A stretch of 64,000 nt of DNA from Calditrichia bacterium. Lineage in GTDB: Bacteria > Calditrichota > Calditrichia > RBG-13-44-9 > J075. Positions 1 through 64,000 of the stretch are shown one piece after another. Location of the stretch: assembly GCA_028284905.1 (NCBI GenBank), contig JANQQU010000062.1, positions 124,001 through 188,000 of the forward strand, written 5' to 3'. How positions within the stretch are numbered: position 1 is the first letter of the stretch; every line of letters begins with the position of its first letter. The translations under genes and the position numbers were made by a program. The notes below the pieces were generated by a model that saw only the letters and a list, made by a program, of their open reading frames with translations, was not told the DNA's origin and searched no databases.

Positions 1-758
1 TCTACAAAATCGATCTGTTTGCCCACAATCATCAAATCGACATTGCACCAATCGACACAGTCTTTGAGCAAGGCAGTGAGCCAAATCGGCAATTTACCGG
101 TATTACAGTTTACAATCGCTTTGATTATTATGTCACCGTGGTCGATGTTGCGGATTCCAGCTCAAACTTTATAGAATTCAGTTTTATTTATGACTTCAAT
201 GCGAACAACACCTTAAAAGGACCGCTGCCGCTGTTTGTTAATGGCACCGGGCTTTTTTCTGCCATCGTGCCGACCAGTATTGTTTCAATTCGGGAAAGAT
301 GGCTGGATATTTCAGCATCTCAGGAAGTTTCTCCGGCATTTCTGTTCACACAAACCGGACGGACCAGCTTGCTTAACAATAGCTTTAAGGTGCAGACAAC
401 AACGACACAAATCATTGAAGGGGACGAAGTGATCGTTCCGAACACTGCCTACATCAACACCGACATATATGATCCGGCGCTGTATGTGAATCCAGAGGAT
501 TTGGCGCTGGATCGCAATGGATTTATTTTTGTCGTTGATGCCGGCGGCCCGAATTCCCCGCCTGCATTTTATCGCTTTTCTTCTACTTCCGGCAACATGC
601 TACAGTCGTTTATCGGGGATGGCAGCAATGGTGACAATATCACCTTTAACAATCCGAAAGGGATTGCCGTTTTGCCTGCAACGGAAGACCAGGTTGTCTA
701 CATCGCGGACACCGGCAATGATCGTATTGTCATCTTTTCATTATCGACGGAATTGTAA
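1..758 (+). CDS. NHL-repeat protein, 3' part (5' end outside window)
   Basis: The frame is open from base 3 to the stop at 756-758, so at least 251 residues are visible and the true start lies upstream. A GTG at 138 is an internal codon, because the same frame continues without a stop to the window edge. The last ~90 residues (about nt 480-755) carry NHL-type beta-propeller blades: NPEDLALDRNGFIFVVDAG, then NPKGIAVLP...VVYIADTGNDRIVIF. NHL propellers are typically extracytoplasmic binding modules. The upstream part looks beta-rich but I do not recognise a family. It is convergent with the PrsW-like gene and separated by a hairpin terminator. Function unknown; a secreted or surface binding protein is the best guess. 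Confidence 0.75.
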   Translation, partial: YKIDLFAHNHQIDIAPIDTVFEQGSEPNRQFTGITVYNRFDYYVTVVDVADSSSNFIEFSFIYDFNANNTLKGPLPLFVNGTGLFSAIVPTSIVSIRERWLDISASQEVSPAFLFTQTGRTSLLNNSFKVQTTTTQIIEGDEVIVPNTAYINTDIYDPALYVNPEDLALDRNGFIFVVDAGGPNSPPAFYRFSSTSGNMLQSFIGDGSNGDNITFNNPKGIAVLPATEDQVVYIADTGNDRIVIFSLSTEL

Positions 759-779
759 ATCCACTTCTTCGGCAGGACA

Positions 780-1787
780 TTATTGCTTCAACATATAAAG
801 CTCCCACAACTCGCGGGAGCTTTGTTTTAGCATCGGAGATATGGCCAACAGGCCGGTAAATCCCAGACTTTTCTCTAAATACTTCAATTCTTCAAATTTA
901 TCTTCCAATTCATCATCAATCACTACAGGCAGTCCCGCCTGGCGGCAAAGCAGCAATCCTTTTGCCTGGCAGGAGAGTTCCAGGTTGATTCGGATTAAGC
1001 AAAGCATATCAGCCACTTTTTCTCCGGGGAAATGTGTTTTAAGCGAGAGCAGATACTCGCCCGCACGAGTGCCCTGGAATTGCCCGCTTTCAATTGAATC
1101 AATCATCTCAATATCCGTATCAAGGTTGATATTCATCCAATCCTGATAGTTCTTCTCGCTCTGATAGAAAACGATAGTAATCAAAAGCGGGAGGAGAATG
1201 CATTGCCCCAATGTCATCACTTCTGGTGAAAAAAGGAAATGATTAAAGAATGAGTGAATGACGATCGCAATGAATAATCCCGGGAGAAAAACCCAATATG
1301 CATTTTCGCCAAACCGGCCCAGCAGATTCATCGAAATGATTGCAAAGATGGCGATCGTTCCGCCATGCATCACAGCTGTTCCCAGACCGCGAATCAACCA
1401 GATTAAGAGGTTTGTCGTTTCCAGCGCCTGTAAATAGTAGATGTTCTCAACCAATGCAAACCCAGCACCAGCGGCAAACCCGTAGATGGCACCATCGATC
1501 ATAAAACCGACCTTGTTGCTGCGGATCAGGTAAATGACAAAGCCAGCCTTTAATGCTTCTTCGATTGCTGGTGCAAGGTATCGGGAGAAAAAATGACGAG
1601 AAAATTCAAACTCGGAGAAAAGCCAGGTGTTAATACCCAAAGCGGCGATCGCCACCGCACCACCGACGGCGATCGTCAACAACACGTTACGCAGCTTTAC
1701 CAACTTGAAACTGTCGAGCAAGATTAAACCGATCAGGAACAGAATTACCGGCAACAAGCTTAGCGCAAACTTCAGAATTTCGGTCAT
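780..1787 (-). CDS. PrsW-family intramembrane metalloprotease
   Basis: This 335-residue multi-pass membrane protein carries the PrsW family motifs: EEALK at residues 76-80, ENIYY at 114-118, His141 in VMHGG, and HSFFNH at 178-183. Together these glutamates and histidines form the predicted metal site in the CAAX/PrsW superfamily. Roughly eight hydrophobic segments fill residues 1-215. A soluble C-terminal tail of ~120 residues follows, longer than in short PrsW proteins. In Bacillus PrsW performs site-1 cleavage of the anti-sigma factor RsiW. The presence of an ECF sigma/anti-sigma pair 5 kb away on the same strand makes a similar role here conceivable, but this is inference. Upstream Shine-Dalgarno is weak. 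Confidence 0.85.
   Translation of the reverse strand: MTEILKFALSLLPVILFLIGLILLDSFKLVKLRNVLLTIAVGGAVAIAALGINTWLFSEFEFSRHFFSRYLAPAIEEALKAGFVIYLIRSNKVGFMIDGAIYGFAAGAGFALVENIYYLQALETTNLLIWLIRGLGTAVMHGGTIAIFAIISMNLLGRFGENAYWVFLPGLFIAIVIHSFFNHFLFSPEVMTLGQCILLPLLITIVFYQSEKNYQDWMNINLDTDIEMIDSIESGQFQGTRAGEYLLSLKTHFPGEKVADMLCLIRINLELSCQAKGLLLCRQAGLPVVIDDELEDKFEELKYLEKSLGFTGLLAISPMLKQSSRELWELYMLKQ
797..829 (+). terminator. Rho-independent terminator of the NHL gene
   Basis: AAAGCTCCC (797-805) pairs with GGGAGCTTT (815-823), a 9-bp stem with a 9-nt loop, followed on the plus strand by TTTGTTTT. It starts 38 bases after the NHL stop. It lies inside the last codons of the convergent PrsW-like gene, so the terminator and the coding sequence overlap. 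Confidence 0.65.
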
Positions 1788-1819
1788 GCTTTAAAATAAA
1801 CAACCTTTTAAGGATTTCC

Positions 1820-4762
1820 CTACAAAATTTTAAGGGAGATCATAAATTCATCACCGGGCCGATAGTCTTTTTCTACTGCGATAGCATATCCGAGAGAGAA
1901 TGTCGCATTCAAGGCAGAAAAGAACATTAAGCGAAAGTCCAGCTGTCCGCCGAGGCTAGCGAAGTTGCGTCGCCGGTCGCTATTGTGAATATCCGTAGCG
2001 ATAGCACTGCCAAAAAGAGAAAGCCGGGACCAGTTCAGGTAAAGCATGGAAGTTCCCACTTTGCGGAAGCGGACCGGCGGCAAAGACCACTCCAGGAGAA
2101 ATTTGCCATAATTCTGCCCTTCGATGCTGTTTAGATCAACACCGGGAAAACTGTATGTGCTTCTATATCTTCTCAGAGAGCCACGATCGACCCAATTATT
2201 TCCGAAGCCGCCAAAATATGCATTTGAAAATGCAACATCACGATCACCGTCAGAAATCCCCAGGTAACCGCGCATCCAAACGGAAGAGTGGGGGATAGGT
2301 AATAAAAAGCCGTAGAATCCATCCAGCATTAAATGCGGAAATAATTTTGAGTTTGCATAATAACTGTAGCTGGAGAAACTGGCCCCCCAGCCTCTTTCAG
2401 CACCGACAGCCCCCAGGGAAGCTTGCAAAAGACTATAGTCCAGAGTGCCACCAAAAGTGAAAAACTCATTCACCGGCGAGGCAACGTTCTGAAAATAGGG
2501 GAGGCGATCCAAATCTACAAACGCCGAGGCGTTTAGGTATAACTGAAGTGATCGTGGGCTTTCGGAATGCAGTTCCTTGGCATAGTCGCCGCTAAAGACA
2601 AAACCCTTTCGACTGGATTTGGTCGGACCAAACAAATCGTAGAAGTTGGCAGGATTGTATGATGTACTCAACTCCCAATTCCAATAATGCAATCGGGCCG
2701 AAGCATGAAATCGCTCGTCCTCCGGCAATAGCTGGTTTGGTGAATAACTGCCCTTAAGATCCAGACCTAAAACGCCCAGGCGATCGGACAAATCCAGGCG
2801 TAAACCATATGCGGGGAAGTCTTTGTAGCCCTGCACAATTGGGTAGATAGAGTTTAGGCGCAGATTACCTAACTCGGAGTAATCACTCATTTTTAAACCA
2901 AGTGAGTCCAGCTTTATCTCTGCAGGAGAGCTTATTTTCCAATCTTTGACCATTGGATGTTTCTCCACAACGGCATTGCCAAGGAATTTTATTGCGCCGA
3001 CCTTTTCCGGAATCTGGTCGGGAATAAACACAGGATGAAATCCATTGCCGGTGTAGCGAATGGATGCGATTGAATCTTTCCCCAATGGCAACGGACGAAA
3101 CAAGCCAGTTTCCGTATTGCTGAGAATGTTGATATCTTTGTTTGCAAAATCATATCGGTAAATATTGGAAACCCCCGAATAGTAGGAAGAGCCGTACAGT
3201 GATTCGCCATCACTCGAAAAAACAAAATTGGATGGATAACTGAATTCAAAATCATATACCAGCTCAGGACTGTATTTACCGGCAAGCAGGGTATCGGTAT
3301 CGAGTGTCACCAGCTTTTGACGGCCGCCGATATCCGCTACCACTCCGACGAGCTTCTTGCCATCCGGGGAGATGTCGATATCAAAGATGTCTTTTCCATA
3401 AGGGTATGAATAAACCTGTTTCCAATCGTTGTATGGAGGTGGAATTCTTACAATAGTAGAGATGCCCAGGTAATGGCGCACTCCCCAAAGCGACTTGTCT
3501 ACCGGATTCAGTGCCATATCGCCAGTTCGGAAATCTTTCATCAGCTTCCGGGATTTACCGGTATTGATATCGACCGCTTTTAGATCGCGCCAATCATGAT
3601 TGTCTACAGTATAAAAGAGGGTACCGCTCTCTTCATCAAACGCCAGAGAGGTAACGTAAAACAGGGCAGCCCCGGTAAGCTTGGTAATACTCCGGGATTT
3701 GCCGGTGTCGATATTAATAGCGACGATCTCAGCAAGCTTCCCGGGATAGCGCATTGCTGCCAGGAGCTCCCGACTGGCTTTGTTGTAATACATTCTGGAA
3801 ACGGAACCAAGAGGTTCGGCGGTAATCGGCTTGTAGGACGTTACCGGATATTTGCGAATAGCCTCAAGATTCTGCTGTTGCCAATCCTTTTCCCACTCAA
3901 TCCAGGCAGACCACTCATCATTAAGAGAACGGTCGTAGACTTTCTTAAAATGGCCGGCGTATCCTTCCAGCCCTCCTTTGGGGCTCGATACCCAATCAAC
4001 CAGCTTCTCCGGGCCATATTCATTGGCAAGGTAGGTCATAAAGCGCGTACCGTAAAGATAGGCATTCACACCGACCTGGAAGTTTATTGCGGTTCCTTCC
4101 GCTTCCAATCCAACAAGATGATAAATATAGTTGCCATCACGCACCATCGTTCGGAATACCATTTCGTCGTAGCCGTTTAGCGACCGCCCCAATCCACCGG
4201 CCATCCAGGTTTCCATGAATACGGCAATTCCCTCCCGGTACCAACGAGGGGTGAACACCCGGGGATTGGTAAAATAGCTATAAAACATGGACAGTGGGTC
4301 ATCGGCATCGGGATAGACTTTTCCCCCGAATATTTTGCGGAAGAAACGATCGCTGCCGGAAAGCGGCTTGTCCGTAGTAGCAATATGAACAAGCTCATGA
4401 TTCATCACCCAATTCATTCGCTCGTTAGCTGGCATCGTCCCATAAATATAATTAAACGGTGAGATGCCTATCTTAACAAAATTCTGCGGAATAGCAACTG
4501 CCCCGGCATTGCCGAAGTCACCAAAATCTTCGACGAAGACCGTGATTTTTTCCCGAGATTTATAGTCAAATACATTCTGGTGGAATCGATAAGCGTTTTC
4601 AAAACAACGGGCAATGTGGGGGATAACATAATCATGGGCTTTGCTGTAATAGATCAGCTGAAGGTTGTCTGTTTGCAATTGCATCAACTGTGCTTGTGAA
4701 ATCCCTGAGCAGAAAAAAAGAAGAATGGCTATCCGGACAATAAGACGGCTTGATGGTGTCAT
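1820..4762 (-). CDS. Secreted gluzincin-like peptidase with TolB-type propeller and outer-membrane barrel
   Basis: A 980-residue protein with a signal peptide (hydrophobic residues 8-23). The N-terminal domain has HELVH at residues 122-126 and a downstream glutamate in WYREGIAVF (E177), the gluzincin zinc-site pattern of peptidase-MA-like proteins. Residues ~320-620 hold repeated short beta segments with SPDGKKL-type turns, as in TolB/WD40-like propellers. Residues ~640-980 are alternating aromatic/hydrophobic strands resembling a surface-antigen beta barrel, ending in a hydrophobic C-terminal strand. I infer an outer-membrane-anchored periplasmic or surface peptidase. The start has AGGA five bases upstream of ATG. 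Substrate unknown. Confidence 0.8.
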   Translation of the reverse strand: MTPSSRLIVRIAILLFFCSGISQAQLMQLQTDNLQLIYYSKAHDYVIPHIARCFENAYRFHQNVFDYKSREKITVFVEDFGDFGNAGAVAIPQNFVKIGISPFNYIYGTMPANERMNWVMNHELVHIATTDKPLSGSDRFFRKIFGGKVYPDADDPLSMFYSYFTNPRVFTPRWYREGIAVFMETWMAGGLGRSLNGYDEMVFRTMVRDGNYIYHLVGLEAEGTAINFQVGVNAYLYGTRFMTYLANEYGPEKLVDWVSSPKGGLEGYAGHFKKVYDRSLNDEWSAWIEWEKDWQQQNLEAIRKYPVTSYKPITAEPLGSVSRMYYNKASRELLAAMRYPGKLAEIVAINIDTGKSRSITKLTGAALFYVTSLAFDEESGTLFYTVDNHDWRDLKAVDINTGKSRKLMKDFRTGDMALNPVDKSLWGVRHYLGISTIVRIPPPYNDWKQVYSYPYGKDIFDIDISPDGKKLVGVVADIGGRQKLVTLDTDTLLAGKYSPELVYDFEFSYPSNFVFSSDGESLYGSSYYSGVSNIYRYDFANKDINILSNTETGLFRPLPLGKDSIASIRYTGNGFHPVFIPDQIPEKVGAIKFLGNAVVEKHPMVKDWKISSPAEIKLDSLGLKMSDYSELGNLRLNSIYPIVQGYKDFPAYGLRLDLSDRLGVLGLDLKGSYSPNQLLPEDERFHASARLHYWNWELSTSYNPANFYDLFGPTKSSRKGFVFSGDYAKELHSESPRSLQLYLNASAFVDLDRLPYFQNVASPVNEFFTFGGTLDYSLLQASLGAVGAERGWGASFSSYSYYANSKLFPHLMLDGFYGFLLPIPHSSVWMRGYLGISDGDRDVAFSNAYFGGFGNNWVDRGSLRRYRSTYSFPGVDLNSIEGQNYGKFLLEWSLPPVRFRKVGTSMLYLNWSRLSLFGSAIATDIHNSDRRRNFASLGGQLDFRLMFFSALNATFSLGYAIAVEKDYRPGDEFMISLKIL

Positions 4763-4844
4763 AATATTCCTGAAGTCGTTGTTAGAAATAAAAACTTAAA
4801 GTTAATACAGCATGAACGACATGAACTGATTATAACAAAGAGAT

Positions 4845-4870
4845 GGCACTGCCCATAAATGAGCAGTGCC
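4845..4870 (-). terminator. Hairpin ending the sigma/anti-sigma/repeat-protein operon
   Basis: GGCACTGC (4845-4852) and GCAGTGCC (4863-4870) form a perfect 8-bp stem with a 10-nt loop, 57 bases downstream of the repeat-protein stop on the minus strand. The following minus-strand sequence is ATCTCTTTG, only moderately T-rich, so termination strength is uncertain. Confidence 0.5.
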
Positions 4871-4927
4871 GGGGGAGAACAAGAATTCTGATGTTAACTA
4901 AAGTGTATTAAAAGAGGTGCTAACGGT

Positions 4928-6115
4928 TTAGAAGTTAGCCCGCAGGCCATCTACAAAAGCATTGCTTTTCATTGCGGACAGAAAAGCGTCGCTTTGGATG
5001 GCGTTTGTGAATGCTTCGCTGCGAAAGGCTTTAATCGTAACATCGTCTTTCAGCGCACTCATGAAAGCATCACTGCGAAGTGCATTAACCATCGCGTCGC
5101 TGCGTAAAGCGGAAGTAAAGGCATCACTGTTCAAGGCATTCTGTACTGCTTCGCTACGTAAAGCGCCGATCATCGTATCATCTTTCAGAGCGCTCATCAT
5201 GGCTTCGCCTTTTAAGGGTTCCAGATTGGGCTCTTCGACTACAAATCTGGGAACATCACCGTTTTTAAGTGCATTGGTAAAAGCATCACTGCGAAGTGCA
5301 CTCAACATCGCATCATCTTTTAAAGCGTTCATCATCGCATCGCTTTTAACGAAAGAAGCCATCGCATCGCTGCGAATCGCATCGACCATTGCATCGTCTT
5401 TCAAGGCGTCCATCATTGCTTTGCCTTCCAGTGCAATCAGCTTACGATTCTTGCTAAGGACCTTATCGCCGGGATCTTTCATGCCGCTTTCCAGAGCACT
5501 CAACTTACGGTTTTTGCTGAGGACTTTGTCACCGGGATCCTTAGCACCACTTTCCAGGGCACTCAACTTACGATCCTTACTAAGGACTTTATCGCCGGGA
5601 TCTTTCGCACCACTTTCCAGAGCACTTAACTTACGATCTTTACTAAGGACTTTGTCGCCGGGATCCTTCGCGCCGCTTTCCAGAGCACTTAACTTACGAT
5701 CTTTACTAAGCACTTTGTCGCCCGGGTCTTTTGCGCTACTAGAGAATTCTCGGTCTTTTTGCAAATTGATTGGATCAGTTTCCGGCGCTCTGCCAAACAG
5801 TGCGCTTAGAAGAGCATCACTTTGCAGTGCCGCTAAAAAGGCCTCACTCTTCATCGCATTTTGAAAATCGGGATCATTGATTAGTTTTTGCACTTCATCA
5901 TTCTGTAACAGTTCTTGCACTTCTGTGTCACTTAATACGACATCACCTTCGGACATTTGGTCTTCCTGGTATTTTTCGGCCTTCTCGACGCCGCCGATGG
6001 TGCCGCTAGTTTCATCGCCTGTTGCAGATGGGTAGCTTGTTACAAAATAAGCAACTAGCGCTACAGCCAGGATGATGCCACCGATTAAAAATACAGATTT
6101 CCGTTGATTATCCAT
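4928..6115 (-). CDS. Membrane-anchored nonapeptide-repeat protein
   Basis: A 395-residue protein not assigned to any family I know. One transmembrane segment spans residues ~8-27; the rest is probably extracytoplasmic. From residue 64 it is almost wholly a nine-residue repeat with consensus [DE]-A-[MF]-x-x-A-L-[RK]-[SD]: five units at 64-108, six at 232-285 and ten at 304-393. Between the first blocks (128-232) lie five copies of a 21-residue unit, each made of a nonad-like DRKLSALES plus a 12-residue spacer GAKDPGDKVLSK. An 18-residue linker (286-303) splits blocks 2 and 3. The RBS AGGAGGAG is strong. It is the third gene after sigma and anti-sigma, so it may be a target, modulator or sensor of that pair. 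No catalytic motif is visible. Confidence 0.85.
   Translation of the reverse strand: MDNQRKSVFLIGGIILAVALVAYFVTSYPSATGDETSGTIGGVEKAEKYQEDQMSEGDVVLSDTEVQELLQNDEVQKLINDPDFQNAMKSEAFLAALQSDALLSALFGRAPETDPINLQKDREFSSSAKDPGDKVLSKDRKLSALESGAKDPGDKVLSKDRKLSALESGAKDPGDKVLSKDRKLSALESGAKDPGDKVLSKNRKLSALESGMKDPGDKVLSKNRKLIALEGKAMMDALKDDAMVDAIRSDAMASFVKSDAMMNALKDDAMLSALRSDAFTNALKNGDVPRFVVEEPNLEPLKGEAMMSALKDDTMIGALRSEAVQNALNSDAFTSALRSDAMVNALRSDAFMSALKDDVTIKAFRSEAFTNAIQSDAFLSAMKSNAFVDGLRANF
5420..5734 (-). repeat. Five tandem 63-bp repeats inside the nonapeptide-repeat gene
   Basis: Codons 128-232 form five direct 63-bp units encoding near-identical 21-residue repeats (core KDPGDKVLSKDRKLSALES). Copies 1-3 are protein-identical in the core; copies 4 and 5 carry D-to-N at the SKNRK position, and copy 5 has further changes. 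Such an array is prone to copy-number change by slippage or unequal recombination. Confidence 0.9.
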
Positions 6116-6205
6116 GTCTCCTCCTATAAGGATTTTTGTTTTCGGATCTCAGTAAAGCTGTTTACACCAAGTATCCGGACAGATGATAAAGGTTGGTGAA
6201 AAATA

Positions 6206-6982
6206 TTAAAAAATAAATTCTTGTGGGGAAGAAGAAAGCCCTAATGCATTGTTAACAGTAACCTTAAGGCTTTTCTTTGTTGTTGCTTTTTTTACTAAAA
6301 AATGTATTGCCAGCTCGGTATTTGGGGGCAATTCCAGCAAAAGCGTCTCAGCATTGACAGCCGCAGTAAACGTTTTCCCTGGTCCCCTTTCGATGAACCG
6401 CAATGCCATTTCTTGTTCCGGATAGTCCAGTTTGAAAGTCAATGGCGTGTGGCTGCTTCCCTGGATTGTCAGCGTTGCAAAACTCTCTGAGTGTTGAAGC
6501 CGTAATCGACAATCTGTCTGGCCAATTGTGACTTGCCGTATGTCTGCGGGAGTTGATTCAGGATAGGTTTGATTTGGCAATAAAGTCCCCTGAACAATTC
6601 CATTATCTGTCACGTTTCCATTCGATGCATTATCAAAAGATGCGGTAACGAGCAACATCGCGATGGCGCCAACGGCAAACCCCATTCCTGCCTGAAAACG
6701 AGTATTGCGCCAGAGGTTTGTCAACTGCTCCCAGAAAGATCCCCGCGATGGCGCCGTTTGGTATAGATTGTCCGGCAAAGAGTTCATGATTTGCTGTTTT
6801 AAATCCGGAGGCGTCTCCTGAATTTTCTCCGATGTAAACATACCGGATAAAGCTTTTAAGTCGTTATGAAGCTTTCGTGCTTCCTCATTGCTGTTTAGGA
6901 ACTTCTCCAAATCGGCGACCTCTTCTTCGGTGAGGTTGCCATCAATATCTTTATGAATCAAATCGTTGTAGTAATCATCCAC
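6206..6982 (-). CDS. Transmembrane anti-sigma factor
   Basis: 258 residues. The N-terminus (LIHKDIDGNLTEEEVADLEK, then a helix with EEARKLHNDL) matches the fold of anti-sigma domains that clasp ECF sigma factors, but the zinc-binding cysteines of classical ZAS/zf-HC2 domains are absent. One transmembrane helix lies at ~97-115, followed by a ~140-residue extracytoplasmic domain rich in beta strands. It starts at GTG 6980-6982, overlapping the sigma stop, with AAAGGAG nine bases upstream, so it is translationally coupled to the sigma gene. It should hold the sigma factor inactive at the inner membrane; how it is released (for example by a PrsW-type protease) is inference. Confidence 0.8.
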   Translation of the reverse strand: MDDYYNDLIHKDIDGNLTEEEVADLEKFLNSNEEARKLHNDLKALSGMFTSEKIQETPPDLKQQIMNSLPDNLYQTAPSRGSFWEQLTNLWRNTRFQAGMGFAVGAIAMLLVTASFDNASNGNVTDNGIVQGTLLPNQTYPESTPADIRQVTIGQTDCRLRLQHSESFATLTIQGSSHTPLTFKLDYPEQEMALRFIERGPGKTFTAAVNAETLLLELPPNTELAIHFLVKKATTKKSLKVTVNNALGLSSSPQEFIF

Positions 6983-7523
6983 TCAGGAGAACTCCTTTCT
7001 TTAGTAATTTTTCCCGGAGCAACTTGCGTGCGCTAAACAAACGGGATTTTACCGTTTTTTCGGGAATATTGAGAAGTTCGCTGATTTCCAGATATGTGAG
7101 CTCCTGATAATGCCGTAAAACAATAACAATCCGGTAATCTGGCTGCAGGCTGTTAACAATCGTGTTGAGTACGTTGCTCTGTTCTGTTTCTTCAAAAGAT
7201 TGATCGTTTTCTGTGCTGCCTGGGGCTTCATTAAGATCATAGTCCTTTACACCGGTTGCTTTTTTTACAAACTTTAGAGACTCATTAACTGCTATTCGAT
7301 ATAACCAGCTAAAAAATTTATATTTAGGATCGAATAAACTCAGTCTGCTATAAGCTTTTAGAAAGACATTTTGTGTAACGTCTGCGGCATCGTCCCGATT
7401 GCTAATCATTCGAAATGCCAGGTTAAATATTATTCCCTGGTATTTATCAAGAATGTTACCGAAGACTTTTTTTTCGCCGTTAAGACAGCGCTCCACCCAC
7501 GCTTTATCTATTCGATCTGACAT
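6975..7523 (-). CDS. ECF-family RNA polymerase sigma factor
   Basis: 182 residues with the two ECF regions. Region 2 spans residues ~25-92: YQGIIFNLAFRMI, DDAADVTQNVFLKAY and FFSWLYRIAVNESLKF. Region 4 spans ~120-175: LPDYRIVIVL-like core, LTYLEISELLNIPEKTVKSR as the helix-turn-helix, then LFSARKLLREKL. An acidic linker joins them. The gene overlaps the anti-sigma start. No clear Shine-Dalgarno is visible upstream of the ATG. The closest upstream gene is the STAS protein 93 bp away, on the same strand. Autoregulation is usual for ECF factors, but I could not identify a promoter pair with confidence. Confidence 0.93.
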   Translation of the reverse strand: MSDRIDKAWVERCLNGEKKVFGNILDKYQGIIFNLAFRMISNRDDAADVTQNVFLKAYSRLSLFDPKYKFFSWLYRIAVNESLKFVKKATGVKDYDLNEAPGSTENDQSFEETEQSNVLNTIVNSLQPDYRIVIVLRHYQELTYLEISELLNIPEKTVKSRLFSARKLLREKLLKKGVLLSG

Positions 7524-7616
7524 AACTATCGCTGGTAATAATTAAAGTTGGTAAAAAATTTATTTTCTATACGAATGGAAGAATTCACCTCAAAAAGAAC
7601 AGCCTGTTTCGCAAAT

Positions 7617-7901
7617 TTATTCGATGCGAAAAGCAAAATCAAAGCCTGCATAAGTAAAAATCTCACGGATATGTTCATTCATATCGTGAAGTATTAATTC
7701 CTGTTGTTGCTTCTTCAGGCGTTTTTGTGTTGCCAGCAGTACACTCAGGCCAGCGCTGGAAATATACGTTAAATTGAGAAAACTGACAATAGTGGTATCC
7801 TCTAATTTATCAAATACTTCCTGAGCCTGTGCCGTTTGCGAGGCACTCCATTTCCCGGACAAAGAAACTTTCCGGTCATTCCCATATTTTATATCAAGCA
7901 T
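7617..7901 (-). CDS. STAS-domain anti-sigma factor antagonist (RsbV/SpoIIAA-like)
   Basis: 94 residues covering a single STAS domain. The conserved loop reads YISSAGLSVLLATQKRL; the serine pair before AGL contains the residue that a switch kinase phosphorylates in RsbV/SpoIIAA. It overlaps the RsbW-like gene by 8 bp, with RBS AAGGA. In known systems the unphosphorylated form binds the kinase and frees the kinase's partner. Here it is the third gene of an RsbU-W-V order, immediately before the ECF sigma gene. Confidence 0.9.
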   Translation of the reverse strand: MLDIKYGNDRKVSLSGKWSASQTAQAQEVFDKLEDTTIVSFLNLTYISSAGLSVLLATQKRLKKQQQELILHDMNEHIREIFTYAGFDFAFRIE

Positions 7902-8319
7902 TATTGCTGTCCTTGCTTATGGTAATCCGAATACAATTGGCCTGTGCTTTATATTCATACTCCATTTTATCCGTCATCGTCTTGAGTAGGTGCAAACCTA
8001 GCCCGCCGGGCGTTCGTGTTTCCAATGGCTGCTTTATATCCACAGGTGCTTCCTGGAGCGGATCAAACTTAACTGGACTCGGGTCCCTAATTTCAATCAA
8101 ACATTCAAGTTCGAAATCCTGCAGGTGAAATGATACTTCAGCAGGGTTTTTCTGGCTGTATTTAACAGCATTTGTAAACAATTCCTCTAGCGTTAACAGG
8201 AGCAAGTTTGCCGTACGCCCGGAAAGCTTCTGCGTTTCGATAAAATCTTCAGCGAAAACATGCACTTTATCAAGCAGGGACATCTCCCGGGCAAAACTTT
8301 TTTCAACTGTTCTTGTCAT
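7894..8319 (-). CDS. RsbW-like serine kinase / anti-sigma regulatory factor (GHKL ATPase)
   Basis: 141 residues forming one HATPase_c domain. The N box is LEELFTNAVKYS, and the G box is TPGGLGLHLLKTMTD. Proteins of this type phosphorylate the STAS antagonist and bind either it or a target sigma factor. Its start overlaps the RsbU-like stop region (one-base gap) and its end overlaps the STAS gene, so the three are surely co-transcribed. The downstream sigma factor is ECF-type rather than the sigma-B type usually controlled by RsbW, so the actual target is open. Confidence 0.9.
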   Translation of the reverse strand: MTRTVEKSFAREMSLLDKVHVFAEDFIETQKLSGRTANLLLLTLEELFTNAVKYSQKNPAEVSFHLQDFELECLIEIRDPSPVKFDPLQEAPVDIKQPLETRTPGGLGLHLLKTMTDKMEYEYKAQANCIRITISKDSNNA

Positions 8320-8320
8320 G

Positions 8321-9637
8321 TTAGTCCAGAAATTTTGTTATGACCATTGCCATATCATCCTGCGGTGGGTTTTTACCGCAAAATGCGTCTATATTGTTAA
8401 CAATGTTGTCAATGATCTCAGCAGGTGATTTATGCTGCTTTTTGCTAAAGCAATCAATTAGCCTTTTTTCTGTAAACATATTTCCTTTACTGTCAAAGGC
8501 TTCCGGTATACCGTCTGTGTAAACAAAGGCGGTGTCACCGGAAACTAACTGATGGGTCACATTTTGATATTGGGCCTCTGCTATCACGTTCAAGGCCGGT
8601 GCAATTGGATGCAACGATGCTAAATCCCCATTTTGCTTTCTGATGAACAATGGGTGGTGTCCGGCATTTGCCATCTCCAGTTTACCATTCATCGAATCGA
8701 ATATCGCAAACACCATTGTTACAAACATTTCCGGCGGGGCGATGCGGGAAAGAACCGCGTTAAGGTTGTGTAAAATATCTGCCGGCGATTGCTCATTCTT
8801 CGTCAGGGTGTGAAGAATGCCCTTCACCATTGTCATGATCAGCGCAGCGCCGGGGCCATGGCCAGACACATCTGCTATGGTAATGGCGATTCTCCCGGAA
8901 GGTAGTTCAAAAAAATCATAATAATCGCCACCGACCTTGTCAGCAGTGCGAATAAACCCGGCGATGGTGAGTTTCTTATTCGTAGGGTATTCCCGGGGAA
9001 TTAAGCCCATTTGAATATTTCGGGCAATTGTCAGCTCCTGTTCCAGTCGTTGCTTCTCGAGCATTTCCGCCTGTAACTGCCGATGGCGAATTAATTGGCC
9101 GGATTGTGCAGCGATAATCGTCAGGAGACGGACGTCGTTACTCTCAAAATTGCCGCCTTCATGCTTGTTCAGAACGGTTAGCACCCCCAGCAATTCACCT
9201 TTGGAAAAAATTGGCACGCAGACAAGATTACGAATACCGGCAATTTCCTGTTCGGTGAGTTCAAATCGCTCGTCCTCTGCTAAATTATTGCTCAGCAACG
9301 GTTGCTGATGTTGCAGCACCCAGCCGGTGACATCAAACCCCACCCGGCGAGACATAAACCCGTCATTGTCAAATTGGCGCACCAGTGTTTTTAACTGACG
9401 TTCATCCTCTTCATTTAACAAAAGGATTTCACCTTGCTCTCCTGACAAGGCTTGCAGAGATTTTTTAACGGTGGTGTCGAGAATCTTGTCAATCTCCAGC
9501 TCGGAGCCAGTCGCAACGGCAAGGTCGTTCAGAACATTTAGCTCCTGAATCGCCGAACGCATTTGAAGGTTCTCTTTGCGAAGTTTCTTCAGCGCTGCAT
9601 CATTGTTTGATTGTGTTTTTTCCGGTATCGTGGACAA
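8321..9637 (-). CDS. GAF-PP2C protein serine phosphatase (RsbU/SpoIIE-like)
   Basis: 438 residues. An N-terminal coiled coil (~10-40) leads into a GAF sensor domain (~45-185), then a linker helix and a SpoIIE-type PP2C phosphatase domain (~200-437). Metal-binding motifs visible are GGDYYDF, IADVSGHGPGAAL, FVYTDGIPEA and PPQDDMAMV. The start is TTG (9635-9637) with an ideal AGGAGG six bases upstream. It should dephosphorylate the STAS antagonist in response to a ligand or state sensed by GAF. First gene of the partner-switching trio. Confidence 0.92.
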   Translation of the reverse strand: MSTIPEKTQSNNDAALKKLRKENLQMRSAIQELNVLNDLAVATGSELEIDKILDTTVKKSLQALSGEQGEILLLNEEDERQLKTLVRQFDNDGFMSRRVGFDVTGWVLQHQQPLLSNNLAEDERFELTEQEIAGIRNLVCVPIFSKGELLGVLTVLNKHEGGNFESNDVRLLTIIAAQSGQLIRHRQLQAEMLEKQRLEQELTIARNIQMGLIPREYPTNKKLTIAGFIRTADKVGGDYYDFFELPSGRIAITIADVSGHGPGAALIMTMVKGILHTLTKNEQSPADILHNLNAVLSRIAPPEMFVTMVFAIFDSMNGKLEMANAGHHPLFIRKQNGDLASLHPIAPALNVIAEAQYQNVTHQLVSGDTAFVYTDGIPEAFDSKGNMFTEKRLIDCFSKKQHKSPAEIIDNIVNNIDAFCGKNPPQDDMAMVITKFLD

Positions 9638-9751
9638 AAAGCACCTCCTGCAAAATAGACGAAGTCTTGAAAAGCATACGGCCCTTTAAGCAGTGAAACA
9701 ACAGTTTTTGTGATTATTTTTCAAAAGGGGAGGTGGCAATGGCGGGACAGA

Positions 9752-10744
9752 TCAAGAGCCACCGGCTTCTATCTCATCATTGATCCGGGCAAGACGAACA
9801 AACAGGGGTTCCAACAAATCCAGGTAAGCAGCTTCAGAGTATTGCGTCTTCTTTCGTTGAAGCGCGCGAATATTTTCCTCGATCTGCGCTTTTTCTCTCG
9901 CCAGGGTGATATTACCGGAGGCGAATGGTTGCGTTGCACGGTTGTCCAGGAAAAGGGTTGCTGCCAGGGCGCCATCTGCAGCATTTTCTATGGACTTTAT
10001 CGCGGTACCTTTGCCATCACCATTATCATCCAACAATGCATTTTCTGTAACGAGATGGTTGGCTTCCACAAACTCCTTGACCGTTGCAGATGCGGCATAA
10101 CGAAATATCTCCAACAGGCTTAGGCGTCCATCTTTTCCCAGGTCCGCCGCAGGAGAGTTGAATGCTTCAATCATGAACTTGGGAAATCGAGTGTCGTTGC
10201 GTTCCCGCCCACTTTGGGTTGCGGTAATAACTACACGGTTTTCGCCACTGAGTACTTTCAAAAAAGGACCTGAACAACTAGCAGTATTTATAAATACAAT
10301 GTTGCGTGCTTTTACCGTGTTCAACAAAGATGCGTAATCGATGTCTTTTAAATCCCGACGGGGAATGTTTAACATGGCGCTACTGCCGTCGAAGCTACCG
10401 TGGCCAAAGAGGAAAATGTAGAGGTCATCTTCAACGCTTATCTTATTTGAAATATCTGCGATCGCAGCGCGAATGTTATCGGCAGTACTAACCTGGCGAA
10501 CATGTTCTCCCAGTCTTTTTCTTGAGCCGCCCAACAATCTGACTTGCTCGGAAGGAACGCCAAATTTATCCACAAAAGCAGTACGAGTATCTAGCATATA
10601 AGTGTGAAAACGTTCCGTCAATTCCGGAGAGCCACCCAGGCCGCTGATGATAAGCACATGTTTTTCATTTTGCTGGGCAATTATGCTTTGCAATGAAAGA
10701 AGCAGAATTAAGAAAAAAACTTTATAGTAATGACGGGCATTCAT
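9752..10744 (-). CDS. Secreted caspase-fold (C13/legumain-like) cysteine peptidase
   Basis: 330 residues with a signal peptide (hydrophobic 8-23). The clan-CD dyad is visible: LFGHGSFDG with His115 and NTASCSGPF with Cys157, each after a hydrophobic beta strand, as in legumain/caspase folds. The C-terminal third is helical. It starts three bases after the stop of the VWA protein, so it closes the long MoxR operon. A periplasmic protease is expected; the substrate is unknown. Alternative: a non-peptidase member of the caspase-like fold, though both catalytic residues are present. Confidence 0.8.
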   Translation of the reverse strand: MNARHYYKVFFLILLLSLQSIIAQQNEKHVLIISGLGGSPELTERFHTYMLDTRTAFVDKFGVPSEQVRLLGGSRKRLGEHVRQVSTADNIRAAIADISNKISVEDDLYIFLFGHGSFDGSSAMLNIPRRDLKDIDYASLLNTVKARNIVFINTASCSGPFLKVLSGENRVVITATQSGRERNDTRFPKFMIEAFNSPAADLGKDGRLSLLEIFRYAASATVKEFVEANHLVTENALLDDNGDGKGTAIKSIENAADGALAATLFLDNRATQPFASGNITLAREKAQIEENIRALQRKKTQYSEAAYLDLLEPLFVRLARINDEIEAGGS

Positions 10745-10747
10745 GGC

Positions 10748-13060
10748 TTACGGCAACCCTTTCTGGCGGCGGTACGCCCATTCTATAGATAGAATCAGCA
10801 CAATCAGGAAAAACAGCAATGGTAAATCCCACAAGGATTTGGAAGTTAACATCGTACGATTATTCTCTGAGAACTTAAGCTGATTGGGGATGCTGCCAGC
10901 AGCTTCCGGCGCATAATATTGCCCATTGCTCGCGCTGGCTAAATTCTCCAGGGCCAACTTCGCCTGAACCGCATTGTAGTATTCATCCTGGGAATGTGAT
11001 GCGAGAAAACTTAACTGCTTTTTACCAACGGTCCGCCCATTTGCTGCGGCCTGAACATCGATGGTGTAAACGCCAGGTGATTCCGGAGTAAATGGATATT
11101 GATATTCTCCTTCAGCACCAAGCGCCGGCAGTAAACTTATTGGTATCATAGTTCCTTCCGGCGTCGTGATCGATGCTTGAAAAACAGCATTTGCTACCGG
11201 CTCGAAAGCATCACTGAAGACGTTAACCAGGATTTCCTGTTCTTCTTCCGGCACTGGTTGGTCATTCCCAATTACGATATTGAGCGGATCCTGCGCATTG
11301 CCGGCAAGCCAGTGAACCAATTGCCGCCAAAAACGTTCATGGCGATTATCGCCGGATTTGCTGAGCATTCGCCAACGCCAGGTGCTTATCGTTGCCAGGG
11401 CGGCACTGCGGCCTCGGCCATAGCGTTGTGTAACCAGCAGTGGGTTGGGTGTTTCGCCCGGCGCCAAAGCCGTCTCTGCCAGTACCGTCGCGCCAGGTTT
11501 GGCATCTCCCAGCAAATTGATCGCTGGTAATGGGGGCAGCTGCGACCATAAGTTCTTGTTGCGCGGTAAATCTGCGGAAAAACGTAAAATAGCACTTTCC
11601 AACCCATTCCTGGTAGGGACAAAATTTCGCCCTTTATCGATGGGGGCACGATAATTATAGCCCTGCGCTTTCTGCTGCTGTGGAGCACCTGCCGGCTTGA
11701 GAATTGTCGGGAGAAAATCTGCCACTGGGGTGTTTTTATAGGCGCCTTCGGAGAAGGTGCCGGCCCCGCCCAGCATTACAAAACCACCACCGCGTTTGCG
11801 TATAAATCGTTCAATTAATGCAAATTGATCCGCTGAGAAATAGTTCGCTTCTATGTCTCCGAAAAGCACTGCTTTATAACGGAACAAGGCGGTATCGCTG
11901 GCCGGAAAACCATCGCTAAGCTCCTGGGACTTGCGGATTCCCTGGCGGTAAAATTTGTCATCGCCGGTTTTGGAGAGTGCAACAAACTCAATGGCCGGAT
12001 CTTTTTCCATTGCACGTTTGATGAACTTAAATTCCATATTCAAGTGGCCCTGGAAGTGCAAGACGCGAATAGTATCCCGCCGGGTATCCAAAAGCATGTC
12101 CAGCGTATTGTTTTGCAAGTTCGCTTCATTTTCGGCAGCAGTCAAGCGAACACGATAGACATTGGCTCCTTCTTTTTTCGGATCAAAGAAGAAGGAGAAA
12201 TAGTCGATTTTGCCATTGCCACTGAGCGATAACGGCTTATTGTATACGATCTGATCGTTATCAAGAATGTCAAGATGGGCATCGGTCATCTCTTCACCCC
12301 AGCTGCGCACCGTTACTTCAACTTCTGCGCCGGTGCCCTCCCGAAGAATTTTATCGGTTTTTACGCTAAGTAATTCCCGGTCATTCTCCAGCTTCTCTGC
12401 ACCCAAGCCAACAATGTGCAGCGGAATTTTCTGTTCGCGAAGGCGGGCAACGGCTGCATCAGCATTGATCAGGCTGTTATCTGCACCATCCGTAAAAAGC
12501 ACTACGCCAGCGAGCGGTAATCCCTGGAAGTCGTCCACCACCTGGGTTAATGCTGCAGAGAGATTTGTACCACGTCCCTCCGGGATGCGATGCGGGAGAC
12601 TATCCTGCCGGGCGAGGAATCGCTCAAAGGTGTAATAGCGAACATTGTAGATATTCGCCAGGGGAGCAGATATACCATCATCTTCATTCCTGAGCACCTC
12701 AAGCGCTTCCTGGTAACGGCTCCTTCCTTCCCGGCCATCCTGTATGCCCATGCTGGCAGAATTATCCACTAAAACAGCGACAAAGTTTTCCTGGGGAATA
12801 ACATCCGGCACCACTATAAAGGGCTCCAGCAAGGGTAGGCACATCAGGAATGCCGCAGTGCCCCGCAGCGCTAGAGAAATTGTCCGAAAACGTGATGCCT
12901 TATAGCGGGGGCTTCGCTGGTATATTAGCCAAATGACCAGGGATATTAACAACGCGGCACCGATCACCAGGAAAAAGTTTTCCGGCTGAAAAACAATGTT
13001 GCCATCGCGATACTGCACAGGAGCGAATTTTAATAGATATTCAAACAATGAATTAAGCAT
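10748..13060 (-). CDS. VWA-domain membrane protein with glutamine-amidotransferase-like domain
   Basis: 770 residues. Transmembrane helices at ~28-48 and ~62-80, and a C-terminal one at ~745-762. A VWA domain follows the second helix, with MIDAS motif DNSAS at 99-103 and a later VLFTDGADN. The middle (~380-560) has the layout of a class-I glutamine-amidotransferase-like domain (VMLGGAGTF, then GRGRSAALATISTWRW) but no obvious catalytic cysteine. This architecture is common next to BatA-type genes. It lies 15 bp after the DUF4175-like gene and 3 bp before the C13-like gene. Role is probably envelope complex assembly or surveillance with the MoxR chaperone. Confidence 0.85.
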   Translation of the reverse strand: MLNSLFEYLLKFAPVQYRDGNIVFQPENFFLVIGAALLISLVIWLIYQRSPRYKASRFRTISLALRGTAAFLMCLPLLEPFIVVPDVIPQENFVAVLVDNSASMGIQDGREGRSRYQEALEVLRNEDDGISAPLANIYNVRYYTFERFLARQDSLPHRIPEGRGTNLSAALTQVVDDFQGLPLAGVVLFTDGADNSLINADAAVARLREQKIPLHIVGLGAEKLENDRELLSVKTDKILREGTGAEVEVTVRSWGEEMTDAHLDILDNDQIVYNKPLSLSGNGKIDYFSFFFDPKKEGANVYRVRLTAAENEANLQNNTLDMLLDTRRDTIRVLHFQGHLNMEFKFIKRAMEKDPAIEFVALSKTGDDKFYRQGIRKSQELSDGFPASDTALFRYKAVLFGDIEANYFSADQFALIERFIRKRGGGFVMLGGAGTFSEGAYKNTPVADFLPTILKPAGAPQQQKAQGYNYRAPIDKGRNFVPTRNGLESAILRFSADLPRNKNLWSQLPPLPAINLLGDAKPGATVLAETALAPGETPNPLLVTQRYGRGRSAALATISTWRWRMLSKSGDNRHERFWRQLVHWLAGNAQDPLNIVIGNDQPVPEEEQEILVNVFSDAFEPVANAVFQASITTPEGTMIPISLLPALGAEGEYQYPFTPESPGVYTIDVQAAANGRTVGKKQLSFLASHSQDEYYNAVQAKLALENLASASNGQYYAPEAAGSIPNQLKFSENNRTMLTSKSLWDLPLLFFLIVLILSIEWAYRRQKGLP

Positions 13061-13075
13061 GAATGTAAATCTTCT

Positions 13076-16000
13076 TTATTTCGAAATTGCTTCAAAATAC
13101 TTATCGACCATCTTCTGATATTCCCGGGGAACCTCAGCTTTTCTCAAACCATAAAGTTTCTTCTGTGTTTCGATATCATCAAGACGTTTCTGCATATATT
13201 TCTCAAGCTGGGAAAGTGGATCGTACATGGCGTTCTGGAAATAGCGCCGGGCATTTTCCCCAAGCAATGTTCCTTTAAACGATTGATTCATTGGCTCTCC
13301 GGCGTTGGTTAAGGCGCGTTGCATTGCCGGATCGTCATTGAATTGCTGCTGCATTCTTTCCAGCATCTCTGAGGCTTGCTGTTGCAGGCGATTCATGCGA
13401 GCCGCACCACTTCGGGGGTTTTTTCCGGGAGGCGCCTCGCTGCTTTCGGGGGCGAGCTGACCTTCACTGTTTTCACCTGGCATCGCATCTGCCATTCGTT
13501 TGAGCATATCCCGGGTCTCTTCCAGCGATTCACTGAGACGCTCTTCTTCAGTTTGCGGCAAACCTGCGCCAAGTGAACGAATATCGTCGTTTAAATCGTC
13601 CAGGGTAAATTCGATCTCTTCTTCAATGCGGGCCGCATAGTCTATCCAGCCACGTTCCAGCAAATGCTTGGACTCATTCATTTGCGTGGACAGCTTTTCT
13701 CGATTGATCGCATTCTGCAAGTTCCGCAGTGCAGAAGCAACTTCCGGGTGTTCCTGACGAGATTGTGCTTCCGCAGTTGCAGTTTGTTCCTCAAGCTTTT
13801 CCAGCGTCTCGATTTGTGCAGCCCGTTCTTTTACCATCGCTTCCAGGTCTAAAGATTTCCGGCGCTCATAGTCCATCTCTTCAGCCTTCTCAATTTCCCT
13901 GGCCAGTTTTTTCTCCTGCTTTCTCAAGTCTTCAAAAGTTTCCGCCAAATCATCGAGAATGTCCCTGGTATTATCCGAGAGTGATGACCGCAGACGCTCC
14001 TGTAATTCATCCAGCTCCCGCAATGCCTGGTTTTGCCGGGCAATCGATTGTTGGAGGTTCTCATCTTTCATTTCCTGTTCAGCATCTTTCAATGTCTCGG
14101 CAATCCGGTCCATTCGTTCCTGCACCTGGCGGGAAATCTGACTGTTTTTGCGGGACATTTCCCGAAGCTGGCTGGCCAGTTCTTCTGTTTCCTGTCGAAG
14201 TTTTTCTTGCTCGCGAGTGAGGCGATCTAATTCCCGCCGGTCTTTTTTGCGCTGTAAATTTTCCCGTTGCTGATGGGCAAGCGTCTGGGTTTTGTTCGCC
14301 AGTTCCTGCAGCTTCTCTAATACTTTGTCGACTTCCTGATCCTGCTGGCTGGAGCGTTGCTGCTGCATTTCATATTTGTCTTTATCGCCATCAAGCTGCA
14401 GGTCCATTAACTCGCTTAAGCGTTGATCGTTAATGGCAGAGCCGCCGCTGGTGTTTCCACCCATCTGCACAAACTTATCCTTGTCCAGTGCTTCCGCTTT
14501 AAGCAATGCATTCAGCGCTTTACGCTCCGGTGTTAGTGCTGCCTGCAGATCCCTGGCGGCAAGTTCGTCTACAGCATCCCGCATGGCTTCCACCGCCTGG
14601 TTTAGCAGCGCAAAAACTTTTTGTCCCTCGGCATCCAGGGTCATGTCCGGATTCATTACCTCTTGCTCAATATTCATTTTTAAAGATTGCTGGGATTGTT
14701 CGATTGCCGCTGCAGAGGATTCAAATTCCCTGTCAGATAACTGATTGCGTTTGCGAAAAAGGTTCCAGGTTGCATTGATGATCATTTGCTGGTTCATTAT
14801 GGAAGGACTGCCCCCCTGCATGCCAGCAGAGGCCTGATTGTTTACCTGGGTGTAATTTGCATCAAAGGGGACAACCTCGATGAAATACATTGCCGAAAGG
14901 GTAGGGGCCTTTCTCGGGTAGAAGTCCGACGCCTCGATGTAGTAAGAGATGATATCGCCGGGTGCCATTTCGTAATCTTCCAGGTAGAAAACGTAGTTGC
15001 CATTGCCTTCTCGTTGATCCCGTTTGCGAGCATTGGAAATAAATTGTACGGATTCTTCATCTTCGCCATTAACCGAAAACTTGAGCGTGCCGGATTTTAA
15101 CCCAAAATCGTCACTAAAGTCGACGGCCAGCACGACCTCTTCAACAGCATTAACGCGGACATCTCTTTGCGGGTCAGTAATCGTAATCAATGGTGGCTGA
15201 TCTTTTACCGGTGATATTTGATACTCTAACGGATATTTGTTTGATCTACCCTGTTCGTCTATCAGTTGAATAAAATAGCTGCCCTGCGATGCGATGGTGA
15301 GATCCCCGGAGAATTGCCCATTGCTCAAAGCCGTCATCGATATCGTGGTGGAATCTTTAATGATCAGGTTTGCTTCAACCGTTGAACCACTGGTTTCGCT
15401 GGTAATGGTGACGACAGCGCCCTGCAACCCGCGAATGTTTCCGGTGTTTTTTTCCGTCTTAGGCGGCAAGCCGGTATAGTCCGGATAAACATAATTCAGA
15501 TCAATGTTCGTCACCTTTGGAAATTCATAAATTGAAATTGAAAATTCGGGAGACCTTGTCCCTTCTACTTCAACGTAATAGCGGCCGGCAGATGCTATGT
15601 CATCGATGCGAAAAATTGCCTGCTTATTGTCACCCCCTTTGTCCATAACATGTTTTTGCCAGGGCGTGTTTTCATTGGCGACATACAAAAGAATATGTTT
15701 TTCAGTTGGGAATTTCAATTCAGCGGTTATTTCCAGAGATTCATTCTTTTCCACATGGGCATTGCCCGGGGTAATTGTAATGGTTTGTCCGAAATGGGTG
15801 GCGGGATCCATCGAAACATCTATGTTATCCGTGGCTTCTTCCAGATTACTCTTGTAATTAAGACCGGTAAAGATAAAAGCAAACGCCAACAAACCAACAG
15901 CGTACAGCAGCCATTTTTCCTTCCGGTTATCTATGATGTTGCTGAGGGGCATTCCCTGCATTTTTTCTACTGCATCGGCAACGACAGATTCAACCAGCTC

Positions 16001-16360
16001 AAGTGCATTGTTGCTTTCTTTGTCTTTGCTGCGAATTTCGACCGCGCTGTTGATGCGATCCTCAAGGGCAGGGTATCTTTCTTCAATGTATAAGGCGATT
16101 TGTTGCTCTCCCAATCCGTTACGGAGCGGCCGAACAACGAACCAACCCAGCGAGACAAGCAAGACAATACCGCCCAGAAACAGGATGGTACTCTGACCAA
16201 GAGATGCCAGGTCATAAAAATAAACGCCACCGACCAACAAGGCAGCAGTTGCCAAAATGATCAGCAGCAACAGCCCAACACCACGCCAGACGGTTCGCAA
16301 TATCCAGCGTTTCTTTACTTCGCGTATAATTCCGGCGATGGTTCGTGGTGTTGCTCTCAT
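13076..16360 (-). CDS. DUF4175-like membrane protein with long coiled coil
   Basis: 1094 residues. Transmembrane helices at ~25-47, 57-75 and ~150-167. Residues ~190-520 are beta-rich, Ig-like extracytoplasmic segments. Residues ~560-1020 are strongly charged helices rich in E, Q, K and R that should form long coiled coils. The gene sits between BatA-like and VWA genes, the usual place of DUF4175 proteins. No enzymatic motif is seen; a scaffold in the envelope for the VWA proteins is inferred. Confidence 0.75.
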   Translation of the reverse strand: MRATPRTIAGIIREVKKRWILRTVWRGVGLLLLIILATAALLVGGVYFYDLASLGQSTILFLGGIVLLVSLGWFVVRPLRNGLGEQQIALYIEERYPALEDRINSAVEIRSKDKESNNALELVESVVADAVEKMQGMPLSNIIDNRKEKWLLYAVGLLAFAFIFTGLNYKSNLEEATDNIDVSMDPATHFGQTITITPGNAHVEKNESLEITAELKFPTEKHILLYVANENTPWQKHVMDKGGDNKQAIFRIDDIASAGRYYVEVEGTRSPEFSISIYEFPKVTNIDLNYVYPDYTGLPPKTEKNTGNIRGLQGAVVTITSETSGSTVEANLIIKDSTTISMTALSNGQFSGDLTIASQGSYFIQLIDEQGRSNKYPLEYQISPVKDQPPLITITDPQRDVRVNAVEEVVLAVDFSDDFGLKSGTLKFSVNGEDEESVQFISNARKRDQREGNGNYVFYLEDYEMAPGDIISYYIEASDFYPRKAPTLSAMYFIEVVPFDANYTQVNNQASAGMQGGSPSIMNQQMIINATWNLFRKRNQLSDREFESSAAAIEQSQQSLKMNIEQEVMNPDMTLDAEGQKVFALLNQAVEAMRDAVDELAARDLQAALTPERKALNALLKAEALDKDKFVQMGGNTSGGSAINDQRLSELMDLQLDGDKDKYEMQQQRSSQQDQEVDKVLEKLQELANKTQTLAHQQRENLQRKKDRRELDRLTREQEKLRQETEELASQLREMSRKNSQISRQVQERMDRIAETLKDAEQEMKDENLQQSIARQNQALRELDELQERLRSSLSDNTRDILDDLAETFEDLRKQEKKLAREIEKAEEMDYERRKSLDLEAMVKERAAQIETLEKLEEQTATAEAQSRQEHPEVASALRNLQNAINREKLSTQMNESKHLLERGWIDYAARIEEEIEFTLDDLNDDIRSLGAGLPQTEEERLSESLEETRDMLKRMADAMPGENSEGQLAPESSEAPPGKNPRSGAARMNRLQQQASEMLERMQQQFNDDPAMQRALTNAGEPMNQSFKGTLLGENARRYFQNAMYDPLSQLEKYMQKRLDDIETQKKLYGLRKAEVPREYQKMVDKYFEAISK

Positions 16361-16389
16361 AGCACTATCCTTATTTTAATTCAAGTTTC

Positions 16390-18465
16390 TTAGCTGTCTT
16401 TTCTTTTGCTACTCATCTGCACTGTACTACGGCTAGCGAGGTAGGTCTCGGCCAGAAACAACACAACTATCAGAATCAGCAAATAACGCCAGACCTTTTG
16501 GCGACTCTCAGCACTTTCTGCAGTATTGACAGTCTCCTGCAAAGCAACCTTTTCATTTTCTGACAAGGGAGATTGAACCGCAGCAATAATTTCCTGAGGA
16601 TCTTTGGCTGTTAAGTCGGATTCACGAACATCCACGTTCACAGAAAAAATGCGTTGCTCTTCTCCATCGTTTGCCAAATAATTGCCCGGTTGGATGGTTT
16701 CCCGAAAAAAAGTCAGGCCACTCTCGTCAGCGCTTAACGTTTTTCGCTCGTTATTCGGGGTTGTAATTTGCCACTCATCACCGGGATTTCCCTGAAAAAG
16801 CACTGGCTCACCAACCAAATAGCTTTCCTGGACATTCTGGCTTTTTACGCCATAGCGGGCAACCTGGTAAAGAAAAGGCAGATATACTTCATTTACCGGA
16901 AAATCACCCCAATCGGTATTCAAAGAAGTTGTAAAGATGAGGAGTTTTCCATTCCCATAGCTTTTTTCCAGCAAGGCCGGATCCCCGGTATCGAAACGGG
17001 CAAGCACTGTCGCGCTGCTATCCGGCAAAACTTTCAAATATGTGGAGAATTTCGGGCTAAATAACTCATTGGCGCCATTTGCGGCAAAGACTTCAAATAT
17101 TGGGTGTTGAAAAGAGACCTCGGCAAGAATTGCCCGTAATGACTGAATTTCACGAACCTGAACAATAGCTTCCGCCTGCCCAGCAGAAAATGGTGCAAAA
17201 ATTTCAGAGAAATTTTCAGTATTTGTTCTTGATCCAGCGGAAAGCAATACTGTGCCACCCGCTTCAACATAGTTCAGCAGCGCCTGTCGTTGACTGCCGT
17301 TTAAGCGTCCGGGATTGGCAAGAAAAACCATCCCATGCCTTCGCAGTTCTGCTAATCCTAAAGCACTAATCCTTTTTCCGGTAAAGCTGTAAACAGCACT
17401 TTCAGTCAAATCAAAGCTGCTTCGCAGGAAAAAAGTATTACTGGCAGTGCGGCCGGCGCGATCCTCCAGACATAATATCGCCGGACGTTTTTCGACCTGA
17501 TAACTAAAGTAGTGGCGATCGTCTACTGCCAGCTGATCCGTTTGCAGCGTAAAAAAGCCCTGGTATAATCCTTCGGCCAGTCCCCGCTCCTGGAAAAACA
17601 TTTGATTAGTTTCTCCACGCAGAAAACGTTGTTGGTCCTGCTGTAAATCGTTTCGCCATAGCTGCAAGGCTGTTTCGGAAGCACTGTTGTTCTGCGATTT
17701 CACCCTTACACCATATTGTACAGCCACTTTGTCAGCATTGCGTTGCCAGCTAAGCTCATGACCGTCGATATATGAATTGTCACGATCCGGCGATCCAACA
17801 ACGACCGGAACAATGCTGACATTGCGGGGCAATTGCCAATTGTCCGGTGAGGGCTGCCAGCCGCTACCCTGAAAGTCGGAGATGAGCAAAATTTCCCGTG
17901 AAGCATGACGAGCACTCTTCAATATTTCATGCCCCAACTTTAGTGCTTTGTAATAGTCCGTTGTTTGGAAACTCGCTGTTACCCGGTCATTTAAAATTGC
18001 CTTATGGGTGGCAAAACCATTGTTTAATTCGGATAGCTGTTCTGGCGTATCTGAAAAAACAACTAATGCAATTTCATCATTTGCATCCGATTGATCGATG
18101 TATTTCGTGGCCTCATTGCGCGCCATTGACATATAATTGCCAAATTGCATACTGTAAGAGTTGTCCAGCAGAATTACCCGTGATTTGCTGCCTTCATTGA
18201 TTGAGACAACTGCATTGCTCTCTATGAAGTATGGTCGGGCGAACATCAGCACCAAGAAGGCAAGAATCGCAATGCGCAGCAAGAGCAAGATCAGATCTTG
18301 TATGCGTCGCTTGCGCACCATCTCCTTGGGCATTTCCCGAAGAAACATCAAAGAGCCGAAGGGGATTTTCCGCACTTTCAGTTTCCGAATCAGGTGGATC
18401 AGGATCGGCAACAACGCTACGGCTGCGGCAAAGAAAAAATAAGGGTTTAAAAACGACAATTCCAC
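16390..18465 (-). CDS. BatA-like VWA-domain membrane protein
   Basis: 691 residues. The N-terminus has the BatA signature: a helix at ~8-26, HLIRKLKVRKIPFGSLMFL, then a second helix ~58-78. A VWA domain follows with intact MIDAS DNSYS starting at Asp101. The later part resembles a GATase-like domain (MVFLANPGRLN, LLNYVEAGGTVLLSAG) and a final helix at ~662-680. BatA family proteins work with MoxR ATPases in the periplasm-facing membrane. It lies 15 bp after DUF58. Confidence 0.88.
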   Translation of the reverse strand: MELSFLNPYFFFAAAVALLPILIHLIRKLKVRKIPFGSLMFLREMPKEMVRKRRIQDLILLLLRIAILAFLVLMFARPYFIESNAVVSINEGSKSRVILLDNSYSMQFGNYMSMARNEATKYIDQSDANDEIALVVFSDTPEQLSELNNGFATHKAILNDRVTASFQTTDYYKALKLGHEILKSARHASREILLISDFQGSGWQPSPDNWQLPRNVSIVPVVVGSPDRDNSYIDGHELSWQRNADKVAVQYGVRVKSQNNSASETALQLWRNDLQQDQQRFLRGETNQMFFQERGLAEGLYQGFFTLQTDQLAVDDRHYFSYQVEKRPAILCLEDRAGRTASNTFFLRSSFDLTESAVYSFTGKRISALGLAELRRHGMVFLANPGRLNGSQRQALLNYVEAGGTVLLSAGSRTNTENFSEIFAPFSAGQAEAIVQVREIQSLRAILAEVSFQHPIFEVFAANGANELFSPKFSTYLKVLPDSSATVLARFDTGDPALLEKSYGNGKLLIFTTSLNTDWGDFPVNEVYLPFLYQVARYGVKSQNVQESYLVGEPVLFQGNPGDEWQITTPNNERKTLSADESGLTFFRETIQPGNYLANDGEEQRIFSVNVDVRESDLTAKDPQEIIAAVQSPLSENEKVALQETVNTAESAESRQKVWRYLLILIVVLFLAETYLASRSTVQMSSKRKDS

Positions 18466-18480
18466 GCCTTCAATTAAAGT

Positions 18481-19398
18481 TTATTTTATCCTGGCACTTC
18501 GCCGGGAAAGATATTTAAATAGTGCAAAATCCAAAGGTTTGTCGGTTTCCAGCAGATTGTAGTCTATTCCCAATAAACCACATTCTTTCTCAATTTTTTC
18601 GCGAAATCTTGACAAATTCTCTTCATAGATCATTTTCGCCTCTTCAGCCACCAACAATAGTTTTTCGCCGGTTTCCATATCTTCCAATTCAACAATGTCC
18701 TTAAACTGGAAGTTGGTTTCAAATGCATCCATAATGTGAAAGAGGATGACATCATTCCCGTTAAAACGGAAATGACGCAGCCCTTCAATGAGCTGATCCG
18801 GATCTCCGAGTAAATCGGAAAGAATGACGATAAACCCACGTTTCTTAAAAGAATCCGCCAATTCGTGAAATGGTTTACCCAGTTGTGTTGCTTCTCCGGT
18901 TTCCAGTTGCTCCAGGCGATTTAAAATATTGTGCAAATGACCACGGGTGCTCTTTACCGGGATGGTTTCCCGTAATTTATTATCAAACAATGATATACCG
19001 ATACCATCCCGCTGCCGGACAACGAAGTAAGCCAAAGAAGCCGCCAAAAAACGGGCATAATCAAATTTGGTAACCGTCTTCGCCCCATATGCCATTGATT
19101 GACTGACATCGAGGAGAATACGGCAACTGGTGTTGGTTTCGTCCTCAAACTGCTTTATAAACAAGCGATCTGAGCGTAGATAGAGCTTCCAGTCGATGTG
19201 CATGGGATCGTCACCATGGGTATAAGGGCGATACTCCAGGAATTCTACGCTAAAACCTTTGTACGGGCTTTTATGAAGACCGGACACAAATCCCTCGACA
19301 ACACCGCGGGAAAGCAGTTCCAGATTGGCAATTCTGGAAAGCACTTCCGGTGCGATAAACCTTGTCGCTGCACTGCGTTGATTAGTTGCGTTATTCAA
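18481..19398 (-). CDS. DUF58 domain protein
   Basis: 305 residues. The DUF58 hallmark GDDPMHIDWKLY is at 62-73, followed by a VWA-like strand with DVSQS (97-101), a complete MIDAS motif. It is predicted cytosolic with no transmembrane helix. DUF58 proteins are the standard partner encoded immediately after MoxR, here 31 bp downstream of it. They probably deliver substrates or link the ATPase to the membrane VWA proteins. Confidence 0.92.
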   Translation of the reverse strand: MNNATNQRSAATRFIAPEVLSRIANLELLSRGVVEGFVSGLHKSPYKGFSVEFLEYRPYTHGDDPMHIDWKLYLRSDRLFIKQFEDETNTSCRILLDVSQSMAYGAKTVTKFDYARFLAASLAYFVVRQRDGIGISLFDNKLRETIPVKSTRGHLHNILNRLEQLETGEATQLGKPFHELADSFKKRGFIVILSDLLGDPDQLIEGLRHFRFNGNDVILFHIMDAFETNFQFKDIVELEDMETGEKLLLVAEEAKMIYEENLSRFREKIEKECGLLGIDYNLLETDKPLDFALFKYLSRRSARIK

Positions 19399-19429
19399 TT
19401 ATGTTACCTAAAAGTTCTTTTCATTTTGT

Positions 19430-20461
19430 TTAAATCATGCCGGATGTTGATTCACTAGTGTGAGAAAGAAGCATGTCAACAATCTTGTCTGCATCGATAT
19501 TTTCAGATTCTGCATAAAAATTGGTAATGATGCGGTGACGAAGCACCGGTTTCGCTAACGCCCGCACATCTTCAATGGAAACATTATATCGACAATGGAA
19601 TACGGCCCGCACTTTGCCGCCGAGCAAAAGGTTTTGCACTGCCCGCAAACCAGCGCCCCAGCCAACCCACTTCTTGACGAATTCCGGAACGCTATCTCCA
19701 TCGGGGCGGGAATTGCGCACCAGGTCAACCGCATAGCTGGCAACGTTTTCCGGCACATAAACTTTTTTAACCAGGTGCTGAAAGTTCATAATATCCTCAC
19801 CACTCAGGGCAGTATTCAATGGTGCCATTTCCCGGGAGGTGGTATTAAGCGCAACGGCAAGCTCATCCTCGCGGGATAGATATCTGATGATAATATTAAA
19901 CATGAAGCGATCCAGCTGCGCTTCCGGCAGGGGATAGGTGCCTTCAAGTTCGATCGGGTTTTGTGTCGCCATCACGAAGAAGGGGCGTGCCAGCTCAAAC
20001 TGTTCGCCGCCAGCTGTAACGTGGTATTCCTGCATCGCTTCCAGCAAGGCTGCCTGAGTTTTTGGTGGAGTACGATTAATTTCGTCGGCAAGAATGATAT
20101 TGGCAAATATTGGCCCTTTCACAAACTTCACAGACCTTTTACCGGTCGAAAGATCCTCTTCCATTACATCGATACCGGTGATATCTGCTGGCATCAGGTC
20201 CGGGGTAAACTGGATTCGCTTGTAGCTCAAGTCGAGTATCTCTCCAAAGGATTTGATCAGTAGGGTTTTTGCCAGCCCGGGCACGCCGGTAATCAGGCAG
20301 TGTCCGCCGGCAAAGAGCGCGATCAATGCCAGTTCGATCACTTCATCCTGACCAACAATCCGCTGGCGCAGTTCTGCCATGATCTTTTCCTTGCCTTCCT
20401 GCAGTTTGGCTAAGGCTTCTTTTTCAATACCATCTTCGGGGTGTTGGGAAAATTCCGTCAA
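19430..20461 (-). CDS. MoxR-family AAA+ ATPase
   Basis: 343 residues. Walker A is GVPGLAKT (59-66), Walker B is ILADEINRTPP, and sensor 1 lies in FFVMATQNPIELEGTYPLP, all typical of MoxR chaperones. The C-terminal lid has the usual GASPRA-equivalent region as GWGAGLRAVQ. MoxR proteins remodel or mature partner proteins together with VWA-domain proteins, four of which (DUF58, BatA-like, VWA/GATase and, loosely, DUF4159) are encoded beside it. Confidence 0.95.
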   Translation of the reverse strand: MTEFSQHPEDGIEKEALAKLQEGKEKIMAELRQRIVGQDEVIELALIALFAGGHCLITGVPGLAKTLLIKSFGEILDLSYKRIQFTPDLMPADITGIDVMEEDLSTGKRSVKFVKGPIFANIILADEINRTPPKTQAALLEAMQEYHVTAGGEQFELARPFFVMATQNPIELEGTYPLPEAQLDRFMFNIIIRYLSREDELAVALNTTSREMAPLNTALSGEDIMNFQHLVKKVYVPENVASYAVDLVRNSRPDGDSVPEFVKKWVGWGAGLRAVQNLLLGGKVRAVFHCRYNVSIEDVRALAKPVLRHRIITNFYAESENIDADKIVDMLLSHTSESTSGMI

Positions 20462-20522
20462 TTTACTTCCTCTTTTTTCTCTTTCTGAGCAATAATAGTC
20501 ACAGGTTTATACTGGAAATTCT

Positions 20523-23111
20523 TTATTGATCTACACACTTCAGCAACAATCGTTGCGCATCGCGAAACCCGGGGGCTAAATCCAGTGCACGCAATACATT
20601 GTTGCGCGCCTCTCTTTTATTCTCGGCGGCAAGGTAGCTCTGGGCCAACTCATAATAAGCGGCAGATTTATCAACCGGATCCAGTGCAACAACTGCATAA
20701 CGCTCTGCAATTTCCGATCGATAATTGCCTTTTGATCGATACAGCTCTGCCAATGCCTGTCGTGCGGAAATTTCATAGGGTTCGGTTTCCAGAGATTGTT
20801 GATAATATTTGACTGCTGCCGCTTCGGCATTGTTCTCTTTCATCAATGCGGCTAATTCCCGCGCTTCCGCGCCACCATATTCTGTTACCGCTAAATACGT
20901 TTGCAATGCTGCAATCAACGAGGCCTTGTCTCCGGTTTCGCGATAGACTGCGGCCAACCCAAGGTAGGGAGAAGCATCGCTGTCATAATCAGGGAATATC
21001 CCGATCGCTTCCTGAAAAGCGCTTTCCGCCGCACTGTAGTTCTTTTCATCGAGCAATCTGTAGCCGTCACGAATTTTTTCAAAAAAAGGATTCCCCATTC
21101 CCATAGGTGCAGGCGCTGCGCCCATTTTGTGTTCGAAGCTAAATTGTGGAGGCAGGTTTTCCATTACTGCTGCATGCTCTGCCATTTCATTGCGCAAATC
21201 GGTAAAGAGCTGCGAATTTAAAGTTTCGATATCGACCCCAAGCACTGATTGAATAGCGGCTTCATCACTTTGTCGACTTTTGAAGGCCTCCAGCAAGCCG
21301 GTAATGGCGGAGAAGCCGTAACGATTAACAATGAATTCGATCCAGCGGGAAGATTGATAATAGGTCAAACCGACCTGCTCCGGAAAGGTTGGCCGGGTAA
21401 ATCCTTCATTGATATTAGATAGCGTCGGCAGCATCCCTTTTTCCAGGGCGGTATATAACTGGAGTTTCATTTTACGGCGCCAACGGGGATATGCACGCAT
21501 TTCTTCATAGACGGAAAGCCCTTCAGTAAACCAACGAGGCACCCGATGATCCGACACTCCCAACGCCATCACGTGGGCAATTTCGTGCCAGAGCGTTTGC
21601 GCCCAATTGTAGGGCTGACCGGCCTGCGCTTTTGGCGTGTCCAGGGCGAGCACATCACCAAAGCAGACCCCGAGCAGACCAACACCGGGCAAGCCGCTGA
21701 CTCGCACCGCAAAATCGTCGTGATCATTATAAGCTTCGATGCGCATTTTACCGGCAGGTTGATAATCATACCTCTGGGACAATGCCTGCCAGCATTCTTC
21801 CGCAACGGCCAAAATGTTTGCCCCCAGTACTGCACTTTCGGAGTGATGAATGACCAACTGAAAGTGCTCACTTTCCAGTGTCGCGAACTTCTCATATTCA
21901 TCGAGCAGCTCTAAAGCATTTCTCGCGAAGAGATTAAAGCTGTCTCCTTTAAAGGCAGTTTCCAGATTCGCTCTGGCGCCAGCAACGTCCCCTGTTCGCA
22001 GCAAGTTTGCCCCAAGCAGCGCAAATGCCTGCCAGTCGCGATCGTTGACTTCAACGGCCCGTGTGCAAAAAGTAACGGCATCCTTATAGCGAAAGCGATT
22101 AACGCAGTTTTCTGCGAGGGTTACAAAGAAGCGGCTGCCTTCGGGATTGATCGCCAGCAGCCGTTCACTAATACTGTTCAATTTTGCTTGATCATTGGAT
22201 AAATGATAAACTGATGCCCGATGGCCAAGTGCCTGTTCATCTTTTGGATTAATTGCCAATGCTTCTTCGGTAGCATCAAGGGCCTTATCATACTTGCTGT
22301 CCAGAATGTGAACTTCTGCCAGCACATTCAAGGCGGCGACGCTTTTCGAATTGTTTGCCAATGCTTTTTTAGCCAGATCGACTTTGCTGATCAAGCCTCC
22401 GGCATTTTTTGCAGCGGCGGCGTAGAGTTTTGCACTATTCGGATTGATCGCCAGTGCTTCTTCAAAGGTTTGCCCTGCTTCCGCGGTGTTGTACTTGTCA
22501 CTGAACAGTACGCCCCAATGATAGAGATTCTCAACGTTTTGCGGCTCACTTTGGTATAAAGACTGATGAATTGCATTGGCTTTATGGAAATCGCCGGTGT
22601 GGGTCAGTGCTCGCGCGAGCAAGAGACGAAGTGCATTGTTGTCGTTCGCAATATCTGATGCAGTAGTCATTTTACGAAACGCATTTAGAGCGGCATCACT
22701 TTGACCAGTCAGCAAGAACAATTTCCCCTGAAGCAGATATGCCGGGTAATAAGCGGGCGATTGTGCAATGCAGTCAGCTAACAACTCTTTTGCCGCAGCA
22801 TATTGTCCTGTGGCTTTTAAAAATAGCGCTTTACTATAATAGAGATGTGGGTTGGCCGGGAATTTACCGCGAAGGCTCTTTATGGCCTGGAGCCCGGCAT
22901 CATATTCGCCGCTGGCCAGAAATGTCTCAGCATATCCGGCGACTATTTCCAGAGAGAGGTTCTCCCTGTTTTGTAAAGCCTCAGCCAGCTTTTCCCGGGC
23001 ATCTTGATATTCCCCCCGATTTAAAGCAAGCAATCCTTCTGCCCCCTGCGGGAGCATCGACAGCGATAGCATTAACAGGCAACCTAAAACCGTTCTGAAA
23101 AACATTTGCAT
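20523..23111 (-). CDS. Secreted TPR protein with HExxH peptidase-MA-like domain
   Basis: About 862 residues. ATG 23109-23111 follows a TTG that would give one extra residue. A signal peptide precedes ~10 TPR units (residues ~25-410). The central domain holds LWHEIAHVMALG (zinc motif H510-H514) and RWFTEGLSVYEE, whose glutamate completes a gluzincin site. More TPR units follow to the C-terminus (~680-860). It shares this TPR/HExxH/TPR design with Bacteroidetes-type peptidase-MA proteins. It precedes moxR by ~60 bp and is expected in the periplasm. Confidence 0.85.
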   Translation of the reverse strand: MQMFFRTVLGCLLMLSLSMLPQGAEGLLALNRGEYQDAREKLAEALQNRENLSLEIVAGYAETFLASGEYDAGLQAIKSLRGKFPANPHLYYSKALFLKATGQYAAAKELLADCIAQSPAYYPAYLLQGKLFLLTGQSDAALNAFRKMTTASDIANDNNALRLLLARALTHTGDFHKANAIHQSLYQSEPQNVENLYHWGVLFSDKYNTAEAGQTFEEALAINPNSAKLYAAAAKNAGGLISKVDLAKKALANNSKSVAALNVLAEVHILDSKYDKALDATEEALAINPKDEQALGHRASVYHLSNDQAKLNSISERLLAINPEGSRFFVTLAENCVNRFRYKDAVTFCTRAVEVNDRDWQAFALLGANLLRTGDVAGARANLETAFKGDSFNLFARNALELLDEYEKFATLESEHFQLVIHHSESAVLGANILAVAEECWQALSQRYDYQPAGKMRIEAYNDHDDFAVRVSGLPGVGLLGVCFGDVLALDTPKAQAGQPYNWAQTLWHEIAHVMALGVSDHRVPRWFTEGLSVYEEMRAYPRWRRKMKLQLYTALEKGMLPTLSNINEGFTRPTFPEQVGLTYYQSSRWIEFIVNRYGFSAITGLLEAFKSRQSDEAAIQSVLGVDIETLNSQLFTDLRNEMAEHAAVMENLPPQFSFEHKMGAAPAPMGMGNPFFEKIRDGYRLLDEKNYSAAESAFQEAIGIFPDYDSDASPYLGLAAVYRETGDKASLIAALQTYLAVTEYGGAEARELAALMKENNAEAAAVKYYQQSLETEPYEISARQALAELYRSKGNYRSEIAERYAVVALDPVDKSAAYYELAQSYLAAENKREARNNVLRALDLAPGFRDAQRLLLKCVDQ

Positions 23112-23167
23112 CAAGGCATCTCTGAAAATTTGGTGAAAAATTTACTACGTATTACAATTGAGAATCG

Positions 23168-23911
23168 TTAGTGAGTCAGGGCATAAATAATAAAGTTAAT
23201 ACCCATTTGAAAACTGGCAGTAGATGCTTCCGCCAATACTCGACGGCCAAATGGATGCTCCCAGCCATCCCCAATATCCTGGTTATAACAAATCACGCAG
23301 ACGATTCGTCCTTCGCCGTCGCGAATTGCATAGTATTCATCATCATAGCGCCCAAAGTACTCATAACTTTTTGTCGAGGGCGCTTCGATAGGATCAACTT
23401 CATAGTAGATTGACCAGATAGAATGGTCCGGCGGTAACAGCTCCGGCTCCTGGTCCGGGAAAACCAATTTCATATTGCGATACATATTGTACCATTGATC
23501 GCCAAAACCGCCATAGTCATGGAAATCGTCTATAATCATAAACCCGCCACGCGCGAAGTATTCCTGCATCTGCTTCACTTCCTCGTCGCTGGTTTGCCAG
23601 TAGCCCGGCTCGGTCAGGTAGACAATCGGGTATTCAAAAATTGCGGAATCGGTAAAACTCATCACCAGGGGATCTCCCATTACCCTGATGTTGGTGGTAC
23701 GTTCGATAGCGTCATGTAAATTCATGTCGGATTCCGGCCAGTCGGTAGACCAGGCGCCGCGCCCCGGACGCCCCCAGGCACGATAACGATTATTGTCCTC
23801 ATACTTAATTCGCACAAAACGAAAACCCAGATCGTCTTGCGCCGGCAGCATCTCCGGCAAAAGCGTACTGCCTAGCAGACAGAACATCGTAAGCAAGAAC
23901 TTTTGTTTCAT
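23168..23911 (-). CDS. DUF4159 domain protein, secreted
   Basis: 247 residues from ATG 23909-23911, which has AAAGGA seven bases upstream; a longer in-frame extension to 24004 lacks an RBS and would bury the signal peptide. After the signal peptide (KFLLTMFCLLGSTLLPEM) comes a DUF4159 domain: FRFVRIKYE, WSTDWPESDMNLHDAIERTT, YPIVYLTEPGYW and YFARGGFMIIDDFHD. The fold resembles glutamine-amidotransferase-like domains. It is the first gene of the MoxR operon, a conserved association. Function unknown. Confidence 0.85.
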   Translation of the reverse strand: MKQKFLLTMFCLLGSTLLPEMLPAQDDLGFRFVRIKYEDNNRYRAWGRPGRGAWSTDWPESDMNLHDAIERTTNIRVMGDPLVMSFTDSAIFEYPIVYLTEPGYWQTSDEEVKQMQEYFARGGFMIIDDFHDYGGFGDQWYNMYRNMKLVFPDQEPELLPPDHSIWSIYYEVDPIEAPSTKSYEYFGRYDDEYYAIRDGEGRIVCVICYNQDIGDGWEHPFGRRVLAEASTASFQMGINFIIYALTH

Positions 23912-24277
23912 ATAATTCCTTTGTGTGCTGGATAAGCGATCTATGCTTGAAAAATGCAAATCAGTATCATTTCCTGAAATATCTAAATCGTAGCTGGAGA
24001 TCATTGGCGACTATGGATATTCGCCAATCTAGTTTTATACTACAGCTTGTCGTTTAGGTTGCAAAAATGTTTTCGAGAGAAAATATTGTGACGAACAGCT
24101 TTCGCATAAGAAAATTCATCACTCGCCTCCCGCCTTTTACGTCATTTATAGCACTGTTCACCACAGAGATTTTGAAGCGTTCTATCGGCATATTAGAATG
24201 TGACCAGCAAATAAGACATAGCAAGTGACTGCTTTCATATTATGGGTTTTCAAAAACAAAATAAAGAGAAATAAGCA
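23912..24277. promoter_or_regulatory. Divergent intergenic region with inverted repeat 24003-24028
   Basis: This region must hold the promoters of both the long MoxR operon (minus) and the ABC/M1/LytTR operon (plus). ATTGGCGA (24003-24010) and TCGCCAAT (24021-24028) are perfect 8-bp arms separated by 10 bp, centred about 100 bp upstream of the DUF4159 start. That spacing suits a dimeric regulator's operator, though an RNA hairpin is also possible. A weak TTGCAA-17-AATATT match begins at about 24059 on the plus strand. I see no gene here. Confidence 0.4.
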
Positions 24278-25150
24278 ATGAAATTAGAAATCAGGCATTT
24301 AACAAAAATTTACGGTAATGGTGTTAAGGCACTGGATGATCTTAGCATTGAGATCAACAAGGGAATGTTTGGTCTACTAGGCCCCAATGGCGCGGGAAAA
24401 TCTACTTTGATGAGAACGATTGCAACATTGCAATCTGCGGACATGGGCAGTGTCTATTTTGGAGAAATCAACGTTTTGGAAAACCCAATGACGTTAAGGA
24501 GAATACTAGGGTATCTGCCTCAGGAGTTCGGCGTATATCCGAAAACAAGTGCAGAAAACCTGTTGGACTATTTTGCCCGTCTGAAAGGCATACATACCCG
24601 AAAAGAACGAACTGAAATGATCGCAGAGGTGTTGCATCTCACCAATCTCTATGATGTGCGTAAGGAGCATGTCGATGGCTACTCCGGTGGAATGAAACAA
24701 CGATTTGGTATTGCCCATTTATTAATAAACAATCCGCAACTGATTATCGTTGATGAGCCAACAGCGGGGCTGGACCCGGCTGAGCGCCAACGTTTCCTGA
24801 ATGTTTTGCGTGAAATCGGCAACGAAAGCGTGGTGGTTTTTTCTACGCATATCGTTGACGACATTCGGGAGCTTTGCCACGATATGGCGATTATTAACCA
24901 GGGAAAACTTTTACAGCACACAACACCAGCTGATGCAATAGCGGGCATTCAAGGGAAAGTTTGGACGCAGACCATTGAACGTGCAGAGTATGAGGCCTAC
25001 GAGGGGAAGTATGCATTGCTATCCGCGGGCTATAATCCGGACAACACCATGAGTATCCGGGTTTACGCTGAAAACAAACCCGCTGCCCCCTTTCAACAGG
25101 CGGCGCCACAGCTGGAAGATGTTTATTTTGCTGCCCTGAAACAGTTATAG
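24278..25150 (+). CDS. ABC transporter ATP-binding protein
   Basis: 290 residues. Walker A GPNGAGKST near residue 36, signature YSGGMKQRFGIAHLL, Walker B LIIVDEPTAGLDP and switch His in FSTHIVDD. The C-terminal ~70 residues are the variable extension seen in CcmA/NatA-type exporters. It is 42 bp upstream of the permease-M1 fusion, its evident partner. Plus-strand operon leader. Confidence 0.95.
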   Translation: MKLEIRHLTKIYGNGVKALDDLSIEINKGMFGLLGPNGAGKSTLMRTIATLQSADMGSVYFGEINVLENPMTLRRILGYLPQEFGVYPKTSAENLLDYFARLKGIHTRKERTEMIAEVLHLTNLYDVRKEHVDGYSGGMKQRFGIAHLLINNPQLIIVDEPTAGLDPAERQRFLNVLREIGNESVVVFSTHIVDDIRELCHDMAIINQGKLLQHTTPADAIAGIQGKVWTQTIERAEYEAYEGKYALLSAGYNPDNTMSIRVYAENKPAAPFQQAAPQLEDVYFAALKQL

Positions 25151-25192
25151 CTGTTGACTATTGGAAACAATAACCAAACATGAGATGCGAAA

Positions 25193-28100
25193 ATGTTTAC
25201 AACGATATTTACCTACGAACTAAAATATTGGCTCAGGCAGCCTTCCATCTATTTTTACGCAGCGACCCTTTTCCTGGCAGGAGTCATTGCCGTGGGGGGA
25301 ATTGCAGGCGCCTTTGATCCGCCCACAATAATCACAGGCGTAAAACTCTTTGCAAATGCCCCAATACGGTTGATTGAAATATATGGTTTTTTGATGCAGC
25401 TGGTGCTCTTTTTACTACCGGCGATTATTGGGGTATCTGTTTACCGGGATTTCAACAGCCGAATGCATCATCTGCTCTACACACTACCGATTACACGGGC
25501 CGGTTATCTTTGGGGAAAATTTCTCAGTAGTTTCACTGTCGCGGTCGGTGTTGTTTTTATGCTGGTCGCAGGAATGTACGGTGGCACCTTATTGCCAACG
25601 GCAAATCCTGCATTGTTGGCGCCATTTGAAGCCGCGTCCTATATTCACTTACTGGCGATTTACATAATTCCCAATACACTGATTTTTAGTTTTTTAATCT
25701 TTGCGGTTATCCTCTATACCAGAAACATCTATGCGGGATTTATATTGATTATCACCCTTCTTGCAGTTCAAGGTATCATCGGCAATATATTGGGTGGTGT
25801 GGATGCTTCCACCCGGTTTTGGGCAGGTCTGCTGGATCCCTTCGGAGAAACTGCCGCAGCTGAAGCAGTAAGATATTGGTCGCTTTCCGAACAAAATACA
25901 AAGCAGGTGCCTCTTAATGGCATCGCCTTATTTAATCGTCTTACCTGGTTTACCTTAGCAGTAATAATATTTAGTGCCGCATATTCCCGGTTTCAATTTA
26001 GTCATCAGGCAAGCGGTTTTTTCTCCGGTATTTTTAAAAAGGCGAAAGCGGCAAACTTTCATGTCCCGGGTAGCATTCTTCGTCTTCAGTTGCCACGGCC
26101 GGCATATCAATATCACTTAAAAGCACAATTAAGGAATCTGTTTTTCTTTTCCCGTACTGCCTTTATGTATATGCTGCGCAGCTGGATGTTTATTGTTCTG
26201 GTATTAGTCGGGATATTGTTTGTTTTTTATCAGCAGGCACAAATGAATTTGCCTTATGGGTTTAAAATATTACCCGTCACCTGGCAGATGCTACGGGTAC
26301 CCAGCATTGTCTTTTCCGGCGTTATCTATCTTATCACCTTTTTATATGCTGGTATCCTGGTTCAACGGGCGCATAGCACAAACATGAAACAGTTGCTGGA
26401 TGTTTGCCCAATGCCGAACTGGGTGGTTGTATTCGGTAATTTCCTGGCACTGGTTAAAATGCAGGCGCTTCTCCTGAGCTTTATTATTGTTGGCGGTATT
26501 GGCGTACAAATTAGCCGGGGCTACTATCAATTTGAACCGGGCCTGTATCTATTTGAGACGTACGTTCTAAACTTGCCTAGCCTGGCAATCTGGGCTTTCG
26601 CTGCAGTGTTTGTTCAAACTTTAATCAGGAATCCTTACCTGGGGTTGTTCTTACTGCTGCTTGGGGCGAGCGGCATTATGGCATTACCGGAGTTCGGCAT
26701 AGAGGACTATGTTTTTAGATTTGGCCATTCGCCGGCTTTTAGCTATACAGATATGAGCGGTTATGGCGCTTCATTGCCTGGATATTTGATATACAAAACA
26801 TACTGGTTGATTGGCGGGGGATTGCTGTTGATCGCTGCTTTACTCTTTCACGTCCGCGGTATCCCATATTCATTTAGAGAACGTTTGCAAATTGCCGGCA
26901 AGCGTTTTCGGGGAAAAGTTGCGCTTGCCAGCTTGCTATTGTTTTCAAGTTTTCTCGGCATGGGAGGCGGCCTTTATTTCCTGGAAAATTATTACTATGA
27001 CAAAATTAATACATTGGCGGAAGCCGATCGTTGGCGGGCAATATCCGAAAAACGGTATGGACACCTTTCCGCGCTTATTCAACCGAGAATCACCGAAGTA
27101 AAAATCAGTATTGATCTCTTCCCCCGGGAACGACAATTTAAAGCGAAGGGGACATATACACTTAAGAACAAGATTAATAAACCACTGGACACCTTGCTCA
27201 TTAACTATGCGTATCATGAATCGACTCGCTATGAAATCGATCGGGCGCACCAGGTGATTAGCCGGGACTCCTTGGTGCGTTTCGACATCCTTCGTCTGGC
27301 AACACCACTACTGCCCGGCGACAGCATTCAGATGAACTTTGCAGTAGATAGCAAGCCACACAATTGGTTGAATCCCAATCCACGCATCAAGCAAAACGGT
27401 ACTTTTATTCGGGATAACATTTTTCCGAAACTGGGTTATCGGAATATTGAACTTACCAACATCAACAAACGCCAGCGTTATGGTTTGCCAGCGATTGCCT
27501 CGGTTAAAAATGCCGGGGATAGCCTGCTGCTCGGTTATGCAAACCCGGGCAATCAAACGGACTGGATTACGCTGGAAACAGTTATTAGCACGAACGCTTC
27601 CCAAACAGCACTGGCGCCGGGGGAATTGTTAAAGGAAGAATTAAAAGGGGATCGAAAGATCTTTCATTATAAAACCGAGGAGAAGGTAAAACATGAATTC
27701 GTTTTTCAATCAGCGAAATATCAGTTGAAAAAAGACCTCTGGCATGATGTCGATCTGGAAATCTATTATCACAAAGGACATCAGCACAATCTGGAACGAT
27801 TGTTTAAAGGGATGAAAGCTGCGCTTGAATATAATAGTTATTACTTCGATAAATATCCCCATAGTACAGTTCGGATAGCAGCTTTCCCGCTTTCTGAGGG
27901 GAGTTTCGCCACCAACATGGCGAATATAATGCCTTACTCGGAAGTGAAATTTTTGGCCGATGTGGATACGACACAAGCAAACAATATCGATTTACCCTTC
28001 TATATGACGGTACATGAGCTCAGCCATCAGTGGTGGGGAAACCAGTTTATATCCGCGGATATCCCTGGCAAGAAGTTTCTGACCGAAAGTGTCGCCGAGT

Positions 28101-28870
28101 ATGTCGCTTTAAAAGTACTGGAAAGGACCTCCGGGCCGAAAGAAATGCACAAGTTTCGGCGTCTGTTTCTTGATGCCTATCTAAACAGCAGAAATAAAGC
28201 GTCAACGATCGAACAACCTCTGGTAAGAGCAGCAGCAAATATGGATTACATCAATTACCGTCGGGGCGGACTGGTTTTATATGCCTTGAGTGATTTGATT
28301 GGGGAAGAGAATGTCAATCGTGCCTTGAGCGCATTTGAATCTACGGTGCGATTTGGCTCGCCACCTTTTCCCACAGCAAAAGACCTCGTACAGCATTTAC
28401 GGGCAGCAACACCGGATACTTTGCAATATTTCATCACGGATATGATTGAGAATAATACATTATATGATAACCGGACAACAGTTAGCAATGTTAAGGCATT
28501 GCCGAATGGAGAATATGAGGTAGAACTGGATGTTATTGTCAGTAAATTTCGCACTGATGATCGCTGGCAGCGGGTGTATACTGATAGCACTGGTGAATCT
28601 CTCGTGGATAATTCCACTGTCGCCAGTGATACCATTTTTTCTCTTCCCCTGGATGATTATATTGAGGTGGGGATTTTCGCGATACCGCAAAAGACAAAGA
28701 TGTCGGAGGGCAAAATTTTATATCTGAAAAAGCACCGTATAAATGGTATCAGAAATCGCTTCCGGATCAAAGTAAAAGAGCAACCTCGCAGTGCTGGCAT
28801 CGATCCTTTTTTAAAATTGCCGGATACTTACCCAGGCGATAATCTTCAGACAATCAGGATAAATAAATGA
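25193..28870 (+). CDS. ABC permease fused to M1-family aminopeptidase domain
   Basis: 1225 residues. The first ~590 residues contain about twelve transmembrane helices in two ABC2-type permease halves (start ELKYWLRQPSIYFY; second half near residue 320). From ~600 to the end it is a periplasmic M1-type aminopeptidase. The zinc motif HELSHQWWGNQF starts at His941, and the third ligand is Glu965 in LTESVAEY, an HExxH-x19-E spacing. A proline-free linker and a beta-rich N-domain (~630-860) precede the catalytic core. Permease/M1 fusions are known in this phylum group; the substrate is unknown. The stop overlaps the kinase start (ATGA). Confidence 0.9.
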   Translation: MFTTIFTYELKYWLRQPSIYFYAATLFLAGVIAVGGIAGAFDPPTIITGVKLFANAPIRLIEIYGFLMQLVLFLLPAIIGVSVYRDFNSRMHHLLYTLPITRAGYLWGKFLSSFTVAVGVVFMLVAGMYGGTLLPTANPALLAPFEAASYIHLLAIYIIPNTLIFSFLIFAVILYTRNIYAGFILIITLLAVQGIIGNILGGVDASTRFWAGLLDPFGETAAAEAVRYWSLSEQNTKQVPLNGIALFNRLTWFTLAVIIFSAAYSRFQFSHQASGFFSGIFKKAKAANFHVPGSILRLQLPRPAYQYHLKAQLRNLFFFSRTAFMYMLRSWMFIVLVLVGILFVFYQQAQMNLPYGFKILPVTWQMLRVPSIVFSGVIYLITFLYAGILVQRAHSTNMKQLLDVCPMPNWVVVFGNFLALVKMQALLLSFIIVGGIGVQISRGYYQFEPGLYLFETYVLNLPSLAIWAFAAVFVQTLIRNPYLGLFLLLLGASGIMALPEFGIEDYVFRFGHSPAFSYTDMSGYGASLPGYLIYKTYWLIGGGLLLIAALLFHVRGIPYSFRERLQIAGKRFRGKVALASLLLFSSFLGMGGGLYFLENYYYDKINTLAEADRWRAISEKRYGHLSALIQPRITEVKISIDLFPRERQFKAKGTYTLKNKINKPLDTLLINYAYHESTRYEIDRAHQVISRDSLVRFDILRLATPLLPGDSIQMNFAVDSKPHNWLNPNPRIKQNGTFIRDNIFPKLGYRNIELTNINKRQRYGLPAIASVKNAGDSLLLGYANPGNQTDWITLETVISTNASQTALAPGELLKEELKGDRKIFHYKTEEKVKHEFVFQSAKYQLKKDLWHDVDLEIYYHKGHQHNLERLFKGMKAALEYNSYYFDKYPHSTVRIAAFPLSEGSFATNMANIMPYSEVKFLADVDTTQANNIDLPFYMTVHELSHQWWGNQFISADIPGKKFLTESVAEYVALKVLERTSGPKEMHKFRRLFLDAYLNSRNKASTIEQPLVRAAANMDYINYRRGGLVLYALSDLIGEENVNRALSAFESTVRFGSPPFPTAKDLVQHLRAATPDTLQYFITDMIENNTLYDNRTTVSNVKALPNGEYEVELDVIVSKFRTDDRWQRVYTDSTGESLVDNSTVASDTIFSLPLDDYIEVGIFAIPQKTKMSEGKILYLKKHRINGIRNRFRIKVKEQPRSAGIDPFLKLPDTYPGDNLQTIRINK

Positions 28871-29949
28871 TGAAATCAACGATGTTTCAAAATTGGCGAT
28901 TCAATTTCTCGGCCACTCGTCTGGAACTAATCATTCACCTGCTGATCTGGTTCTTCTTTGGGTTTGTCATTTGGAGTATCTTCTGGGGACAAAATGCCCT
29001 GGGGAAATCCTGGGATGCGATTGAGCCAGGCTGGCGAGTAATGCTCCTCGCAGCTTTCCCGGTTGTTTTGACGCTTAATACATTTTGGTTGATTCCTGCA
29101 TATCTGAAAAAGCGCCGTTGGGTGTCTTATGTCCTCGGACTGTTTATCCTGGTACTTTCACTGGAAGCGCTAAAGTCCATGCTGATGTTGATGTTGAATC
29201 CGGAAGATACCTACTCTTTTGAAGCCTGGGGAAAGGGGGTACTAAACCCTGACAAAAATTTATCCGCATCTATTTTTCTTGCCCTAATCTTCTCTTTCGG
29301 TTATCGCTTTACCCGGGATTGGCTGGTTAACCTTGGTGTTATCGAACGCTTAAAGTCTGAAAAGGCAATTGTCGAATTGGAAATGCTGAAATCGCAGATA
29401 AACCCCCATTTTCTTTTTAATACACTTAACAGTCTTTATTCGCTCGCTCTTTCAGAAAACAGCCCGAAGACAGCTGATGGCATCGCTCAATTGGGCACTT
29501 TAATGCGCTACAATCTTCATGATGCCGCTGAGTCCTATATATCGCTGGAGAAAGAACTTCAATTCCTTCAGCGATATTCCGCTTTACAGTTGCTTCGCAG
29601 CACTGAAGCCCATCAGTATCAGGAAAGCTTCCCGGACTTAGATAGTTCATCTGCCCGACTAGAAATTGCCCCAATGATCATTCTCCCATTGCTTGAAAAT
29701 GCCTTTAAGTATGGCATTGGTAGTGGCAGCGATGGATTTATTCGTTTGGACATTACAGTGCAGACCGGGAAATTAGTTGTTGATATAGAAAACAGCATCT
29801 CGGCTAAGAAGGATTCAGTAGAAAGTGGGGGAGTGGGCTTGAACAATGTCCGGCAACGGCTCAAGCTGTTATATCCCGGCAAACATGAACTAACCACCCG
29901 GCAAAGTGAATCAGTATATCATATAACATTAAAAATGGAACTATCATGA
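28867..29949 (+). CDS. LytS/YehU-type sensor histidine kinase
   Basis: 360 residues with four predicted transmembrane helices in residues ~20-160 (5TM-like or unnamed sensor region). The His_kinase domain follows: SQINPHFLFNTLNSL with phosphoacceptor His181. The HATPase domain has IAPMIILPLLENAFKYG (N box) and GGVGLNNVRQRLKLLYP (G box). It overlaps both neighbours by ATGA, so it is co-translated with the ABC-M1 permease and the response regulator. It probably reports on the transporter or its substrate. Confidence 0.93.
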   Translation: MMKSTMFQNWRFNFSATRLELIIHLLIWFFFGFVIWSIFWGQNALGKSWDAIEPGWRVMLLAAFPVVLTLNTFWLIPAYLKKRRWVSYVLGLFILVLSLEALKSMLMLMLNPEDTYSFEAWGKGVLNPDKNLSASIFLALIFSFGYRFTRDWLVNLGVIERLKSEKAIVELEMLKSQINPHFLFNTLNSLYSLALSENSPKTADGIAQLGTLMRYNLHDAAESYISLEKELQFLQRYSALQLLRSTEAHQYQESFPDLDSSSARLEIAPMIILPLLENAFKYGIGSGSDGFIRLDITVQTGKLVVDIENSISAKKDSVESGGVGLNNVRQRLKLLYPGKHELTTRQSESVYHITLKMELS

Positions 29950-30635
29950 TCAAATGCATCGCTATAGACGATGAACCCCGGGCTCTTGACGTTATTCACC
30001 ATCATATCGACAAAATTGATTTTGTGTCTCTTGAGGAGACATTTACTGATCCACTGACAGCATTAAACTATCTTAGTGAACGCAAAATAGATCTGATCTT
30101 CCTGGATATTGATATGCCGAATATCTCTGGTATAGATTTTCTAAAAAGCCTTAAGGAAAAACCACTGGTCATATTTACAACGGCACACAGCGAATACGCC
30201 ATCGAAAGTTATGAACTGGCTGCGATTGATTATCTGTTAAAGCCATTTGATTTTCCTCGTTTCCTCAACGCTGTCTTGAAAGCACAAAGCAGATTAAAAG
30301 ATGATGATTCCGTAAAGAGCAGGGAGTTTTTCTTCCTTAATACCGGCACACAGAAGCGAAAGATGTTCTACCAGGACATTCGCTTTATTGAAGGGGAAGG
30401 GAATTATGTACGATACTATACGGACGAGGAAAAACTCCTGGTGAGATCGACGATCAGAAAAACCCTCGAACAACTGCCTCAGAAACAATTTGTGCAGATT
30501 CATCGCTCATACATTGTTGCGCTGCAGTGGATTGACAGCATCGAAGACAATCACGTGCAAATTGGCAGCCAACGGATTACCATTGGCGCTACTTACCGAA
30601 ATAATTTCCTGAAAATTATTAACGCGCTGAAATAA
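29946..30635 (+). CDS. LytTR-family response regulator
   Basis: 229 residues. Receiver domain with acidic pair DDE (8-10), phosphoacceptor Asp54 in LIFLDIDMPN, Thr in FTTAHSEYA and Lys in LLKPF. The LytTR DNA-binding domain (~125-229) contains FIEGEGNYVRYYT, then FVQIHRSYIVAL and a GATYRNNFL ending. It is the cognate regulator of the upstream kinase, and probably controls this operon or other export genes. LytTR proteins bind paired direct repeats. Confidence 0.95.
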   Translation: MIKCIAIDDEPRALDVIHHHIDKIDFVSLEETFTDPLTALNYLSERKIDLIFLDIDMPNISGIDFLKSLKEKPLVIFTTAHSEYAIESYELAAIDYLLKPFDFPRFLNAVLKAQSRLKDDDSVKSREFFFLNTGTQKRKMFYQDIRFIEGEGNYVRYYTDEEKLLVRSTIRKTLEQLPQKQFVQIHRSYIVALQWIDSIEDNHVQIGSQRITIGATYRNNFLKIINALK

Positions 30636-30651
30636 CTACAGACCTGAGATG

Positions 30652-31233
30652 TTATTCTTCTTTCTGCGGTACTGGATAGAACATGATTAATCCCCGAAAT
30701 GATAATTCCTCAACATCATCCGGGTATTCTTCAGATTCATCTGGCGTAAATTCCGCCAGCCATTCCTCAAGTTTTTGGCGCAAAGACTGCATTCTTTCCT
30801 TGCTCCCGCGCGCAGAAATACGCATCATCAAGGGGGTATCTTCATCAGGAATCTCTTCTGTAAAATCAATATTCTCCAGCAAAGAGATCACTTCTTTCTC
30901 AGTATCCCGCAGCATATTTCGAACAAGGCCGGTTGTCTCATTTTCATTCTCTTTATTGGATAGTAATGATCCATCCAGTTCAAACCTTGTGGCAACGGTT
31001 TGATAAAACCGCTCAACAGTGCCCCTTTTTTGTTGTTCCTTAACAACTTTCAACAACTCGGCCTGAACGAGTGCATCGATGTGACGATACAGCCTTGTTT
31101 GTTTGGTATTCAGTATCTCCGCAACCTGCTTTGCCGTTCGCGGCTCTTCTACAAACTGCTCAAGAATACTCATCTTAAAAGTATCTACCAATAGGGCAGC
31201 CTGATCCATTCTTTTAACCCAATATGTGCTCAT
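30652..31233 (-). CDS. ArsR-like winged-helix transcriptional regulator
   Basis: 193 residues. The N-terminal winged helix spans ~10-80: FKMSILEQFVEEPRTAKQVA, then EILNTKQTRLYRHIDALVQA and a charged wing KVVKEQQKRGTVERFYQ. The C-terminal half is acidic and helical without a recognised ligand pocket. It is transcribed divergently from a CPBP protease gene. An 8-bp-arm palindrome sits in the intervening promoter, so autoregulation and control of the neighbour are likely. Confidence 0.85.
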   Translation of the reverse strand: MSTYWVKRMDQAALLVDTFKMSILEQFVEEPRTAKQVAEILNTKQTRLYRHIDALVQAELLKVVKEQQKRGTVERFYQTVATRFELDGSLLSNKENENETTGLVRNMLRDTEKEVISLLENIDFTEEIPDEDTPLMMRISARGSKERMQSLRQKLEEWLAEFTPDESEEYPDDVEELSFRGLIMFYPVPQKEE

Positions 31234-31256
31234 ATAAAATTTTCCTCAAAAAAAGC

Positions 31257-31285
31257 TTGACTATTCACGTTGGCGTGAATATTTT
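31257..31285 (+). promoter_or_regulatory. Promoter of CPBP gene with palindromic operator in its spacer
   Basis: TTGACT (31257-31262), 17-bp spacer, TATTTT (31280-31285). The spacer is almost entirely a palindrome: TATTCACG (31262-31269), TTGG, CGTGAATA (31274-31281). A further half-site GTGTGAATATTA follows at 31291-31302. A repressor on this palindrome would block polymerase directly; the divergently encoded winged-helix protein is the obvious candidate. Confidence 0.6.
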
Positions 31286-31345
31286 ATTTCGTGTGAATAT
31301 TAACCGTTTCCGTAAATATACAAAATCTAAGAAAGGGAATCAACT

Positions 31346-32062
31346 ATGGGAATCTGGGATATATTAATTTTGCTGACATTTTCTGTAATTATGCCAATAT
31401 CAAGCTTTATACACTTTCGTCGGGCGTTGAGGGAGAACCCGGAATATATCTCCAACAACCGCAGAAAACACTATCGGACAACCATGTTCTGGCAATGGGC
31501 GCTTTGTATTGCACTTGTGCTTGTATGGCAATTGAACGGCCGGGATTGGGCTGAACTTGGTTTTCGTTTTGAAGTTAGTATGGGATTATGGATAGGAACT
31601 GCAATAACCCTGGCCACACTGGGCTTCTTTTATCTACAGCTGCATCAGGCCAGCACTGGAAAACCCGGCGTAAAAGAGGCGTTGTTGAAAGAATTTGGTG
31701 ATGTTGCCTTATTTCTACCACAGGTGCGTCCGGAGCTAAATTCCTTTTATGGACTTTCCTTTACAGCCGGCATTGTCGAGGAAATATTGTTCCGAGGTTT
31801 CTTTATCTGGGTTTTTACTCAATTTATGCCGCTTTGGGCCGCGGCAATTCTTGGGATTGCAATTTTTGCACTGGTACATAGTTATCAGGGTTGGGAACAA
31901 TTGCCGGCCTTACTTGCTATTAGTGCCATATTGATGGGCGTTTTTCTACTCACTGGTTCCTTGTTGCTGCCAATGTTATTGCACATATTCGGAGATATGA
32001 TTCAGGGACGCCTTGCTTTTGAAGTTCTTCGGGATGCAGAATTTTCTACCGCAACTTCTTAA
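31346..32062 (+). CDS. CPBP-family intramembrane protease
   Basis: 238 residues with about seven hydrophobic helices. The Abi/CPBP motifs are present: GIVEEILFRGFF (Glu145-Glu146, Arg150), FALVHSYQG with its histidine in a later helix, and LLHIFGDMIQG near the C-terminus. These residues form the type-II CAAX-protease metal site. The start has GAAAGGGAA upstream. It is divergent from the winged-helix regulator and followed by the orphan RNA locus. Substrate unknown. Confidence 0.88.
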   Translation: MGIWDILILLTFSVIMPISSFIHFRRALRENPEYISNNRRKHYRTTMFWQWALCIALVLVWQLNGRDWAELGFRFEVSMGLWIGTAITLATLGFFYLQLHQASTGKPGVKEALLKEFGDVALFLPQVRPELNSFYGLSFTAGIVEEILFRGFFIWVFTQFMPLWAAAILGIAIFALVHSYQGWEQLPALLAISAILMGVFLLTGSLLLPMLLHIFGDMIQGRLAFEVLRDAEFSTATS

Positions 32063-32079
32063 TCCGACAACAAAGCCAG

Positions 32080-32100
32080 TTGAGCGTTTTGAGCGATATT
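32080..32100 (+). promoter_or_regulatory. TGAGCG element, copy a (upstream of ncRNA promoter)
   Basis: TTGAGCGTTTTGAGCGATAT plus a final T: two direct TGAGCG hexamers with a 9-bp period and an ATATT tail. It ends 13 bp before the -35 box at 32114. Sequence-identical over 21 bp to copy b. Confidence 0.7.
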
Positions 32101-32113
32101 TTTGTTTTTTTGC

Positions 32114-32142
32114 TTGACAAATAAGTTAAGCAGTATTATAAT
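32114..32142 (+). promoter_or_regulatory. Consensus sigma-70-type promoter of the orphan RNA
   Basis: TTGACA (32114-32119), 17-bp spacer, TATAAT (32137-32142): a perfect match to the housekeeping consensus in both boxes. It lies after the CPBP gene and no ORF with an RBS follows. Copies a and b of the TGAGCG element lie on either side. Confidence 0.75.
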
Positions 32143-32151
32143 GGAATAAAG

Positions 32152-32172
32152 TTGAGCGTTTTGAGCGATATT
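32152..32172 (+). promoter_or_regulatory. TGAGCG element, copy b (+4 of ncRNA transcript)
   Basis: Identical to copy a over 21 bp and placed 72 bp downstream of it in the same orientation. It would cover about +4 to +24 of the transcript, a classic repressor position. Confidence 0.7.
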
Positions 32173-32341
32173 GAAAGCTTTGAAATAATATAAAGGGAGT
32201 GGATCTATTAACAGTTGGCAGGCAGATTCTTGAGGTAAATAAATACCAGTTTAAGAGATGAGATAAATATGTCGTGAATTTCTAACTGTTTTTAGATCCT
32301 AATATTTTAATACCCGGTTTCTGCGGGTTTATCATAGATAT

Positions 32342-32376
32342 AAAAGGGACAGTGCTTAGCATTGTCCCTTTTTTTT
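32342..32376 (+). terminator. Strong Rho-independent terminator of the orphan RNA
   Basis: AAAGGGACAGTGC (32343-32355) pairs with GCATTGTCCCTTT (32359-32371) with one G-T wobble and a 3-nt loop, followed by a run of T to 32376. It may also serve the convergent FtsX permease gene on the other strand, where the T-run is shorter. Confidence 0.85.
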
Positions 32377-32394
32377 ATTCTCTACAATAAAACT

Positions 32395-34797
32395 TTACTC
32401 ATACCGCAAAGCTTTCGCTGGATTGGTGAGAGCAGCGCGGATGGCCTGATACCCAACACTGAGAATCGCAACACCAGCCGCGATTAGTAATGCATAAAGA
32501 AAAGTCGTCCAGGAAATATCCGCCCGATAAGCAAAATTGGCCAGCCACTCTTTGCCGATTAAATAACCCACTGGCATAGCGAGAAATGCGGCAATGCCCA
32601 CCCACTTCATAAATTCCCGCGAAAGCAAAACAATGATGCCCGGAATGGAAGCGCCAAGCACTTTCCTGATGCCGATTTCCCGGGTCTTCTGTTCGGTGGT
32701 AAAGGATGCCAGGCCGAACAGCCCCAGGCATGCAACGAAAATTGCCAGAAAGGCAAAGGTCGAAACTAATGTACCAGCATTTTCTTCCATTCGATACATC
32801 CGGGAAAAGTTTTCGTTGAGGAAATCATACTCAAATTCTCGGCCCGGCAGTTGGGCTGCCCAGGTCGCTTCGATATGATTGAGCGCATCCTGTATATTGC
32901 TACCATTTACCTTCGCAATCAGGTAGCTGAAGCGCTCCGGATCGATATACATGATTACGGGCTCAATTCGTTCGGTCATCTTGTTGTAATGAAAATCCCG
33001 TACAACCCCGATGACGGAATAGACCTGGTCGTCATCACCCTCAAATTGTTTGCCAATGGGATCTTCCCACCCTAGTTCGCTTACCGCAGTTTCGTTGATG
33101 ATCACCGCAGCACTGCTGTCGGTGGCAAAGTCCCGGGAAAAGTTTCGCCCACTGGTGATCTCCATTTCCATGGTGGGAATGTAGTCAAAATCGATATAGC
33201 TGATTCGCATCATCAGACTAACTTCGCCGTTTGTGCCGGCGACGGTTCTTGTCCCCTGAGAACCGCTGGTGCCACGCAAACCTGCGCTGCCAGCTACGCT
33301 GCGAATGTTTGGGTTAGTGAGTAACTGTTCTCTGAGCGTTTCGATTTTTGCGGCTTCCTCATCGCCACGAATTGGGAGGTAAAGAACCTGGTCGATATTA
33401 TACCCGAGCGGTTTCTGGCGAACATATTCCATTTGTTCACTGACAATGCCGGTCGTAATGATCAAAACGATTGCAATCCCAAACTGTATCACCACTAAAG
33501 CCTTTCGCAACAGTGTAGAACGTCCACTGGCATTGACGTTAAAATTACCCTTTAAGGTTTGCACGGGTCGAAATGCAGAAAGGAATAATGCCGGATAGCT
33601 GCCGGCAATAATACCGGTAACCAGCGTAATCAGGGCAAGTTCTGCGATGAAGGTGTCATAATCATAAAAGTTTTGATAAATCCGTCCACCGGAAATTTCA
33701 TTGAAGAACGGGGCAGAGAGCATCACAATGCCGATGGCGAGGGTTAATGCGACAAATGCTACCAGCAACGACTCACAAAGGAAAAGATAAATCAGAGAAC
33801 CGCGGGAAGTGCCAAGCGTTTTTCGTACCCCCACTTCTTTCGCACGTTTCGCCGAGCGGGCTGTGGAAAGATTCATAAAATTGATGCAGGCGATCACCAA
33901 AATCAATAACGCGATAATTGAGAAAGTGTAAACAAGTTCAATACTGCCCTGGCGAACATTGTAAGTTTGGAAACGAATGTGCCCGGAGTGCAGATGGACG
34001 TCTGTGATTGGCTGCAGATAGATTTCCAGGTTGTTGTTCCAGGAACGGGCGGGGATATTGCGTTCGATAAAATCCGGGAATTTTGTTTCCAGCGCAGTCG
34101 GATATGCACCAGCCTTTAAGCGAATATAGGTGGCGAGAGTATTGGATTGCCAACTATTCATCCAGCTAAACTTTTCGATAAACGGCTGAATCGATGCCAG
34201 TACCCGAAAAGTGAGGTGAGAATTTTTCGGATAATTTTCTACGATGCCGGTTATCGTCATCTCCATAGTGCCGGCCCAGGTTTCCAGCGTTAATACTTCA
34301 TTTAAACCGCCCCCCTCCGGGAAATATTTCTCAGCAACTTCTTCACTGATGACCACAGAATTGGGATTGACTAAAGCGGTTTCCGGATTGCCCTGCAGAA
34401 AATTTACGCCGAAGATGTCGAAAAAGGCTTCGTCTGCAACAGCAACACTTTCTTCATAAAACCCTTTTTCCCCGAAGCGACAGAAGGTCGTTCCTATTGG
34501 CATTATTCGTGTTGCATTTTCAATTTCCGGGAAATCTGCCAGCAAAGCGGGTGCTAACGGCCCCATCGTCACTGCAACATCCTGCCTGTCAATGCCGGGA
34601 GGACGTTGAATTTCAACTGGCCGAAAGATACGCTCAGCATTAGGATGGAAATTGTCGTAGCTCAGTTCGTTCTTGATATAAGTCGAAATTAAAACGAAAC
34701 CTGCCAGTCCAATTGCCAACCCGGCAATGTTAATAAAAGAGAATACTTTGTTCCTGGTAAGGTTCCGTAAAGCGATTTTAAAATAGTTCCGCAGCAT
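32395..34797 (-). CDS. MacB-like FtsX-domain ABC permease (800 aa)
   Basis: About 800 residues from ATG 34795-34797, with GAGGGG seven bases upstream; an ATG 15 bases earlier lacks an RBS. It starts MLRNYFKIALRNLTRNKVFS, then the first helix and a MacB periplasmic domain (~50-270). FtsX helices follow (~280-425, including RAKEVGVRKTLG), then a second periplasmic domain (~450-660) and a final FtsX set (~670-800, with KTREIGIRKVLGAS). This duplicated layout is typical of Bacteroidetes-type permeases whose ATPase is encoded elsewhere. It is divergent from the DUF4397 gene across a region with two TGAGCG elements. Confidence 0.93.
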   Translation of the reverse strand: MLRNYFKIALRNLTRNKVFSFINIAGLAIGLAGFVLISTYIKNELSYDNFHPNAERIFRPVEIQRPPGIDRQDVAVTMGPLAPALLADFPEIENATRIMPIGTTFCRFGEKGFYEESVAVADEAFFDIFGVNFLQGNPETALVNPNSVVISEEVAEKYFPEGGGLNEVLTLETWAGTMEMTITGIVENYPKNSHLTFRVLASIQPFIEKFSWMNSWQSNTLATYIRLKAGAYPTALETKFPDFIERNIPARSWNNNLEIYLQPITDVHLHSGHIRFQTYNVRQGSIELVYTFSIIALLILVIACINFMNLSTARSAKRAKEVGVRKTLGTSRGSLIYLFLCESLLVAFVALTLAIGIVMLSAPFFNEISGGRIYQNFYDYDTFIAELALITLVTGIIAGSYPALFLSAFRPVQTLKGNFNVNASGRSTLLRKALVVIQFGIAIVLIITTGIVSEQMEYVRQKPLGYNIDQVLYLPIRGDEEAAKIETLREQLLTNPNIRSVAGSAGLRGTSGSQGTRTVAGTNGEVSLMMRISYIDFDYIPTMEMEITSGRNFSRDFATDSSAAVIINETAVSELGWEDPIGKQFEGDDDQVYSVIGVVRDFHYNKMTERIEPVIMYIDPERFSYLIAKVNGSNIQDALNHIEATWAAQLPGREFEYDFLNENFSRMYRMEENAGTLVSTFAFLAIFVACLGLFGLASFTTEQKTREIGIRKVLGASIPGIIVLLSREFMKWVGIAAFLAMPVGYLIGKEWLANFAYRADISWTTFLYALLIAAGVAILSVGYQAIRAALTNPAKALRYE

Positions 34798-34858
34798 GCA
34801 AAAACCCCTCATCTATTTTGGTTTTTTATTTGACCGCAAAACGTCTAAAAAGGTTTAC

Positions 34859-34894
34859 AAGCGTTTTTAGCAACGTTTTTTAGCGAAAACGCTT
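34859..34894. promoter_or_regulatory. Inverted repeat upstream of the FtsX permease
   Basis: AAGCGTTTT (34859-34867) and AAAACGCTT (34886-34894) are perfect 9-bp inverted arms 18 bp apart, 62 bp upstream of the permease start. The arms share GCGTTTT with the TGAGCG element but lack its tandem hexamers. It may be an operator for another regulator or a 5'-UTR stem in the permease mRNA. Apart from this, the elements c and d and the promoter between them, the 34798-35148 gap shows no gene. Confidence 0.4.
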
Positions 34895-35004
34895 ATTTTT
34901 TTCAAGAAAAAACTGCATGGTCAAAGGCACTTTTCTAAAGATATAAATAACAATATTTTACAGTTGCATCAGAATCGTTCCGCGAGCGGTTAAATCAGCA
35001 CAAA

Positions 35005-35025
35005 ATGAGCGTTTTGAGCGATATT
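35005..35025 (+). promoter_or_regulatory. TGAGCG element, copy c (upstream of DUF4397 promoter)
   Basis: ATGAGCGTTTTGAGCGATAT plus T, preceded by CAAA. It ends 14 bp before the -35 box at 35040, the same distance (within 1 bp) as copy a has to its promoter. Confidence 0.7.
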
Positions 35026-35039
35026 TTTAATCTTTGGGC

Positions 35040-35068
35040 TTGACAAAGGCAATTTTAAGCGGTATACT
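35040..35068 (+). promoter_or_regulatory. Sigma-70-type promoter of the DUF4397 lipoprotein gene
   Basis: TTGACA (35040-35045), 17-bp spacer, TATACT (35063-35068). It lies 80 bp upstream of the true start codon. TGAGCG copies c and d flank it in the same geometry as the ncRNA promoter. Confidence 0.75.
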
Positions 35069-35079
35069 TGTCGCACAAT

Positions 35080-35097
35080 AACGCTCAAAACGCTCAT
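35080..35097 (-). promoter_or_regulatory. TGAGCG element, copy d (inverted, at +5 of DUF4397 transcript)
   Basis: On the minus strand this reads ATGAGCGTTTTGAGCGTT. It covers about +5 to +22 of the expected transcript, as copy b does, but in the opposite orientation. With copy c it makes an inverted pair centred on the promoter. Confidence 0.65.
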
Positions 35098-35148
35098 TTT
35101 GTTTTGGCGATAAAAATTGAAAATAATTACATAAACAAGGAGATAGTC

Positions 35149-36468
35149 ATGAAAAGTTTCAAATTTTTAAATCTGCTAACAGTATTCTTCCTAGCTTTCG
35201 CCATCAGCGCATGTAGCGACGATGATGACACAATTACCACCCCGGCTGAGGGAACTACCAAGCTTCGTGTCATTCACACTAGCTACGATGCACCGGCCGT
35301 AGATATTCAGGTAGATAATGCAGTTGCAATTTCCGGCCTGGCATATGGTGAGACTTCCGGTTATGCTGAGCTTGCTTCCGGTAGCCGTAATATCAAAGTA
35401 ACACCGGCTGGCGCTACAACTCCGGTAGTTATCGAAGCAAATGTTAATCTGGAAGATGGTAAAGAATATAGCGTTTACGCAGTTGGCGATTTAGCGAACA
35501 TCACTGCTATAGTTAGTGAAGATTTACGCACCGCAAATGCTTCTAAAGCAAAAGTACGTTTTATCCACACTGCACCGGATGCACCAGCCGTAGACATTCG
35601 CTTGAACAGCGGCGCTGGACCGGTTGTTTTCTCCAACGCAGCTTTCAAAGATTTCACTGATTACATTGAAGTAGACGAAGGCACTTACACTTTCGTAGTA
35701 ACGCCGACCGGCGCAAATGCAGAAGTAGTTGTGTTTGATCCGATAGCAATCACCAATGGCAATGTATACACCGTAGTTGCCCACGGCACACTCGATGCGA
35801 CTGACGCTTTCCCCTTCGCAGTAAGAGCATTTGTAGATAACAATGCAGGCGACGCCTTTGCAGATTTCACCACCGATGCACGCGCGAATGTAAAAGTAGC
35901 TCACGCCTCTCCGGATGCACCGGGTGTTGATCTGCTCATCGACGATGCAGTCATCAACGCTGCTCCGCTCGAATTCCCGAACAACACTGACTACCTGGAA
36001 GTAATGCCTGGCACCCGCAATATTAAAGTAAACGCCAGCGGCACTACAACGACGGTAATCGAGGCTGACTTAGTACTTGCAGCAAACATGAATTACTCAA
36101 TCTTTGCAGTAGATTTTCTTGCAAACATTGCTCCGATCGTTCTTGAAGATGACTTGACTGCACCGGCAGCTGGCAAAGCACACGTTCGCTTCCTGCATCT
36201 TTCTCCGGACGCTCCGGCAGTAGACATTACATTAACCGACGGCACTGTTGTTTTCGGTAACTATTCCTTCAAGGAAGCAACAGACTTCACACCGCTGGAT
36301 GCAACCACTTACGATCTACAGGTTCGCTTAGCTGGCACTTCCACCGTAGTATTGGATTTACCGGGCATTACCCTGGAAGCTGGTAAGATCTACACCGTAT
36401 TTGCCAAAGGCTCTGTAAATGGTACTGCAGACAAAGCTTTGGGTGCTTCCATTATTGTTGCTAACTAA
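35149..36468 (+). CDS. Lipoprotein with four DUF4397 domains
   Basis: 439 residues from ATG 35149, which has AAGGAGA at ideal spacing; an upstream in-frame ATG at 35068 overlaps the -10 box and the operator and is rejected. A lipoprotein signal ends in ISAC (Cys23), followed by an acidic stretch SDDDD. Four DUF4397 domains of ~100 residues follow, each opening with a variant of VRFIHTAPDAPAVDI and closing with a YTVFAxG strand. DUF4397 domains are Ig-like beta sandwiches of unknown function in surface or secreted proteins. A strong terminator follows. The promoter is flanked by TGAGCG elements, so expression is probably tightly regulated. Confidence 0.92.
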   Translation: MKSFKFLNLLTVFFLAFAISACSDDDDTITTPAEGTTKLRVIHTSYDAPAVDIQVDNAVAISGLAYGETSGYAELASGSRNIKVTPAGATTPVVIEANVNLEDGKEYSVYAVGDLANITAIVSEDLRTANASKAKVRFIHTAPDAPAVDIRLNSGAGPVVFSNAAFKDFTDYIEVDEGTYTFVVTPTGANAEVVVFDPIAITNGNVYTVVAHGTLDATDAFPFAVRAFVDNNAGDAFADFTTDARANVKVAHASPDAPGVDLLIDDAVINAAPLEFPNNTDYLEVMPGTRNIKVNASGTTTTVIEADLVLAANMNYSIFAVDFLANIAPIVLEDDLTAPAAGKAHVRFLHLSPDAPAVDITLTDGTVVFGNYSFKEATDFTPLDATTYDLQVRLAGTSTVVLDLPGITLEAGKIYTVFAKGSVNGTADKALGASIIVAN

Positions 36469-36514
36469 TTTCTATCATCTCTCTGAGTAGAAATAGCACT
36501 AATTGCTAATCATC

Positions 36515-36545
36515 AAACGCCGGCTTCTTAGTCGGCGTTTTTTAT
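36515..36545 (+). terminator. Rho-independent terminator of the DUF4397 gene
   Basis: AACGCCG and CGGCGTT form a 7-bp GC-rich stem around a ~9-nt loop, followed by TTTTTTATT. It also abuts the 3' end of the convergent minus-strand gene and may act in both directions. Confidence 0.85.
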
Positions 36546-36970
36546 TATATGTAGTAGGGGACCATCCGGATAACAATTAGCGCTCTGAGACTCCATGCAA
36601 TAGTACGGATCCAGTTGCTGGTTATCAGGCGATGAAGAATTAGTGGATCATAGCGATCCGAAAGCGCCCGATGACATGGCACTTGTATCAAAAAAGTCGA
36701 CCCCCATATTATCAACAACAGCACGATACCACTCCATTCAAGCACATCCGGAACGGCCGTATTTCCGAGCCAGGTAACAGCTATTCCAGTCCCCAGTTCT
36801 AAAACCATTATTGGTGCGATAACCCAGCCGGTTCGGGTAGTGTGCTGATTCTCATATGCAACAAATTTACCGCTGCCCACTTCCCGGAACAGTGGATAAT
36901 GCACAATTTGAACGAACCAGATAATACCAGCCATCATTAAAGTTGTCAAGAGATGGATATCGAAGAGCAT
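36545..36970 (-). CDS. Small four-helix integral membrane protein, unknown
   Basis: 141 residues from ATG 36968-36970, with AGGA eight bases upstream; a TTG six bases earlier is less likely. Four hydrophobic helices: ~5-24, ~49-68, ~76-95 and ~118-134. Conserved-looking polar spots are VQIVHYPLF and NQHTTRTGWVIAP, and a CHRALSDRYD loop. It may belong to an uncharacterised DUF family of membrane proteins; I cannot name it. Divergent from the PQQ/CBM48 gene across TGAGCG copy e. Confidence 0.75.
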   Translation of the reverse strand: MLFDIHLLTTLMMAGIIWFVQIVHYPLFREVGSGKFVAYENQHTTRTGWVIAPIMVLELGTGIAVTWLGNTAVPDVLEWSGIVLLLIIWGSTFLIQVPCHRALSDRYDPLILHRLITSNWIRTIAWSLRALIVIRMVPYYI

Positions 36971-37066
36971 AATCAAATTCCTTTCATAAGGTCATTCTTA
37001 AAATGTAAAAAAATGTCATCAGAAAAAAAACATGATGATATTTTCACTTTATATCGTATTTTAAAA

Positions 37067-37083
37067 CGAGCGTTTTGAGCGTT
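37067..37083 (+). promoter_or_regulatory. TGAGCG element, copy e
   Basis: CGAGCGTTTTGAGCGTT, i.e. the tandem hexamer pair with the first T changed to C and TTTT in place of the ATATT tail. It sits in the divergent region between the small membrane protein (start 36970) and the PQQ/CBM48 gene (start 37134). No strong promoter boxes are seen next to it. Confidence 0.5.
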
Positions 37084-37133
37084 TTTTTTGATTATTGTAA
37101 AGAATTGCGATCCATGATTAAGAGGAAAAGAAT

Positions 37134-39044
37134 ATGCCCCGGCAGAAACCAAACCTGATTTTTGTTTTGATTTTCGTAGCAACATTTAATGCCCCTTTGA
37201 TATTTGCCCAGGGGAACTGGCCCCAATGGGGAGGGGCGGAAGGTGATTTTGAGATTACCATTTCACAAATAATGAAAGAGTGGCCGCCAGAAGGCCCGCC
37301 GGAACTTTGGAGCCGGGAATTAGGTTCGGGAAATTCTGGCATTGTTATCGATAATGATTGGCTTTTTACGATGTATCGGCCATTGAATGATGCCGGTGAT
37401 GCACAGTTCAATGAGTATGTCGTGGCGATTGATGCCAGTACCGGGAAAACCCACTGGGAATATCATTATCCCGCACCGCCAATTGAGGGTCAGGAGCAAT
37501 ACGGCGGCGGTATTGGCCCCCATGCAACTCCGTTAATCACGGAAAAATATCTCTATACAGTCGGATATACCGGCATATTCTATTGTTTTGATCGCAATAA
37601 TGGTGCAGTCGTATGGTCTTACAATCTCGTGAAAGATTTTAGTGCAATCCCGGTCCAATTTGGCTTTTCCGCCAGCCCAATAATTTATCAGGAAAATGTT
37701 ATCGTTCAAGCCTGTGGCCCGGAAAGTGGACTTATTGCCTTCAACCAGTCGACCGGGGAAGTGCAATGGAAATCTCCCTCGGCAAAATTCAGTTATGCGA
37801 CACCAATTGTTGTGAAATATGAAAAAGGAGACTTCTTAGTGCTGGTTGGCGGAGATGCAGTCCAGGGCATTGATGTGAACAACGGCCAAGTTCGTTGGTC
37901 TTATCCCATGCGGGAAAAAGGGCTGACCAATGTGCCGACACCTGTTTGGCTGGAAAACCAATTCCTTTTTATCGCTGGTCAGGGCGTGAATGGGGGAGAG
38001 CTGTTACGTTTCAGCGGACCTGTAGCAGATATTAACATTGAATCCATTTGGCACAACAATAAAGTTAGTCTCTTTGTAAACAACCTGGTTGTTAAGGGAG
38101 ATTATGCTTATGGCGGGGATGATTTTTTCTTCGGCTTCAATTGGCGAACCGGAAAATTGCTCTGGAAAAAACGCGGTTTTAAAAACGCGAATGTGTTACT
38201 CAGCGATGATTTTGGAATATTCCTTACTCAGGATGGGGAACTGGTCCTTGGCAAGCTTAGTCCGGAAGACTTAAACGAAATCTCTCGGTTTACTTTATTT
38301 GACGGCAGCGCCTGGACGATACCAACGGTCGTTAATGGGAAATTATATAGTCGGAACAGAGAGCTACTGGTCGCATTGGATTTATCCAAAGAAGATAGCA
38401 CTAGCGATAAACCATTGTCCTTACGCCAGATCGAATTGAAATTGCAACAGCTTGCCCGATCTGGCGAAATTTCAGCTGTTATCAATACTTTCCAAAAATA
38501 TCGTTCGATGCAATCAAGCAATATTGACCATCGCATACTTGCCAAGATTGGCCAGAGCCTTCTGGAGAAAGAGCAATATAAAAGTGCCCTGTCGCTACTG
38601 GCAGCCAATGCAGAGGCTTTTCCGAATAACACTGATACACAGATTAATCTTGCAAATGCTTTATTACAATCCGGTCAACAAAAAGAGGCTGCAGATGCCT
38701 ATCAAAGCATTCTGGCCATCGAACCGGATCATCCCGTTGCCAACCATCTGCTTCCACAGCTTCAACCAGCTGCGCTCTCTGGTGCAGGAACATTGTTTCA
38801 GCTAAATGATTATGCCGATGCCAGACTGGTGACTGTTGCCGGCAGCTTTAACGGCTGGCATCCAAAGCACACCATTATGCAACGGACGGATAAAGGCTGG
38901 CGTTGTAAAATCCAACTGGATAAAGGTGAGTATACCTATAAATTTGTTGTTGATGGGCAATGGATGATCGACCCCGGCAATCCGGAAAAGGTAGATGATG
39001 GCAACGGTAATATTAATTCAAGATTGATTGTTTCCGGTCAATAA
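37134..39044 (+). CDS. Secreted PQQ-type propeller / TPR / CBM48-like protein
   Basis: 636 residues with a signal peptide (cleavage near FAQG, residue 26). Residues ~30-420 form a PQQ-like beta propeller: NWPQWGGAEGDF opening, then blades such as IDASTGKTHWEYHY and FNQSTGEVQWKSP. Residues ~435-545 are TPR-like helices. The last ~80 residues match the AMPK-type glycogen-binding E-set/CBM48 domain: VTVAGSFNGWHP, then GEYTYKFVVDGQWMIDPGN. The combination suggests a periplasmic binding or scaffolding protein for a glucan-like polysaccharide. No catalytic motif was identified. RBS AAGAGGAAAAG upstream. Confidence 0.85.
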   Translation: MPRQKPNLIFVLIFVATFNAPLIFAQGNWPQWGGAEGDFEITISQIMKEWPPEGPPELWSRELGSGNSGIVIDNDWLFTMYRPLNDAGDAQFNEYVVAIDASTGKTHWEYHYPAPPIEGQEQYGGGIGPHATPLITEKYLYTVGYTGIFYCFDRNNGAVVWSYNLVKDFSAIPVQFGFSASPIIYQENVIVQACGPESGLIAFNQSTGEVQWKSPSAKFSYATPIVVKYEKGDFLVLVGGDAVQGIDVNNGQVRWSYPMREKGLTNVPTPVWLENQFLFIAGQGVNGGELLRFSGPVADINIESIWHNNKVSLFVNNLVVKGDYAYGGDDFFFGFNWRTGKLLWKKRGFKNANVLLSDDFGIFLTQDGELVLGKLSPEDLNEISRFTLFDGSAWTIPTVVNGKLYSRNRELLVALDLSKEDSTSDKPLSLRQIELKLQQLARSGEISAVINTFQKYRSMQSSNIDHRILAKIGQSLLEKEQYKSALSLLAANAEAFPNNTDTQINLANALLQSGQQKEAADAYQSILAIEPDHPVANHLLPQLQPAALSGAGTLFQLNDYADARLVTVAGSFNGWHPKHTIMQRTDKGWRCKIQLDKGEYTYKFVVDGQWMIDPGNPEKVDDGNGNINSRLIVSGQ

Positions 39045-39085
39045 AAAAAGGGACTGATTACCACGCGCCAGTGGCATTCAGTCCC
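39043..39085 (-). terminator. Rho-independent terminator of the SDR gene
   Basis: Read on the minus strand, GGGACTGA/TCAGTCCC (39078-39085 with 39050-39057) plus CCAC/GTGG (39061-39064 with 39071-39074) form a two-part stem with a symmetric 3-nt internal loop, followed by seven T. It overlaps the last codon of the convergent PQQ/CBM48 gene. Confidence 0.8.
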
Positions 39086-39113
39086 CTGTAAGAGAACAAG
39101 CTTATTGCAATTT

Positions 39114-39836
39114 TTACAAAGGTTTCAAGGAAGAGAGACCGCCGTCGACACCAAATACTTGTCCGGTAATCCAGCCACTGTTTTCCGAAAGCAGAAAAGC
39201 TGCCATTGCAGCAACTTCGTCGGGATGACCAATCTCTTTTAGCGGATGTCGCGCCGCTGATGCTTCCCGTTTTTTATCATTCGACAACAGCTGTCCGGCC
39301 AGTGGTGTATCCGTTATAGATGGCGCAATAACGTTAAAGCGAATATTGACTGCAGCATATTCTGCTGCCAACGATTTTGCAAGTCCTTCAACTGCTGCCT
39401 TCGCTGCAGCGATAGACGCATGGAAATTCATCCCGGCCTTTGCAGCAACAGTGCTAAACATAACTACTGAAGCTGGTGAACCCTTCTTTAAAGCTGGCAA
39501 TGCTGCCTGAATCGTTTTTACAGCACCGAATAAGTTAATGTTTAGATCTGCCAGAAAATCACTGATTTGCAGGCGATGGAATGGTTTTAAGGTGATGCTG
39601 CCGGGACAATAGGCGACGCCATGCAACTCTTCCGGCAGAAAAGAAGACAACCCGGAAAAATCTTCCGTCGTTACATCCATGGGAAAATGATTTAAGCCGG
39701 GTAAATTTGTATTGCTATTCTGGCGGGATACAATATAGACACTCGCCTCTTGATGTAAAAGCATCTTTGTCAGAGACAAACCAATTCCGGAACTCCCACC
39801 AACCACTAAAATATTTTTATTTTTCAAAGTTTTCAT
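39114..39836 (-). CDS. SDR-family oxidoreductase lacking the canonical tyrosine
   Basis: About 240 residues, starting at the second of two adjacent ATGs (39834-39839), with AGGAG six bases upstream; a further upstream extension has no RBS. Cofactor site GGSSGIGLSL near residue 10, NNAG-equivalent replaced by AYCPGSI. The catalytic serine segment VVMFSTVAAKAG is followed by NFHASIAAAKAAVEG: the Lys of YxxxK is present but the Tyr position is Ile. From memory, similar FHASxAAAK sequences occur in other SDRs, so this may define a clade rather than a decayed enzyme. C-terminal GWITGQVFGVDGGLS is normal. Function unknown. Confidence 0.88.
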   Translation of the reverse strand: MKTLKNKNILVVGGSSGIGLSLTKMLLHQEASVYIVSRQNSNTNLPGLNHFPMDVTTEDFSGLSSFLPEELHGVAYCPGSITLKPFHRLQISDFLADLNINLFGAVKTIQAALPALKKGSPASVVMFSTVAAKAGMNFHASIAAAKAAVEGLAKSLAAEYAAVNIRFNVIAPSITDTPLAGQLLSNDKKREASAARHPLKEIGHPDEVAAMAAFLLSENSGWITGQVFGVDGGLSSLKPL

Positions 39837-39892
39837 CATTAACTCCTGTTTTTGCAACAATATACAACTATTTTTAGCTCTGCACAAGCAAA

Positions 39893-39913
39893 ATGAGCGT
39901 TTTGAGCGATATT
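39893..39913 (+). promoter_or_regulatory. TGAGCG element, copy f
   Basis: ATGAGCGTTTTGAGCGATAT plus T, preceded by CAAA, identical to copy c. It lies in the divergent region between the SDR (minus) and the TMEM220-sulfatase pair (plus). A weak TTGGAT-17-TAAACT match follows at 39933-39961. Confidence 0.65.
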
Positions 39914-40005
39914 GTATTTAAAAATGAGTCGTTTGGATAAATTCCGGGGAATTGCTAAACTTGTCAAAAATGAAACATGTGAGAGACAAAGGTGGATAAT
40001 CACAA

Positions 40006-40386
40006 ATGAAAACAGGCTCGAGATTTAAACTTTATAATGGTTTTATGGTTGGCATTTTTTTATTGTCTGCGCTTGTTCAGTACAACGATCCGGACCCGCT
40101 GCTCTGGATTGTCATCTACGGTATTGCCGCCCTGGTTAGCTATCTCGCTTTTTCCCCTCGTCTCGACAAGCGCCTGCCACTTTATCTGGCAATCCTCGCT
40201 TTCGGCTGGGCAGCCTTTCATCTGCCCGACGTATGGGGGAAGGTAACCCTTGGTGAAATTTTTCAATCGATTGAAATGAAAACAATTGCCGTAGAAAAGG
40301 CCCGGGAAATGGGGGGATTAGTCATTATCGCTTCGTGGATGCTTTATCTGTATAGTCATTTAAAAAAGACCGCTGACAACAACTAA
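40006..40386 (+). CDS. TMEM220-like small membrane protein
   Basis: 126 residues with four hydrophobic helices. The motif LVQYNDPDPLLWIVIYG near residue 25 is the signature of the transmembrane family 220. RBS AAAGGTGG is upstream. It is the first gene of a pair with the sulfatase, whose start lies within 15 bp of its stop. Function unknown. Confidence 0.8.
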   Translation: MKTGSRFKLYNGFMVGIFLLSALVQYNDPDPLLWIVIYGIAALVSYLAFSPRLDKRLPLYLAILAFGWAAFHLPDVWGKVTLGEIFQSIEMKTIAVEKAREMGGLVIIASWMLYLYSHLKKTADNN

Positions 40387-40400
40387 AATTGAGGCATATT

Positions 40401-42161
40401 TTGTTCAATGATTTTCGAATTATCATGCTCTCCTTATTATTCTCAGGAATGTTTTTCTCTTGCCAGGATCAAAATGAAGCGCCACCGAACATTGTGCTGA
40501 TTATGACCGACGATCAGGGTTGGGGGGATTTGAGCAGTCATGGGAACGACTCACTTCAAACCCCAGCGCTCGACAAGCTCCGTTCAGAGAGTGTTCGTTT
40601 TCAGCGCTTTTATGTGTCTCCGGTTTGCGCGCCGACTCGCGCCAGTTTGTTAACCGGCCGCTATCACCTCCGTACCGGCACTACCTGGGTAACCCATCGT
40701 AAGGAAGTGATGCGTGAAGATGAGGTCACTATTGCGGAAATCCTGCAAGACGCTGGTTATCGCACCGGTCTTTTCGGAAAGTGGCACAATGGCGAGCAGT
40801 ATCCCCACGATCCCCGGGGGCAGGGGTTTGACACATTTTTCGGTTTTTCCGCCGGGCACTGGAACAACTACTTTGACACAGAGCTATTCCACAATGGAAA
40901 ACGAGTAAAAACTGAAGGTTACATCAGTGATGTGTTAACCGATCAGGCAATAAATTTCATTGAGGAAAACCGCGCCCGTCCATTCTTTTGCTATATACCC
41001 TATAACGCTCCCCATAGCCCGATGCAGGTAGCGGATAAATATTTTAACCGGCTAAAGAATAACGGCATCAGCGATTATAATGCTGCCGTTTATGGCATGG
41101 TGGAGAATATAGATGATAATATTTCCCGGATTTTGGAAACATTGGACAAGCTGAACCTGCAAGAGAACACTGTCGTTTTATTCACTACCGACAATGGACC
41201 AAACGGTCACAGATTTAATGGCGGCATGAAGGGAAAGAAGGCGGATGTCGATGAAGGCGGCGTGCGTGTCCCATTGTTTATTCGCTATCCGGGGGGGGGA
41301 TTTCAGCCCGGGAAAGCAGTTGGGGCTTTGGCAGCACACATTGATATATTACCCACCTTGCTGGACATCTGCAATCTGGAAATACCCGCCAATCTTGATC
41401 TGGATGGGCAGAGCCTCGCCGGCTTGCTCCGCGGGGATAGCACTGAACTAGGGAACCGCACGCTCTATACTTTTCCCATTGGCCGGCAGCTCACACCCTA
41501 TCCGGGTGCTGTCCGCACCGACCGCTATCGGATGGTGTTGGAACGGGATAGCACACATTCTTTATATGATATGCAAAACGATCCCTCTCAGGCAGACAAT
41601 ATCGCTGATCAATTTCCAGCAGAAACCCGGCAACTCGCAGCCGAATACCTGCTTGCATTTCAGGAGGTGACAAGTGAGCTGGGGCCACCACCGGCGATAC
41701 AAATAGGGCATCAGGGATATCCGGAAACGATTCTGCCGGCACCGGAAGCCCGCCTTTCCGGCAATGTTAAATTTAGCGAGTACTGGGGATGGGCCAACGA
41801 CTGGATCACCAACTGGCAATCGCTAACCGACAGTATTTATTGGGATTTAAAAGTAGTTGAAGCAGCGGAATACGAAGTAATCATTCAATATACTTGCCCG
41901 GAAACGCAAGTGGGTGCAAAAATATCTGCACAGGTAGACGGGCAATCGCTGGCCAAAGAAATCACAGAGACTCATGACCCTGCCTATTTGCCCAGCCCCG
42001 ATCGTATTCAGCGTTGGGAAGTCTATGAAAAGATCTGGAAAAGAATCTCGCTGGGAAACGTAAATATTAAAGCCGGCAAGCAACGACTGCTGCTTCAGGC
42101 GCCCAAAATACCCGGTACGCAAGCGATCGACCTAAAATCTGTAATCATTCGGCAAATTTAG
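40401..42161 (+). CDS. Type I sulfatase, predicted lipoprotein
   Basis: About 586 residues from TTG 40401, which has GAGG six bases upstream; an in-frame TTG at 40389 is also possible. A lipoprotein-like signal ends in MFFSC. The sulfatase core begins IVLIMTDDQGWGD with metal-binding DD. The FGly signature is CAPTRASLLTGR with Cys76. GKWHNG and FTTDNGPNGH supply further active-site residues. After ~445 a C-terminal accessory region of ~140 residues (KFSEYWGWANDWITNW onward) looks beta-rich. Cys-type sulfatases need the radical-SAM maturase anSME, not encoded in this window. It probably desulfates a polysaccharide. Confidence 0.93.
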   Translation: MFNDFRIIMLSLLFSGMFFSCQDQNEAPPNIVLIMTDDQGWGDLSSHGNDSLQTPALDKLRSESVRFQRFYVSPVCAPTRASLLTGRYHLRTGTTWVTHRKEVMREDEVTIAEILQDAGYRTGLFGKWHNGEQYPHDPRGQGFDTFFGFSAGHWNNYFDTELFHNGKRVKTEGYISDVLTDQAINFIEENRARPFFCYIPYNAPHSPMQVADKYFNRLKNNGISDYNAAVYGMVENIDDNISRILETLDKLNLQENTVVLFTTDNGPNGHRFNGGMKGKKADVDEGGVRVPLFIRYPGGGFQPGKAVGALAAHIDILPTLLDICNLEIPANLDLDGQSLAGLLRGDSTELGNRTLYTFPIGRQLTPYPGAVRTDRYRMVLERDSTHSLYDMQNDPSQADNIADQFPAETRQLAAEYLLAFQEVTSELGPPPAIQIGHQGYPETILPAPEARLSGNVKFSEYWGWANDWITNWQSLTDSIYWDLKVVEAAEYEVIIQYTCPETQVGAKISAQVDGQSLAKEITETHDPAYLPSPDRIQRWEVYEKIWKRISLGNVNIKAGKQRLLLQAPKIPGTQAIDLKSVIIRQI

Positions 42162-42467
42162 CGTTCCAATGTTCTCAATGACTTAATAGGAAGCTAGCAA
42201 CATATATCTGGAGATTTCCTGTAATCTCCGTTGCAGATATCACTTTATTCGCTTATTTTAGGAGAGATTATTCAAGGCCTCAGGGTTTTAATAATTCACT
42301 AGCGAAAGTACTGCAGCATCTTCAAATAGCTGAAATTTCAGCTGGCAACAATTCGGTGATCAATTTAAAGGTTTCCGGGCGCTTCTGGAGGGGCGGGCTG
42401 TTGTCGGATGAAAGCGATTGAAAGTTGTTGCGCTGTCATTTTTTCACAACAAAATGGAGAATCTCAT
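42162..42467. promoter_or_regulatory. Intergenic region with stem and 16-bp perfect palindrome
   Basis: Two structures. First, 42204-42240: ATATCT-GGAGATT ... AATCTCC-(5-nt bulge)-AGATAT, a stem 43 bp after the sulfatase stop without a T-run; possibly an mRNA 3'-end stem. Second, AGCTGAAATTTCAGCT (42328-42343), a perfect 16-bp palindrome 125 bp upstream of the metallopeptidase start, a candidate operator. No gene is seen. Confidence 0.4.
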
Positions 42468-43313
42468 ATGCGCTGGAGAGGTAGAAAACAAAGTTCAAAT
42501 GTGGAAGATCGCCGGGGAAGAGCCCCTCGCAAAGCTATTGGCGGTGGTCTTGGCACAATATTTTTAATTTTAATCGTCTGGTTGCTGGGAGGCAATCCTT
42601 TATCATTGCTAAACAATATGCAGAGTTCCGGAGCTACCCAGGGTGGCAATTATCAACCGTCGGCCGAGGAACAGGAACTGGCACAATTTGTCTCAGTTGT
42701 TCTGCAAGACACCGAAGACGTTTGGCACAGAATTTTTCAAGCGGCCGGATCCCGTTACCAGGAGCCTAAAATGGTCCTTTACAGTGGCGGTGTTCAATCT
42801 GCCTGCGGATTCTCTAGTTCGGCGACAGGCCCATTCTACTGCCCCGGCGATTATAAAATGTATATCGATCTGAGTTTCTATGATGAACTGCGAACTAAAT
42901 TCCGCGCACCAGGCGATTTCGCGATGGCCTATGTGATCGCACATGAAGTGGGTCATCATGTTCAGAATCTTATGGGCACCAGTGAAAAGGTAATGTCAAT
43001 GCGTAACCGTGTGAGCAAGACTGAATTTAACAAATACATGGTTCGCCTGGAATTGCAGGCCGATTTTTATGCCGGGGTTTGGGCACATCATGCCCAGCGT
43101 CTCAGCAATATTTTGGAAGAGGGGGATATCGAAGAGGCATTAAATGCCGCCGCTGCCGTTGGAGACGATCGTATTCAAAAACAAAGCCAGGGGTATGTAG
43201 TGCCGGAATCATTTACCCACGGTACCTCTGAACAACGAAAGCGTTGGTTTTATAAGGGTTTTAAGAGCGGGGACGTGAACCAGGGCAACACCTTCGAAGC
43301 GACATCCCTCTGA
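42468..43313 (+). CDS. YpfJ-type neutral zinc metallopeptidase
   Basis: 281 residues from ATG 42468 (RBS GGAGA). The N-terminus MRWRGRKQSSNVEDRRG is the highly conserved start of the YpfJ/KPN_02809 family, followed by a transmembrane helix at ~28-45. The zinc motif AHEVGHHVQNL lies near residue 165, and ELQADFYAGVWAHH supplies the third ligand. CGFSSSATGPFYCPGD is another family signature. Physiological substrate unknown. An in-frame upstream ATG at 42408 is rejected on conservation. Confidence 0.95.
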   Translation: MRWRGRKQSSNVEDRRGRAPRKAIGGGLGTIFLILIVWLLGGNPLSLLNNMQSSGATQGGNYQPSAEEQELAQFVSVVLQDTEDVWHRIFQAAGSRYQEPKMVLYSGGVQSACGFSSSATGPFYCPGDYKMYIDLSFYDELRTKFRAPGDFAMAYVIAHEVGHHVQNLMGTSEKVMSMRNRVSKTEFNKYMVRLELQADFYAGVWAHHAQRLSNILEEGDIEEALNAAAAVGDDRIQKQSQGYVVPESFTHGTSEQRKRWFYKGFKSGDVNQGNTFEATSL

Positions 43314-43440
43314 TTATTATAAATTTCCATGCTTTTATTTCTGGCGGATAAAGATTATTTTTCACTGCTTTGGTCGAATAACCGAAGCAGTGAACTGAAA
43401 TAATCGAATTGAAAAATCCGTTAAGAAGGAGACCTACGTT

Positions 43441-44631
43441 TTGGCAGCAGACAAAGCAGATCTGGCATCACTTCGAATAGATAAATCCAAAAGAGAATAT
43501 AGCGACACTAACAGCGGCGGCGGACGGAAATGGCTGGTCATTCTTGGCCTGCTCGTTGTGCTGATGGCAATTTATTTTAGTGGCATTTTTGATTCCCTGT
43601 TTTCCCCGGCAGTAAAAGTACAAATGACCCGGGCAACCCTGCAAACTGCCGCACAAACTGATGCGGTGCTTACCGCTAGTGGCTATGTTGTCGCTCAGCG
43701 AAAAGCGTCGGTGGCTTCCAAGGGGACTGGTCGCCTGGTTTTTCTCGGTGTTGTCGAAGGAGACAAGGTCAGTAAAAATCAAATTATCGCCCGTCTGGAA
43801 GACAATGATATCCGCGCGCAGCTTGATGAAGCCCGGGCGAATCTAAAGCTTCAGGAAGCGGAAGTTGAGATTGCTGAGAACACTTTTTCCCGGCAAAAAT
43901 CATTACTCGATGCCGGCGCCAGCGCCCAGGCAGATTTTGAAAACGCCAGCGCGCAGGTAAAACGGGTAAAAGCCTCGATTGATTTGGCAAAAGCCCGCGT
44001 ACAAGCTGCTGAGGTCGCATTGGAGAACACGCGGATCCGGGCGCCATTTGACGGCACGGTACTGACCAAAAATGCCGATGTCGGAGAAATTGTCGCGCCA
44101 TTAGCCGCCGGGGCAAATTCCCGGGCAGCAGTCGTAACGATTGCCGATATGACCTCTTTACAAGTAGAAGCAGATGTCTCCGAATCCAACATTGATAAAA
44201 TCCGTCCGGATATGGACTGTGAAATCACCCTTGATGCATATCCACAACAACGCTATGCCGCCTATGTCGCTAAAATTGTTCCGACTGCGGATCGTTCCAA
44301 AGCGACGGTTCTTGTTAAGGTGGGATTCCGGAATTACGACAAGCGAGTATTGCCGGAGATGAGTGCAAAAGTACTTTTCCTGAGCGGCAAAGAACGGGCG
44401 GCCGAACCGGAAACACCGCGTCTGGTAATTCCCCAATCTGCATTGGTGGTCCGTGATGGTGAAACCATTGTATACAAAGTTGAAGACGAAAAAGCAAAAG
44501 CACATGCGGTTGCCATTGGCGATAAATTTGGCAACTTTGTAGAAATCACCGCTGGCTTGCAAAGCGGAGATCGTTTGATTGACACGCCAGCAGCAGACCT
44601 GACAGACGGCAGCGCTGTTGAAACTGAATAA
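43441..44631 (+). CDS. Periplasmic adaptor (MacA/HlyD-type membrane fusion protein)
   Basis: 396 residues, starting at TTG 43441 with AAGGAG nine bases upstream. One transmembrane helix (~31-48) anchors a periplasmic region: beta-barrel/lipoyl halves TASGYVVAQRKASVASKGTG and NTRIRAPFDGTVLTKNADVG flanking a helical hairpin (~120-195, including QADFENASAQVKRVKAS). The C-terminal membrane-proximal domain ends near 395. It heads a four-gene MacA-ATPase-FtsX-FtsX operon, so it should link the inner-membrane exporter to an outer-membrane channel. Confidence 0.93.
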   Translation: MAADKADLASLRIDKSKREYSDTNSGGGRKWLVILGLLVVLMAIYFSGIFDSLFSPAVKVQMTRATLQTAAQTDAVLTASGYVVAQRKASVASKGTGRLVFLGVVEGDKVSKNQIIARLEDNDIRAQLDEARANLKLQEAEVEIAENTFSRQKSLLDAGASAQADFENASAQVKRVKASIDLAKARVQAAEVALENTRIRAPFDGTVLTKNADVGEIVAPLAAGANSRAAVVTIADMTSLQVEADVSESNIDKIRPDMDCEITLDAYPQQRYAAYVAKIVPTADRSKATVLVKVGFRNYDKRVLPEMSAKVLFLSGKERAAEPETPRLVIPQSALVVRDGETIVYKVEDEKAKAHAVAIGDKFGNFVEITAGLQSGDRLIDTPAADLTDGSAVETE

Positions 44632-44680
44632 AATCGTGAGGTGTTGATCCCTCACCGATATGTTTAACGATGGAGAAATC

Positions 44681-45382
44681 ATGTCCAAGTTAATTGAAAT
44701 CAGAGATTTAAAGAAATCTTACTGGAGAGAAAAGCTTGAAATTCCGGTATTGAACAATATCAATTTAACCATTGACAGTGGGGAGTTTACCGCCTTGATG
44801 GGCCCTTCAGGTTCAGGTAAAACGACCCTGCTGAACATGATTGCTGGCATTGACAAACCGGACGATGGGAGCATCACTATTGAAGGTCAAGAAATCAGCA
44901 GTATGAATGAAACTGCGCTGGCGAAATGGCGTGCGAACAATGTTGGCTTCATTTTTCAGTTTTACAATCTGATCCCAGTATTGACCGCTTTCGAGAATGT
45001 TGAACTGCCATTGCTTCTCACCAAACTTTCGAAAGCGGAGCGCAAGCAACAAACAGAGACTGCACTCAAGATCGTCGGTTTGGCGGATCGGATGGATCAT
45101 TATCCCAAGCAGCTTTCCGGGGGACAGGAGCAGCGCGTCGCCATAGCCCGCGCCATCGTTACTGATCCTTTAATTCTCGTCGCAGATGAGCCGACCGGTG
45201 ATCTCGACAAAGCTTCTGCAGAGGATATTCTCAACCTCATGGAACTTCTCAACAAAGAGCACGAGAAAACAATCCTGATGGTTACACATGACCCGCATGC
45301 CGCCGAACGCGCCCAGGTATTACACCATCTGGAAAAGGGAGATTTGATTAAATCCGACAAAAAAGCGGTGCAGGAGCATTAA
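44681..45382 (+). CDS. LolD/MacB-type ABC ATP-binding protein
   Basis: 233 residues from ATG 44681 (RBS GGAG seven bases upstream). Walker [14 protein letters not shown]-loop [20 protein letters not shown], signature [15 protein letters not shown], Walker [14 protein letters not shown], switch [12 protein letters not shown]. The ENVELP segment is typical of LolD/MacB/FtsE ATPases. One base separates its stop from the next permease gene. Confidence 0.95.
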
Positions 45383-45383
45383 A

Positions 45384-46544
45384 ATGAAAATTCTCAAATT
45401 AGTTTTTAAAAATGCCCTTCGGCATAAATTGCGCACCATTTTGACAATCCTTGGTATCAGCATCGCGGTATTTGCATTTGGTTTGCTAAGGACATTTGTT
45501 ACATCCTGGTATGCCGGGGTGGATGCATCCGCGGCGGATCGCCTGATTGTTCGCCATTCCGTATCTTTCATTTTTCCATTGCCATCCGCCTACACCAACA
45601 AAATAAAAACCGTGGATAATGTCGCCGAAGTTTCTTACGCAAACTGGTTCGGCGGCACCTATATCGACAAAAGCAATTTCTTCGCTCGTATGGCGGTGGA
45701 TGTAAATACCTTTTTTGAGGTTTACCCGGAGTTCCTCCTTTCGGATGAAGAATTAGCAAACTTTAAGCGGGAGCGTAACTCCTGCGTTATTGGCAGCAAT
45801 CTCGCCGAGCAGTATAATTTGCAGATTGGCGACATAATGACACTGGATGGAGACATTTATCCGGGGAAATGGGATTTCGTGATTCGCGGAATCTATCAAC
45901 CCAAATTTAATTCCACCGATGCGAATCAGATGTTCTTTCATTGGGAATATTTGAATGAACGGATGAATCAGGAATCACCGGGCCGGGCCAACTTTATTGG
46001 CTGGTTTATAGTCAAAGTCGCTGACATCAACAAATCCAGTGAAGTTTCTGCGGCCATTGACCAGGTCTTCAAAAACTCGACGGCGGAAACGAAGAGTGAA
46101 ACTGAGCGCGCTTTTCAGCAGGGATTTCTTGCATCTACCGGGGCGATCATTTCCGCAATGAACGCCATTTCGTTTATAATTGTCGGCATAATCATGCTGG
46201 TATTGGGGAATACCATGATTATGGCTGCCCGGGAAAGAACCCGGGAATACGCGGTTTTAAAAGCGCTGGGATTTTCCGGCTCACATCTCACAACCTTGAT
46301 CTTAGGCGAATCGACATTTATTTCCCTGCTTGGCGGGGCTATTGGTTTAGCGATGCTATTCCCGTTTGTTGATGTTTTTGCTCAATTTATGCCAAAAGGC
46401 TTTTTCCCGGCTTTTTACATCGAGACAATTACACTGGTGCTTTGCATGGTTGCCGTGCTTGTCATTGGGATTGCTGCGGCGATTTTCCCCATTCAAAGGG
46501 CAGTTACCACACGAATAGTTGATGGTTTTCGTTTTGTGGGGTAG
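45384..46544 (+). CDS. FtsX-domain ABC permease 1
   Basis: 386 residues with the MacB/LolC layout: helix at ~17-37 after KNALRHKLRTILTILGISI, a MacB-type periplasmic domain (~45-255), then three FtsX helices (~265-380) with RERTREYAVLKALGFSG. It is paired with a second permease, so the transporter is probably a heterodimer. Confidence 0.93.
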   Translation: MKILKLVFKNALRHKLRTILTILGISIAVFAFGLLRTFVTSWYAGVDASAADRLIVRHSVSFIFPLPSAYTNKIKTVDNVAEVSYANWFGGTYIDKSNFFARMAVDVNTFFEVYPEFLLSDEELANFKRERNSCVIGSNLAEQYNLQIGDIMTLDGDIYPGKWDFVIRGIYQPKFNSTDANQMFFHWEYLNERMNQESPGRANFIGWFIVKVADINKSSEVSAAIDQVFKNSTAETKSETERAFQQGFLASTGAIISAMNAISFIIVGIIMLVLGNTMIMAARERTREYAVLKALGFSGSHLTTLILGESTFISLLGGAIGLAMLFPFVDVFAQFMPKGFFPAFYIETITLVLCMVAVLVIGIAAAIFPIQRAVTTRIVDGFRFVG

Positions 46545-46645
46545 TTGGGGCTTAGGTATTTAGGAATTTAGGGGGTTACTGTGACATTGTCTGGTGCTCA
46601 AACACCAAGCTAAAAAAACAACATTTTAGTATAGGATATGAATTG

Positions 46646-47833
46646 ATGGCTATTCCTGGAATGAGAAAAGTACCTTTTGTTTATATGGTCAAGAATTTTC
46701 GTACGCGTAAATTGACGACGGGGATTACAATCTTAGGCATTGCCCTGGTGGTCTTTGTTTTTGCTGCTGTGCTAATGATGGCCCATGGTGTCGAGAAAAC
46801 ACTTGTTTCTACCGGGGAGCCCGATAATGTCATCGTGGTGCGGAAAGGTTCCAATGGGGAAATCTCCAGCATTGTTGGTGGAGACGTGCAAGGAATTATT
46901 CGTGCGATGCCGCACATCGCCAGGACTGAATCCGGCGAATTACTGCTTTCCGCGGAGCCGGTTGTTGTTATCAATCTGGACCGAATGGAAGGCGGTATTG
47001 GCAACATTACCATTCGCGGTGTGGAGCCACTGGTGCAAACATTGCGCTCCAATGTTCAGCTTATCGAAGGACGCATGTTCAACCCTGCTTTGCGAGAGTT
47101 GATTGTCGGTGAATCGATAGCAGAAAGATTTAAAAATGCCCAGCTAAACAGCACCATAGAATTTGCTGGCAGCGAATGGTTGATCGTCGGGGTATTTACC
47201 ACAAACGGCAGTGGATTTGACTCGGAAATTTGGGGGGATGCCGTTCAGATGATGGATGCTTTTAATCGCCAAAATACAGTTTCGACAATCACTTTCAAAT
47301 TGGACGACATCAACAATTTTGAGTCGTTTCAGCGGGCGGCGGCACTGGACAAGCGCCTGCAGGAAATGGATATAAAAATAGAGCAGGCCTATTTTGGGGA
47401 ACAATCCTCCGCATTAACCTTTATCATCCGAATATTAGGGATTATTATTACGGTAATTTTTAGCATCGGGGCGACAATTGGGGCTATGATCACCATGTAT
47501 GCTGCTGTCGCCAATCGAACCGTGGAAATCGGTACCTTGCGGGCATTAGGGTTTAGTCGTTCGAGTATTTTGACCGTATTTCTGACAGAATCGTTACTAA
47601 TTGCTCTTATTGGTGGGGGATTGGGAATTCTCCTGGCCTCATTTCTACAGAACTATTCCGTTTCCACCCTCAATTTTGATTCATTTTCCGAACTGGCTTT
47701 TTCGTTTGCCCTGAACCCGGCAATTATTATCGCCTCACTAATTTTCGCTTCGCTAATGGGCGTTTTCGGGGGCTTTTTGCCTTCGATCCGGGCGGCGCGT
47801 TTGAAGATTGTTGATTCCCTTCGGGCGGGATAA
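46646..47833 (+). CDS. FtsX-domain ABC permease 2
   Basis: 395 residues from ATG 46646 (AGGA nine bases upstream). Same layout as permease 1: first helix ~20-42, periplasmic domain ~50-255, FtsX helices ~265-390 with NRTVEIGTLRALGFSRSS and a final KIVDSLRAG. The ~100-bp gap before it contains three TTTAGG direct repeats (46553-46575) and no terminator, so co-transcription with permease 1 is likely. Confidence 0.92.
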   Translation: MAIPGMRKVPFVYMVKNFRTRKLTTGITILGIALVVFVFAAVLMMAHGVEKTLVSTGEPDNVIVVRKGSNGEISSIVGGDVQGIIRAMPHIARTESGELLLSAEPVVVINLDRMEGGIGNITIRGVEPLVQTLRSNVQLIEGRMFNPALRELIVGESIAERFKNAQLNSTIEFAGSEWLIVGVFTTNGSGFDSEIWGDAVQMMDAFNRQNTVSTITFKLDDINNFESFQRAAALDKRLQEMDIKIEQAYFGEQSSALTFIIRILGIIITVIFSIGATIGAMITMYAAVANRTVEIGTLRALGFSRSSILTVFLTESLLIALIGGGLGILLASFLQNYSVSTLNFDSFSELAFSFALNPAIIIASLIFASLMGVFGGFLPSIRAARLKIVDSLRAG

Positions 47834-47836
47834 AAA

Positions 47837-47955
47837 ACAGTTATCAGTTTACAGTTATCAGTGAACAGTTATCAGTTGCCAGTTATCAGTTGTCGGCGAA
47901 CGCTTGCTATTTTACAGTTAAATGTTTGCTGATTACTGTTCACTGACAACTGAAC
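47837..47955. repeat. 14-bp-period ACAGTTATCAGT array with inverted copies
   Basis: ACAGTTATCAGT occurs at 47837, 47851 and 47865, and CCAGTTATCAGT at 47879: four units at an exact 14-bp period. After 39 bp, two degenerate units appear in inverted orientation (47929-47955). The arms CAGTGAACAGTTATCAG and the complement of CTGATTACTGTTCACTG match at 16 of 17 positions, so the transcript can fold into a long hairpin between the convergent permease and uxuA genes. The last codons of uxuA are encoded within the inverted copy. Confidence 0.85.
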
Positions 47956-49120
47956 GATGAATTCCTAACGCCAGTCCGCGCAATTCCGCCAGTCCGCGCA
48001 AGCGGCCGATTGCCGAATATCCCGGATTCACTTCCTTCCCAAGATCATCCAACATTTGATGGCCATGATCCGGCCGCATCGGTAGCTGCCAATCTTTTCG
48101 CTGCTGCGCTTTGCGTCTTGCTTCTTCCTCTAAAAGCGCCTTCACCACTTCATACATATCCACGTCGCCACCGAGATGGTCGGCTTCGTAAAAGTTGCCG
48201 GCATCATCCCGACGGGTGCTGCGCAAATGGACAAAGTGAATGCGATCAGCGAATTGCTCAATCATGCGAACTAAATCATTGTCCGGGCGAGCGCCATAAG
48301 AGCCGGTGCAAAATGTCAGTCCATTTGCCGGCGAATTAACAGTCTCCAATAACCAGCGAGCGTCCGCTTCATTGCTGACAATGCGTGGCAATCCGAGGAT
48401 AGGGTAGGGCGGGTCATCGGGGTGGATGGCCAGGCGAACGCCGGCGGATTCTGCGACGGGGACAACTGCCTGCAGAAAACACTTCAGGTTATTGCGCAAC
48501 TTAGCTGCATCGATTCTTTGATAGGCCGCCAGGATATTTCGAATCTCATCCGGAGTATATCCTTCTTCGGATCCCGGCAAACCGGCGATAATGGTATTGG
48601 TTAAGCGGGACTTGTCCGTAGCTGTCATCATTCGCAACCGTTCATCTGCAGCGGAGAGTTGTTCCGGCGAATAATCGTTTTCCGAATCTGGGCGTTGAAG
48701 GATATGGCAATCAAACACCGCGAGGTCAGTAAAATCAAAACGAAGGGCGAGCGCGCCATTGGGCATTCGATAGTTTAAATCCGTGCGCAGCCAATCAAGC
48801 ACTGGCATAAAATTGTAGCATACCGTTTTTACGCCACACTGCCCCAGATTGCGAATACTCTGGCAATAATTGTCGATATAGTGATCTCGTTCCGGCAACC
48901 CCTGTTTAATTGCTTCATGGACCGGAATACTTTCTACAACGCTCCATTCCAGATTATGGCCGGTAATTTCCAGTTTGCGTTCCATAATCTCCGACACTTC
49001 CCAGCTCTCGCCATTGGAGATTTGGTGTAGTGCAGTAACGATGCCACTTGCACCGGCTTGTTGGATGTCGGTTAGGGTTACGGGGTCGTTGGGGCCATAC
49101 CAGCGCCAGGTTTCTTTCAT
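47933..49120 (-). CDS. uxuA: D-mannonate dehydratase
   Basis: 395 residues from ATG 49118-49120, with AAGGA upstream; the longer in-frame start at 49192 overlaps lhgO and lacks family support. Begins [21 protein letters not shown], the typical UxuA opening. Other family motifs: [37 protein letters not shown] and [10 protein letters not shown]. It dehydrates mannonate to 2-keto-3-deoxygluconate in glucuronate catabolism and needs Mn or Fe. The C-terminal SVVSEQ is encoded by a repeat element. It lies 59 bp downstream of the LhgO-like gene; no other uronate gene is in the window. Confidence 0.95.
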
Positions 49121-49179
49121 TTTTTCCTTCCTGCCGGACTTTGCGTCCGGGGTTATTGGGGGACGTCCCTGCGGGACTT

Positions 49180-50367
49180 TTATTTCGTGCACATTTCGGT
49201 GATTTTTTCGCCGATGGTTAGGGATGCTGTTGCGGCTGGTGATGGGGCATTTAGAACGTGCACAATATTGTTGTTTTGAATTATTTGAAAATCGTCCACC
49301 AGCTTGCCGTCTTTAGTGACTGCCTGGGCCCGTACGCCGCTGCCGCAGCGAAAAACATCATTGGCAGAAATTGAAGGCATTAATCGTTGCATCGCTTTTA
49401 CAAATGAAGCTTTTGAATACGAGCGTTGCATTTCAAGCAGGCCCATTCGCCAGTACTTCTTAGCGAGTTTACCAAAGCCCGGATAGCTGAGCGACTCCCA
49501 GGCATCTTCCCAGTGAAAACTATAGCGATTATATCCTTCTCGCCGCAGGGCGAGCACCGCATTGGGACCGGCCTCTACGCCCCCGCCAATCATCGGGGTA
49601 AAATGCACACCAAGAAAAGGGAAACGTGCGTCCGGCACTGGATATACCGGATGGCGGATCATTGCAGCCTTCTCTTCCTTTAGTTGATAATATTCTCCCC
49701 GAAAAGGAATGATTCGCAGTCCCGGCGCTTCCCCGCACATCCGGGCGATACGGTCCGATTGCAATCCGGCACAATTGATCAAGTTTTCGCATTCGATCCG
49801 GGCATTGCGAGTTTGTAGTAAAATTGTATTTCCCTTAAATGACACCGTCTGCACGCGATGATTGCAGAGAATTCTTCCCCCGGCATCGGCAATCAGCTTT
49901 GCCATAACAGCTGTAACCGCACGATAGTCCACGATGCCGGTCTCTGGTACCCAAATCCCCTGCAGAGCGCTTATATGCGGCTCTAGCTCCTGAACAGCAG
50001 CGACATCCAGAGTTTCTACCTGCAGGCCATTTTCCCGCCCACGCTTCATGAGTTTACCTAATGCAGGCAGCTCTTCCTCGTGAACAGCGACAACTAGTTT
50101 CCCACAACGGCGATGTGGAATGCAATGTTTTGCACAAAATTTGTACATCGCGATACGGCCTTTCCGGCAATTCACGGCTTTTGCAGAGCCAGGGGAATAG
50201 TAAAGCCCGGAATGAATAACACCGCTGTTATGGCCACTTTGATGCATTCCCGGGGCATTTTCTGCTTCGAGAATTAACAGGGATTTTACACCACGGCGAA
50301 TCAACGCCAACGCGGTCGCCAATCCAACAATGCCGGCACCGATGATCGCAAACTGATATCTTTTCAT
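49180..50367 (-). CDS. lhgO: L-2-hydroxyglutarate oxidase-like FAD enzyme
   Basis: 395 residues of the DAO-fold FAD oxidoreductase family. FAD site [15 protein letters not shown] (residues ~7-21), then [20 protein letters not shown] and [17 protein letters not shown], all characteristic of LhgO. C-terminal [12 protein letters not shown] and [17 protein letters not shown]. LhgO oxidises L-2-hydroxyglutarate to 2-oxoglutarate with quinone or oxygen as acceptor. The operon partner is uxuA, an odd pairing, so a related 2-hydroxyacid substrate cannot be excluded. Confidence 0.88.
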
Positions 50368-50417
50368 AACAGGAAGTTAAGGCAGTTTACAGAAACACCC
50401 AAGGCAACAAACAAAGA

Positions 50418-50454
50418 AAGCGAAGAACACTGTATATTTCAGCATTCTTCGCTT
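50418..50454 (-). terminator. Hairpin terminator of the decarboxylase/small protein operon
   Basis: AAGCGAAGAA (50418-50427) and TTCTTCGCTT (50445-50454) form a perfect 10-bp stem. On the minus strand it is followed by TCTTTGTTTG. It lies 43 bp downstream of the small gene's stop and before the LhgO gene start region. Confidence 0.7.
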
Positions 50455-50496
50455 CTGGAGGTAAAGCACAATAAACGGCTTTACGATCTGTGAAGT

Positions 50497-50727
50497 TTAT
50501 CCCAGAATTCCTCTGGCAATCAAGAAGGGGATCAAGATGTAAACGATGGTATCTCTAATTAAATAATACATAAAGATTGCGAAAAACACTTTGTATCCAC
50601 GTTCCTTGATCAGCGCTTTAAAGCCCCGATCTTTAACGATCATGACGCTTTCATAAATGTAATAGCGGTAAAAATTGACGATGAAATTATTACGCAAGTA
50701 ACCGTTCATAATTGATAAAGTTTTCAT
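50497..50727 (-). CDS. Small basic membrane protein, unknown
   Basis: 76 residues from ATG 50725-50727, with GGAGA upstream; the ATG 12 bases earlier overlaps this RBS. The sequence is aromatic and basic (NNFIVNFYRYYIYESVM), with a C-terminal hydrophobic helix (~48-72). It starts 26 bp after the decarboxylase stop and ends before a terminator. I do not recognise it. Good RBS, clean spacing and terminator support a real gene. Confidence 0.65.
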   Translation of the reverse strand: MKTLSIMNGYLRNNFIVNFYRYYIYESVMIVKDRGFKALIKERGYKVFFAIFMYYLIRDTIVYILIPFLIARGILG

Positions 50728-50753
50728 TTTTGTCTCCATTCATCTGCTGGTTT

Positions 50754-52301
50754 TCAGTTTCTTCTCTCATTGATTTGGTGACGCATTTTGCCGATCTCTC
50801 GCAGTCTTTCGAAGACAAATGCGATATCTGCCCGGGTTGTGCGATGAGAGCAAATTGACATTCGGAGCACCACCTGCCCGCGTACCCGGGACGTCATGAT
50901 AAAGGCATCTCCGGAATGCTGAATATCATCGGCGATTTGCTGGTTCAAGTTATTCAGGTAATTGTCAACTTCTTCCGGATAATTACCGGCTTCCCCATAC
51001 TGACTGGTAATATCTGCCGGCAGATACCGAAAGGAATAAATAAAGAGAGTAGGGGCATGCAATGCCTGAAAATCCGCGGCTTTCTGCACCAATCCATCCA
51101 GATAGGAAGCACAGTCCACATTTTGGTTCAGCAAACGACGATAGCCTTCAACGCCATAATGTTTTAAGGACATCCAGACTTTCAGGGCCCGAAATCCCCG
51201 GGACATTTGCGGACCGCATTCCAGATAATCCAGTCCGCTATATTCCGTTGGCAAAGTGCCGCGCAAATACGGCGCACTGATGGAAAAAGCCCGGCGCATC
51301 TTCTCGGCATCTTTTACTAGGACGCAGCCACATTCATAGGGGATGTATAGCCATTTATGCGGGTCCAGGGTGATTGAATCGGCCCTTTCCATACCTTTAT
51401 ACAATGGCCGTTTCTCCGGGAGCATCGCCCCGACAGCCCCGCAGGCACCATCAACATGGAACCAGAGATTGTTTTCCACACAGATATCGGCAATCTCTTC
51501 CAGCGGATCAATCGCACCGGTATTGATAGCGCCGGCCTGGCCGATCACACAAAAGGGAATCATGCCGTTCCGTTTGTCTTCTGCGAGCATTTCCCGCAAA
51601 GCGGTAGTGTCCATTGTAAAATCGGCTTTGTCCGGCACGCGGCGAATCGCATAGCGCCCGAGATTCAAGACATCCACTGCCCGAACGATTGAAACATGAC
51701 CTTCATGTGCGGACATATAGACAGTAAACTGTCCGCGACGTTTCTCCGATTGTAGTCCTTCTGTCGTCGAATCATAGTCTGCGGTATTTCGCAGGGCGGT
51801 TAAAAGGGAGGTTATGTTTGCCATCGTTCCACCGCTGACAAATTGCCCGCCACAATCGGTGTTGTAGCCAATCAATTCTGCGATCCAGGCGATGGTTTGT
51901 CGTTCAATTTCGGTGGCCGCCGGTGAAGGTTTCCAGGCACCAACATTCATATTGACAGATGCGGCAAGCGCTTCCGCCAAAGTGGCGATCATGGTGCCGG
52001 AGCCATTCACAAATCCGAAATATCGCGGTGAGCCTAGATGGGTGGCATTCGGCAGAACTTTCTCCTGCCACTCATCGAGGATCGCCGCTGGGTTTTCACC
52101 TGCATAAGGCAACTGTTGTGTGAACGTTTCTTTGACTTCATGCGACTTGCTCTCTGGAAAAACCGGAACATCTCTTACGGATTTATAGTAATCGGCAATC
52201 ATGTCAATTACCTGGTAGCCAAGCGCTTTAAAATCTTCCGGCGCCATGTCCATGTCATTAAATTCAGCCATTGTCGTTTTATTCTCTTTTGTTGCTTTCA
52301 T
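50754..52301 (-). CDS. PLP-dependent aromatic-L-amino-acid decarboxylase family
   Basis: About 515 residues from ATG 52299-52301 (MKATKENKTTMAEF); ATG 52269-52271 is an alternative and the longer frame to 52388 would run into MddA. Group II decarboxylase motifs: GSPRYFGFVNGSG, VSGGTMANITSLLTALR, HVDGACGAVGAM and SITLDPHKWLYIPYECG, where the lysine binds PLP. C-terminal VLRMSICSHRTTRADI. It decarboxylates an aromatic amino acid to an amine; substrate (Trp, Tyr, DOPA or Phe) cannot be told from motifs. Confidence 0.92.
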   Translation of the reverse strand: MKATKENKTTMAEFNDMDMAPEDFKALGYQVIDMIADYYKSVRDVPVFPESKSHEVKETFTQQLPYAGENPAAILDEWQEKVLPNATHLGSPRYFGFVNGSGTMIATLAEALAASVNMNVGAWKPSPAATEIERQTIAWIAELIGYNTDCGGQFVSGGTMANITSLLTALRNTADYDSTTEGLQSEKRRGQFTVYMSAHEGHVSIVRAVDVLNLGRYAIRRVPDKADFTMDTTALREMLAEDKRNGMIPFCVIGQAGAINTGAIDPLEEIADICVENNLWFHVDGACGAVGAMLPEKRPLYKGMERADSITLDPHKWLYIPYECGCVLVKDAEKMRRAFSISAPYLRGTLPTEYSGLDYLECGPQMSRGFRALKVWMSLKHYGVEGYRRLLNQNVDCASYLDGLVQKAADFQALHAPTLFIYSFRYLPADITSQYGEAGNYPEEVDNYLNNLNQQIADDIQHSGDAFIMTSRVRGQVVLRMSICSHRTTRADIAFVFERLREIGKMRHQINERRN

Positions 52302-52368
52302 GATAAATTGTTTCCCAGATATTACCGAGAAGGGCCGGCCGCAAGCGACCAGCCCCCTCCATTGGTTT

Positions 52369-53139
52369 TTATTTTGCGGTAGCTGCACCGGCCGGTGTTC
52401 CTTTGGTGTTTTTCTTTTTCAAGCCGGGGATCAACATGGGGACTTCTTCACGATAATTTTCATATTTCTTACCGTGGAAAGTGATCAGGTCTTTTTCTTC
52501 CAGTTGAATTGCGATCAGAATGTAAACACTGGTTGCAATTGCGAATACCAGGTGTGCTACGGTCATCGTCGGAGTGGCCCAGAAGGCGAAAAACCAACCA
52601 ACATACAAGGGATGACGAACAAACTTGTAGAGAAACGGCACCTTGAACTTCAAAGGCGTGTAGTCTTTCTTCCGCAAGTATAAGAATACCTGGCGTAATC
52701 CGAACAGGTCGAAATGGTTGATCAGAAAAGTTGATACAAGCACCAGCAACCATCCAAAGAAAAACAGGCTATAGAGAACTACTACACCGAAAGTTGACTC
52801 AACATTCCAGATGACGCCACCCATCGGTCTCCACTGCCAGAAAAGCAAGATCAGCAACAAGCTGGAGATTAATACATAAGTACTACGTTCCATAGGTTCC
52901 GGGATAAACCGGGTGATAAAATTCTTAAATCCCTGCCGGGCCATGCCACTATGTTGAATGGCAAAGAGTCCCAACAGTGCTGCATTGATTAGTAATGCTT
53001 CTGTAAAAGGTGCCGCTGCTGCAGAGTCGATTGATTTCGGTACGAATAGATTGCCGATAAAACCGATTGCATACAAAAACGAACCAAAGAAAATCAGATA
53101 ACTAATACTGCCATACAAAAAAACTAATGCACGCTTCAT
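52369..53139 (-). CDS. mddA: MddA-like S-methyltransferase (NnrU/isoprenylcysteine-type)
   Basis: 256 residues with five to six transmembrane helices. The opening GSISYLIFFGSFLYAIGFIG and QHSGMARQGFKNFITRFIP, PMERSTYVLISS and WQWRPMGG are characteristic of MddA. The SAM-binding part is VRHPLYVGWFFAFWATPTMT followed by QLEEKDLITFHGKKYENYRE. MddA methylates methanethiol to dimethyl sulfide in bacteria; other membrane thiol or isoprenylcysteine methyltransferases share the fold. It precedes the decarboxylase by 67 bp. Confidence 0.82.
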   Translation of the reverse strand: MKRALVFLYGSISYLIFFGSFLYAIGFIGNLFVPKSIDSAAAAPFTEALLINAALLGLFAIQHSGMARQGFKNFITRFIPEPMERSTYVLISSLLLILLFWQWRPMGGVIWNVESTFGVVVLYSLFFFGWLLVLVSTFLINHFDLFGLRQVFLYLRKKDYTPLKFKVPFLYKFVRHPLYVGWFFAFWATPTMTVAHLVFAIATSVYILIAIQLEEKDLITFHGKKYENYREEVPMLIPGLKKKNTKGTPAGAATAK

Positions 53140-53714
53140 GATAATACCTCCATTGAGTTGGATAACTTTTAAAGCTGTCGGGCATTCATTCTTTCAGTTG
53201 TTTTGTAATGCCCTTTGCTTTCGTTTATTGTCTGTTTCATTCAAACTTCGTGATCAAGATATGAAAAATCGGGAGGGAAGTCTTTCAAACTGGTTGCAAC
53301 TTTTTGCAAAGATGTAACGGCATTTTTAGCGGATTTAAAAAATTGGCAGGGGAAGTGTCATGCGTTTGACTATATGTAACAATACTTTGAAAATATGTTA
53401 CACAAATTTGACTCAAAGCACCTTAGTGAATCGCTATAAACGAAGTATAAAGCTATTTTTATCAACACTTTAAACGAAAGTTGTATATTTTCAAAAAAGA
53501 TCGAAGTATAAGGGCGGCATTTTTCAATCAAATACGGTAAAAAAGTGTGGAAAGGGCTTCTTTTTTCCAAAAAATTTGCTTATAAACTCTAACAAAGCGC
53601 GATTTTCGTAATAAAACAGGAAGTTTTGTGGCGGAAAATTTGGCGCATGATGAATACAGCGACGCTGAAATCAGAAACTATTTGGTAACTACGAATGATC
53701 CTGCAGGAGAGGAA
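53140..53714. promoter_or_regulatory. Divergent AT-rich intergenic region with inverted repeat
   Basis: Between MddA (minus) and beta-mannosidase (plus). TGTAACA (53375-53381) and TGTTACA (53396-53402) are inverted arms 14 bp apart, i.e. 21 bp centre to centre. TTGACT at 53366 lies just before but no good -10 follows at 17 bp. TTGCAA occurs twice near 53294-53309. No convincing gene: a 66-codon minus frame lacks RBS and homology. The stretch 53628-53714 could be the N-terminus of beta-mannosidase if the upstream GTG is used. Confidence 0.35.
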
Positions 53715-56228
53715 ATGAGTGAGATATTGATTTTGCAAAACGAACAGCCGGCGATTGTACAATCGCTAAACAGGGGATGGGAATTTCGAAAGAATGGAGA
53801 TGAGAAATGGGCAGCAGCAGAAATTCCGGGCTGCGTACATCTGGATCTTGAAAAAAACAACAGTATAGAAGATCCATTCTATCGCGATAACGAATCTCGC
53901 TTGAAATGGATTGCCGACAGCGATTGGGAATATACTTTAACATTCTCTGCGGATGATACAATTCTCTCCCAAAATCATCTGGAATTGGTGTTCGATGGGC
54001 TGGATACCTATACAACTATCACTTTGAATGGCCAGGAAATTGCCGAAACCAACAATATGTTCCATCCCTGGCGATTTGACGTTAAAGACATCATCAAAGC
54101 AGGCGAAAACCAGCTCCAGGTTTATTTTCATTCCGTGCTGGCCAGAGAAGCTGAACTCAGCAAAGGCCGAAAACAGCTTTATCCTGCAGCGAATGATCAA
54201 GCCAACGGCACCAGCACTTTCACCAGAAAGGCGCCTTACAATTACGGATGGGATTGGGGCCCTTGTCTGATTACTGCTGGCATTTGGCAGGATGTCCGCC
54301 TGGAAGCCTGGAATGACCTCAAAATCCTCAACATGGCTGTCGATCAGGATTTATTAAGTGCCACACAAGCGACGCTTTCTGTAGTTCTAGACATTCTCTC
54401 CGAACAGGCACAGGATGTCGTCATCAATGCCAGTATAGATGGCCGGCAAGCAAGCAAAACAAACCTGCGACTGGAAGCCGGTCAAAATAAAACCCGGGTA
54501 CCGTTAACTATCGAGAATCCGCAACGCTGGTGGCCGCTGGGATATGGGGAGCAACGACGATACAGTATTGAAGTTGCCATTAACGGTAACAATGACATTC
54601 AACAAGCCGAAAAGAAAATCGGTCTGCGCACCGTCGAACTACGCCGGGAAAAGGATACCGCGGGCGAAAGTTTTGGCTTTTTTATTAACAATGTGCCGGT
54701 TTTTTGCAAAGGCGCCAATTGGATTCCGGCGGATAGCTTCCCAAATCGCCTGGATGAAGCCTGGTATCGGGATCTGCTTGAGAGTGCCGTTGAAGCAAAC
54801 ATGAATTGCCTGCGTGTTTGGGGCGGTGGTATCTATGAAAATCGCATATTTTATGAGTTGTGCGATGAATTGGGCATTCTGGTTTGGCAGGATTTTATGT
54901 TTGCCTGTTCACTTTATCCGGCCCATCAAAGTTTTTTGGATTCGGTTGAGCGGGAAGCTCGTTACCAAATGCGCCGATTGCATCATCATCCCAGCATCAT
55001 CCTCTGGTGTGGCAATAATGAGATTGAAGCCGGTTGGAAGAACTGGGGCTGGAAAGATGAATATCCGGCCAGTTTTTGGGACGAATATCTAGCGCTTTTC
55101 CACAAACTGCTCCCGACGGTTTGCCAGGAAGAGGATACATCCCGGGCTTATTGGCCGAGCTCTCCGGCCAGTTCGGAAAATGCCGTGGGAAACCCGGATA
55201 GTATGAACGCCGGGGACGATCACTATTGGGGTGTTTGGCATTCGAAGGAGCCTTTCGAAAGCTACCAGGGAAGAACATCGCGCTTTATGAGTGAATATGG
55301 CTTTCAAAGTTTCCCCGAACCAGCGACCGTAGACAGTTATACCTTACCGGAGGATCACGACATCATGTCGCCGGTAATGCAGGCGCATCAGCGCAGCGAG
55401 CCGGGAAATGCATTGATTAAGAGCTATATGGAAAATTACTATCGTATCCCCAAAGATTTTCAGCGATTCCTCATTCTAAGCCAGGTGTTACAGGCACATG
55501 GCATCAAGATGGGGGCGGAGCATTTTCGGCGTTTAATGCCGCACTGCATGGGAAGTTTATATTGGCAGCTAAACGATTGCTGGCCGGTTGCCAGCTGGGC
55601 CTCAATCGACTATTTCGGCCGCTGGAAAGCATTGCAGTATGCAGCGAAACGCTTCTACAGCATGATGATGGTTTCGCCGGTTCAGGCTGACACTGGCAAC
55701 ATAGAAATTTTTGTCGTATCCGATTTACAGGAGAATATAACAGCGGAATTGCAGCTATCCTGGTATGACTTTAATGGAAGACTATTATATCAATCGACGG
55801 AATCGATTATTGTCGATCCGTTAACCAGTCGTGTTTATTCGAGCTTCTCGATAGCTGATACAACTTTTAATGGTGACACTCAACAAACCGTGCTCTACTG
55901 TACTTTACAAAACGATGGTAAAACACTGTCAGAAAACGCCTATTACTTCGCTGATGCTATCAACCAAAAACTCATCAAACCTGAAATCGATTTAAGCATC
56001 AAAAAAACCGGTGAGAACTTCACTGTTTCGGTCGAGTCGCCACTGCCGGTGCGGGATTTCAACTTGAGTGTTTTCGGACTTGATGGGCGGTTCAGCGATA
56101 ATTTTTTTGATCTTATGCCTGGTGTCGCCCGGAAAACAACTTTTCACTCAGCCGATGAAATATCCGAAGAAAAATTCCGTACAGCACTGCAATGGCAATC
56201 CTTGTACGAACTCATGGAATTAGGATAA
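53715..56228 (+). CDS. Beta-mannosidase, GH2 family
   Basis: About 837 residues from ATG 53715, preceded by AGGAG five bases upstream. A GTG at 53628 with AGGA six bases upstream would add 29 residues without domain support. The sugar-binding N-domain opens NRGWEFRKN and PGCVHLDLEKN; the TIM barrel has ANWIPADSFPNR, NCLRVWGGGIYE, acid/base Glu in WCGNNEIEAGW and nucleophile Glu in MSEYGFQSFPEP. Late motif SLYWQLNDCWPVASW is typical of beta-mannosidases. No signal peptide, so likely cytoplasmic. It releases mannose from mannooligosaccharides. Confidence 0.93.
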   Translation: MSEILILQNEQPAIVQSLNRGWEFRKNGDEKWAAAEIPGCVHLDLEKNNSIEDPFYRDNESRLKWIADSDWEYTLTFSADDTILSQNHLELVFDGLDTYTTITLNGQEIAETNNMFHPWRFDVKDIIKAGENQLQVYFHSVLAREAELSKGRKQLYPAANDQANGTSTFTRKAPYNYGWDWGPCLITAGIWQDVRLEAWNDLKILNMAVDQDLLSATQATLSVVLDILSEQAQDVVINASIDGRQASKTNLRLEAGQNKTRVPLTIENPQRWWPLGYGEQRRYSIEVAINGNNDIQQAEKKIGLRTVELRREKDTAGESFGFFINNVPVFCKGANWIPADSFPNRLDEAWYRDLLESAVEANMNCLRVWGGGIYENRIFYELCDELGILVWQDFMFACSLYPAHQSFLDSVEREARYQMRRLHHHPSIILWCGNNEIEAGWKNWGWKDEYPASFWDEYLALFHKLLPTVCQEEDTSRAYWPSSPASSENAVGNPDSMNAGDDHYWGVWHSKEPFESYQGRTSRFMSEYGFQSFPEPATVDSYTLPEDHDIMSPVMQAHQRSEPGNALIKSYMENYYRIPKDFQRFLILSQVLQAHGIKMGAEHFRRLMPHCMGSLYWQLNDCWPVASWASIDYFGRWKALQYAAKRFYSMMMVSPVQADTGNIEIFVVSDLQENITAELQLSWYDFNGRLLYQSTESIIVDPLTSRVYSSFSIADTTFNGDTQQTVLYCTLQNDGKTLSENAYYFADAINQKLIKPEIDLSIKKTGENFTVSVESPLPVRDFNLSVFGLDGRFSDNFFDLMPGVARKTTFHSADEISEEKFRTALQWQSLYELMELG

Positions 56229-56250
56229 CATTTAAAAGAAGGACACTTTG

Positions 56251-56943
56251 ATGTATTCCAAAAGCATACTTTTAATTTTAATGGCAGCGTTACTTCTGAG
56301 CATCTTTACAATTTCAGCCCAGGAAGAAAAGCCTGATCCGGATCCCAATCGGTTTAGCAAAGAGATTGAGCGATTTATGAAGTTCGACCGCCAAAACGCG
56401 GTACCGGGAGACGGCGTATTATTCGCCGGCAGTTCCAGTATGCGCATGTGGATGACCCGCGAATCGTTTCCTGATCTCCCGGTAATTAATCGCGGCTTCG
56501 GGGGCGCACATATATCTGACGTAACATTTTTTGCAGATAATATAGTTCACCCATATAAGCCAAAAGTGATTCTATTTTATGCCGGTGATAATGACGTTGC
56601 AGCCGGTAAATCCGCCGAACAGGTTTTAACAGATTATCAGGAATTTACAAAGCTGGTTTGGGAGCATTCTCCGCAAACTGCGCTGATCTTCGTACCGATC
56701 AAGCCCAGCCTGGCGCGTTGGGATGATTGGCCGGAAATGAAACGCGCCAATCAGATGATTGCGGAATATTCCCATCAGGATTCCCGGCTTCATTATGCAG
56801 ACACTGCGACGCCCATGCTTGGGGAAGACGGCACACCGGAGAAACATTTATTTATTGCAGATGGGTTACACCTCAGTGAGAGCGGCTATCAACTGTGGGG
56901 CAAAATCGTCCGCCCTTTCATAGATAAGATTCTTGGTCTTTGA
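56251..56943 (+). CDS. Secreted SGNH/GDSL hydrolase
   Basis: 230 residues from ATG 56251, with AAGGA upstream. Signal peptide MYSKSILLILMAALLLSIFT with cleavage near SAQ. SGNH blocks: FAGSSSMRMW (catalytic Ser), NRGFGGAHISD (Gly), YAGDNDVAAG (Asn) and DGLHLSESGYQLW (Asp/His). Probably an esterase acting on acetylated sugars, given the beta-mannosidase 22 bp upstream and the CE2-like gene downstream. Confidence 0.9.
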   Translation: MYSKSILLILMAALLLSIFTISAQEEKPDPDPNRFSKEIERFMKFDRQNAVPGDGVLFAGSSSMRMWMTRESFPDLPVINRGFGGAHISDVTFFADNIVHPYKPKVILFYAGDNDVAAGKSAEQVLTDYQEFTKLVWEHSPQTALIFVPIKPSLARWDDWPEMKRANQMIAEYSHQDSRLHYADTATPMLGEDGTPEKHLFIADGLHLSESGYQLWGKIVRPFIDKILGL

Positions 56944-56947
56944 TCTT

Positions 56948-58033
56948 ATGAATTTGATGAAAAATTTAATTCTGACATTGCTAATGACAACCGCGACTTT
57001 AAGTGCCAGCGAAACCAGAATTCCCGCCAGTGATGAGCGGTTTCAATACATCGGTAGATTTAACACGGAAGATAAACGCGGCGCATCTTTTGCCTGGTCT
57101 GCTTCTACGATTCGTTTCCGTTTCTCCGGAGAGCAGTGCTGGATATATCTGCAACACGTCTATGATGAAGACAGTGAACATAACGAAAACTATTACACTG
57201 TTTTTATCGACGGCAAGCAATCGACGATTATCCGGGCCACGCCGGCTGACAGTTCGTTTATTATTGCGGAAAATCTTCCTTTTGCTGAGCATACGGTTAC
57301 AATATTTCGGCGAACAGAGGCTTTCTGTGGCGTCGCTATTTTTCTGGGAATAGACCTTGGGAACAATGGGAAGCTGTTGAGCCCGCCTCCGAGAGCGAAA
57401 CGGAGAATCGAATACATTGGCGACTCCATCACCTGTGGCTATGGCAATGAAGCAACTCGGGCGACGGATGGCTTTTTACCGGCGACTGAAGATGCCTACC
57501 GGACGTACAGTGCCATTGTCAGCCGAAGCCTCAATGCAGAATATCGTAGCATCTGTTTCTCCGGCAGAGGCGTTTTTCAGAATTACGACCTCACCCAGGA
57601 AAATACAATGTTTACTTTGTTCGATCGTAATTTTCCCCAGGATACGCTTTCCTGGGATTTTTCCCGCTGGATGCCGGATGTCGTAGTTATTAACCTGGGG
57701 ACAAATGACTTCGCCCATCACATTCCCACTGAAGCGAACTTTGTGAATGCCTATGATGCTTTGCTAAGAAAGGTACGCTCCTATTATCCGGAAGCGACGA
57801 TCGTCTGCCTGGACGGCTCGATGGTCAGTGGTGACAACCTTGTAATCCTCCAGCGGTATATTAAACTAGCGATTGAGAGATTCAAAGGGGATAGCGATTC
57901 GCGGATTGAACATTTTTCCTTAAGCACTCAGGGGCAATATGGATATGGGGCAAACTATCATCCGAACTTAAAGCAGAATGAAGTAAATGGAGAAGAATTA
58001 GCCATTTATCTAGCGACACTGATGGGTTGGTAG
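56948..58033 (+). CDS. CE2-like carbohydrate acetylesterase
   Basis: About 361 residues from ATG 56948, 4 bp after the previous stop; ATG 56957 is possible. A signal peptide (~5-23) precedes a jelly-roll N-domain (~30-150) and an SGNH domain (~155-360). Motifs: YIGDSITCGYGNEA (catalytic Ser), NLGTNDFAHH and YGANYHPNLKQNE (catalytic His). This two-domain layout is that of CE2 acetylesterases, which deacetylate xylo-, manno- or glucosyl sugars. With the beta-mannosidase it suggests use of acetylated mannan. Confidence 0.88.
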   Translation: MNLMKNLILTLLMTTATLSASETRIPASDERFQYIGRFNTEDKRGASFAWSASTIRFRFSGEQCWIYLQHVYDEDSEHNENYYTVFIDGKQSTIIRATPADSSFIIAENLPFAEHTVTIFRRTEAFCGVAIFLGIDLGNNGKLLSPPPRAKRRIEYIGDSITCGYGNEATRATDGFLPATEDAYRTYSAIVSRSLNAEYRSICFSGRGVFQNYDLTQENTMFTLFDRNFPQDTLSWDFSRWMPDVVVINLGTNDFAHHIPTEANFVNAYDALLRKVRSYYPEATIVCLDGSMVSGDNLVILQRYIKLAIERFKGDSDSRIEHFSLSTQGQYGYGANYHPNLKQNEVNGEELAIYLATLMGW

Positions 58034-58048
58034 CGAATAGGATTCTAG

Positions 58049-58906
58049 CTAGAATTGGTATTTGAAAGCTTCCAAATCCTTTGTATATAGCTTGGCTATT
58101 ATGTTTCTACTATTTGTATTATAATAATCCCTGTAATGGCGATGTTTGGTTTTGTTGCGCTGTTGAAGCGGCATCTTTCTGCCAAGCATTTGACAAAGCC
58201 TCATCCATTCCTCCTCAATGTTTTCCATTTTGAAAACATGCTCCGGAATCAGTTCCCCGTCTTTGTGGAGTAAGTTCGCTTGTGGGGTAAAATGACGATC
58301 AGCATCCGGCGATGCCAGGATTATTTCCAGGACCTCGCAAAACCCCTCAAACTGAATTGCTTCCAATTGCTTTAAATTTTCACGGCACATCCGTTCATAC
58401 TTTGCATTACCATTACATTTCAAATCTACCGGCACTAATGGGGAATTGATGCCCTTTAACTGATAATAGGATTTTAGGATGCTGGAATGAGACCGATGTA
58501 ACATCAGATCTCTTTCGCCGGCAATTGCCTTCCGAGGATGATCCTGGCACTTATCGAAAAACATTGAGACGGTTCTGCTAAACGGGTTTCTTACAATTGC
58601 ATATATTGAATAGGTCTCCAGGTCTATTTCATCCAATGTCGCCTTATGTACCTGTCCCATTAATTTTTTATATTTATACAAGCGGGGGAATTTGTAGAGG
58701 AAACTGTCAATCTGGGAATACAATGACTGCAGGTTTATCCAGGATGACAGGGATTTATCTAATGACAAGTACATAGTAGTCGGATATTTCATTTCTATAT
58801 CCGGGAAATGCTCTAGCAGCAATGTGCCCATAGATGTCGACATTGCCTTGTAGTTTAACAGAAATACAAAGCGAGGTGAATTATTATGTATATATATTGT
58901 AGCCAT
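58049..58906 (-). CDS. Sulfotransferase family protein
   Basis: 285 residues. The 5'-phosphosulfate loop is NYKAMSTSMGTLLLEHF (~18-34) and the 3'-phosphate motif is YAIVRNPFSRTVSMFFDKC (~107-125), as in Sulfotransfer_2 enzymes. These transfer sulfate from PAPS to carbohydrate hydroxyls. It ends the polysaccharide cluster, 20 bp after the GT4 gene, so it likely sulfates the exported glycan or a lipid-linked precursor. Confidence 0.9.
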   Translation of the reverse strand: MATIYIHNNSPRFVFLLNYKAMSTSMGTLLLEHFPDIEMKYPTTMYLSLDKSLSSWINLQSLYSQIDSFLYKFPRLYKYKKLMGQVHKATLDEIDLETYSIYAIVRNPFSRTVSMFFDKCQDHPRKAIAGERDLMLHRSHSSILKSYYQLKGINSPLVPVDLKCNGNAKYERMCRENLKQLEAIQFEGFCEVLEIILASPDADRHFTPQANLLHKDGELIPEHVFKMENIEEEWMRLCQMLGRKMPLQQRNKTKHRHYRDYYNTNSRNIIAKLYTKDLEAFKYQF

Positions 58907-58926
58907 ATCTACTTGCTTATATCATT

Positions 58927-60093
58927 TTACTTTACCAAACTCCGGTAGAGCTTAGCTATGTTTCGGGTAATATAGTCCCAGGAATATTTCTCAAGGTGCG
59001 GGAATATTCCCGGTTGAAATGATTGAGGACGAAGTAATACTTCCGCAAATTCGTCTCTCCGGCAAATGGTAACATATTTTTCTAATTCCTGGTATCCACG
59101 CATCCCAAACTTTGTGGAGATTACCGGCAGTCCATGAGCCAGGCAGTAGGTAACTTTCATGGAAGTGCCGGATCCCAGATTCACTGGGTTTAAGCCGACA
59201 GTACAAGCCTTTGCATATGCTCGCATATCCATTTCCTGCGGATCAAAGAATACATTTGACGCTGAGCGATTTTGATAATTAAGTGCACAAGCACCGCGGA
59301 TTACAAACGCAACCTCCGTTCGCAATTTTGGCGCTAATATTTCCAGAATAAACTGGACCGCATCCCGATTGTGTTCAACATTACTACCGGAAAATATCGC
59401 CCGTTGCTTAAAGTTCTTTAACTCTGGGAAGCGTTGAAAAACTATGCCTGCTTCGCTGTCCGGTATCTGAGAATGGATGTGAATACCGTTTGGATAAATA
59501 GAAATCCTGTCTTCCGATGTATCATAAAGTTGTAAGAATCGTGATTTATCTCCGGGAGAGCAGGATAGCGTATGGTTTGCTCTCTCGAGCAATTTCGCTT
59601 CCAGCTTTTTTATTCGCCGGGGCACATTGTCTTTTGCCCAGTCAGTTTTGCATTCTGCACGCACATAGTCGTACTCAACATTGTGCGAATCATATACAAC
59701 AACTTTCGATTCTGGAATAGCCTTTAACAGGCCTGCAAAACTTACATGTTCAAACTGATAGACATCATACTCCTGATGTATTTCACGCAAAAAAAATCGA
59801 TACCCGGGATGCATTGAGACCAGGTAGAAATAGGGGAGAGGGCGATCAGTAAACAACAATGTATGAATAAAGGGATATGGAATTACCTTTATTTCCAAAT
59901 GGTTGTTAATTTTTTCTGAACGCCATTGAGTACGACTTAGCGGGACAGTTAATGTGACATCAACTCCCAACTGAGCCAAGCCTCGGGCGAATTCGTAAAT
60001 ACGCACCCTGCCACCAGATTCCAGGGGAAAGACGCTATAAGGTGAAAGTATTAGCACCTTTAAAGGAGTATTTTGATTGAATTCTCTTTTCAT
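58927..60093 (-). CDS. GT4-family glycosyltransferase
   Basis: 388 residues with a GT-B layout. N-domain: VLILSPYSVFPLESGGRVRI, and VVYDSHNVEYDYV. C-domain: IFSGSNVEHNRDAV and TVGLNPVNLGSGTSMKVTYC, then HGLPVISTKFGMRGYQELE, the nucleotide-sugar site. It is clearly paralogous to the truncated gene at the right window edge, sharing VGLNPV, LGSGT-type and HGLPVIST-FGMRGY motifs. Cytoplasmic; sugar donor unknown. Confidence 0.92.
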   Translation of the reverse strand: MKREFNQNTPLKVLILSPYSVFPLESGGRVRIYEFARGLAQLGVDVTLTVPLSRTQWRSEKINNHLEIKVIPYPFIHTLLFTDRPLPYFYLVSMHPGYRFFLREIHQEYDVYQFEHVSFAGLLKAIPESKVVVYDSHNVEYDYVRAECKTDWAKDNVPRRIKKLEAKLLERANHTLSCSPGDKSRFLQLYDTSEDRISIYPNGIHIHSQIPDSEAGIVFQRFPELKNFKQRAIFSGSNVEHNRDAVQFILEILAPKLRTEVAFVIRGACALNYQNRSASNVFFDPQEMDMRAYAKACTVGLNPVNLGSGTSMKVTYCLAHGLPVISTKFGMRGYQELEKYVTICRRDEFAEVLLRPQSFQPGIFPHLEKYSWDYITRNIAKLYRSLVK

Positions 60094-60110
60094 ATAGGTA
60101 CTTTACATCG

Positions 60111-61046
60111 CTAATTTTTTCTTAACCACAAGGAAGTGCCACCAAAATCATCCAGTTCACCGACCTTGCTCAGAAAAAGCGGCATAGTTTTTTTTAAATG
60201 ATTTTGAAAGCGACGTGCAGCGTAACTGTTGAACATCAGCACAGAAAATTGTTTGTTGTATTGCAAAAAAGCTCTTAACGTATAAGCCTCATTCCAGGCC
60301 CATCCTTGTTGCACCCAGTCCAATGGATATTCGAAGGGCCAGAATATATCGTGGAAATGCACAATCACACCCGGTTTTAATTCAGGTAAAACTTCAAACA
60401 AAAGGTAATTCACATCACTGCCTGCCCGGCTGACATGTGATGAATCTATAAACAGGAAATCATCCTCACCAAGGGTGCGGAACGTATCCAATGAAACCTC
60501 CTGAACCATATCAGTAATAATATTTGTTCTGTCCTTATCAGTATCTCTAAGGGTAGAATAAAGGCGTTCCGGATAAGGCTCAACAAAAGTGAACATAGCC
60601 TTATTGCCCAGGAAATATTCATTAGTATCCAACATTAATGCGGATGAATGCCCCGAACCAATCTCGATGACCCGCGAGGGGCAAAAATGCCGCAGCATCA
60701 GGAAAAGCATTAGGGCATCACTATGGAAAAAGAAGTTCTGTTGAAAACTGAAACGAAATTTTGAGTCCCGCTTTTCGGTATAAGGAAAGTCTGCATAAAA
60801 GCTGCTCAATTTCTCGATTAATTGCAGTTGTGCATCATCCTGCATGTTTATGCTACTTTTTATATCCGTATGATAGTTGTAGATGGATTCTTTGTTTTCT
60901 TCGACCCATTCAATATCGGGCAAAGCAGAGTAAAAATGCCCACGAGGGTACGGTTCGCGCATTTGATATGAGCCTGTATAGTGATGTCGCAAGTAGCGAT
61001 CGACCTGTTGAAAACCAGGTAAATATTTTGCAAATTTCTTTAACAA
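60111..61046 (-). CDS. Class I SAM-dependent methyltransferase
   Basis: 311 residues. The N-terminal ~115 residues are not recognised. The Rossmann core starts VIEIGSGHSSALML (motif I), then TFVEPYPERL (motif II acidic end), and DDFLFIDSSHVSRAGSDV and IVHFHDIFWPF, as in the Methyltransf_24 group. It probably methylates a sugar in the polysaccharide or its precursor. 17 bp before the GT4 gene. Confidence 0.85.
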   Translation of the reverse strand: MLKKFAKYLPGFQQVDRYLRHHYTGSYQMREPYPRGHFYSALPDIEWVEENKESIYNYHTDIKSSINMQDDAQLQLIEKLSSFYADFPYTEKRDSKFRFSFQQNFFFHSDALMLFLMLRHFCPSRVIEIGSGHSSALMLDTNEYFLGNKAMFTFVEPYPERLYSTLRDTDKDRTNIITDMVQEVSLDTFRTLGEDDFLFIDSSHVSRAGSDVNYLLFEVLPELKPGVIVHFHDIFWPFEYPLDWVQQGWAWNEAYTLRAFLQYNKQFSVLMFNSYAARRFQNHLKKTMPLFLSKVGELDDFGGTSLWLRKN

Positions 61047-61060
61047 TTTCTCGTTCCCAT

Positions 61061-62458
61061 TTAAAATTGGATAACATTCTTAAAAGGCTTATAGCGTAAC
61101 AGAATTAAGCTGGCCAGTGAAAAACATAAAACTCCATTAAGCCATGGATTGTCGTTCCAAACAACGCTTAAACAGCAAGCAATTAAAAAGCTGCAGAGCA
61201 AGAGGATATTGCCCAGGGGTAACAATTTTACATCCAGATAATGACTATAAGTCCAAATCTGTCCTAAACCGGCAACCAAAAAGGCTGTACCTGTCGCAAT
61301 AACAGCGCCAATACTACCAATAAATGGAATCAGTAGTAAATCCAGTATAATATTTATCAGCGAGAGCGTTACCGAGAAAAGAACCCATTTCTTCACCAAA
61401 GTTTCGAAAGCCTGAGCAATGGGCGAAGCGAGAAAGCCCAACAGAAGGAAAGGGAGGACACCGAGCATAAACAATAAGAGCGGGTAGGCAGGATGGTATG
61501 CGGGATCAATCAGCAAATTCATCAAAGGTAAAACAAATGGCAGCAACATGATTAACACACATATACACAATGTTACCAATCGAAAAGCCAGTGCGGCGTA
61601 ATTCTCTAGCACAACTTTGTTTTTGTTGATATTTGCATCGATCAATTTGGGAATAACCAGCATGCTGAGTGTACCAAAGCTAATAGTGGCAAGATCAACG
61701 ATCTGGTAAGCCCAGTTGTATAACCCTACTGCAGCAGTATCAATATAATATCGAATTACCCAACCATCGACCCATTGCACAATGACTGCCGATGCTGTTG
61801 CCAGGGGCATCGTCCATCCGTATCTAACCCATTTTGCGGCAAGTTCCTTTGATGGCGTAAAATTTTGCCAGGCCGTTTTAGGCAAAAGGAGAAAACACAC
61901 GCCACCTCCAATACTCGCGGCCAGGATATACCACCAGGCCAACTGCTCCCAGCTCGCTTCGTTGAAATAGTACCCACTGGCAATAATGCCTACGAGGAAG
62001 ATAACGCGTCTTAGGAATGGAGCGATTCCCAGTGCAAAAGGACGATCTGTCGCCTGGCCGGCATATTTCCCGGCAATTGGTAGCGCGATAGCGAACATGC
62101 CCAGTAAAAGCAAGAACCATGGACTATCTTCAACGGACAAAAAACTGGCAATTTCTGCACCGGCGAACCAGGCAACGACACCACCGATGGAAGTACCTAC
62201 GAGCATAAACCAAAAGAGGGTAGCCAAAGACCTGCCGAGGTGGAATTCTTTAGTCCACTCTTCCCGGCCGAACCTGAGGAATGCAGCTTGCGCCCAATTG
62301 CACATCAGCATACCGCCAAATACTATCAAAGAAAGGTACAAAGTAAATCGCCCATATTCTTCCGGTGAAAAATAGCTGGTAACAATGCTAACAGTCACCA
62401 TTGCGCAGAGAATGCCGATTCCTTGCATTACATATATTATAATTGCAGCTTTTAACAA
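61061..62458 (-). CDS. Wzx-type polysaccharide flippase (MATE/MVF superfamily)
   Basis: 465 residues with about twelve to fourteen transmembrane helices. Opening IIIYVMQGIGILCAMVTVS and STYFSPEEYGRFTLY-like SYFSPEEYGRFTLYLSLIVF are typical of PST/Wzx flippases. It would flip undecaprenyl-linked repeat units. Located between the exostosin-like GT and the methyltransferase in one operon. Confidence 0.92.
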   Translation of the reverse strand: MLKAAIIIYVMQGIGILCAMVTVSIVTSYFSPEEYGRFTLYLSLIVFGGMLMCNWAQAAFLRFGREEWTKEFHLGRSLATLFWFMLVGTSIGGVVAWFAGAEIASFLSVEDSPWFLLLLGMFAIALPIAGKYAGQATDRPFALGIAPFLRRVIFLVGIIASGYYFNEASWEQLAWWYILAASIGGGVCFLLLPKTAWQNFTPSKELAAKWVRYGWTMPLATASAVIVQWVDGWVIRYYIDTAAVGLYNWAYQIVDLATISFGTLSMLVIPKLIDANINKNKVVLENYAALAFRLVTLCICVLIMLLPFVLPLMNLLIDPAYHPAYPLLLFMLGVLPFLLLGFLASPIAQAFETLVKKWVLFSVTLSLINIILDLLLIPFIGSIGAVIATGTAFLVAGLGQIWTYSHYLDVKLLPLGNILLLCSFLIACCLSVVWNDNPWLNGVLCFSLASLILLRYKPFKNVIQF

Positions 62459-62492
62459 CGAGATATTCCTCTAGCCAGTTTTTACCGGGATT

Positions 62493-63569
62493 TTAAACAG
62501 TCGTTTTTCTTAATTTGGGAGCAAGTGTTCTTAGTATCATATTAAAGGCGTCTGCTGGTTCAGCATCGTTGTTATAGCGAAAATGCTGTCGAACCTCCGC
62601 TAGCCTTTTTTGCATTTTCACTATTTTGGCTTCTGGCATCGTTCGCAAACGTTGCACCAAACCGGGCAGCTCATCGATTCTTATTGTCAAGGTAATTTCA
62701 TTATAATCAAGTATATCTGAAAATGGCGGATGGAAATCTCCCGGAATAATAACCGGAATACTGCCAACCAGTATTGCCTCATAGAACCGTTTGCTCCAGG
62801 GAGTCCACCCAGCCGGACAAAGGCTGAATACGCTACCTTTAATCTCTTTATAGTAATTGTAAATATCAGTTCTACTCGCAGAGCGATTTTCACCGCCTAA
62901 AGCGAATTTCAAGTCTTCGCTGATCAAGATATCCTCAGCAGGCCGGAGATAGTGAAACAATTGCTTCCTCGCCTCCGATCCCCAGCGGCGACCACGGAAA
63001 TGGATCAGTTTATTGCTGGGGATGTCCATAGCATTCACTTCATCCAATATTTCTATCCAGGGCACATAACCGGGGATTATCAGGTCTTTGTTCAAATCGA
63101 ATGCGTCTTTATCACCATACGGCACGGATTCTACTCCAAGAATAATCCCATGGCGTAAATACCGGCGAAAAGCTTGCCAGATATAGCCGGTATTTGCGCC
63201 TTCTCCCTGACCAAAAACGAAAAGATGATCGCGGCCTTGCGAACGCTTCCAATAAGGAGAGTTACCAACAATATTCATCACCTTACGAAAGGCATTACAG
63301 AGAGCCAGGTCAGGATAAATTTTCCACAGGCGACCGGTTTTGGCAATATCCAAATTTCGCCGATAAATATGTGCAGCCCGGTAAGAAGATGGATAAAACG
63401 GGACGAAGAAAAAATCGGCTGCTTCAGGATCATTTGTATAAATTTCACTTTTTAGAATGTTTTTATGAATCATGTGCTCAACATACCAAAAGTCATGCTG
63501 TAAGCCAGGCTGCTCTGCCACCATGCCTTCATGGTAAATATCCGGCAAATCATATACATAAATTTTCAT
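62493..63569 (-). CDS. Exostosin-like (GT47) glycosyltransferase
   Basis: 358 residues from ATG 63567-63569 with AGGA six bases upstream. Begins KIYVYDLPDIYHEG, the exostosin opening, then DPEAADFFFVPFYPSSYR; C-domain SVFSLCPAGWTPWSKRFYEA and GSIPVIIPGDFHPPFSDIL, matching the exostosin donor-binding region. GT47 enzymes transfer GlcA, Gal, Xyl or Ara in eukaryotes; bacterial members occur in capsule clusters. Donor unknown. Confidence 0.9.
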   Translation of the reverse strand: MKIYVYDLPDIYHEGMVAEQPGLQHDFWYVEHMIHKNILKSEIYTNDPEAADFFFVPFYPSSYRAAHIYRRNLDIAKTGRLWKIYPDLALCNAFRKVMNIVGNSPYWKRSQGRDHLFVFGQGEGANTGYIWQAFRRYLRHGIILGVESVPYGDKDAFDLNKDLIIPGYVPWIEILDEVNAMDIPSNKLIHFRGRRWGSEARKQLFHYLRPAEDILISEDLKFALGGENRSASRTDIYNYYKEIKGSVFSLCPAGWTPWSKRFYEAILVGSIPVIIPGDFHPPFSDILDYNEITLTIRIDELPGLVQRLRTMPEAKIVKMQKRLAEVRQHFRYNNDAEPADAFNMILRTLAPKLRKTTV

Positions 63570-63583
63570 TTGCAATCCTGCAA

Positions 63584-64000
63584 TTAAATTACCGCCTTTA
63601 GCCTATCGTCATACAATTCTTCGTACACCGTTTTCATAGTGGCAGCAATTGTTTTCCAGGAATATTTTCCATAAAGCTTTTCCCGGTCTGGTTGCCGGGG
63701 GAATTCGCTGTTTAGTAATGCTTCTGCAAAAACTTCCGGTTCACAAACGATAATGTAATTTTTTAATTCTTTATAACCACGCATCCCGAAAGGGGTAGAA
63801 ATGACCGGCAAGCCATGACCAAGGTAGTGCAACATTTTCAGATTCGTCCCACTGCCTTTCATAACCGGATTAAGGCCAATAGTGCCGGGAATAGCATAAT
63901 CCCCAAAATTCTCTTCAGAGAAATCAAAAAAAACATTATCCAAAGAATGTTTTGCAAAGGATCGGCCACAAGTACCATGGATAATAAACGCAAATTGTTC
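63584..64000 (-). CDS. GT4-family glycosyltransferase, C-terminal part (5' end outside window)
   Basis: The frame stays open to base 64000, giving 138 visible residues; the TTG at 63943 is internal. FAFIIHGTCG, then IGLNPVMKGSGTNLKMLHYL and GHGLPVISTPFGMRGYKELK align closely with the GT4 enzyme at 58927-60093. Same strand and 14 bp upstream of the exostosin-like gene, so it is part of the same operon. Confidence 0.9.
   Translation of the reverse strand, partial: EQFAFIIHGTCGRSFAKHSLDNVFFDFSEENFGDYAIPGTIGLNPVMKGSGTNLKMLHYLGHGLPVISTPFGMRGYKELKNYIIVCEPEVFAEALLNSEFPRQPDREKLYGKYSWKTIAATMKTVYEELYDDRLKAVI

Follow-up and report, generated by a model that had tools for sequence, protein, structure and literature searches.

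A 64-kb window of DNA from a member of the Calditrichota, the whole stretch that was analysed, contains six copies of a tandem element, TGAGCG-TTT-TGAGCG, and raises the question of which protein reads them and how far its control extends. A reading of the sequence alone proposed a local regulon under an unknown regulator. The results described below suggest a more specific answer: the elements are very likely the operators of a CarH/LitR-like, B12-binding MerR regulator that would silence its targets in the dark and be released from them by light.

All six copies are present, at coordinates 0–2 bases higher than those first given (Table 1). The exact sequence TGAGCGTTTTGAGCG is found in five of them, and the copy at 37067, CGAGCGTTTTGAGCG, has C as its first base. 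The ATATT tail initially ascribed to the element occurs in four of the six copies but not at 35082 (TTATT) or 37067 (TTTTT). The six elements have PWM scores of 31.5–37.4 bits and the next best match scores 9.4; pattern and PWM searches of the 64-kb window found no seventh copy, as had been claimed, the nearest other matches carrying two mismatches. With genes called simply as longest ORFs, all six elements are indeed intergenic; an ORF would reach the copy at 35082 only by starting the DUF4397 gene at an upstream TTG that is spurious. Of the four loci, three separate divergent genes, again in agreement with the sequence-only reading, and the 32081/32153 locus is flanked by convergent genes encoding a CPBP-like (+) and an FtsX-like (-) protein.

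Table 1. Putative operators, predicted promoters and neighbouring features in the window
Feature	Position	Strand	Remarks
Putative operator, half of pair A	32081..32095	+	TGAGCGTTTTGAGCG; upstream of promoter A -35
Predicted promoter A	32114..32142	+	TTGACA-17-TATAAT, 12/12 consensus; between operators 32081 and 32153
Candidate small RNA	32150..32375	+	Behind promoter A; runs against 3' end of FtsX-like gene
Putative operator, half of pair A	32153..32167	+	At expected start site; tandem to 32081
Putative operator, half of pair B	35006..35020	+	19 bp upstream of promoter B -35
Predicted promoter B	35040..35068	+	TTGACA-17-TATACT; reads into DUF4397 gene
Putative operator, half of pair B	35082..35096	-	13 bp past promoter B -10; faces 35006
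DUF4397 lipoprotein-like gene	35149..36468	+	Orthologues in 4 other family genomes also adjoin operators
Putative single operator	37067..37081	+	CGAGCGTTTTGAGCG; between small membrane protein gene (-) and PQQ/CBM48 gene (+)
PQQ-repeat/TPR/AMPK1_CBM protein gene	37134..39044	+	Likely target
Short-chain dehydrogenase (SDR) gene	39114..39887	-	ORF from TTG; true start probably an ATG about 45 bp into the ORF
Putative single operator	39894..39908	+	Between SDR gene (-) and TMEM220-sulfatase genes (+)
TMEM220 protein and sulfatase genes	40006..42161	+	Possible targets

Pattern searches of the host genome (8,551,719 bases, or 8.55 Mb, in 93 contigs) returned 22 motif matches with at most one mismatch, against 0 for a reversed control pattern, and 34 against 6 with at most two mismatches; these counts indicate that the elements are not due to chance. 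The accepted set comprises 22 sites at about 15 promoters: a coding match on contig C89 was dropped and one two-mismatch partner site (C7:242531) was included. The window makes up 0.75% of the genome yet carries 6 of the approximately 22 sites and 4 of the approximately 15 promoters. The clustering of sites is thus genuine, but the regulon itself is not local; the proposal of a regulon stands, and a purely local one is rejected on the genome-wide counts. The sites are also biased towards intergenic DNA: of 71 that were collected, 65 fall outside ORFs of 100 aa or more, although ORFs of this length make up 88% of the examined DNA, and most of the other six lie within over-extended ORF starts.

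The collected sites give the consensus AAA-TGAGCG-WTW-TGAGCG-WTTT, in which GAGCG is nearly invariant and the repeat unit is 9 bp, consistent with the head-to-tail direct repeat originally described. The motif is carried by the whole family (G001–G006). It lies upstream of orthologues in different genera: clustering gives five genomes for each of the phytoene desaturase-like, carH-like, DUF4397 and GTP cyclohydrolase II genes, and three for photolyases and for a photolyase-related protein. Conservation in orthologous promoters, which had been put forward as a check, is found across genera and families.

The genes at these sites, judged from their predicted products, fit a light response. All three PF00875 photolyase-family genes of the host genome belong to operons that start at a site, and further sites adjoin genes for lycopene cyclase, phytoene synthase, GTP cyclohydrolase II with DPRP (a photolyase-related protein), a DUF1722 protein, a SOUL protein, fasciclin, a PAS-SpoIIE protein and carbonic anhydrase. 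In the window, the targets are probably the genes for the DUF4397, PQQ/CBM and SDR proteins, and possibly the TMEM220-sulfatase genes; an SDR homologue directly follows carH in genome G003. The PAS-SpoIIE gene (10211-11407 in locus L083, contig C77) is separated from a gene for a 230-aa protein by an operator at 9914-9928, and the PAS region of its product contains an NCRFLQG motif that is LOV-like by eye. The B12 light regulon may, in this case, control a flavin photoreceptor. A single site, TGAGCGTTATGAGCG, precedes an Rrf2 regulator and SUF Fe-S assembly operon (contig C41, L080 9949-9963). It may be a true target or a chance match, and its link to light is not clear.

The sequence-only reading saw no regulator gene nearby, rightly, and the candidate lies in another part of the genome, at C7:241566-242432, where it adjoins the carotenoid (crt) operon. 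This single-copy gene encodes a 289-aa protein with MerR/HTH_17, B12-binding_2 and B12-binding domains; HTH_17, MerR_1 and B12-binding_2 score above the Pfam cut-off, and B12-binding scores 24.3 bits, under its cut-off of 32.1. The best PDB match of the full protein is CtMerR (8JBS, E=2e-28, residues 6-271); the isolated DNA-binding domain gives a match to BldC (6AMA, E=2e-4). A MerR-like HTH followed by B12-binding_2/B12-binding, linkage to crt genes and a light-protection regulon are all features of the CarH/LitR type. The regulator that had been considered unknown is thus very probably this CarH-like B12-binding MerR protein, on an argument that is strong but inferential. An ATP:cobalamin adenosyltransferase gene is present in the genome, and no close relative of the regulator was found on plasmids. 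An ArsR-like HTH_20 gene beside the CPBP-like membrane protease gene (30652-31233, -) was also considered as the regulator and rejected, its divergent promoter being without the motif.

CtMerR (8JBS/8JBT) is an AdoCbl tetramer in the dark and a monomer in the light, and an alternative DNA-binding site has been proposed for it (PMC11796333). It is the closest solved relative of the Calditrichota proteins, winged helix included. GxxW, EH and the lower-axial-ligand His are common to both, and were kept in all 12 full-length Calditrichota proteins. The latter differ from CtMerR in mostly lacking the GxxH glycine of the SignatureFinder signature, which is present just in G005b and G006b; GxxxP is found in most full-length proteins but is missing from those of G000, G003, G005b and G006b, and His132 of TtCarH is mostly not conserved. 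Such variation would suit a CarH-like protein that binds the element but senses B12 itself or redox state, or that has lost its AdoCbl dependence, like CarA. This seems unlikely, given the full retention of GxxW, EH and the axial His, the richness of the regulon in photolyase and carotenoid genes, and the fact that CtMerR has no bis-His light state and still monomerises in the light (PMC11796333). By homology with CtMerR and from the content of the regulon, the CarH-like protein would be a sensor of light through AdoCbl.

The predicted mode of DNA recognition is less classical. The operators of CarH are tandem 11-bp repeats, nnnnTnnACAn (PMC9304148). CarH of Thermus thermophilus and Bacillus megaterium and CarH/CarA of Myxococcus are likewise crt-linked, B12-binding, light-dependent repressors, and their operators, like the putative ones of Calditrichota, are head-to-tail direct repeats near -35/-10. 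However, their 11-bp tandem repeats contrast with the two 9-bp TGAGCGWTW repeats of Calditrichota, usually present as two inward-facing sites around the promoter, and tandem TnnACA repeats with an 11-bp period were found at none of ten site-bearing promoters tested. The Calditrichota winged helix is closer to that of BldC than to that of classical CarH. BldC binds 9-bp direct repeats head-to-tail, with the consensus AATTXXXX(C), inserting Arg30 into the major groove and His46/Arg47 into the AT minor groove (PMC5859096). The sites of the related BldC of Streptomyces (6AMA, 6AMK) and the Calditrichota element are both 9-bp direct repeats in which an AT tract is combined with a C-G pair as the ninth position (AATTXXXXC against AAAACGCTC), and the two proteins have Arg30, Trp31 and His46 in common; the Arg, Trp, His and Arg equivalent to BldC Arg30, Trp31, His46 and Arg47 are invariant in 13 of 13 proteins. 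Because of this common layout and these kept contact residues, the 9-bp repeat fits a BldC-type winged helix. BldC is, however, a sensorless stand-alone domain of 68 residues, and its sites vary in number and are loosely defined in sequence, whereas the GAGCG core is nearly invariant in Calditrichota; the B12 effector domains of the 289-aa protein rule out the BldC family proper. The word "operator" is absent from the CtMerR paper (PMC11796333), and the Calditrichota motif is a candidate for the operator type of the CtMerR branch.

The motif and the regulator gene occur together. In 11 of 40 Calditrichota genomes, 13 carH-like genes were found, and all 13 are preceded by the 9-bp repeat at a distance of no more than about 300 bp. 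A PWM built from family f1 alone detects the repeat in the upstream region of each of the five carH genes that lie outside f1; the scores there are 15.6 to 34.9, whereas control genes have a median of -9.5 and a 90th percentile of -0.2. The top-scoring "control" genes are mostly divergent partners sharing the intergenic region of carH; other high controls, a homologue (by eye) of the window SDR (L170) and a phytoene synthase-like gene (L175), were fetched for the motif and are therefore non-independent. At least two exact copies of GAGCGWTWTGAGCG are present in 7 of 11 genomes with carH and 1 of 29 without it (raw counts, ignoring kinship). In genomes lacking carH, exact 14-mers are about as frequent as chance predicts: 28 genomes gave four hits, the expectation being about 0.03 per Mb. 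The exception, G001, has three motif copies but no detected carH, in an assembly that is 88% complete and split into 590 contigs. Sites without carH would be expected if a different regulator, for example one responsive to light or singlet oxygen, bound the element and carH were merely one of its targets; carH lies within the regulon, and a motif upstream of it would be expected even then. Such an arrangement is nevertheless unlikely, since the carH promoter keeps the repeat in distant Calditrichota (G030, G032, G021) that have few other copies, and since the 9-bp head-to-tail repeat is a BldC-type target and carH encodes the sole non-mobile HTH_17 protein of the host genome (the second of two is excisionase-like, beside an integrase). 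Points that do count against the CarH-like explanation are the dissimilarity of the 9-bp operator to the 11-bp CarH operators, the variation at His132 and GxxH, and the Rrf2/SUF site. Genus g6 carries two carH paralogues with an operator upstream of both (G005 L094 6041-6907 and L097 10087-10956; G006 L100 and L099), one beside crt genes and the other beside GTP cyclohydrolase II and photolyase-related genes.

Close sites are arranged around promoters in a regular manner. Among 18 close pairs, 17 face inward, 32081/32153 being the sole tandem pair, and in 16 a -35/-10 promoter with a 17-bp spacer can be recognised between the two sites. The gap from the upstream operator to the -35 is 7-9 or 16-19 bp, and that from the -10 to the downstream operator is 5-7 or 10-15 bp; the start of transcription therefore lies under the downstream site, an arrangement suggestive of repression. 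Pair spacings form three clusters near 58, 66 and 75 bp, for which a 9-bp step is somewhat better than 10.5 (17 pairs, descriptive). Being identical, intergenic and clustered in the window, the elements might instead be mobile or structural repeats of the REP or DNA-uptake kind. This is extremely improbable, as sites share just the 15-23-bp motif and no sequence beyond its immediate flank, pairs frame the promoter at quantised distances, and sites lie upstream of orthologous genes across genera and families.

A mechanism based on the CarH-like regulator can be proposed. Each element would consist of two 9-bp half-sites (complementary strand AAAWCGCTC-AAAACGCTC-A), contacted by two BldC-type winged-helix domains positioned head-to-tail. 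Loaded with AdoCbl in the dark, the protein would be a tetramer (by analogy with CtMerR and CarH) and would sit on the operators, silencing the sigma-70-type promoters that they enclose. On exposure to green or blue light the Co-C bond would break and the tetramer would dissociate, allowing expression of carotenoid, photolyase, flavin-synthesis and other light-stress genes. A single tetramer would fit the four half-sites at a promoter, although two tetramers are equally possible, and the paired sites may clamp the promoter in a loop. Promoter A may drive a light-regulated small RNA: the candidate transcript, about 225 bp long, has no convincing ORF, ends in a strong intrinsic terminator (32342-32372) and folds with a z of -3.95 against 200 shuffles, to which the terminator itself contributes. 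It has no Rfam family and no convincing homologue in 40 genomes, and is unique to the host genome. Tentatively, these features can be combined into a fuller model, less likely to hold as a whole, of a B12-photoreceptor branch in which a BldC-type winged helix reads 9-bp repeats, a single dark tetramer places its domains two and two on inward-facing operators to clamp the promoter in a light-releasable loop, and the regulon includes a light-controlled small RNA.

For a branch of the B12 photoreceptors that has been little studied, these results predict an operator and a regulon spanning the genome, and they join two known modes, CarH sensing and BldC-type 9-bp head-to-tail binding. The short, defined two-operator promoter would suit use as a simple optogenetic part. 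No paper mentioning CarH in Calditrichota was found in the literature, and control of genes by green or blue light is now predicted in this phylum.
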